A stretch of 32,904 nucleotides of DNA, taken from contig DUPY01000010.1 in the NCBI GenBank assembly GCA_012838065.1, forward strand, positions 1 to 32,904, given 5' to 3'. Of the stretch, positions 1-32,904 are shown in pieces. This DNA comes from Acholeplasma sp. GTDB lineage: Bacteria; Bacillota_I; Bacilli_A; Acholeplasmatales; Acholeplasmataceae. Below the pieces are notes generated by a model. The model had not been told where the DNA came from, ran no database searches, and saw only the letters and a program-made list of their open reading frames with translations. Both the position numbers and the translations under genes were made by a program. Each line of letters opens with the position of its first letter. The stretch's first letter is position 1.

Positions 1-1
1 A

Positions 2-715
2 AGAGATGGCGAAGGAAACCTAACAACTGTTTATAGTGAAAATCAATATAGCAATGCTATTATTGTTAATTTCAATACTGATGGTGTAGAAGGAATCGAG
101 AATATTGTTTTAGTTAAACAAGGGAAAGTAACTGCCCCTGCAGCTCCTGAAAAAGAATACTATATTTTTGATGGATGGTTTGCTGATGAAGAATTAACTA
201 TACCATTTGATTTTAATCAAATTATTACTAAAGATACTATCATCTATGCTAAGTGGGTAGAGAATCTACCGACTATTAGTGCTGCAACATTTACTTTTGG
301 TGATGCAAAATTTTCAGGTAGTGGATCAAGTCAAGATGGTAACAAGACTATGACGGTTACAGGTGGCGGTACACTTGCTGTGGAAATCTCAAGTTCTACT
401 GCATACTGGGATGGCTCTGCAACCAATAGTTTAAGACTTGGAAGTAGCAAAAATACAGGTAGTATCACATTTGAGTTTGATTCAAGTGTAAAAATTACAA
501 AAGTAACAGTTTACGCATCACAATATGACGGTGCCGTTTCATTAAATGTTGATGATGGTGAAGCGCAAAAAATTACCAATGCGTCTGGAACCGACTATAT
601 TGGTTATGAATTTGTATTGAATAATTTATCTTCATTTACTATTAGCTCAGTGAAAACATCGCAATCAAGACTTCAAGTTCAAAAAATAGTAATTGAATAT
701 GCCCCCCAGGCATAA
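2..715 (+). CDS. Secreted repeat protein, 5'-truncated segment before frameshift
   Basis: This reading frame is open from the window edge and ends in TAA at 713-715, so its start lies outside. Around residues 50-82 it holds an InlB-type B-repeat (Listeria-Bacteroides repeat): FDGWF, then LTIPFDFN, then TIIYAKW. These repeats are found in cell-surface or secreted proteins. The following ~130 residues are a Ser/Thr/Gly-rich beta-type domain with no cofactor motif that I recognise. The stop falls directly after a run of six C (702-707). Reading one base back at that run continues into the Ig-like/endonuclease segment at 742-1689. The two segments are therefore most likely one gene that is split by a frameshift, sequencing error or phase-variable tract. 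Function of this half is probably surface display or substrate contact; that part is inference. Confidence 0.75.
   Translation, partial: RDGEGNLTTVYSENQYSNAIIVNFNTDGVEGIENIVLVKQGKVTAPAAPEKEYYIFDGWFADEELTIPFDFNQIITKDTIIYAKWVENLPTISAATFTFGDAKFSGSGSSQDGNKTMTVTGGGTLAVEISSSTAYWDGSATNSLRLGSSKNTGSITFEFDSSVKITKVTVYASQYDGAVSLNVDDGEAQKITNASGTDYIGYEFVLNNLSSFTISSVKTSQSRLQVQKIVIEYAPQA
702..707 (+). repeat. C6 homopolymer at the reading-frame switch
   Basis: Six consecutive C lie in an otherwise AT-rich region. The upstream frame stops at 713-715 and the downstream frame is closed upstream by TGA at 694-696, so the frame switch must occur between 697 and 712, exactly where this run sits. Going from seven to six C gives the observed break. 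Slipped-strand variation, transcript slippage, minus-one ribosomal slippage on CCC codons, or a base-calling error would all look like this. Confidence 0.7.
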
Positions 716-741
716 ACCCTACAGAGCCGAATAACATACCA

Positions 742-1689
742 ATGATTACACCTCCTACACAGGAGGTGTATTCTATCTCTGTAGGGGAAAACTTTACCCC
801 ACCCACTTTAACTGCATATGACAATGACGGGATATTACCAGTTACAGTGTCAGGAATTGTAGATACAGACACTGTAGGTACATACTATATTACATATACA
901 GCTGAAAATGAATATGCTACAACAACCCTAACAATCACGGTTCATGTAACTAATAATCCTATACCAGGTGACTATTTACCATACTATTCAAGTATAAATG
1001 GATTGACTGGAAATGCACTACTGAATACTTTAACAGAATTATTAAATAACACTGCTGACATTAGAAGTTATGGTGGAAATCTAAACTCTGTACTAATCAA
1101 TGCAGATAAACATCCAACATTAGCTGGTATGGTTTATACAATCTATGATGGTGCTGCGATGAGTGAAGGTGCTGATGGATCAAGCGGATCAAGTGTATGG
1201 AATAAAGAACATGTTATACCAAAATCTTGGTATATAAACAATGGATATGCCGACCATGAAGGTGATGTTCATAATTTAAGAATATCGCGGGCTTCAATCA
1301 ATTCAACAAGAAGTAACGATATGTTTGTTACCGGAAGTGGTTCATGGGATTCAAGTGCCAATGGTTTTTATCCTGGTGATGACCATAAGGGTGATGTCGC
1401 TAGAATCGCAATGTATATGATTGTCATGATGCCAGATGTGCTAAACTTTAATAAAATCATTAATAATGGGCAAGAAGTTTTATTAAACTGGCACAAAGAA
1501 GATCCAGTAGATGATTTTGAGATTCGAAGAAATCAAATTTTATTTGAATTCCAAGGCAATCGTAATCCATTTATTGATCATCCTGAGATTGCAGATTTGA
1601 TTTGGGGGACATCCGCAAACCATAATAGGACTTTTTATCAAAAATTATTTTTTCAAAGTGATGATGCTTTTATATCAATGATTAACTGA
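742..1689 (+). CDS. Endonuclease I domain protein, 3' segment after frameshift
   Basis: This is the C-terminal part of a secreted nuclease. The frame is open from 697, just after a stop at 694-696, so 742 is only the first ATG and has no convincing ribosome binding site. Residues ~5-75 form a DUF5011-like bacterial Ig domain (VGTYYITYTA followed by TTTLTITVHV). From residue ~78 the sequence matches the endonuclease I family: YYSSINGLTG, then SVWNKEHVIPKSW, GDVHNLR, INSTRSND and DHKGDVARIAMYM. The His of KEHVIPKS is the expected catalytic residue of this beta-beta-alpha metal nuclease fold. Such enzymes degrade extracellular DNA or RNA, which fits nucleotide scavenging. A single extra C in the C6 run at 702-707 would fuse it in frame to the upstream InlB-repeat segment. 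With the shift real, this half would lack secretion and initiation signals. Confidence 0.8.
   Translation: MITPPTQEVYSISVGENFTPPTLTAYDNDGILPVTVSGIVDTDTVGTYYITYTAENEYATTTLTITVHVTNNPIPGDYLPYYSSINGLTGNALLNTLTELLNNTADIRSYGGNLNSVLINADKHPTLAGMVYTIYDGAAMSEGADGSSGSSVWNKEHVIPKSWYINNGYADHEGDVHNLRISRASINSTRSNDMFVTGSGSWDSSANGFYPGDDHKGDVARIAMYMIVMMPDVLNFNKIINNGQEVLLNWHKEDPVDDFEIRRNQILFEFQGNRNPFIDHPEIADLIWGTSANHNRTFYQKLFFQSDDAFISMIN
747..770 (+). repeat. Perfect 9-bp inverted repeat inside nuclease gene
   Basis: TACACCTCC (747-755) and GGAGGTGTA (762-770) are exact reverse complements around a 6-nt loop. The 3' arm carries a GGAGG ribosome-binding-like core. It lies 40 nt after the C6 run, which is farther than the usual spacing for a frameshift-stimulating hairpin. 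It sits in the linker between the two domains. Confidence 0.6.
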
Positions 1690-1841
1690 AATAAAAAAGT
1701 TGTATTTGAACTAATCTACAAATATTATGTAGTTGTAGACCTAACTTGAATCTAGAATTATGAATGATTAAATGTGCTTTATATATGGTCTTAATTATGT
1801 TAATATCATATATAAGAACTACTTAAGAAAAGGTGATATCC

Positions 1842-2687
1842 GTGAAAAAACTTATATTTGTATTAATTAGTATTCTAACACTAGTATCTTGCTCAAAAGG
1901 TACACTACAAAGACCTGAAAACTTGAAAATTGTTGATGGATATTTAACATTTGATGCTGTTGAACATGCGACATCCTATACATTACTTATTAATAATGAA
2001 GAAGTAACCATATCAAATACGTATTATACATTTACTAAAGGTAATTATGAGGTTAGAGTAAAAGCGCATGCTAAAGGGTATGAAGATTCTCCATATTCAG
2101 AAAAATTAATCTTCCAAGTTTTAAGTAGTGAAGACGATTATACATTTTTAAATCTTTCATTTAATTATGATCTTAATAGTGATTCAAACTTAGTGATATT
2201 AAAAAACTATGTTGATGCGACAAAACTATTCTTAAAAAACAATCAAAATGAAATACTTGCTGATTGGTTTATTCAAGAGTCTGGACTAACATATCTTAAA
2301 GGTTCAAAAATAAAAGAACTTGGTGTTGGTTCACATAAGTTAATCTTATCGTATGAAAATGAAGATTATGAACTAACACTTAACATTAAAGATAAAGATT
2401 ATCCATATTTGATGGATAATCAAACACTTTATGTCGATGTTAAAATGGACTTAGTATTAATCGTTGACTTAATGGGTGGTGAACTTGTTAGTATATCAGC
2501 GGATAGAAATAGACCTTTCCTAGACGGTGACTTAACGATTGAAGGTGGTAAAATTACAATGTCTAAAGACTACATCATGCGTTCATTTGATAGTTTAAAA
2601 GAAAGTCAACAACTCATGTTTACCATATTAGTTAAAAAAGGCACACAAAATCAAACGATTTTATTATCTTTAAGAAAAGAAAAGTAA
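1842..2687 (+). CDS. Lipoprotein with fibronectin-like domain, function unknown
   Basis: A 281-residue exported lipoprotein. The N-terminus is a textbook lipoprotein signal: MKK, a hydrophobic stretch, then the lipobox LVSC with the lipidated Cys at residue 17. I place the start at GTG 1842 because AGGTG at 1831-1835 lies six bases upstream and this gives a compact signal peptide; an in-frame GTG at 1833 overlaps that site and is less likely. Residues ~25-85 (from LKIVDGYLTF to LIFQV) look like a fibronectin type III-like beta sandwich, including the ATSYTLLINNEE and YEVRVKAHAKGY strands. The remainder (~90-281) is beta-rich and I do not recognise it. It stands alone, after the nuclease gene and closed by its own terminator. 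A role in surface binding is possible, but no function is shown. Confidence 0.8.
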   Translation: MKKLIFVLISILTLVSCSKGTLQRPENLKIVDGYLTFDAVEHATSYTLLINNEEVTISNTYYTFTKGNYEVRVKAHAKGYEDSPYSEKLIFQVLSSEDDYTFLNLSFNYDLNSDSNLVILKNYVDATKLFLKNNQNEILADWFIQESGLTYLKGSKIKELGVGSHKLILSYENEDYELTLNIKDKDYPYLMDNQTLYVDVKMDLVLIVDLMGGELVSISADRNRPFLDGDLTIEGGKITMSKDYIMRSFDSLKESQQLMFTILVKKGTQNQTILLSLRKEK

Positions 2688-2694
2688 AAGTATT

Positions 2695-2724
2695 GGGCAC
2701 ATTTTAAATGTGCCCATATTTTTA
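2695..2724 (+). terminator. Intrinsic terminator after lipoprotein gene
   Basis: GGGCACATTT (2695-2704) pairs with AAATGTGCCC (2706-2715) around a single T, followed by a T-rich stretch ATATTTTTA. It separates the lipoprotein gene from galM. Confidence 0.85.
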
Positions 2725-2801
2725 TAAGACTTCTAAAAACTCCACAATATATAGTATAATAAGAGTTAAACTATTGAATATGAGGAGTTTAAGAAGTTTT
2801 T

Positions 2802-3836
2802 TTGTTTATAAATAAAAAAATTTCTTATAATCAAACAATTATGGATGATATGTTTAAAATATATACAATTGAAAATGATAAACATCGTGTATCTTTCTTA
2901 AATATTGGTGCTGCCATCTATGAATGGTACGTTAAAAGTAAAAAGCGCCATGTCGTCTTAACGAATGCGAACTTAAGTGATTATTTTGATTCAACGAAAG
3001 GTATGTTAGGTGCGACCATCGGTCGTGTAGCTAATAGAATTAAAGATGGCATATTAACTTTCGATAACAATGTATATTTTTTAGAAACAAACTTTGATCA
3101 TGGTGCGAATACTGGTCACGGTGGAAACAATGGTTTCCATACGCGTCCATTTGTTATGCAATCGATAGAAAGTGATAGAATCACTTTCGGTTATGTATCA
3201 AAACATATGGAAGAAGGCTTTCCAGGAGAAGTTATGGTCTATGTTCACTACAGACTAGACGGTGATGCACTCATCATTAACTATGAAGCTTATCCAGATC
3301 AAAGAACACCAATCAATTTAACAAATCATACATATTTTAATTTAAGTGGTGAAGATACGATCTTAAATCATGAAATTCAATCAAACGTTAAATATTATTT
3401 GCCATATAACGATAAGAAACAAATCGCTGGTACGAAGATGTTAGTCATGTATACACCATACATCTTATTAGATAAGATAAAGCTTGCAGATGTTGTTATG
3501 CAAAAGGAACTTCAAATACCAATGACGAATGGGTTAGACCATTGTTACATGTTTGATCCAGATCGTAAACAATTATTAAGAGTCATTGGTGGTGACTTAG
3601 AGCTTAATGTTTCAACATCATACCCAGCTGTTCACATATATACTTCGGGGTTTGCTTCAAAACAAGCACTAAAAAACAGTGATGAACCATTTAATAAATA
3701 TCGCGGTATTGCGCTTGAATGTCAATACGAAAGCGATGCTGTAAGTCATAAGTATTTTTCAGATATTATTTTTGGACCAGACCGACCATATAAGGAAGAA
3801 ATCCGTTATGAAATTAAACCTGTTATTAAAAAATGA
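2802..3836 (+). CDS. galM: Aldose 1-epimerase (galactose mutarotase)
   Basis: GalM interconverts alpha and beta anomers of galactose or glucose, supplying alpha-galactose to galactokinase. Family motifs occur in order: GATIGRVANRI, GHGGNNGFHTRPF, NLTNHTYFNLSG with the catalytic His, GLDHCYMF, the VHIYTSGF strand and ALECQYESDAVSH with the catalytic Glu. Its length of 344 residues is normal for the family. The likely start is TTG 2802: GAGGAG at 2782-2787 is somewhat far (14 nt) and AAGAAG at 2791-2796 is closer. ATG 2841 is the alternative and would lose 13 residues. A -10 box TATAAT lies at 2755-2760. The next gene, galK, begins inside this reading frame, so the pair forms an operon. No galT or galE is in the window. 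Confidence 0.93.
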   Translation: MFINKKISYNQTIMDDMFKIYTIENDKHRVSFLNIGAAIYEWYVKSKKRHVVLTNANLSDYFDSTKGMLGATIGRVANRIKDGILTFDNNVYFLETNFDHGANTGHGGNNGFHTRPFVMQSIESDRITFGYVSKHMEEGFPGEVMVYVHYRLDGDALIINYEAYPDQRTPINLTNHTYFNLSGEDTILNHEIQSNVKYYLPYNDKKQIAGTKMLVMYTPYILLDKIKLADVVMQKELQIPMTNGLDHCYMFDPDRKQLLRVIGGDLELNVSTSYPAVHIYTSGFASKQALKNSDEPFNKYRGIALECQYESDAVSHKYFSDIIFGPDRPYKEEIRYEIKPVIKK

Positions 3837-4977
3837 GTTAATTGAAAATTTTAATAATGTTTTTTCAAACACGAACCATAGTGTTTATTTTTCACCGGGG
3901 AGAGTAAATCTCATCGGTGAACATATTGACTATAATGGTGGGTTTGTTTTTCCTGCGGCCATAAGTTATGGTACTTATGGTGTTGCAAGTTTAAATGAAA
4001 CACAAAATATTAATATCTACTCAAAAGGATTTAGCAAGATGGTAGATACGTTTAGTCTTAATGATTTATCGAAGAAAGATAGTGATGGCTATTTAAGTTA
4101 TATTAAAGGTATTTTTTATACACTTAAAATGAAGGGTATCCATATTGTAAAGGGATTAGACATTTATATTGAATCAACCCTTCCTACAAGTTCAGGACTT
4201 TCTTCATCAGCGTCATTAGAAATGTTAATTATCTATATCTTAAATGATATTTATAAATTAAATTTAACAACCTTAGATATGGTCAATATATCTAAAGAAA
4301 CTGAAAATAAATACGTTGGTGTTCATAGTGGTATTATGGACCAATTTGCAGTTGGATTTGGTAAGTATAACCATGCGATACTATTAGATACACAGACACT
4401 TTTTTATGAACATATTCCATTTGATTTAAAAAACTATCGCTTGTTAATTATTAATTCAAACAAACCACGCCAGCTTGCAGCAAGTAAATATAATGAACGA
4501 TTCGGTGAATGCCAAGAAACACTTCAAATCTTAAAAAAGCATTTTAATATAGAACATTTATGTGAGTTAGAGGTATCTGACTTGCCGCAAATTAAAGCCT
4601 TATTAAGCGATACATTGTATCGACGCATAAAACATTGTATCACTGAACAAACGCGCGTAATCCAAAGTAAAAAAGCACTTATTAAAGGCGATATTCTAAG
4701 TTTTGGTAATGCTATGAATTTATCGCATGAATCTTTGCGATATGACTATGAAGTAAGTGTTGATGAACTGGATACAATTGTTGATGTTGCAAGAAATTCT
4801 GGTGCTATCGGTGCAAGAATGACTGGCGCTGGTTTTGGGGGTTGTGCAATCGCGATTGTTGAAGATAAATTCGCTAACCACGTAAAAGAAAAAATACTTA
4901 CAACATACCAACAAAAGTTTTCAATGGATGCCAGCATCTATGAAGTTGAAATATCTAGTGGCACACACAAACTATAG
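3808..4977 (+). CDS. galK: Galactokinase
   Basis: GalK phosphorylates alpha-D-galactose with ATP to galactose-1-phosphate, the first committed step of the Leloir pathway, in the cytosol. The 389-residue protein has the galactokinase signature GRVNLIGEHIDYNGG at ~31-45, the GHMP-kinase ATP loop PTSSGLSSSASLE at ~126-138 and the C-terminal motif GAGFGGC at ~339-345. The start is ATG 3808, with AAGGAAG nine bases upstream at 3792-3798; a longer frame from TTG 3772 would add 12 residues unlike the family. It overlaps galM by 29 bp in another frame, so translation is likely coupled. A small hairpin follows at 5000-5015. Confidence 0.95.
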   Translation: MKLNLLLKNELIENFNNVFSNTNHSVYFSPGRVNLIGEHIDYNGGFVFPAAISYGTYGVASLNETQNINIYSKGFSKMVDTFSLNDLSKKDSDGYLSYIKGIFYTLKMKGIHIVKGLDIYIESTLPTSSGLSSSASLEMLIIYILNDIYKLNLTTLDMVNISKETENKYVGVHSGIMDQFAVGFGKYNHAILLDTQTLFYEHIPFDLKNYRLLIINSNKPRQLAASKYNERFGECQETLQILKKHFNIEHLCELEVSDLPQIKALLSDTLYRRIKHCITEQTRVIQSKKALIKGDILSFGNAMNLSHESLRYDYEVSVDELDTIVDVARNSGAIGARMTGAGFGGCAIAIVEDKFANHVKEKILTTYQQKFSMDASIYEVEISSGTHKL

Positions 4978-4999
4978 TTTTTGTAAAATTATATAAAAC

Positions 5000-5023
5000 C
5001 TATGCTTTGGCATAGAATAATTT
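5000..5023 (+). terminator. Weak hairpin terminator after galK
   Basis: CTATGC (5000-5005) pairs with GCATAG (5010-5015) around TTTG, followed by AATAATTT. The T tract is poor, so termination may be partial. Confidence 0.4.
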
Positions 5024-5066
5024 AAAAACTGTATTATAATAATAGAGATAGAAAGAAAGGATATGT

Positions 5067-7238
5067 ATGAGTAAAATTATAAGAAAACAGCCGTTTGTCG
5101 TATTTGTCGTATTGTTCTTTATCTTAAATATTATAAATACATACTTTTTAACGGTACAACAGTTAAATAAATATATCGCACCATTTAAGCATGAAGTCTT
5201 AGGAGAGATCAATGCTTTTTTCGGTAATCTATCGATACTCATTCTTTTATATTTACTCATATCGCTTATTTCTAAAGATGCAAAAATGCGTATGAAACTC
5301 ATCATTATCGCATCACTACTTTTAAACTTATTTGTATTTTTACTAGGCATCTTTAATTTATTTTACGGGACAGCATTTTCAAGAGAAGCATTAACGATTT
5401 TTTATAATCCTGCTGGCGGTATTGCTAAAGGCATGTTCACACAACTAATGTATGAACTATTCTTGTATTACAGAATACTTGTCTTTTTACCAACAATTGT
5501 GTTATCAATTGCCTACTTTGTAATTAAGAAGAAAAACCAAACATTAGACTTTGGTGTCATTTATCCAAATGGATTAAAAAGTTATTTTATAGTCTTTTTA
5601 AGTTTTGGCGTGATGTTTGGTGGATCACTCTTTGGTTTTGATAGATTATACACACGCTCAACATTACCTGTTCAATCTGTAACAAGTACATACGCGATTC
5701 AAAACTTTGGTGTCTATCCGTTTTATTTAGTGAACTTACTTGGTTCAGATTTTGATAAAACAACAATTAATCAACTCGATATTGAAACGAATGAAGCGCT
5801 TAGAGACGCTTATCAAGCTTATAATAAAAACGTTAGTGCGTACGTTAACGCACTTGATGGAAAACTTTATGGCAATAAAGTTCATGTTAATGATGTCAAT
5901 GGTTTAACCTATATAGATCCAAGCCTCTTAGATGGTACGTTAGTTTCAGGAGCTTTTAAAGGTAAAAACGTTGTCTTAGTCCATTTAGAAACGATTAATC
6001 ATTTCTTATTAGAAATACCTGAAACTAACGAACGTTTTAAATTTTTAAATGCCTTACTTGAAGAATCGTATGTCTTTAGTAATTATTATACGACTGTAGG
6101 TATGGGTGTAAGTGCCGATGCCGAGGTAAGTGTATTAACGGGATTATATCCTAACGGATTTTCAACACTTCACTGGGATTACAATACAGTGAAATATGAT
6201 TTAGATACATTACCAGCCTTGTTTAATTTAAAACACTATGAATCGCTTGCTATACATGGTGATTATGGTAGATTTTATAATCGTAATAAAGTGTATTACA
6301 ACAGCGAAGATGTGAATTTAAGCTTAATGAAGTTTAATAATCCTTATTATGACTTAGAGGCATTCTTAGTGGATTATCCAAACATTTTAGAAACGGGTTA
6401 TGTTGTTGATGAAGAAAATAACATCGTACATAAGAGCCCTTGGATTAGTGATTTAATGCTTGCTGAAACGATTTATGAAAAAGGAAATGCGTTTAATAAG
6501 CCGTTTATGTTATTTCCAATTACGATGATGCCACATACACCGTTTGAATACAATCCATTTACATATACGATTGATGCATACGATAAATGGATCAACGGTT
6601 CAACACCGATTAGTAGTTTAACTACGAAGTATATTAATTATGTCGATTATATCGATTTATTTTTACATCGTATGTTTATTGCTGAAGATGGTACAAACCG
6701 TACACTAGATAATACGGTATATGTCTTTTATAGTGACCATGGTAGTGGTATTAAAAATGGTGACTTAGATATTTTATTTGGCCGTGAACTTGAAAAGATG
6801 GAAGAACGTAAAATTTTACAACAAGGACTCGCATTTATTTATGCACCAGGTAGTGAGATTAAAGATGGCGATTATCCAATATACAAAGGTTTACTAACGG
6901 GTAATCAAACGTTCGTTAGAAGTCATGTGGATTTATACCGCACCATCGTTGATTTATTTGATATCGCTCAAAACGATACCATCTATTTTGGTGCTCATGG
7001 TTTAAGTAAAGAGCCGACATTTGCCTTAGACAATCGTATATTAGACATTATCATAGACGACCTAAAAGGCGGAAGTTATATTATTTCAAGTAGAAACCTT
7101 GACCATTACTATCCAAACGATGTTGTATTAGATGAAGAATTATTAAAACATATTGTAAGGTTCAAACGTCTAAATGACGTTATCTACACGGATGCTAAGA
7201 TGTTCCAAAAGATTAAGCTCGTGTTAAGTAATTCATAG
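5067..7238 (+). CDS. LTA-synthase-family membrane sulfatase-fold enzyme
   Basis: A 723-residue membrane enzyme of the LtaS/alkaline-phosphatase-like family. Five hydrophobic helices fill residues ~8-200. They are followed by an extracellular sulfatase-fold domain from ~300 (KNVVLVHLETINHF). Landmarks of LtaS are present: a DAE segment after the nucleophile, IHGDYGRFYNRNKVY (the HG...F.NR element) and VFYSDHGSGI (the DH metal ligands). LtaS enzymes transfer glycerol-phosphate from phosphatidylglycerol to build lipoteichoic acid. The position of the catalytic Thr (GKTSDAE in LtaS) reads GVSADAE here, giving Ser349. The substrate may differ, for example a glycolipid headgroup; that is inference. 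The start ATG 5067 has AAAGG just upstream, and a TATAAT box lies at 5035-5040. It stands between galK and the serS leader as a single transcription unit. Confidence 0.85.
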   Translation: MSKIIRKQPFVVFVVLFFILNIINTYFLTVQQLNKYIAPFKHEVLGEINAFFGNLSILILLYLLISLISKDAKMRMKLIIIASLLLNLFVFLLGIFNLFYGTAFSREALTIFYNPAGGIAKGMFTQLMYELFLYYRILVFLPTIVLSIAYFVIKKKNQTLDFGVIYPNGLKSYFIVFLSFGVMFGGSLFGFDRLYTRSTLPVQSVTSTYAIQNFGVYPFYLVNLLGSDFDKTTINQLDIETNEALRDAYQAYNKNVSAYVNALDGKLYGNKVHVNDVNGLTYIDPSLLDGTLVSGAFKGKNVVLVHLETINHFLLEIPETNERFKFLNALLEESYVFSNYYTTVGMGVSADAEVSVLTGLYPNGFSTLHWDYNTVKYDLDTLPALFNLKHYESLAIHGDYGRFYNRNKVYYNSEDVNLSLMKFNNPYYDLEAFLVDYPNILETGYVVDEENNIVHKSPWISDLMLAETIYEKGNAFNKPFMLFPITMMPHTPFEYNPFTYTIDAYDKWINGSTPISSLTTKYINYVDYIDLFLHRMFIAEDGTNRTLDNTVYVFYSDHGSGIKNGDLDILFGRELEKMEERKILQQGLAFIYAPGSEIKDGDYPIYKGLLTGNQTFVRSHVDLYRTIVDLFDIAQNDTIYFGAHGLSKEPTFALDNRILDIIIDDLKGGSYIISSRNLDHYYPNDVVLDEELLKHIVRFKRLNDVIYTDAKMFQKIKLVLSNS

Positions 7239-7246
7239 GATTATAC

Positions 7247-7275
7247 TTTACAAACGTAGGAATAACACATATAAT
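7247..7275 (+). promoter_or_regulatory. Strong promoter of the serS T-box leader
   Basis: TTTACA (7247-7252) and TATAAT (7270-7275) are separated by 17 bp, a near-consensus housekeeping sigma factor promoter. Transcription would start near 7282, exactly where T-box stem I begins. Confidence 0.85.
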
Positions 7276-7281
7276 AAGTAT

Positions 7282-7478
7282 GTATAAGAAAGACAAGTAA
7301 TTTAAAGTGCTTTTTCAAAGAGAGTTTGTGGGTGGTGTAAACAAACATAAAGACTTTAAACGAATCTACTTTATTGGTTTGTACCCTTATACATATAATA
7401 AGAGCTAGGGGAACCTAGAACTAAGGTGGCACCGCGAATGATTCGCCCTTAGACATTTTTGTCTAAGGGCTATTTTTA
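7282..7478 (+). promoter_or_regulatory. Serine-specific T-box riboswitch leader
   Basis: A complete T-box leader that senses uncharged tRNA-Ser. Stem I is closed by GTATAAG (7282-7288) and CTTATAC (7386-7392). Inside it, GAATCTAC carries UCU (7365-7367) followed by A, the likely serine specifier codon. A CTAGG/CCTAG stem follows (7405-7418). The hallmark AAGGTGGCACCGCG is at 7423-7436; its UGGCACC bulge would bind the tRNA acceptor end. It folds into an antiterminator with the GCG/CGC and AAGG/CCTT arms up to 7450. The competing terminator is listed separately. Uncharged tRNA-Ser should favour read-through into serS. Confidence 0.93.
7445..7478 (+). terminator. T-box-controlled terminator before serS
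   Basis: GCCCTTAGAC (7445-7454) and GTCTAAGGGC (7461-7470) form a perfect 10-bp stem followed by TATTTTTA. The 5' arm overlaps the antiterminator, so the two are mutually exclusive. Confidence 0.93.
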
Positions 7479-7498
7479 TAATTAAAAGGAGTGAGAGT

Positions 7499-8773
7499 AT
7501 GCTAGATTTAAAATATGTCGTTGAAAACGTCGAAGAAGTTATAAATAAGTTAAGTAATCGTAATGGTGATTTTACGTATTTAAGAAAGTTAGTCACTTTA
7601 GCGAATGAAAGAAAAGAAGTTATCGCTAATGTTGAACTAAAGAAAAATTTAAGAAACGAAGCATCTAAGAAAATTGGCCAATATAAACGTGAAGGTAAAG
7701 ATGTTACGCCAATTATGAATGAAGTCGCTGGTATTGGTGATGAAATTAAAGTACTTGATGAAAGATTGCTAGCAATTGAAACTGAAATTAATGGCATTCT
7801 AGCAATTACACCAAATATACCAAATGAAACTGTACCTGTTGGAAAAGACGAAGATGCAAATGTTGTTATTCGTCATTGGGGTAGGCCACGTACATTTGAT
7901 TTTCCAGTTAAAGACCATATTCAATTAGGTGAAGCTTTAAACATTTTAGATTTTGAACGTGCAGCAAAAATAACTGGTGCTCGTTTTGTTGTAGATAAAG
8001 GTTTAGGTGCAAGACTAGAGCGTTCGCTCATTCAATTTATGATGGATACACATGGTATTGAAAATGATTATATTGAATGTATTCCACCATTTATCGTAAG
8101 TGATAAGAGTATGTATGCAACAGGACAATTTCCTAAATTTAAAGAAGACAGCTTCCGCTTAGCAAATACCGAAGGCTGGTATTTAAACCCGACAGCTGAG
8201 GTACCGACAATTAATCTATATCGAGATGAAATTATTGATGGCGCGATACTGCCACTTAAATTTGTATCTTATACAACTGCATTTAGATCTGAAGCGGGCT
8301 CTGCTGGACGGGATACAAGAGGTATATTAAGACAACATCAATTTAACAAAGTTGAATTGATTAAGTTTACTAAACCAGAAGAATCATACGATGAACTAGA
8401 AAAAATGTTAAAAGATAGTGAATCAATTTTACAAAAATTAAATATTCCATATCGTGTTGTTGCCTTATCTACTGGAGATCTTGGATTTTCTATGGCGAAA
8501 ACATACGATATCGAAGTATGGTTGCCAGGCCAAAATACGTATCGTGAAATTGGTTCAATTAGTAATGCTGAAGATTATCAAGCGCGTCGTGGTAATATTC
8601 GTTTCAAACGTGATAAAAACGCTAAAACAGAATATGTACATACATTAAATGGTAGTGGGCTTGCTGTTGGTCGCACAATGATTGCAGTTATTGAAAACTA
8701 TCAAAATGCTGATGGAACAATAACTGTGCCTGAAGCGCTACGTCCGTACATGAAAGTTGATGTCATTAAATAG
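7499..8773 (+). CDS. serS: Serine--tRNA ligase
   Basis: SerRS charges tRNA-Ser with serine using ATP, and is a class II synthetase. The 424-residue length is normal. Residues ~25-105 form the long antiparallel coiled-coil arm that binds the tRNA (charged, with KEVIANVELKKNLRNEASKK). The catalytic core has LNPTAEVPT, motif 2 around residue 262 (FRSEAGSAGRDTRG) and motif 3 around 383-395 (LNGSGLAVGRTM). The start ATG 7499 has AAGGAG at 7486-7491 with ideal spacing. The preceding T-box independently supports the serine assignment. It is transcribed alone; the downstream GGDEF gene has its own -10 box. Confidence 0.98.
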   Translation: MLDLKYVVENVEEVINKLSNRNGDFTYLRKLVTLANERKEVIANVELKKNLRNEASKKIGQYKREGKDVTPIMNEVAGIGDEIKVLDERLLAIETEINGILAITPNIPNETVPVGKDEDANVVIRHWGRPRTFDFPVKDHIQLGEALNILDFERAAKITGARFVVDKGLGARLERSLIQFMMDTHGIENDYIECIPPFIVSDKSMYATGQFPKFKEDSFRLANTEGWYLNPTAEVPTINLYRDEIIDGAILPLKFVSYTTAFRSEAGSAGRDTRGILRQHQFNKVELIKFTKPEESYDELEKMLKDSESILQKLNIPYRVVALSTGDLGFSMAKTYDIEVWLPGQNTYREIGSISNAEDYQARRGNIRFKRDKNAKTEYVHTLNGSGLAVGRTMIAVIENYQNADGTITVPEALRPYMKVDVIK

Positions 8774-8782
8774 CTAAAATTG

Positions 8783-8791
8783 TGATATAAT
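8783..8791 (+). promoter_or_regulatory. Extended -10 promoter of the GGDEF gene
   Basis: TGATATAAT is an extended -10 element ending at 8791, 36 bp before the start codon. I see no good -35 box. Confidence 0.55.
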
Positions 8792-8827
8792 TTTATCGTA
8801 CACAAAACTTAACGACGAGGTGAAAAC

Positions 8828-9931
8828 ATGAGCCTAATTTATTTGATGATCGTCGTCATACAGGCGACGGTTGCTAATATCGCATTCGCAATGTATCACT
8901 TAAAAAATAAGGCAAGATACCCAATGAACTTTGTAGTTGTTTTATTAACACTATCGAGCGCATTGATTATCACGGGTGTATTTTATGCATTGGAAACAAT
9001 GGAAGTATCCACAAGTTTCTATCTTTTAGCGCCCTTTATAACACTTATTTATATTTTTCTATACTTAGCGCTGTTTAATTCAGATACACGCGAAGTTATC
9101 AACATTTATACATTTGCAGGTATTTATACGTTTTCGTTTATTATCATATCGGTGGAAACCGCAGAATTAATTAAGTCCATTGATTTTTATTTAGCGATTT
9201 TAATTGTACACACAATCATGTATTTGTTTGTCGCAATATTTGCTAAAAAGGTTAATCGCCACTTTAAAGCCTTGTTATTAAGTGAAGAAAATACAACAAC
9301 ACATAATATGATGTGGTTATTAGTATCTTTATTTGGTGTAACGATTTGTTTAAATGTCATTTTCTCTCGTGTTGGAACAAGCGTTTCACATGTAATCTTA
9401 ATGTTTATATGGATAGCTGCAGTAACGCTATCTATCAACATATTGAATCACTTAAAAAATGCAAATATTCAACAACGACAGTTGTTAAGTTTAATGCGTT
9501 ATGACACTTTAACAAATACATTAAACCGTGATGCATTGTTTGATGACTTACAAGAATTAGTTGAACGAAAAGAATCGTTTGCTATATTCGCGATTGACTT
9601 AGATGATTTTACATCGGTAAACGATGACTTTGGTCATGAAACTGGCGATACATATTTGGTTAACTTTGTTAAACAATTAAAAGAAATTATTGGTGTGGAT
9701 TCACAACTTTATAGAAGAAGTGGTGATGAATTCATTATTACAACCAATATAAAAAATGCACCTTATTTACTGACGCGCCTACGAAATATTAAGAAGTTAG
9801 ATAATATTAATACTGAGTTTTTAGGCGCTAGCATCGGTGTTGCAAAATATCCTGAAGACAGTGAAAATGTGAAAGAATTATTGCATATCGCAGACCTCGA
9901 TATGTACGAAAATAAAAAGAGAATTAAATAA
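8828..9931 (+). CDS. Membrane diguanylate cyclase (GGDEF domain)
   Basis: A 367-residue membrane protein with about seven hydrophobic helices (residues ~3-210), a short linker and a C-terminal GGDEF domain. The domain shows YDTLTNTLNRDAL at its start, DLDDFTSVNDDFGHETGD with metal and substrate residues, the active-site loop RRSGDEF, SIGVAKYPED and a closing ADLDMYENKK. SGDEF is a permitted variant of GGDEF, so catalysis of 2 GTP to cyclic di-GMP is plausible. The RxxD inhibitory site five residues before the loop is absent (IGVD and one extra residue occur there), so classic product inhibition is not expected. No EAL or HD-GYP partner is nearby. The membrane half does not match a sensor family I can name. 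The start ATG 8828 follows GAGGTG. It lies directly upstream of a two-component pair that has its own promoter. Confidence 0.88.
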   Translation: MSLIYLMIVVIQATVANIAFAMYHLKNKARYPMNFVVVLLTLSSALIITGVFYALETMEVSTSFYLLAPFITLIYIFLYLALFNSDTREVINIYTFAGIYTFSFIIISVETAELIKSIDFYLAILIVHTIMYLFVAIFAKKVNRHFKALLLSEENTTTHNMMWLLVSLFGVTICLNVIFSRVGTSVSHVILMFIWIAAVTLSINILNHLKNANIQQRQLLSLMRYDTLTNTLNRDALFDDLQELVERKESFAIFAIDLDDFTSVNDDFGHETGDTYLVNFVKQLKEIIGVDSQLYRRSGDEFIITTNIKNAPYLLTRLRNIKKLDNINTEFLGASIGVAKYPEDSENVKELLHIADLDMYENKKRIK

Positions 9932-9937
9932 CATAAT

Positions 9938-10049
9938 TTCACATTAAAAAACCATTTACTTCACACATTATTTTGCTATAATAAACGTGCTTCATTTTTC
10001 TCTTGAACCACACTTGTGTGGTATAATAAGTGTGAATTTCACACTTATT
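9938..10049 (+). promoter_or_regulatory. Two-component operon leader: promoter, direct repeats and palindromes
   Basis: The gap before the response regulator is crowded. TTTACT (9955-9960) and TGCTATAAT (ending 9982) form a promoter with 16-bp spacing and an extended -10. TTCACA occurs at 9938-9943 and 9960-9965, 22 bp apart and flanking the -35, as OmpR-family regulators often prefer. Next come a 7-bp-arm palindrome ACCACAC/GTGTGGT (10007-10013, 10016-10022) and a 12-bp-arm palindrome AATAAGTGTGAA/TTCACACTTATT (10025-10036, 10038-10049) followed by six T. A second TATAAT overlaps the first palindrome (10022-10027). Autoregulation by the downstream regulator is the likely role, and the last palindrome could also act as a leader terminator. 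Confidence 0.65.
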
Positions 10050-10072
10050 TTTTTATACTAACGGAGGTTTTT

Positions 10073-10726
10073 ATGAAAATATACTACGTCGAAGATGAAC
10101 AAGATTTATCAGAAATTATTAGAAAGTATTTAACAAGGGAAGGTTTTGATGTTACCGTCTTTTCAAAAGGTAAAGAAGCGATGAAGCATATCAATGATGA
10201 TGTTGATTTATGGATTCTTGATATTATGCTTGCTGATGAGATAAGTGGTTACGATATTATTCGTGCACTTAAAGAACGTGATAGTCAAGCGGCTATCATC
10301 TTTACGTCTGCTCGCGATCAAGACTTGGATAAAATTATTGGTTTAGAACTTGGTAGTGATGATTATCTTGCAAAACCATTTTCACCTAGAGAATTGATTT
10401 TGCGTGTTAAAGCGGTCTTAAAACGTTCACAATTGCCAAAATCAGAAGTTATCGTGCATGATGGCTATCAAATTAATATTACGAAGCGTGAAATTGTTGA
10501 AGGTACAAATCAAATCGAATTAACTAACAAAGAATTTGAATTGTTAATTTTCTTTTTAAACCATATCAATCAAGCATTTGATCGCGAGACGATATTAAAA
10601 CACGTTTGGGGCGATAACTACTATGGTAGTGACCGTGTCGTTGACGACTTATTAAGACGTCTACGTCAAAAAATGCCTAATTTGAAAATTGAAACAATTT
10701 ATGGATACGGGTATCGTTTATTATGA
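10073..10726 (+). CDS. OmpR/PhoB-family response regulator
   Basis: A 217-residue DNA-binding response regulator. The receiver domain (1-~115) has the acidic pocket VEDEQD near residue 6, the phospho-acceptor Asp50 in LDIML, the conserved Thr/Ser region IIFTSA and Lys101 in YLAKPFSP. The C-terminal winged helix (~125-217) has the OmpR-type LTNKEFELL, ETILKHVWG and the recognition segment RVVDDLLRRLRQK, ending in TIYGYGYRL. The start is ATG 10073, preceded by CGGAGG; a longer frame beginning at 10016 would read through the palindromes and is rejected. Its stop overlaps the kinase start by 4 bp, so the two are co-translated. The regulon is unknown; the repeated TTCACA elements upstream are candidate target sites. 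Confidence 0.95.
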   Translation: MKIYYVEDEQDLSEIIRKYLTREGFDVTVFSKGKEAMKHINDDVDLWILDIMLADEISGYDIIRALKERDSQAAIIFTSARDQDLDKIIGLELGSDDYLAKPFSPRELILRVKAVLKRSQLPKSEVIVHDGYQINITKREIVEGTNQIELTNKEFELLIFFLNHINQAFDRETILKHVWGDNYYGSDRVVDDLLRRLRQKMPNLKIETIYGYGYRLL

Positions 10727-12012
10727 TTAAAAGAAGCTTGGGATTACAACTAAATATTGTCTTTTCAATTGTCGTTGTTGTCACAAGTCTTTTTTTTGTT
10801 ATTACAATTAAACGGACGTTTTATAACATTACACTCGAACAAGACCGTTATCAACAACGCGAGTTCTTTGAACAAATTTATGATATGTATTTAAAAGATA
10901 CATTGCATAAAGACCCGATACCAACAAATGAGTATAATGGTCATATTGTTATTATGAAAACGGGAAATGTCATTGACCGGATTTTATTTGATGGCAATGG
11001 CATGCTTACAGAAAGCGAAGCTATTCAAAAAGCTGAAGCGATGTTTGGTTCAATCTATAACTATGCGTATCAAGAAATTAACGACGGCCTACATTATATA
11101 GGAAGAAGTATTAACCAAGGTAGTGTCATTATCTTAACGTTTACGGATGGCAGACATCAAGCAATTTCTAACGCAAACATTTCAAACCGTATGTTATGGG
11201 GCTTTACTGCAATTATGATTTTAGGTAACATCTTTATAATGCTATGGTCAAACTTACTTGTAGAACGTATTAAAATACTTAAAACAGACGTTTTACAATT
11301 AACGAAGAAACATTACAACCATAAAATAAAAATCGATGGCGATGATGAAGTTTCTGATTTAGCGAAATCAATTGAAAACATGCGTCTTGAAATTTTAAAA
11401 AACGAAACTGAAAAACAAGAAATGTTACAAAATGTTAGTCACGATTTTAAGACACCGATTGCCGTAATTCGTTCATATGCTGAAGCTGTACGTGATGGTA
11501 TAAGTGATCCGATTGATTTAAATGTTGTTATTAAGCAAACAGAAATCTTAAGTAACAAAGTTAAACAATTATTAGAACTAAACAAATTAGAATATTTAAA
11601 GAAACAAGAAACATTTGTCGATGTAAATATTAAAAACTTAATAACTCAAATTGTGAATTTACATAAATTCCAAAACATTAAGTTTGAACTTGATTTAGAC
11701 GAAGGTAGTTACTATGGTACAAGCGAAAACTTATACATCGCATTTAGTAACATTATAGATAACGCCTTACGTTATGCAAAATCGGTTATTCGCATTACAT
11801 TTAAAAATAAAAAACTCACCATCTTTAACGACGGTGAGCCTGTAGACCCTAATTATTTAGACAACGCCTTTAAACCTTATCAAAAAGGTCCTAAAGGTGA
11901 AAGTGGATTAGGACTTCATATTGTCTATAAAACACTTAGCCACTTCAATTTAAGTGTTCAAATTGTAAATGAAAAACAGGGCGTAAGTTTTATTATAGAG
12001 CCGAGCTTATAA
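10723..12012 (+). CDS. Sensor histidine kinase
   Basis: A 429-residue membrane histidine kinase, partner of the preceding regulator. One helix at ~7-27 and a second at ~162-182 frame an extracytoplasmic sensor region of about 130 residues. A HAMP-like segment follows (VERIKILKTDVLQL and onwards). The dimerisation helix contains SHDFKTP with the phospho-acceptor His240. The ATPase domain has the N box (NIIDNALRYA), G1 (FNDGEPVDP) and G2 (SGLGLHIVYK). All catalytic motifs are intact. The sensor domain does not resemble a family I can name, so the signal is unknown. The 3' end runs 20 bp into the tail of the opposite-strand HIT gene. Confidence 0.95.
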   Translation: MIKRSLGLQLNIVFSIVVVVTSLFFVITIKRTFYNITLEQDRYQQREFFEQIYDMYLKDTLHKDPIPTNEYNGHIVIMKTGNVIDRILFDGNGMLTESEAIQKAEAMFGSIYNYAYQEINDGLHYIGRSINQGSVIILTFTDGRHQAISNANISNRMLWGFTAIMILGNIFIMLWSNLLVERIKILKTDVLQLTKKHYNHKIKIDGDDEVSDLAKSIENMRLEILKNETEKQEMLQNVSHDFKTPIAVIRSYAEAVRDGISDPIDLNVVIKQTEILSNKVKQLLELNKLEYLKKQETFVDVNIKNLITQIVNLHKFQNIKFELDLDEGSYYGTSENLYIAFSNIIDNALRYAKSVIRITFKNKKLTIFNDGEPVDPNYLDNAFKPYQKGPKGESGLGLHIVYKTLSHFNLSVQIVNEKQGVSFIIEPSL

Positions 12013-12394
12013 CTTCGGCAATGAGCTTCAAATCATCTTTTTCTTTACGAGAATTTACTTGATAATGAAGTTCATCTTTACTGTATCTAGGAACAACATG
12101 TATGTGGAAATGAAAGACGGTTTGTCCAGCAATCTCACCGTTATTGTTTAACAAATTAAACCCTTCAGGTTTAAAGGTTTTTTCAATAGCGTGAGCAACC
12201 TTTTTAGCGACAACAATCAAATGTTGTAAAAGATCATCAGGCATACTTAAAAGATTAGGATAACTTTTCTTTGGTACAACCAATGTGTGACCTTTACTTA
12301 TTTGACTTATGTCTAAAAAGGCGATTGCTAAATGGTCTTCATAAACGATGTGTGCAGGTATTTCCCTTTGGATAATTTTTTCAAAAATTGTCAT
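11993..12394 (-). CDS. HIT-family nucleotide hydrolase
   Basis: A 133-residue histidine-triad protein. The motif HFHIHVVPR gives His95, His97 and His99; the middle/last histidines form the nucleotidyl-enzyme in this superfamily. Earlier conserved elements FEKIIQREIPA, AFLDISQISKGHTLVVPK and NNNGEIAGQTVFHFH match the bacterial HinT-like group, which hydrolyses adenosine phosphoramidates or dinucleotide substrates. I chose ATG at 12394 because GGAGG lies eight bases upstream on that strand; a longer frame to 12460 adds residues unlike the family. Its tail overlaps the histidine kinase end by 20 bp (convergent). It is divergent from the PduL gene. Confidence 0.93.
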   Translation of the reverse strand: MTIFEKIIQREIPAHIVYEDHLAIAFLDISQISKGHTLVVPKKSYPNLLSMPDDLLQHLIVVAKKVAHAIEKTFKPEGFNLLNNNGEIAGQTVFHFHIHVVPRYSKDELHYQVNSRKEKDDLKLIAEVISSAL

Positions 12395-12470
12395 TGTATG
12401 TACCTCCATTTCCTTCATTTTAACACAAAAAAATGTTTGTTCATATAGTAATCTTATCAATAATTAATTG

Positions 12471-12479
12471 TGGTATAAT
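12471..12479 (+). promoter_or_regulatory. Extended -10 promoter of pduL
   Basis: TGGTATAAT is an extended -10 element 29 bp before the start codon of the plus-strand gene. It lies in the divergent gap with the HIT gene. Confidence 0.55.
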
Positions 12480-12507
12480 TGTATTGGAAATTTAGGAGGA
12501 ATGAAAT

Positions 12508-13098
12508 ATGAGAAAAATACCAGTAGGCATTTCAGGAAGACATGCCCATTTAACAAAAGAACATTTAGAAATTTTATTTGGTGAAGGTTATGAACTTACA
12601 CCAATGAAAGACTTAAGCCAACCAGGACAATACGCAGCTGAAGAAAAAATAGATGTTGTAAGTCCACAAGGCAAAGTATTAGCAGGTGTACGTATTTTAG
12701 GACCAGTTCGTAAAGGTACACAAGTAGAAATTTCAAAGAGCGATGCGATTCGTTTTAAATTTGAGGCACCAGTTCGTTCATCAGGCGACATCAAAGGTAG
12801 TGGTCCAGCAAAATTAATCGGACCTAAAGGCGAAGTTGAAGTTTCTGAAGGTGTTATTATTGCCGATAGACACATTCACTTTAACTTAGAAGAAGCTATA
12901 GAATTTGGTGTTAAAGATGGCGATGTTGTAAGTATCGCAATCGATGGTATCAAACCAGGTATTTTAGGAAACGTGTTATGCCGTGTTAACAAAGCTTATG
13001 CATTAGATTGCCACTTGGATACAGACGATGGTGCGGCATTTATGTTAAATACAGGCGATACTGTAACATTAGTTAAAAAATATACAATTAACGAATAA
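12508..13098 (+). CDS. pduL: PduL-type phosphate acyltransferase (phosphotransacylase)
   Basis: PduL-family enzymes move an acyl group between CoA and phosphate, here most likely acetyl-CoA to acetyl-phosphate for ATP generation with acetate kinase. The 196-residue length fits. Two beta-barrel domains carry the metal-binding histidines: RHAHL (His12, His14), ADRHIHF (His122, His124) and CHLDTDDGAAF (His169). The last motif deviates from the usual DTDEANA. It is not associated with microcompartment shell genes, and no encapsulation peptide precedes the first domain, so it is probably a cytosolic housekeeping transacetylase. The start has GGAGG upstream and the gene ends at a strong terminator. 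The acyl chain preference is not visible from sequence. Confidence 0.9.
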   Translation: MRKIPVGISGRHAHLTKEHLEILFGEGYELTPMKDLSQPGQYAAEEKIDVVSPQGKVLAGVRILGPVRKGTQVEISKSDAIRFKFEAPVRSSGDIKGSGPAKLIGPKGEVEVSEGVIIADRHIHFNLEEAIEFGVKDGDVVSIAIDGIKPGILGNVLCRVNKAYALDCHLDTDDGAAFMLNTGDTVTLVKKYTINE

Positions 13099-13120
13099 AA
13101 AGCCGTAGCTGGCTTTTTTT
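13097..13120 (+). terminator. Intrinsic terminator after pduL
   Basis: AAAAAGCC (13097-13104) pairs with GGCTTTTT (13111-13118) around GTAGCT, leading into seven T. It overlaps the pduL stop codon region. Confidence 0.85.
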
Positions 13121-13140
13121 ACCTGAAAGGGGCGCTTAAA

Positions 13141-14346
13141 ATGGACGTATTAGATAGAAAAAAAGTATTTAGAGATCCTATTTATGGTTATATTCATGTT
13201 GGTTATGACATCATAAAAGATTTAATTGATACACCAGCATTTCAACGCTTAAGACGAATTAAACAACTATCGGGTGTGCAAATGGTTTTTCATGGCGCAG
13301 AGCACTCGAGATTTTCACACAGCCTAGGTGTTTATGAAGTTGCTAATCGTTTTTTAGAAATTCCGGATATTAAACATACTTTAAGCGAAAGGGAACAACT
13401 CTTATTTTTAACCGCGGCATTATTACATGATATCGGTCACGGAGCATATTCTCATGCGTTTGAAGATGTGTTTTTAGTAAACCACGAAAAAATCGGTGCC
13501 AGCATCATTGTTGAAAATAAAGAAATTCGTGAAATATTAAATCGTGTGGATGATGATTTTGCTAAAGATGTTGCAAGTATTATTTTAAAAAAAGGTAAAT
13601 TTAAAATTATAGAGCAATTAATCTCAAGTCAACTTGATGTTGACCGTATGGATTATTTAAGTCGTGATGCATACTTTACAGGTGCCGCTTACGGTAAAAT
13701 TGATGTTGACCGCTTAACACGTGTATTAAGAATTAAAGATGGTAGGGTCGTCTTTAAATTAAGTGGTATTCATGCAATTGAAAACTATTTAATTTCAAGA
13801 TATCATATGTACTGGCAAGTATATTTTCATCCAGTAGCTCGAAGTTATGAAGTTATTTTAGAAAAGATTTATTTACGTATCCGCAATTTATTAAATGAAA
13901 ACTACGCATTCAATAGTTATGTTGAACCACTTAGACGCTTAATGGAAGATCCTACGGACTTAGAAGCATACTTAGAAATCGATGATTTTTATATTAATGG
14001 ACTTATTAAAAGTTTCTTAAAGACAGAAGATTCAATATTACGCATACTAGCAGATGATTTCATGAATCGTCATATTTGGGAATACATCAACGAAACAAAT
14101 GAACACAAAGATGAAATCAACCATATCAAACAAACAATGTCGGATGAAGAACTTAAGTATTTTACATCATCACGTACCGTACATGAAAGTACATATAAAG
14201 ATGAAACAAGCAATTTAGGTGAGAATATATACATTCTTTTAGAAAACGATGAAATTTCAACGCTCAAACAACAATCAAAAATTATTGAAAGTTTATCTTA
14301 TAGCGGTATGAAAAGCGATCCTAAATTTTTCTATCGTAAAAAATGA
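13141..14346 (+). CDS. HD-domain phosphohydrolase, YwfO-like
   Basis: A 401-residue HD-superfamily metal-dependent phosphohydrolase like Bacillus YwfO and related dGTPase-like proteins. The N-terminus DRKKVFRDPIYGYI is characteristic. The HD motif residues are His60 (FSHSLGVY), His96-Asp97 (LLHDIGHGAYSH), and the distal Asp in QLDVDRMDYLSRD at ~166. The C-terminal ~180 residues are helical and family-specific. The substrate in this subfamily is not settled: (d)NTP hydrolysis is the usual suggestion. The start ATG 13141 has AAAGGGGCG upstream. Its stop codon overlaps the rnmV start (ATGA at 14343-14346), so the two are an operon. Confidence 0.9.
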   Translation: MDVLDRKKVFRDPIYGYIHVGYDIIKDLIDTPAFQRLRRIKQLSGVQMVFHGAEHSRFSHSLGVYEVANRFLEIPDIKHTLSEREQLLFLTAALLHDIGHGAYSHAFEDVFLVNHEKIGASIIVENKEIREILNRVDDDFAKDVASIILKKGKFKIIEQLISSQLDVDRMDYLSRDAYFTGAAYGKIDVDRLTRVLRIKDGRVVFKLSGIHAIENYLISRYHMYWQVYFHPVARSYEVILEKIYLRIRNLLNENYAFNSYVEPLRRLMEDPTDLEAYLEIDDFYINGLIKSFLKTEDSILRILADDFMNRHIWEYINETNEHKDEINHIKQTMSDEELKYFTSSRTVHESTYKDETSNLGENIYILLENDEISTLKQQSKIIESLSYSGMKSDPKFFYRKK

Positions 14347-14882
14347 AACAAATTTTTATTGTTGAAGGTATCCATGATGTGGACCGATTAAAGAAATATA
14401 ACCCAACACTTCATGTTGTAAGTGTGAATGGAAGTGCGATAGATCCAAGCACTTTAGAATACTTAGAAAAAATTAGCGAAACACACCAAATGATTTTATG
14501 TTTAGACCCGGACCATGCAGGCGAACGTATACGTAGAATACTATCTAAAAAATTAAAAAATGTTGCTCATGTTTTTTTACCAAAAGAAAAAGCGGTCAGT
14601 TCAAATGGTAAAAAGATTGGTTTTGAACACGTTACAGATGATACACTTATTGAAGCACTTAGCCATATTCAAGTTGAATCAAACGAACCAAGCGATGAAA
14701 TAACCGATATTTTTTTACATGAAGTAGGCTTAACTGGTTCAACTAAATCTCGTAGTTTGCGAGAAAAACTAAGTAAATACTTTAATCTAGGTCATGTTAA
14801 CGGAAAACAGTTAAAGGTACGATTAAATAGTTTTAATATTACAAAAGAAGATATTTTAAAAGTATTAGAATGCGATGAATGA
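14343..14882 (+). CDS. rnmV: Ribonuclease M5
   Basis: RNase M5 performs the final maturation cut of 5S rRNA precursors. The 179-residue protein has an N-terminal Toprim domain with Glu8 (IVEGIHD) and Asp55/Asp57 (LCLDPDHAGE), the family signature NGSAI, and HVFLPK followed by GFEHV. The C-terminal domain (~110-179), with TKSRSLREKLSK, matches the M5 tail that contacts ribosomal protein L18/5S precursor. Being directly upstream of ksgA, as in Bacillus, strengthens the call. It overlaps the HD gene by 4 bp. A perfect palindromic terminator includes its stop codon. Confidence 0.95.
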   Translation: MKQIFIVEGIHDVDRLKKYNPTLHVVSVNGSAIDPSTLEYLEKISETHQMILCLDPDHAGERIRRILSKKLKNVAHVFLPKEKAVSSNGKKIGFEHVTDDTLIEALSHIQVESNEPSDEITDIFLHEVGLTGSTKSRSLREKLSKYFNLGHVNGKQLKVRLNSFNITKEDILKVLECDE

Positions 14883-14897
14883 TTCATCGTATTTTTT
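14873..14897 (+). terminator. Terminator overlapping rnmV stop codon
   Basis: CGATGAAT (14873-14880) and ATTCATCG (14882-14889) are perfect complements around one base, followed by TATTTTTT. The TGA stop at 14880-14882 lies in the centre. A one-base centre means the real loop opens by a few pairs. Confidence 0.75.
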
Positions 14898-14964
14898 ATG
14901 GCGAATACTAACATAAATAACTATTTTATGGTATAGTATTAATGTTAAAAAAAGGGTGAATGTT

Positions 14965-15741
14965 ATGCATCAAGCAAAAAAGAAATTTGGTCAAAATTTT
15001 TTAAAAGACCATAACTTACTAAAAAAAATTGTAAGTAGTGCAAAAATCGAAGGACTCGATGTTATTGAGGTAGGACCTGGCATGGGTGCATTAACTCAAT
15101 TTTTAGTCTTAAACGCACGTACAGTTACAGCTTATGAAATTGATACATCACTAAAACCTATCTTAGCGAAATTTGAAAATAATCATCCAAACCTAAAAAT
15201 TATCTATGGCGATTTTTTAGATATGGAAATACCAAATGGGACATTTCACTTAGTTGCAAACATTCCATACTACATAACATCATCCATTATTTTTAAATTT
15301 ATTGAATTACCACAAATGAAATCAGCCACGATTATGATCCAAAAAGAAGTCGCTGATCGAATTAACGCGAAACCGAATTCTAAACAATATAATGCACTAT
15401 CGATTATCTTACAATACTACTGTCATGTAAAAAAAGTGATGGACGTGCCTCGTCATATGTTTACACCAAAACCTAATGTCGATAGCGTTGTTATAAGATT
15501 AGAAAAATATGATACACGACCGCTAAATAATGAACAAGAGTTATACTTTATAGAACTTATAAAGCATGCTTTTAAGCAAAAACGTAAAACGCTTATCAAT
15601 AATTTATATGAAGCATATGGCATTGATAAGGAAGTATTAATTACCTATTTAAAAACATTTGGTTTAGATGAGAAAATTAGAGCAGAAGCCATTGATGTTC
15701 AAACATTTATAGAAATGGCAAAAAAACCCATAAATAAGTAA
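14965..15741 (+). CDS. rsmA: 16S rRNA dimethyladenosine transferase
   Basis: RsmA (KsgA) dimethylates two adjacent adenines in helix 45 of 16S rRNA late in 30S assembly, using SAM. The 258-residue protein begins with the typical KKKFGQNFLKDHNLL. Motif I is EVGPGMGALT (~35-44) and motif IV is NIPYYITSSI from Asn99. The C-terminal part has MFTPKPNVDSVVI and FKQKRKTLINN, both conserved. The start is ATG 14965, spaced correctly from AGGGTG; an in-frame GTG at 14956 lies inside that site. It follows rnmV as in Bacillus, but has its own extended -10 (TGGTATAGT ending 14937) and terminator. Loss of this enzyme gives kasugamycin resistance in bacteria generally. Confidence 0.97.
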   Translation: MHQAKKKFGQNFLKDHNLLKKIVSSAKIEGLDVIEVGPGMGALTQFLVLNARTVTAYEIDTSLKPILAKFENNHPNLKIIYGDFLDMEIPNGTFHLVANIPYYITSSIIFKFIELPQMKSATIMIQKEVADRINAKPNSKQYNALSIILQYYCHVKKVMDVPRHMFTPKPNVDSVVIRLEKYDTRPLNNEQELYFIELIKHAFKQKRKTLINNLYEAYGIDKEVLITYLKTFGLDEKIRAEAIDVQTFIEMAKKPINK

Positions 15742-15754
15742 AAAACGCTTAATC

Positions 15755-15788
15755 AAACGCTTACATTTGTAAAAATGAGCGTTTTTTT
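15755..15788 (+). terminator. Intrinsic terminator after rsmA
   Basis: AAACGCT (15755-15761) pairs with AGCGTTT (15778-15784), extended inward by CATTT/AAATG with a two-base bulge, and followed by T7. A second CGCTT at 15746-15750 could compete with the 5' arm. Confidence 0.8.
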
Positions 15789-15829
15789 GTGTTTTTTGGC
15801 ACTTTTTTCATTAAAAGTAAAGCGTTTTC

Positions 15830-15858
15830 TTTAAAATAACTCTAAGTTATGTTATAAT
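15830..15858 (+). promoter_or_regulatory. spoVG promoter with inverted repeat in spacer
   Basis: TTTAAA (15830-15835) and TGTTATAAT (TATAAT 15853-15858) have 17-bp spacing. ATAACT (15836-15841) and AGTTAT (15845-15850) form an inverted repeat around CTA inside the spacer, a possible operator. Confidence 0.6.
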
Positions 15859-15895
15859 TTTAATAAAGATTAATCATATAAAACCGGAGGGCAAA

Positions 15896-16171
15896 ATGAA
15901 AATTACAGACGTCAGAGTTAAACATGTTGAAAGTGATTCAAGATTACGTGGGGTGGCTACAATAACATTTGATGACAGTTTCGTTGTTCATGATATTCGT
16001 ATTATTGAAGGCGAAAACGGATTATTTGTTGCAATGCCAAGCAAAAAAACTGCCAGCGGCGGTTTTAGAGATATTGCACATCCAATTCATGGGGATATGC
16101 GGAAGATGATTGAAGATGCTATCGTAGAGGCGTATAATCAATTAGACAAAGAAGCTCCAACAGAAGAATAA
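15896..16171 (+). CDS. spoVG: SpoVG-family nucleic-acid-binding regulator
   Basis: A 91-residue SpoVG protein. It matches the family along its whole length: KITDVRVKHV, then VATITFDDSFVVHDIR, NGLFVAMPSKKT and FRDIAHPIH. SpoVG is a small DNA/RNA-binding regulator first found in Bacillus sporulation, yet conserved in non-spore formers where it affects envelope, virulence or cell-division genes. No sporulation gene is in the window, so a general regulatory role is more likely here. GGAGG lies six bases upstream of ATG 15896. The gene is flanked by its own promoter and a long terminator, so it is monocistronic. Its place after rsmA and before prs-pth-mfd follows Bacillus gene order. Confidence 0.97.
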   Translation: MKITDVRVKHVESDSRLRGVATITFDDSFVVHDIRIIEGENGLFVAMPSKKTASGGFRDIAHPIHGDMRKMIEDAIVEAYNQLDKEAPTEE

Positions 16172-16179
16172 TAAAGACA

Positions 16180-16231
16180 AAAGGACGTATCAGATACTTA
16201 AGATAAGTAAGGGGACTACGTCCTTTTTTTG
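16180..16231 (+). terminator. Branched-loop terminator after spoVG
   Basis: AAAGGACGTA (16180-16189) pairs perfectly with TACGTCCTTT (16217-16226), followed by T-rich DNA. The 27-nt loop contains its own hairpin, TACTTA/TAAGTA. Terminators with such a long structured loop are uncommon. Confidence 0.85.
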
Positions 16232-16323
16232 TATTTATGTAAAATGTTGTCTATACCTTTAAAGTTTACTTAAAAAGTGTTATAATTTAAAATGTAAACG
16301 CGAAGGATAGGAGATTTAATCTT

Positions 16324-17439
16324 ATGAAAATATCAAAAACAAATGTCGTTTTAGCAGACCACGTTGTCTATACGGGTTTAGAAATTGAAAACGGAGTCAT
16401 TATGCACATCGGTGATGTGAAAGATGGACTTGATTTAAGTGACTATTATGTTGTTCCTGGATTTATCGATCAACATATTCATGGTAGTGATAATAGTGAT
16501 GCTATGGACGGTAGTCAAGAAGCTCTTGATCGTATGGCCAAATCTTTACTAAAAGAAGGTACAACAAGTTTTTTACCAACGACTATGACTGGTGCATTCG
16601 AACAAGTCGATCAAGCTTTGTCAGCAATAAAAAACTATAGACAGGGCGCTGGCGCGAACGTATTAGGTGCACACTTAGAAGGACCATTTATTAATAAAAC
16701 TCGTGTAGGTGCTCAACCAATTGAATTTGTTCAAGCGCCATCTGTAGAAGCATTTAAACGTTTTAAAGACCACGATGTTATTAAATTAATTACGCTTGCT
16801 CCTGAAGTTGATGGTGCAGATGATTTAATTCAATATTGCAAGCTTAACAATGTTGTTGTATCAATTGGACATACATCAGCAAAATTTAGTGAAGTGAAAC
16901 ATGCACTTGAAATTGGTGCAAATCAATTTACACATGCTTATAACGCGATGACACCGCTTCATCACCGTGATATCGGTGTTGTTGGCGCAATGTACTTACT
17001 TGACGGTTTGCGTGCTGAATTGATTTGTGACGGTATTCACTCAAGTAAAGAAGCAGTTGAACTTTTATATAAAAATAAAGGACGCGATGGCATTATATTA
17101 ATTACCGATAGCATGCGCGCAAAATACTTGAAAGACGGTCTATCAGAACTTGGAGGACAAGAAGTCTTTGTTAAAGAAGGTAAAGCGACATTAAAAGATG
17201 GTACAATTGCCGGAAGTATTTTACGTATGAACGTTGGTGTAAGAAACATGATGGATTATTGTAATATTCCAATTTATGATGCCGTTTATATGGCCTCAAG
17301 TATGCCAGCAATTAACTTAGGCATAAAAAATAAAGGGTTTATTAAAGAAGGCTTTGATGCGGATTTAGCAGTATTGGATAAAAATTTAGAAGTTGTCATG
17401 ACAATTGTTGGCGGCAAAATAAAGTATGAAAGGGAATAA
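16324..17439 (+). CDS. nagA: N-acetylglucosamine-6-phosphate deacetylase
   Basis: NagA removes acetate from GlcNAc-6-phosphate to give glucosamine-6-phosphate. The 371-residue amidohydrolase has VPGFIDQHIHG (His51, His53), the metal-binding Glu119 in HLEGPF, His183 in SIGHTSA, His204 in THAYNAM and the catalytic Asp262 in LITDSM. The substrate-loop element HHRDIGVVGA is also present. TGTTATAAT at 16278-16286 is an extended -10 and TAGGAG at 16308-16313 is the ribosome binding site. nagB starts two bases after the stop, so they form an operon for amino-sugar catabolism or recycling. In Bacillus this position between spoVG and prs is taken by glmU. Confidence 0.97.
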   Translation: MKISKTNVVLADHVVYTGLEIENGVIMHIGDVKDGLDLSDYYVVPGFIDQHIHGSDNSDAMDGSQEALDRMAKSLLKEGTTSFLPTTMTGAFEQVDQALSAIKNYRQGAGANVLGAHLEGPFINKTRVGAQPIEFVQAPSVEAFKRFKDHDVIKLITLAPEVDGADDLIQYCKLNNVVVSIGHTSAKFSEVKHALEIGANQFTHAYNAMTPLHHRDIGVVGAMYLLDGLRAELICDGIHSSKEAVELLYKNKGRDGIILITDSMRAKYLKDGLSELGGQEVFVKEGKATLKDGTIAGSILRMNVGVRNMMDYCNIPIYDAVYMASSMPAINLGIKNKGFIKEGFDADLAVLDKNLEVVMTIVGGKIKYERE

Positions 17440-17441
17440 CA

Positions 17442-18161
17442 ATGAAAATTAATATCTTTGATTCTAAGAAAGAGTTGTATGATGCGGTCGCACTTTACGT
17501 TATCGACAAAGTAAAAAGCAACCCAGAGATTCACTTAGGTCTAGCAACGGGTTCAACACCAGTACCCTTGTATGAACGACTAATTATAGATCATAAAGTG
17601 AATCATACAAGTTATAAAAAGGTGAAAAGTTTTAACCTAGACGAGTATATCGGATTACCAAGAACTCATGAACAAAGTTACTATACATTTATGAATAATA
17701 ATTTATTCAAACATATCGACATTACTGAAACATATATACCAAACGGTGAAGCAAGTGATATCTTAGCTGAAGCTAAGAGTTACAAGGAACTTTTGGAACG
17801 TGAAGGCGTTGATTTACAAATCTTAGGTATCGGTTCAAATGGTCACATTGGCTTTAATGAACCAAACACACCATTTGATTCACATGTTCATATTGTTGAT
17901 TTAGCGGAATCAACAATTAAAGATAATGCAAGATTTTTTGAGGGTAATTTAGATTTAGTACCTAAAAAAGCAATTACGATGGGTATTAAAGATATTATAG
18001 CAGCAAAAGAAATTGTTTTAATCGCAACTGGTAAAGCAAAGAGTAAAGCGATTAATGAAGTTGTTAATGGTAAAGTAGATACATTTGTACCAGCAACTAT
18101 TTTACAAAAACATCCAAACGTTCATCTATATTTAGATAAAGATGCTGCAAGCAAATTATAA
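17442..18161 (+). CDS. nagB: Glucosamine-6-phosphate deaminase
   Basis: NagB converts glucosamine-6-phosphate to fructose-6-phosphate and ammonia, completing entry into glycolysis. The 239-residue length matches the short Gram-positive type, which lacks the C-terminal allosteric extension of the E. coli enzyme. Motifs: GLATGSTPVPLYERL (phosphate loop), FNLDEYIGLP with catalytic Asp, SYYTFMNNNLF, GIGSNGHIGFNEP with catalytic His, and a PKKAITMGI segment. AAGGG near the nagA end serves as ribosome binding site. Regulation is probably by the shared nagA promoter, and there is a terminator after it. Confidence 0.97.
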   Translation: MKINIFDSKKELYDAVALYVIDKVKSNPEIHLGLATGSTPVPLYERLIIDHKVNHTSYKKVKSFNLDEYIGLPRTHEQSYYTFMNNNLFKHIDITETYIPNGEASDILAEAKSYKELLEREGVDLQILGIGSNGHIGFNEPNTPFDSHVHIVDLAESTIKDNARFFEGNLDLVPKKAITMGIKDIIAAKEIVLIATGKAKSKAINEVVNGKVDTFVPATILQKHPNVHLYLDKDAASKL

Positions 18162-18213
18162 AATTATATTTTGAAATATTGAAATATTTGTAAAATTTAA
18201 TATTTGAAAGTGT

Positions 18214-18250
18214 AAGCCACAGGCCTTTATAAAGGAACCGGGCTTTTTTA
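18214..18250 (+). terminator. Terminator after nagB
   Basis: AAGCC (18214-18218) pairs with GGCTT (18241-18245), with an inner palindrome CCTTTATAAAGG (18224-18235), and ends in TTTTTT. Upstream, GAAATATT is repeated twice near 18171-18188 with no clear role. Confidence 0.65.
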
Positions 18251-18363
18251 ATTTATAAACCTTTCGGATTATCTGTATTGATAACGCTTTACACGCTTTT
18301 TCTATTCAAAAAAGGTTGTATATATACTATAATAAAGATAATAGAGACAAAGGGGACTGGAAA

Positions 18364-19335
18364 ATGATCATAGAAGGAAGAAAAGTCAAATTATTTACCT
18401 TGAACGCCAACAAGCCTCTGGCAAAAATTATTAGTGAGGCAGCAGGCATTGAATTAAGTGTTGCTGAAGTAATTCGTTTTGCTGACGGTGAAATATCGAT
18501 TAACATCGAAGAAAGTGTTAGAGGACACGATATTTTTATTGTTCAACCAACAAGTACACCAGTAAATGAAAACTTAATGGAACTATTAATTATGATTGAT
18601 GCATTGAAACGTGCAAGTGCGAAACAAATTACGGCAATTCTGCCATACTATGGTTATTCACGACAAGACCGTAAATCGAAATCTCGCCAACCTATTACAG
18701 CAAAATTAGTTGCTGATTTATTACAAACTGCAGGTATAAACCGTATTATGTGTATCGATTTACATGCAGCGCAAATTCAAGGTTTCTTTGATGTACCTAT
18801 TGATAATTTTCCAGCAGCTTCTTTACTTGCTGAAACATTTATTGATAAAAAATTGAATGATGTCGTTGTTGTATCACCGGATCATGGTGGAGCGACGCGT
18901 GCACGTATTTTTGCAAGATATTTAAATGCGCCACTAGCAATTATTGATAAACGTAGACCGGAACCAAATAAAGCAGAAGTAATGAATATTATCGGGGATG
19001 TTAAAGGTAAAACAGCTATTATGTTAGATGATATCATCGATACTGCAGGCACTTTAATTGCTGGAGCAAATGCCTTAGTTCAAGCTGGTGCAAAAGAAGT
19101 TTACGCAGCTGCAACACACGCCATTTTTTCAAAAGATGCTGTAAAACGTATTAATGATTCTGTTATTACACGTGTCGTTGTAACGGACACTATTGAATTA
19201 AAACCTGAAAAGCAATCACCAAAAATTTTACAAATCTCGATTGGACCATTAATTGGAGAATCGATTAGACATATTATAAAGGACGAGCCAATTAGTCAAA
19301 TCTTTGATAGACTAAGCCATAAGCAGGAAGCATGA
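18364..19335 (+). CDS. prs: Ribose-phosphate pyrophosphokinase
   Basis: Prs makes PRPP from ribose-5-phosphate and ATP, feeding purine, pyrimidine, NAD and His/Trp synthesis. The 323-residue class I enzyme has [16 protein letters not shown], the flexible-loop [36 protein letters not shown] and the PRPP-binding loop [12 protein letters not shown] place the start at ATG 18364, where AAAGGGG precedes by nine bases; a longer open frame from 18316 would begin inside the promoter region (TATAAT at 18328-18333). Its stop overlaps the pth start by 4 bp (ATGA), giving prs-pth-mfd in the conserved Firmicutes order without the ctc/fin genes. Confidence 0.97.
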
Positions 19336-19916
19336 AGTTAATTGTAGGTCTTGGAAATCCCGGAAGTAAATACGAGCAAACAAGACACAACGTTGGATTT
19401 TTAGTTTTAGATGAACTCGCTAAAAGATACAACGTTTCTTTTGCGTTAGATAATAACTTTAATGGTCTAATTGCAAACTCTAGAGTTGGTAAAGAAAAGG
19501 TGATTTTATTAAAACCGACAACGTTTATGAATTTAAGTGGCATTGCCGTATCTAAAGTCTTAAATTATTTTCAAGTGCCACTTGATGACTTGATTGTTAT
19601 TTCCGATGATATTGATTTATCGACAGGAAGACTACGTTTGCGTGAAGGTGGTGGCCATGGCGGGCATAACGGCTTACGAGACATTCATAAACACCTCGGT
19701 TCAGCGAAATACAAACGTATTAAAATTGGTATCGATCAAGACAGAACCGTGATGTTAGACCAATACGTATTAGGTAAATTTAGTAAAGAGGAACAAAAAC
19801 TTATCGATGAAGCAGTGAACCTTAGTGCGGATGCGTTAATGATGTTTATTGAAAATATCCCGTATTTGGACATTATGACCAAATATAATACGATAGGTAA
19901 AAACAATGCTAAGTAA
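19332..19916 (+). CDS. pth: Peptidyl-tRNA hydrolase
   Basis: Pth releases peptides from drop-off peptidyl-tRNA. The 194-residue protein has [18 protein letters not shown] with Asn9 and the catalytic His19, [12 protein letters not shown] with the substrate Asn, [24 protein letters not shown], and KYKRIKIGI. All catalytic residues are present. It overlaps prs by 4 bp and mfd by 11 bp, so translation of the three is probably coupled. This gene set links nucleotide supply, translation quality control and transcription-coupled repair, as in Bacillus. Confidence 0.97.
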
Positions 19917-22900
19917 TATTTTAAAAACTAAATCGAAAATAAATACTTACATAAAAAAACAACGAGACCCGTTGTTTTTTAAATCTAGTACGCTTGATTA
20001 TAATGCCGAAATGATTGCTTTAGACTTTGAAACCAACAACGAAACAATCTTTGTTGTGTTGCCAAGTCTTTTTGATGCACAAAAATATTATGATATTCTT
20101 CAGGCAAAACTTGGCGAAAAAGTTCTATTTTATCCAACCGATGAAATTTTAACATCGATGATGGCACTTGGTAGCCCAGAGTTCAAAAGCGAACGTTTGT
20201 ATACCATTAAATATTTATTGGATGGCCATAAAGGTATTGTTGTTATGACACAACTTGGGTTAACCTTAAAGCAGCTTAAACCAAGTGATTATTTAAATGG
20301 TGCACGCACAATAAAAGTGAATGAATCGTATAACATTGACGATATCGTAGGTTTCTTAGTCAACAGTGGTTATAAACGTTCATATATTGTTGAAATGCCT
20401 GGTGAGTTTAGTTTACGAGGCAACATCTTAGATATTTTTACATTAAACAATAAGCATCCATATCGTATCGATTTTTTCAGTGATGAAGTTGAAACAATTA
20501 AGCAGTTCGATGTTGTTACACAAAAATCATTTGTAAACTTAGAACTCGTTGAATTATCACCTATGCACGAACTTTTTTACACGAAAGACATGCAGACAAA
20601 AGCAATTGAAAAAATCGAAAGACATTTTAGTAAATTTGAGTTATCTTTAAAAGAACGAAAAAAGTTAGAAGAAGATATTGAAAACTTGCAAACACGTTCA
20701 CAACTTGAAACACTCAATTACTATATTTCATTTTTCAATGAAGAAGAATCAACAATTATTGATTTTGCTGAATCATATCGCTTATATGCTATAGATGCAC
20801 ATAAGATGTTAATCAACTTACAACAAATTGACAACGATTTAAAAACATATGAACAAGCGATGGATGGTAAAAGTTTCTTAAGTGTTCGTATGCATAAAGA
20901 ACTTAAACCACTTCTTAATAAAGCAACCATTACGATTGATAATCAAGGCTTTCATTCGAAAGAAGCTATCGATTTAAATGTTAAGGAAATACCAAGTTAT
21001 AAATCCAACTTAAAACTTTTTTATCATGACTATCAGTCTAAAAATAAAGAGACTGTGTATTATATTGCATTAGAGCAAACCAAGTACTATGAATTATTTG
21101 TTGAGTTTTTACATGAACATAGAATATTCTATGAAACGGATTTAAATGTTAAGAGCGACCTTTATGTTTTAAATCAAAAAGGTATTGGCTCATTTTTTGA
21201 CTACAACGCAAATAGTGTCTTTTTAAATGACGCTGCGCTATTTAATTTTAAAGGCTCAAAAGCAATTAAATACCGAAGTGTCTTAAATCAAACAACGAAG
21301 ATTCGTGATGCATCCGAGTTAACTGTCGGTGATTTTGTTGTCCATTATGATTATGGTATTGGTCGCTACATGGGACTTACAACAATGGACTTAAGTGGAC
21401 ACAAACGTGACTATTTATTACTGGTATACGCAAATGAAGAAAAGCTATATGTACCTGTTGATCAAATCGAGTGGGTTTTAAAATATAGTAGCCACGACGG
21501 TGCAACTCCTCAGTTATCTAAAATGGGTGGTAAGCAATGGCAAAAAGCAAAAACCCAAGCACGCATGCGAATCAAAGAATTATCCGATCAACTCATACGC
21601 TTATATGCAATGCGTCAAAATGCAAAAGGTTATCCATTTTCAAAAGATAATGAACTTCAAAAACAATTTGAGTTTGACTTCAATTATCAAACAACTAAAG
21701 ATCAAGAAAAAGCAATTATCGATGTGAAGTTTGATATGGAAAGCGATAAACCAATGGACCGATTAATTTGTGGTGATGTTGGTTTTGGTAAAACAGAGGT
21801 TGCACTAAGAGCGGCATTTAAGGCTGTATTAGACGCAAAACAGGTTTTGTATTTAGTACCAACAACAATACTGGCAAGACAACATTATTACACATTTAAA
21901 GAACGCTTTGAAAAATATGGTGCAAATGTGGCACTACTTAATCGATTTGTAAAACCTAAAAAACAAAAAGAGATTTTAGAAAAACTTGCTAAAGGATATA
22001 TCGATGTTGTAATAGGTACGCATCGATTACTATCAACCGATGTTAAATTTAAAGATTTAGGTTTAATGATTGTCGATGAAGAACAACGTTTTGGCGTTAT
22101 GGATAAAGAAAAAATTAAAGAACTTAAAGTTAATGTTGACGCACTTACTTTAAGTGCGACACCAATTCCAAGAACACTACAAATGTCCTTGATGGGTTTA
22201 AAAGACTTATCGATGATTGAAACACCACCGCTTAACCGCTATCCGGTTCAAACATATGTATTAGAACACGAGGATGCGTTGATCAAAGAAGCAATCATGC
22301 GGGAAATTTCACGTGGTGGACAGGTGTTTTATTTATACAATAAAGTGCAAGGCATTGAAGGTAAAGTTGAACGACTTAAAAAATTAGTGCCAGAAGCTAA
22401 AATTAATTTTGCTCATGGACAAATGAGTAGAGACGCACTTGAAAATGTTGTAAGTGATTTTATTGACCATGAGTTTGATATATTGGTAGCAACAACAATT
22501 ATAGAAACAGGCGTTGATATACCAAACACAAATACGCTTATTATAGAAGATGCTGATAAACTTGGATTATCTCAACTTTATCAAATACGTGGTCGTGTTG
22601 GACGAAGTGATCGTATCGCCTATGCGTATTTATTTTACGACAAACGCAAAAATTTAAACGATGAAGCTCAAAAACGTCTATCGGCAATTAAAGATTTCAC
22701 AGCACTTGGAAGTGGCTATAAAATTGCATTACGTGATTTAGCAATTCGTGGTGCTGGTGATATTTTAGGTCGTGAGCAATCTGGATTTATTGACGCTGTT
22801 GGTATTGAACTATACATGAAATTACTTGAAGAAGCTATGACAGGTGAAACTTTCGAACGTGATACAACCCAAGCGGACGACGTATATGCAGATCGACATA

Positions 22901-23325
22901 TTGACGAAAATTATATTGAAAGTGACGCTGTCCGCATTGAAGTTCACAAACGTATCAGTTCACTCAATAAGTTAAGCGATGTTGAGGACTTGAAGGATGA
23001 ACTTGTGGACCGATTCGGCAAACTCGATGTATCGCTTATTGTCTACATGTATGAAAAGTTATTTAAAAAACTTTCCCATAAATTAGGCACAAAAAAAGTT
23101 CTGAGAAATCAGCAAAAAGTAACACTTGTTTTAAAAGAGGAAGTTTCAAGCAATATAGACGGCCTTATGCTCTTCGAAAAATGTAGCAAATATAAATATC
23201 CGGTAAAATTAGGGTATTTAAAAGGCGAAATATCTATTGAAATTGATTTTAAACAAAGTGACGGACATTGGTTATACGACATGTCACAATTCATTGAATA
23301 TTTAATTTCCGAAAAAAATAATTGA
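19906..23325 (+). CDS. mfd: Transcription-repair coupling factor
   Basis: Mfd recognises RNA polymerase stalled at lesions, pushes it off and recruits UvrA. The 1139-residue protein is close to the usual size. Residues ~1-270 are the UvrB-like N-terminus (SLRGNILDIFTL). The RNA polymerase-binding CarD-like domain lies at ~470-540 (VGDFVVHYDYGIGRYMGL). The translocase has Walker A GDVGFGKTE at ~623-631, DEEQRFG at ~724, LSATPIPRTLQMS and motif VI QIRGRVGRSDR. The C-terminal TRCF domain spans ~980-1090. The start overlaps pth by 11 bp. There is no clear terminator after it before pflB. Confidence 0.97.
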   Translation: MLSNILKTKSKINTYIKKQRDPLFFKSSTLDYNAEMIALDFETNNETIFVVLPSLFDAQKYYDILQAKLGEKVLFYPTDEILTSMMALGSPEFKSERLYTIKYLLDGHKGIVVMTQLGLTLKQLKPSDYLNGARTIKVNESYNIDDIVGFLVNSGYKRSYIVEMPGEFSLRGNILDIFTLNNKHPYRIDFFSDEVETIKQFDVVTQKSFVNLELVELSPMHELFYTKDMQTKAIEKIERHFSKFELSLKERKKLEEDIENLQTRSQLETLNYYISFFNEEESTIIDFAESYRLYAIDAHKMLINLQQIDNDLKTYEQAMDGKSFLSVRMHKELKPLLNKATITIDNQGFHSKEAIDLNVKEIPSYKSNLKLFYHDYQSKNKETVYYIALEQTKYYELFVEFLHEHRIFYETDLNVKSDLYVLNQKGIGSFFDYNANSVFLNDAALFNFKGSKAIKYRSVLNQTTKIRDASELTVGDFVVHYDYGIGRYMGLTTMDLSGHKRDYLLLVYANEEKLYVPVDQIEWVLKYSSHDGATPQLSKMGGKQWQKAKTQARMRIKELSDQLIRLYAMRQNAKGYPFSKDNELQKQFEFDFNYQTTKDQEKAIIDVKFDMESDKPMDRLICGDVGFGKTEVALRAAFKAVLDAKQVLYLVPTTILARQHYYTFKERFEKYGANVALLNRFVKPKKQKEILEKLAKGYIDVVIGTHRLLSTDVKFKDLGLMIVDEEQRFGVMDKEKIKELKVNVDALTLSATPIPRTLQMSLMGLKDLSMIETPPLNRYPVQTYVLEHEDALIKEAIMREISRGGQVFYLYNKVQGIEGKVERLKKLVPEAKINFAHGQMSRDALENVVSDFIDHEFDILVATTIIETGVDIPNTNTLIIEDADKLGLSQLYQIRGRVGRSDRIAYAYLFYDKRKNLNDEAQKRLSAIKDFTALGSGYKIALRDLAIRGAGDILGREQSGFIDAVGIELYMKLLEEAMTGETFERDTTQADDVYADRHIDENYIESDAVRIEVHKRISSLNKLSDVEDLKDELVDRFGKLDVSLIVYMYEKLFKKLSHKLGTKKVLRNQQKVTLVLKEEVSSNIDGLMLFEKCSKYKYPVKLGYLKGEISIEIDFKQSDGHWLYDMSQFIEYLISEKNN

Positions 23326-23327
23326 TG

Positions 23328-23370
23328 TGAAACGTTTTCATAAGCAAATGGCTTGAAATGATAGTATAAT
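23328..23370 (+). promoter_or_regulatory. pflB promoter region with cre-like site
   Basis: TATAAT at 23365-23370 is a clear -10, without a good -35. TGAAACGTTTTCA (23328-23340) resembles a catabolite-response element but is one base short of a symmetric site. CcpA control is therefore only a suggestion. Confidence 0.4.
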
Positions 23371-23414
23371 GTAATTATAGAAACGAATGGAAATTATATA
23401 AAGGAGATTTGAAA

Positions 23415-25682
23415 ATGAAAGCTTGGGAAGGTTTTAAAAAAGGCGCATGGACAGAGTCCATTGACGTAAGAGACTTCATTTTGAACAACTATACAGAGTA
23501 CACTGGTGACTCATCATTTTTAGTTGGTCCGACTGAAGCATCTAAAAAATTAAATGAAATGTTTTTCAACTTCTTACAAGAAGAACGTGAAAAAGGTGGC
23601 GTTATTGAATTAGATACAGATGTTGTATCATCAATCGTGTCACATGGCCCTGGTTATATCGACAAAAGTTTAGAAAAAATTGTTGGTTTACAAACAGATA
23701 AACCATTTAAACGCGGATTTTTCCCATACGGTGGTATCAAAGTAGCTGTTAAAGCTGCAGAAGCTTATGGTTACCATGTAAGTGAAGAGAAAAAACATAT
23801 TTTTACTGAATATCGTAAAACACATAACCAAGGTGTATTTGATGCCTACACTGAACGTGTAAGAAGAGCAAGAAGCTCACATATTATTACGGGTTTACCT
23901 GATGGATACGGACGTGGACGTATTATCGGTGATTACAGAAGAGTACCACTTTATGGTATTGATCGCTTAATTGAAGAAAGAATAAACGATCGCAAGAATA
24001 TTCCTGTTGATAGCGAAGCAAACATCCGTTTACGTGAAGAAACAACAGATCAAATCAATTCATTAAAAGAACTTATCCAATTAGGCGATATGTATGGATT
24101 TGATTTAAGAAGACCAGCTGAAAACTCATTAGAAGCTATTCAATGGTTATACTTAGCATACTTAGCAGCTGTTAAAGAACAAAACGGTGCTGCAATGTCA
24201 CTTGGTAGAACATCAACATTCTTAGATGTTTATATTGAAAGAGACTTAAAAGCAGGATTATTCACAGAAGAAGATATTCAAGAATTTATCGATCATTTCG
24301 TTATGAAATTAAGAATGGTTCGTTTTGCAAGAACTCCGGAATACAATGCATTATTTACAGGAGACCCAACTTGGGTAACTGAAGTGCTTGGTGGTATGAC
24401 ATTAGATGGACGTTCATTAGTAACTAAGAACTCATTCAGATATTTACAAACGTTATATAATTTAGGTACATCAGCTGAACCAAACTTAACTGTTTTATGG
24501 TCAGACAGATTACCAGAAGGCTTCAAAAAATTCTGTGCAAAAGTTTCAATTGACACATCATCAATTCAATATGAAAACGATGAATTAATGCGTCCAAAAC
24601 ATGGTGATGACTATGGTATCGCATGTTGTGTTTCACCAATGGCTATTGGTAAAGAAATGCAATTCTTCGGTGCTAGAGCAAACCTTGCTAAAGCATTATT
24701 ATACGCAATGAATGGTGGTAGAGACGAAGTTTCTGGTGCACAAGTATTTACACCAAGTGAAATTATGCAACCAGGTAAAGATGGTTACTTATCATTTGAA
24801 GAAGTTTATGCTAAATTCGATTCAATGATGGATGAATTAGCTGAAGTTTACGTTGAAGCTTTAAACACAATTCATTACATGCATGATAAATATGCATATG
24901 AAAAAATAGAAATGGCATTACATGATGTGAACGTAACAAGATGGTTTGCAACAGGTGCTGCTGGTCTATCAGTAGTTGCTGACTCGTTATCAGCAATCAA
25001 ACATGCAAAAGTAAAACCTATCTATGACGAAAGAGGTTTAATTACAGACTTCGAAGTAGAAGGAGATTTCCCTAAATATGGCAACAACGAAGATGCAGTT
25101 GATAGTTTAGCTGTTAAAGTTGTTGAGGATTTCATGTCAAAAATTTCTAAACAATGGACATACCGTGATTCAATTGCAACAATGAGTATTTTAACAATTA
25201 CTTCAAACGTTGTTTATGGTAAAAACACAGGTAACACGCCAGATGGTAGACGTGCTGGTGAACCTTTCGCTCCAGGTGCTAACCCAATGCACGGACGCGA
25301 TGCATCAGGCGCATTAAAATCATTAGCTTCAGTAGCTAAAATTCCATATGAATCATGCCGTGACGGTATTTCAAATACATTTACTATGGTTCCACATTCA
25401 TTAGGCGTTGATGCAAATATCAAAGATGAAGATGGATTCATCGTTGAAAGTTCAATAGCTGTTGAAAACTTAGTTGGTATCTTAGATGGATACTTCAACC
25501 AAAAGGGTTACCACTTAAATGTTAACATCTTAAATCGTGAGCAATTAATTGACGCTTACAACAACCCATCTAAATATCCAAACTTAACAATCCGTGTTTC
25601 TGGATACGCAGTTAACTTCGCAAACTTAACTGACGAACAAAAACGCGAAGTTATCTCAAGAACTTTCCATGAAAGTAGATAA
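23415..25682 (+). CDS. pflB: Formate acetyltransferase (pyruvate formate-lyase)
   Basis: PflB splits pyruvate with CoA into acetyl-CoA and formate under anaerobic conditions using a glycyl radical. The 755-residue enzyme has the active-site pair Cys404-Cys405 (GIACCVSPM) and the glycyl-radical motif RVSGYAVNF with Gly730, 26 residues from the end as expected. [12 protein letters not shown] and the [10 protein letters not shown] segment are also typical. AAGGAG at 23401-23406 supports ATG 23415 over the in-frame TTG at 23409. Codon usage is biased toward a few preferred codons, hinting at high expression. Its last codons overlap pflA by 14 bp. It is oxygen-sensitive in all known cases, which points to fermentative metabolism. 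Confidence 0.98.
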
Positions 25683-26415
25683 CAAAGCTAACGTATATTT
25701 CATCGAAACTTTCGGGGCCTTTGATGGCCCCGGAATTCGTTATATCTTATTTTTACAAGGTTGTTTGATGAAATGTAAGTTTTGTCATAACCGCGATAGT
25801 TGGGATTTAAGTGTTAATAAAGAAATGACGGTAGAGGAAGTATTGAATGATTACCGTAAGTATAAGGGATTTTATAAAAATGGTGGTATTACCGTAAGCG
25901 GTGGTGAACCACTCATTCAAATTGATTTTTTAATTGATTTGTTTAAAGCATGTAAGCAAGAAGGTATTCACACATGTATTGATACATCTGCTGGTTGTTA
26001 CAACCATAAGATGGACGATAAAATCAAGACATTGATGGCATACACAGATCTTGTATTGCTTGATATCAAACATATTGATAATGAAAAACATAAAGACTTA
26101 ACGGGTATGCCAAACACACACATTTTAGAATTTGCAAAATTACTTAATGAGTTAAATGTAGCGGTTCGTACAAGACATGTTTTAATTCCAACAATAAATG
26201 ATGGAAAAGAAGACTTAACGAACTTACGTTTATTCCTAGATACATTAACAAATGTTGAAGGTATCGATATTTTACCATATCACACAAAAGGTAAAATGAA
26301 GTGGGAAAAAATGGGCTTAGTTTATCCACTAGATGGTATAAGAGAAGCTAATAGCGATGATGTTAAAAAAGCTGAACTTATTTTAAAAGCAGGCTATAAA
26401 TATAAAACAACTTAA
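25669..26415 (+). CDS. pflA: Pyruvate formate-lyase activating enzyme
   Basis: PflA is the radical SAM enzyme that installs the glycyl radical on PflB. The 248-residue protein carries the cluster motif C-x3-C-x2-C at Cys32, Cys36 and Cys39 ([11 protein letters not shown]), preceded by the family's [10 protein letters not shown]. The SAM-binding GGEP is in [26 protein letters not shown] at the end matches activases of PFL rather than other radical-enzyme activases. The start ATG 25669 lies inside the pflB 3' end with no strong ribosome binding site, so translation is probably coupled. A terminator begins in its stop codon. Confidence 0.97.
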
Positions 26416-26441
26416 AGTGCATACTATAAATGCACTTTTTT
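26414..26441 (+). terminator. Terminator after pflA
   Basis: AAAGTGCAT (26414-26422) pairs with ATGCACTTT (26430-26438), followed by T-rich DNA. The stem begins within the pflA stop codon. Confidence 0.85.
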
Positions 26442-26524
26442 ATTACCCGGATTTCAAAAAATGTGTGTTATACATGTTATAATTAAACTATACTTAACGT
26501 CGATAATAATTAATGGGGGAAACT

Positions 26525-28105
26525 ATGAACAAAGTCTTACAAAAACTAGGTATTAACAAAAACGAGTTTATCAGTTATGGAAATGATAAAGGCAAAGTGA
26601 AACTCAGTATTTTAAATCGTTTAAATAACAAGCGAGACGGCAAATTAGTTTTAGTAACTGCCATTAATCCTACAAAAGCAGGTGAAGGCAAAACTACGGT
26701 ATCCATTGGTCTTGCTCAAGGATTAAATGCACTTGGCGAGCGCGTATGCTTAGCATTAAGAGAACCAAGTTTAGGTCCAGTGTTTGGACTTAAAGGTGGT
26801 GCGACAGGTGGTGGGAAATCGGTATTGACACCATCAGAAGATATAAACCTACATTTTACAGGAGATTTTCATGCTATTACAAGCGCAAACAACTTACTTT
26901 CAAGTTTAATTGATGCTCATATATATTATGGGAATGAATTAAAAATTAAAGATGTTGTTTGGCCAAGAACGATGGATATGAATGATCGTTTCTTAAGAAA
27001 TATTGAAACAAAATTAAGAAAAGACAACTTCATAATTACTGCTGCAAGCGAAATTATGGCAATTTTAGCATTATCAACATCGCTTAAAGATTTAAAAGCG
27101 CGCCTTTCAAATATTTTAGTTGGTTATAATGAAAACAACGAACCTATTTATGCCAAACAAATAGGTGCAGTTGATGCAATGACGATTTTGTTAAAAGATG
27201 CTATCCATCCAAATCTAGTTCAAACGATTGATGGTGTGCCAGCATTTGTTCATTGTGGCCCTTTTGCAAATATCGCACATGGATGTAACTCAGTGTTAGC
27301 TACAAAAATGGCACTTAAACTTTCAAATTATACCATTACAGAGGCTGGATTTGGTGCGGACTTAGGTATGGAAAAATTCTTGGACTTAAAACGCCCGATT
27401 TTAGGTAAAAATCCAGATGTTGTATGTTTAGTTGTAACACTTAGAGCATTAAAAGCTCATGGTGGAGCAAACGATTATTCATCAAACGATATTATCGCTT
27501 TAAACAAAGGAATTGAACATTTAAAACAGCATATTGAAAACATTAGAAAGTTTAATTTACCGTTTGTTATTGCATTGAATCACTTTGAAAGTGATGATTC
27601 ATTGGAGGTTGGCTATTTACTTGACTGGGCAAAAACAGAAGGTCATAAAATAGCTGTATCAAAAGGGTTTAAAGAAGGAAAAGAAGGCACAAAAGAACTT
27701 GCTAAACTTATTATGGAAGCAAGTGAACATGAAGAATTAGAACAAGTATTTATGTATGGTCATACGGACTCGATTGTTGAAAAGATTGAAAAAATAGCAA
27801 CAAAGATTTACCGTGCAAAAAATGTATCTTATAGTAAAAAAGCACTTAAAAAATTAGATTCAATGAAAGATTTAAATCATTTATCGGTATGTATCGCAAA
27901 AACACCAATGTCTTTTTCAGGTGATGCAAGTCTAGTAGGTACACCACGTGATTTTACATTAGAAATTGATGATTTTAATATTTCACACGGAGCTGGATTT
28001 GTTGTTGCAAAAACTAAAGGTATTATGGTTATGCCGGGGTTAAATAATGATCCTAATGCAAAACATATGAAAATTGATGATGAAGGAAACTTCAACTTAT
28101 TTTAA
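26525..28105 (+). CDS. fhs: Formate--tetrahydrofolate ligase
   Basis: Fhs joins formate to tetrahydrofolate with ATP, giving 10-formyl-THF for purines and initiator fMet-tRNA. The 526-residue protein has the ATP loop AGEGKTT at 52-58, LREPSLGPVFGLKGGATGGG, and DINLHFTGDFHAI. TEAGFGADLGMEKF is also conserved. GGGGGA at 26515-26520 places the start at ATG 26525; ATG 26513 overlaps that site. TGTTATAAT (26475-26483) is an extended -10. It follows pflBA, so the formate made there can be used directly. folD starts ten bases after the stop. I see no ZTP-riboswitch motif before it, although that class often regulates this gene. Confidence 0.97.
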   Translation: MNKVLQKLGINKNEFISYGNDKGKVKLSILNRLNNKRDGKLVLVTAINPTKAGEGKTTVSIGLAQGLNALGERVCLALREPSLGPVFGLKGGATGGGKSVLTPSEDINLHFTGDFHAITSANNLLSSLIDAHIYYGNELKIKDVVWPRTMDMNDRFLRNIETKLRKDNFIITAASEIMAILALSTSLKDLKARLSNILVGYNENNEPIYAKQIGAVDAMTILLKDAIHPNLVQTIDGVPAFVHCGPFANIAHGCNSVLATKMALKLSNYTITEAGFGADLGMEKFLDLKRPILGKNPDVVCLVVTLRALKAHGGANDYSSNDIIALNKGIEHLKQHIENIRKFNLPFVIALNHFESDDSLEVGYLLDWAKTEGHKIAVSKGFKEGKEGTKELAKLIMEASEHEELEQVFMYGHTDSIVEKIEKIATKIYRAKNVSYSKKALKKLDSMKDLNHLSVCIAKTPMSFSGDASLVGTPRDFTLEIDDFNISHGAGFVVAKTKGIMVMPGLNNDPNAKHMKIDDEGNFNLF

Positions 28106-28115
28106 GGAGGTCCCT

Positions 28116-28964
28116 ATGATTTTAGATGGTAAAGGCGTTGCAGAAAGACGCAACGAAAAGTTAAAAGAAAAAATTGATTCATACATTGAAAAAGGTTATA
28201 GAAAGCCAACGTTCGCTGTTGTTATGGCTGGAGATAATCCTGCAAGCAAGTCCTATGTACAAAACAAACTTAAAGCTTCTGCGCTTGTTGGCATTGAAGC
28301 AAAATTATATAAATTAGAGGAATCAATTAGCGAACAAGAAGTTTTAAATTTAGTTGATGAATTAAACAATGATGATATGCTTGATGGCTATATAGTTCAA
28401 TTACCATTACCTAAAAATGTTGATACAGACAAAGTTTTAAATCGCATGGATGTTAAAAAAGATGTTGACGGATTTCATGTTATAAACCAAGGTTTATTAT
28501 TCCAAGGACGCAACGCTATGCATGCAGCAACACCTCAAGGTATTATAAACTTACTTGAAACCTATCGTATTGATGTAACAGGATTAAATGCTGTAGTCGT
28601 TGGCCGTAGCAATATTGTTGGTATGCCGATTTCAAAACTTCTTTTAGATATGAACGCAACCGTTACAACAACACATAGTCGAACGAAAAACTTAAGCGCT
28701 ATTACAAAACAAGCCGATCTATTAGTTGTAGCGATTGGGAAACCAAAATTTATAACAAAAGATATGGTCAAAGAAGGCGCGATTGTCATTGATGTTGGCA
28801 TCAATCGTGTTGATGGAAAACTTTATGGTGATGTTGACTTTGAAGAAGTATTAAAAATTGCGAAATACATCACACCAGTACCTAAAGGTGTTGGTCCAAT
28901 GACGATTAATGCACTGCTTGAAAATGTATTTAAACGTTACGAAGAAAACATACATTCGAAATAA
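28116..28964 (+). CDS. folD: Bifunctional methylene-THF dehydrogenase/cyclohydrolase
   Basis: FolD interconverts 5,10-methylene-, 5,10-methenyl- and 10-formyl-THF using NADP(H). The 282-residue protein has Tyr47 and the catalytic Lys51 in KSYVQNKLKA, QLPLPKNVD, KDVDGFH, the dinucleotide-binding VVGRSNIVGMP and a C-terminal GVGPMTI. Two normally conserved places differ: the usual HPCTPxG loop reads HAATPQG, and PGGVGPMT reads PKGVGPMT. AAGGAGG seven bases upstream fixes ATG 28116. With fhs it forms an operon converting formate into the methylene-THF that GlyA uses. Confidence 0.97.
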   Translation: MILDGKGVAERRNEKLKEKIDSYIEKGYRKPTFAVVMAGDNPASKSYVQNKLKASALVGIEAKLYKLEESISEQEVLNLVDELNNDDMLDGYIVQLPLPKNVDTDKVLNRMDVKKDVDGFHVINQGLLFQGRNAMHAATPQGIINLLETYRIDVTGLNAVVVGRSNIVGMPISKLLLDMNATVTTTHSRTKNLSAITKQADLLVVAIGKPKFITKDMVKEGAIVIDVGINRVDGKLYGDVDFEEVLKIAKYITPVPKGVGPMTINALLENVFKRYEENIHSK

Positions 28965-28986
28965 ACGAAATTTTTACAATTCGCCC

Positions 28987-29015
28987 TTTACAATAAATAA
29001 CTTTATTGTTATAAT
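28987..29015 (+). promoter_or_regulatory. Strong promoter with palindromic spacer before riboswitch
   Basis: TTTACA (28987-28992) and TATAAT (29010-29015) are 17 bp apart, with an extended TG at 29007-29008. ACAATAAA (28990-28997) and TTTATTGT (29002-29009) are perfect inverted repeats around TAAC and fill the spacer. TTTACAAT also occurs as a direct repeat at 28973 and 28987. A repressor could bind here. Confidence 0.8.
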
Positions 29016-29172
29016 GGGTTTGTATTTAAGTATCGTATATGTTGTCAAATTGGTGGCAACGTCTCTACCATAGTTCCGTAAAAACTATGACTACGCATAT
29101 TTAAACATGTAGGGGTTGTTTATTTATCCACGTAGCTTCCGCATACTTTAAATACAAAAATTTTAGGGGAAA

Positions 29173-29196
29173 CATGGGGATAAGTAGCACTTATTA
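29173..29196 (+). other. Possible seven-codon leader peptide
   Basis: ATGGGG at 29174 opens a short frame, MGISSTY then TAA, preceded by AGGGGAAAC. It sits in the platform of the purine leader. Whether it is translated is unknown. Confidence 0.2.
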
Positions 29197-29211
29197 ATGA
29201 TGTTTCTAGGT

Positions 29212-29238
29212 AAAACACCTATAAAAGGTGTTTTTTTT
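29212..29238 (+). terminator. Terminator of the purine-riboswitch leader
   Basis: AAAACACCT (29212-29220) pairs with AGGTGTTTT (29226-29234), with T8 after the stem. An alternative hairpin TAGGT (29207-29211)/ACCTA (29217-29221) uses the same 5' arm, so the two exclude each other. Confidence 0.85.
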
Positions 29239-29291
29239 AGCGATTTTTTGGTAAAATGAGTGATAGAAAATAAAAAAGGAGTCTAGATGAT

Positions 29292-29828
29292 ATGAATATT
29301 TGGCATGATATAGACCAGAAACGCATAACACCAGATAGTTTTATTGCGGTCATTGAAATATCAAAAGGTAGTAAAAAGAAATACGAGTTAGATAAAGAAA
29401 CAGGGATGATTATTTTAGATCGAGTTTTGTTCACATCAACTCACTATCCTGCAAACTATGGATTTATTCCAAAAACTTATGCAGGTGATAATGACCCACT
29501 AGACGTCTTGGTATTATGTCAAGAAGATATTGAACCTATGAGCCTTGTAACATGCTTTCCAATCGGTGTTATGAAGATGATTGACTCAGATGAAGTGGAC
29601 GAAAAAATAATTGCCGTTCCATTTGGTGATCCATCACATAACCAATACAAGGATATTAGCGAACTGCCACAACATATCATTACAGAAATGGGGCACTTTT
29701 TTGAGATTTATAAGTCATTAGAAGGAAAAAAAACATACATATTAGATGTTGAGGGAAGAGAATCTGCAAAGAGAATTATTCAACAGTCTATTAAAAACTA
29801 TCAGAAAGTATTTGCAAAGAAGGATTAA
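29292..29828 (+). CDS. ppa: Inorganic pyrophosphatase, family I
   Basis: Ppa hydrolyses pyrophosphate to two phosphates, pulling biosynthetic reactions forward. The 178-residue protein is a soluble family I enzyme with the signature DNDPLD (Asp66, Asp68, Asp71), HYPANYGFIP, and a C-terminal conserved EIYKSLEGKK. AAGGAG lies ten bases before ATG 29292. A guanine-type riboswitch and terminator precede it, which would make pyrophosphatase synthesis respond to purines; this is inferred from position only, since a weak TAAAAT at 29252-29257 might be a separate promoter. yebC follows two bases after the stop. Confidence 0.97.
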   Translation: MNIWHDIDQKRITPDSFIAVIEISKGSKKKYELDKETGMIILDRVLFTSTHYPANYGFIPKTYAGDNDPLDVLVLCQEDIEPMSLVTCFPIGVMKMIDSDEVDEKIIAVPFGDPSHNQYKDISELPQHIITEMGHFFEIYKSLEGKKTYILDVEGRESAKRIIQQSIKNYQKVFAKKD

Positions 29829-29830
29829 TT

Positions 29831-30550
29831 ATGGGAAGAGCGTTTGAAGTAAGAAAAGCAGCGATGGCAAAAACATCTGCTGCAAAAAGTAAAGTATATT
29901 CTAAATATGGTAGAGAAATCTACTTAGCAGCTAAATCAGGTGTAGCTGATCCTGAAATCAACGTGAACTTAAAACGTATGATAGAAAAAGCTAAAAAAGA
30001 TCAAGTACCAGCAGATGTTATTAAACGTGCAATTGAAAAAGCTAAAGGCGGCGTTGAAGATAACTTAACAAGTGTACGATACGAAGGTTTTGGACCTGAA
30101 GGCAGCATGTTTATCGTTGAATGTTTAACAGACAACGTTAATAGAACAGTATCTGAAGTTCGAAACTGTTTTACAAAAACTGGTGGAAAACTAGGTGTAT
30201 CCGGTTCTGTACTTCACCAATTTAACCATCAAGCGATCTTTGCTGTTTCAAACAAAACAGAAGATGAAATTTTTGAAGTTTTAGTTTTAAACGACATTAA
30301 TGTAAGTGACATCGAAAGCGATGAAGATGGTGTCTCTATTTATGGTGAGGCACAAGATTTTAATTCAATTAAAACTGCTTTATTAGATGCAATGCCAGAT
30401 ATCGAGTTCGAAACTGATGAAATTATGTGGGTTCCAATTACCGAGGTTAAGTTAACTCAAGAGGAAAGTTTTAAAGCTTTTGAAAAATTACAAAACATGC
30501 TTGATGAGCTTGATGATGTTCAAGATATCTATCATAATATCATCGAATAA
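29831..30550 (+). CDS. yebC: YebC/PmpR-family transcriptional or translational regulator
   Basis: A 239-residue protein of the YebC/TACO1 family. The start MGRAFEVRKAAMAKTSAAKS and the conserved region with NVNLKRMIEKAKKDQVP, and YEGFGPEGSMFIVE, are diagnostic. The members studied act as DNA-binding regulators or help ribosomes at difficult peptide motifs such as polyproline. Which applies here is not visible. The gene is only two bases after ppa and shares its transcript; no ribosome binding site is obvious, so coupling is likely. A strong terminator follows after ~50 bases. Confidence 0.93.
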   Translation: MGRAFEVRKAAMAKTSAAKSKVYSKYGREIYLAAKSGVADPEINVNLKRMIEKAKKDQVPADVIKRAIEKAKGGVEDNLTSVRYEGFGPEGSMFIVECLTDNVNRTVSEVRNCFTKTGGKLGVSGSVLHQFNHQAIFAVSNKTEDEIFEVLVLNDINVSDIESDEDGVSIYGEAQDFNSIKTALLDAMPDIEFETDEIMWVPITEVKLTQEESFKAFEKLQNMLDELDDVQDIYHNIIE

Positions 30551-30598
30551 ATTACAAAAAATATAAATAAAGGATAATCGCTATCCAAATAGAAAAAT

Positions 30599-30644
30599 AA
30601 AAGATTGATTTTTTGAAAATTTCATGAAAATCAATCTTTTTTTT
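30599..30644 (+). terminator. Terminator after yebC
   Basis: AAGATTGATTTT (30601-30612) pairs perfectly with AAAATCAATCTT (30627-30638), then TTTTTT. A smaller GGATA/TATCC hairpin lies upstream at 30572-30586. Confidence 0.9.
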
Positions 30645-30696
30645 ACAATCTTATTATGACATAATAAGGCTTGAAATCAAAGCGAGGTGTTCATGA

Positions 30697-31947
30697 ATGA
30701 TTTTTTCATTGAACGATAAAGAAATTAAAGAAATAATTGCGAAAGAAGCAAGGAGGCAACAAGCAGGCGTAGAGCTAATTGCCTCTGAAAATTTTGTTTC
30801 AGAAGAAGTCCTACAAATTCAAGGCTCAATTCTTACAAACAAATATGCTGAAGGCTATCCTGGCAACCGCTATTATGGTGGTTGTGAGTTTGTTGATGAA
30901 GTTGAGCGTCTTGCAATCAAATATGTATGTGAATTATTTGATGTAAGGTTTGCTAACGTACAACCACATTCTGGTTCACAGGCAAATATGGCAGCTATGC
31001 AAGCTTTACTTAAACCTGGTGATAAAATATTAGGTATGTCTTTAAACGAGGGCGGCCATTTAACGCATGGGTTTAATTTAAGTTTTTCAGGAATCGTCTA
31101 TGACAGTTATTTTTATGGTGTCGATGAAAAAACAGAAATGATTAATTATGACCACGTGCTTGAAATTGCTAAAGAAGTTAAACCAAAACTTATTATCGTT
31201 GGTGCAAGTTCATATTCTAGAGCCATTGATTACAGTCGCTTTAGAAAAATTGCTGATGAAGTTGGCGCTTACCTTATGGCAGATATTGCACATGTTGCTG
31301 GTTTAATTGCTGCAAAACTTCACCCGTCTCCTGTTGGTTATGCCGATGTTATTACATCAACTACGCATAAAACATTAAGAGGACCACGGGGTGGATTGAT
31401 TTTAACAAACGATGAAAACATAGCTAAGAAAATCGACAAGGCGGTCTTCCCTGGAATACAAGGTGGGCCGTTGATGCATGTTATTGGTGCGAAAGCACGT
31501 GCGTTCAAAGAGGCACTTTCACCATACTTTGTTAAATATCAGGAACAAGTTATTGAAAACGCCAAAACAATGGCAAACCACTTTAAAACATTGGGTTATC
31601 GTGTCATAAGTGGTGGAACAGATAACCATTTATTATTATTAGATGTCAAACAAAAATTTAACATAACCGGAAAACAAGCCGAAACAATATTAGGAAATGT
31701 CAATATAACAATTAACAAAAACAGTTTACCGTTTGATCAAGAAAAACCAATGCATACAAGTGGTATACGTATTGGTACACCGGCAGTAACAACACGGGGT
31801 TTGGTTCAAAAAGATATGATTGAAATTGCCAACTGGATTGACAAAGCTCTACAAAATAGAGAAAACAATGATGTCTTAAACGAAATCAAACAGCAGGTAG
31901 AATTAAAAATGGAAAAATATCCATTGCATAAAGGAGGCATACTATGA
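30697..31947 (+). CDS. glyA: Serine hydroxymethyltransferase
   Basis: GlyA transfers the serine hydroxymethyl group to THF, giving glycine and methylene-THF, with PLP. The 416-residue length is typical. [24 protein letters not shown] and [10 protein letters not shown] match the N-terminal part, and the PLP Lys225 is in [14 protein letters not shown]. One common change is [10 protein letters not shown] in place of the usual GxSAYxRxID. GAGGTG at 30684-30689 fixes ATG 30697; ATG 30693 is in another frame. Its product or substrate methylene-THF is made by FolD, 1.7 kb upstream. Its end overlaps the next gene by ATGA, with AAGGAGG inside the glyA 3' end. Confidence 0.97.
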
Positions 31948-32543
31948 TTACAAAAACGCGAAATATTCCAGATGGAAAAGCCCTTTTAAAGACTTTACCA
32001 TATGAACCATACTTAGAAGCTGAAAGACTATATTATCCAATTACAAGTGGTAGATGTCCTGAGGGAAGTGCATCGGTTAAAGTTGGAGAAAAAGTTTATG
32101 TAGGTCAAATTATCGGGGCACGTAGATCTGGCTTTTTCGATCAAAATATCCACTCTACAGTGAGTGGAACAGTTGTTGGTTTTGAAATGCGTACACTTTC
32201 AAGTGGCAAAAAAGTCGAATGTATTGTTGTTGTTGGCCTACTTTCAGGCAGACTTTTAGGGCCAACATTTTATATGGGAACTGCAGGTGCGATTGCATCA
32301 CTAATTGTTATGGGCACATTAAAACAATTAAAAGTGTTTGGTATGACTTTGGTAAGTCTTATAGGCTCAATTAGTCATCAAATTGGACAAATTGTTGCCG
32401 GTATCTTTGTTATTGGTGCCACAGAAGTCTTTTATTACTTACCGATTATGTTACCAATTGGTGTTGTATCCGGTATTATTATTGGTTTAATTGCTGAAAA
32501 ATTTATGGTTACAATGAAAAACAACGAAAGAACAATCGAATAA
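31944..32543 (+). CDS. Chimeric protein: RnfC N-terminus fused to Gx-transporter C-terminus
   Basis: A 199-residue protein made of two unrelated parts. Residues 1-~97 match the RnfC barrel-sandwich domain at the start of Rnf[40 protein letters not shown] and GKKVECIVV. RnfC is normally ~430 residues with 4Fe-4S and NAD/FMN-binding parts, all absent here. From ~98 it matches the C-terminal half of Gx-transporter/heptaprenyl-diphosphate-synthase component I proteins: [30 protein letters not shown] and GLIAEKF, with two or three hydrophobic helices. The complete Gx protein is ~170 residues. An in-frame deletion between neighbouring genes of an Rnf-like cluster explains this best; activity is doubtful. 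ATGA overlap with glyA ensures translation. A terminator follows. Confidence 0.8.
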
Positions 32544-32549
32544 AAAAGC

Positions 32550-32582
32550 AAACGTAAGCACCTATTGCTTACGTTTTTTATT
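32550..32582 (+). terminator. Bidirectional terminator between convergent genes
   Basis: AAACGTAAGC (32550-32559) pairs with GCTTACGTTT (32567-32576), T-rich on both strands. It serves the chimera gene on the plus strand and the permease on the minus strand. Confidence 0.85.
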
Positions 32583-32904
32583 AATTGATACTTTTTATAT
32601 AAGTAATGACGTTTTTCTTTGTAAGCACATACAAAGGCATAAGGCCGAATGTAAATGCTAATAAAAGTGTTACAGCAAGAATTATAAATATCGATAATGG
32701 TGTTACTGTAATTAATGTAATACTTGGAATAATTGCATTAAACGAACGATTAATTATAGGAGTTGTTATCATAATACATAATATGCTAATAGAAAATGCT
32801 AATAACGATACAAGTAATAACTCAAAGGATACAATTTTATAAAGGGATGGATTGTTTGCACCAAAGCTTTTTAAAATGCCAAATGTTTTTGATTTTTCAC
32901 TAAT
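32581..32904 (-). CDS. ABC transporter permease, C-terminal end (FtsX-like), partial
   Basis: Translating the minus strand from the window edge gives an open frame of 107 residues ending in TAA at 32583-32581; the N-terminal part lies outside. It begins ISEKSKTFGILKSFGA, the typical cytoplasmic segment of FtsX/MacB-type permeases (the usual form is EIGILRALGA), then has a helix (VSFELLLVSLLAFSIS) and a final helix (IFIILAVTLLLAFTFGLMP), ending with a short cytoplasmic tail. The open frame has an internal Met at 32772, but this is not the start. FtsX-like permeases act with an ATPase in lipoprotein or peptide export or sensing; the substrate here cannot be known. It converges with the chimera gene over a shared terminator. 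Confidence 0.82.
   Translation of the reverse strand: MSEKSKTFGILKSFGANNPSLYKIVSFELLLVSLLAFSISILCIMITTPIINRSFNAIIPSITLITVTPLSIFIILAVTLLLAFTFGLMPLYVLTKKNVITYIKSIN

Follow-up and report, generated by a model that had tools for sequence, protein, structure and literature searches.

A guanine-class aptamer and a predicted strand exchange in a conserved RNA upstream of the pyrophosphatase gene of Acholeplasmataceae

The window, i.e. the whole stretch of 32,904 nucleotides of Acholeplasma sp. DNA that was analyzed, contains the gene for an inorganic pyrophosphatase, ppa. It is followed by yebC, with which ppa is probably co-transcribed; glyA lies downstream of yebC. The features of this locus are listed in Table 1. 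The region before ppa contains two putative promoters, and between them an intrinsic terminator, which is located exactly where the earlier note had placed it. Transcription from the distal promoter is predicted to start near 29022, and the same -35/-10 pair is also kept before the RNA in relatives. The ppa-proximal promoter is of the extended -10 type. Mapped promoters of Mollicutes have the -10 sequence TAWAAT, an EXT element and a 6-nt spacer (PMC5138195). In A. laidlawii a factor of the YebC/PmpR family is predicted to control ppa (PMC5138195).

The extended -10 sequence TGNTANAAT occurs shortly before the start of ppa in 26 of the 27 loci that have the RNA described below and in 20 of 23 loci without it. 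Because this conserved promoter lies after the terminator, expression of ppa does not have to rely on the leader. Many relatives without the RNA also have a similar terminator before ppa; the terminator may therefore have begun as an insulator. A short leader ORF that would begin at GGGG-TTG was considered and dismissed, since by eye neither its frame nor its length is kept between species.

Two other features of the window are recorded here. A T-box leader at 7274-7453 (98.8 bits) precedes an ORF at 7499 that resembles a seryl-tRNA synthetase, an ordinary arrangement. An ORF at 31944-32543 fuses an RnfC_N domain with a heptaprenyl diphosphate synthase component I domain; this fusion is unusual.

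Table 1. Features of the ppa locus in the window, with the observation on which each is based.
Feature	Position	Strand	Basis or remark
Distal promoter	28987..29015	+	TTTACA 28987-28992, 17 nt, TATAAT 29010-29015, TG before -10; 11/12 consensus matches (such matches are common by chance)
Guanine-type purine aptamer	29013..29114	+	RF00167, 62.8 bits, cut-off 37
5' strand GTATTTAAGTATCGTA	29022..29037	+	pairs with P1 3' strand (P1, extended P1) or with 29140-29155 (P0ext)
P1	29030-29037 with 29092-29100	+	RF00167 aptamer match
P2/L2	29041-29060	+	L2 ends GG at 29052-29053
J2/3 GUCUCUACC	about 29061-29069	+	RF00167 alignment; near-canonical
P3/L3	29069-29089	+	L3 is CCGUAAA, 29076-29082
J3/1	29090-29091	+	C at 29091, guanine-specifying position
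Anti-P1 hairpin	29091..29135	+	CTACG 29091-29095 with CGTAG 29131-29135, inner stem; consensus fold
L4 GGGGTT, loop of anti-P1 hairpin	29112-29117	+	consensus fold
P0ext 3' strand CGCATACTTTAAATAC	29140..29155	+	fold, strand-swap test
P5 hairpin	29168..29207	+	conserved GGGGATAAGTAGCA at 29176-29189; fold, conserved columns
Intrinsic terminator	29212..29238	+	AAAACACCT-ATAAA-AGGTGTTTT plus T run; predicted in both folds
ppa-proximal extended -10 promoter TGGTAAAAT	29249..29257	+	TGNTANAAT in 46/50 ppa loci of relatives
ppa, inorganic pyrophosphatase	29292..29828	+	PF00719, 203 bits, E 2.4e-60
yebC	29831..30550	+	PF01709 and PF20772; 2-nt gap after ppa

A search of the whole window, on both strands and with 4227 Rfam families, matched the plus strand at 29013-29114 to RF00167 over the full length of the model, with 62.8 bits against a gathering score of 37 (E 7.5e-9). 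This result bears out the claim that the leader contains all core elements of a purine aptamer. The assignment to the guanine type is likewise upheld: C 29091 in J3/1 and U 29066 in J2/3, which we take to be position 51 in the xpt numbering, together place the pocket in the guanine class; L3 has the sequence CCGUAAA; and the contact between L2 and L3 is present as GG 29052-29053 with CC 29076-29077. The deviations pointed out in the earlier note fared differently. L2 is indeed one base shorter than in the RF00167 model. Other purine aptamers of Acholeplasmataceae also have the C in J2/3 and a U as third base of J1/2; both are therefore features of the clade and not signs of a new ligand.

A changed ligand class was ruled out, the pocket being of the guanine type. 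In 2'-deoxyguanosine riboswitches U51 of J2/3, the sugar-facing position, is replaced; this class was discarded because U is kept at 29066. The xanthine-II and guanine-II variants have insertions in J2-3, and xanthine-II also in J3-1 (PMC9295807); they do not apply because J2/3 and J3/1 of the window align to RF00167 without insertion. In tandem guanine-PRPP riboswitches the guanine aptamer is followed by a PRPP aptamer of the ykkC type (PMC5912903), and no such aptamer follows here. No further Rfam riboswitch was found after the aptamer, even at E 10, in the leader of the window or in that of the relative L066. Judged by its sequence, then, a real guanine-class aptamer lies directly before ppa in the window. 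The same genome has one further purine aptamer and no others; it is found on another contig (C37:21625-21726) before a permease gene (PF00860).

Separate searches for the aptamer and for ppa, combined with a reading of the regions upstream of ppa, yielded a set of 27 loci, namely the window and 26 relatives from the Acholeplasmataceae. In all of them an RNA of ~210 nt around the aptamer sits between folD and ppa. Carriers of the RNA include a cultured relative, the organism of CP017948.1, and Peloplasma aerotolerans, whose copy has one change in J2/3. The aptamer exceeds the Rfam cut-off in 18 of the 20 ppa loci of relatives tested, and the gene order fhs-folD-RNA-ppa-yebC-glyA is constant wherever the locus is long enough. 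A model of the post-aptamer part alone (R1, 107 positions) matched 22 of the 160 genomes of the order strongly (E < 1e-9), each of them once, and all 22 matches are situated just upstream of ppa; matches near E 0.01 were treated as noise. R1 had no strong match outside the family among 395 genomes sampled from the class. As read from these genomes, the association of aptamer and ppa is not a one-off. The earlier note had taken ppa to be the first gene controlled by the aptamer. The position before ppa is conserved in relatives; control is less certain, with a terminator in between and a conserved promoter of its own in front of ppa.

In most ppa-type aptamers (L065-L073, L075, L077, L078 and others) L3 has 5 nt (CCAAA, CCTAA), with the CC that faces L2 kept, in contrast to the 7 nt of the xpt type of RF00167; L3 of the window is canonical. 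In a genome from another family of the order (G045, locus L012) a purine aptamer precedes an ORF that by eye resembles fhs.

The segment 29021-29240 folds 4.1 sd better than its dinucleotide shuffles. The consensus fold, calculated from 21 sequences, differs from that of the aptamer but retains P2 and P3. In this fold the 5' strand, consisting of GUAUUUAA and the 5' strand of P1, pairs ~100 nt downstream to form P0ext, and the 3' strand of P1 pairs with an anti-P1 strand in a hairpin whose loop, L4, has a conserved GGGG. In the structural models the fold with P1 (fold 1) and the fold with P0ext and anti-P1 (fold 2) are mutually exclusive, and the RNA seems able to flip between them. In the calculations without ligand fold 2 is favored by roughly 1 to 10 kcal/mol, and by 6 in the window.

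Strands were swapped between species, with permutations that ignore relatedness and hence give optimistic p values. P0ext is matched within species (native mean -12.6, swapped -10.0 kcal/mol, p<5e-5), and so is anti-P1 (p 0.0016). Extended P1, in which P1 continues into the 5' strand, gave p 0.013, while the value for P1 itself (p 0.22) is uninformative because P1 is nearly invariant. Pair counts agree with the swap tests for the whole structures; the anti-P1 helix itself is nearly invariant in these counts, with 97% of cells paired in 18 sequences. In the aligned sequences the P0ext and anti-P1 helices of fold 2 covary. Further downstream follows P5, which carries GGGGAUARGUAGCAUC. No Rfam relative of P5 or of the second half of the RNA was found with the leaders of the window and of L066. 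From its conservation pattern, the RNA is more than an aptamer, in that its second half is a conserved structure absent from Rfam.

The ppa RNA shares the three-way junction, the J2/3 core UCUACC, the C in J3/1 and the GG/CC contact with the xpt type of guanine riboswitch (RF00167). It differs from this type in its association with ppa, in having no terminator directly after the aptamer and a second promoter after the terminator, in the extra P0ext strand exchange, L4 and P5, and in a predicted response that is ON and not OFF. The guanine riboswitches before permease genes of the family (C37 of the same genome; L006-L034) have a similar aptamer, an anti-P1 hairpin and a closing helix in which the 5' end pairs with a strand further on. 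In these leaders the terminator comes right after anti-P1 and the closing strand lies beyond it, just before the ribosome site, whereas in the ppa RNA the closing strand and P5 precede the sole terminator. In the permease leaders (L001, L006-L034) the 5' strand before P1 is complementary to the strand between terminator and ribosome site, and strand swaps separate native from swapped closing helices (mean -11.3 and -7.7 kcal/mol, p<5e-5). In the modeled structures the closing helix of the read-through mRNA would also unwind P1, and perhaps it serves as a latch or protects the 5' end.

With abundant guanine, guanine riboswitches commonly reduce expression (PMC9295807), and the anti-P1 hairpin of the ppa RNA resembles that of the family's permease leaders. 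This would suit an OFF switch on ppa, in which binding favors termination by a mechanism outside secondary-structure calculations. We consider this quite improbable: the ppa RNA has no counterpart of the terminator that comes right after anti-P1 in those leaders, and the occupancy calculated below for the terminator arm runs in the opposite direction.

The reading that we tentatively put forward, at somewhat less than an even chance, is that the ~210-nt leader upstream of ppa contains a guanine riboswitch with strand exchange, which guanine turns on via antitermination. Guanine would stabilize P1, and with P1 formed the 3' strand of P1 would be kept out of the anti-P1 hairpin. The freed GGGGUUGUUU strand could then pair in fold 1 with the emerging 5' arm of the terminator, and more polymerases from the strong distal promoter would read into ppa-yebC. 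Without guanine the anti-P1/P0ext fold would sequester the GGGGUUGU strand and transcription would stop, with basal expression of ppa coming from the proximal promoter. Guanine would thereby raise pyrophosphatase, which would fit the removal of pyrophosphate from guanine salvage with PRPP. The direction of the response is a prediction of the folding models: it follows from the GGGGUUGU strand being free for the terminator 5' arm in fold 1 and hidden in fold 2. A similar logic is found in the adenine ON switch of the pbuE type, where bound P1 prevents termination. The ppa RNA differs in its ligand base, C and not U, and in the proposed use of a separate antiterminator strand, whereas in pbuE the terminator itself invades P1.

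In calculations on transcripts ending just before the terminator 3' arm and with P1 imposed, the 5' arm pairs with the L4 region at a mean probability of 0.77, compared with 0.50 when L4 is shuffled (Wilcoxon p 0.0004). In the anti-P1 fold the 5' arm is mostly free (0.74 vs 0.33), and the near-zero pairing of L4 with the arm in this fold is partly due to the program's ban on pseudoknots. The complete terminator is predicted to form stably in both folds; zero values for L065, L068, L088 and L038 stem from misaligned columns, and the structures of L065 show the hairpin. Antitermination by simple equilibrium pairing was rejected on these grounds, and antitermination would have to be kinetic. Matching of L4 to the terminator arm is not significantly species-specific (p 0.11, strand swaps). 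The promoter of ppa itself, and the loss of the pocket in some relatives that keep the RNA, are points against the ON switch.

Two such relatives fail the Rfam cut-off. In L079 P1 is broken and J2/3 reads GUAUUUAUC; L083 has no J2/3. J2/3 is altered in L082 and L074. The retention of the RNA in L079 and L083 is the best reason to assume a role besides guanine sensing, and it lends weight to a rather unlikely alternative: that the locus produces a separately transcribed, terminated RNA of ~215 nt, derived from a riboswitch, with ppa merely its neighbor. Such an RNA would be gated by guanine in most species and would act through the anti-P1/P0ext fold and the G-rich L4 and P5 on RNA or protein. 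It would have its own near-consensus promoter and a terminator that is predicted to be stable in every state, after which the ppa promoter is located. L079 and L083 keep P0ext, anti-P1 and the GGGG elements without a pocket, and P5 is conserved though no role in a switch can be named for it. Against this stands the finding that no strong-scoring copy occurs away from ppa in the 160 genomes of the order and the 395 of the class, a weak counter-argument since the synteny is fixed.

A related proposal, which we judge unlikely, is that a guanine riboswitch became a guanine-gated structured RNA with the unbound fold as its working form, and that the pocket then decayed in some lineages to leave an independent noncoding RNA with conserved G-rich elements. 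Listeria SreA/SreB and Rli55 are terminated RNAs derived from riboswitches. Like them, the ppa RNA is a terminated riboswitch transcript that may have a function in its own right; it differs in that the unbound fold, and not the bound one, is conserved in lineages without the pocket. It is very improbable that the RNA is a relic without a present role that outlasted a permease gene once located before ppa. Of the relatives that lack the RNA, some (L098, L099, L109, L111) do have, by eye, an NCS2-type permease-like gene upstream of ppa, but promoter, pocket, P0ext, anti-P1, L4 and P5 have been retained in several genera, with compensatory changes.

A full-text search of open-licence papers found none that connects a purine riboswitch with ppa, though a passing entry in a survey table is possible; the paper on guanine variants (PMC9295807) mentions neither Acholeplasma nor a pyrophosphatase gene. 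While the aptamer class is known, the gene association, the architecture and the predicted direction are new. If guanine controls ppa, purine salvage would be tied to the removal of pyrophosphate by RNA alone, for which we found no report, and a guanine ON switch would be unusual. If instead the RNA acts alone, it would be a natural example of the conversion of a riboswitch into a noncoding RNA, with the stages visible in living relatives. Either way, the conserved second half with L4 and P5 is an unexplained RNA structure outside Rfam.
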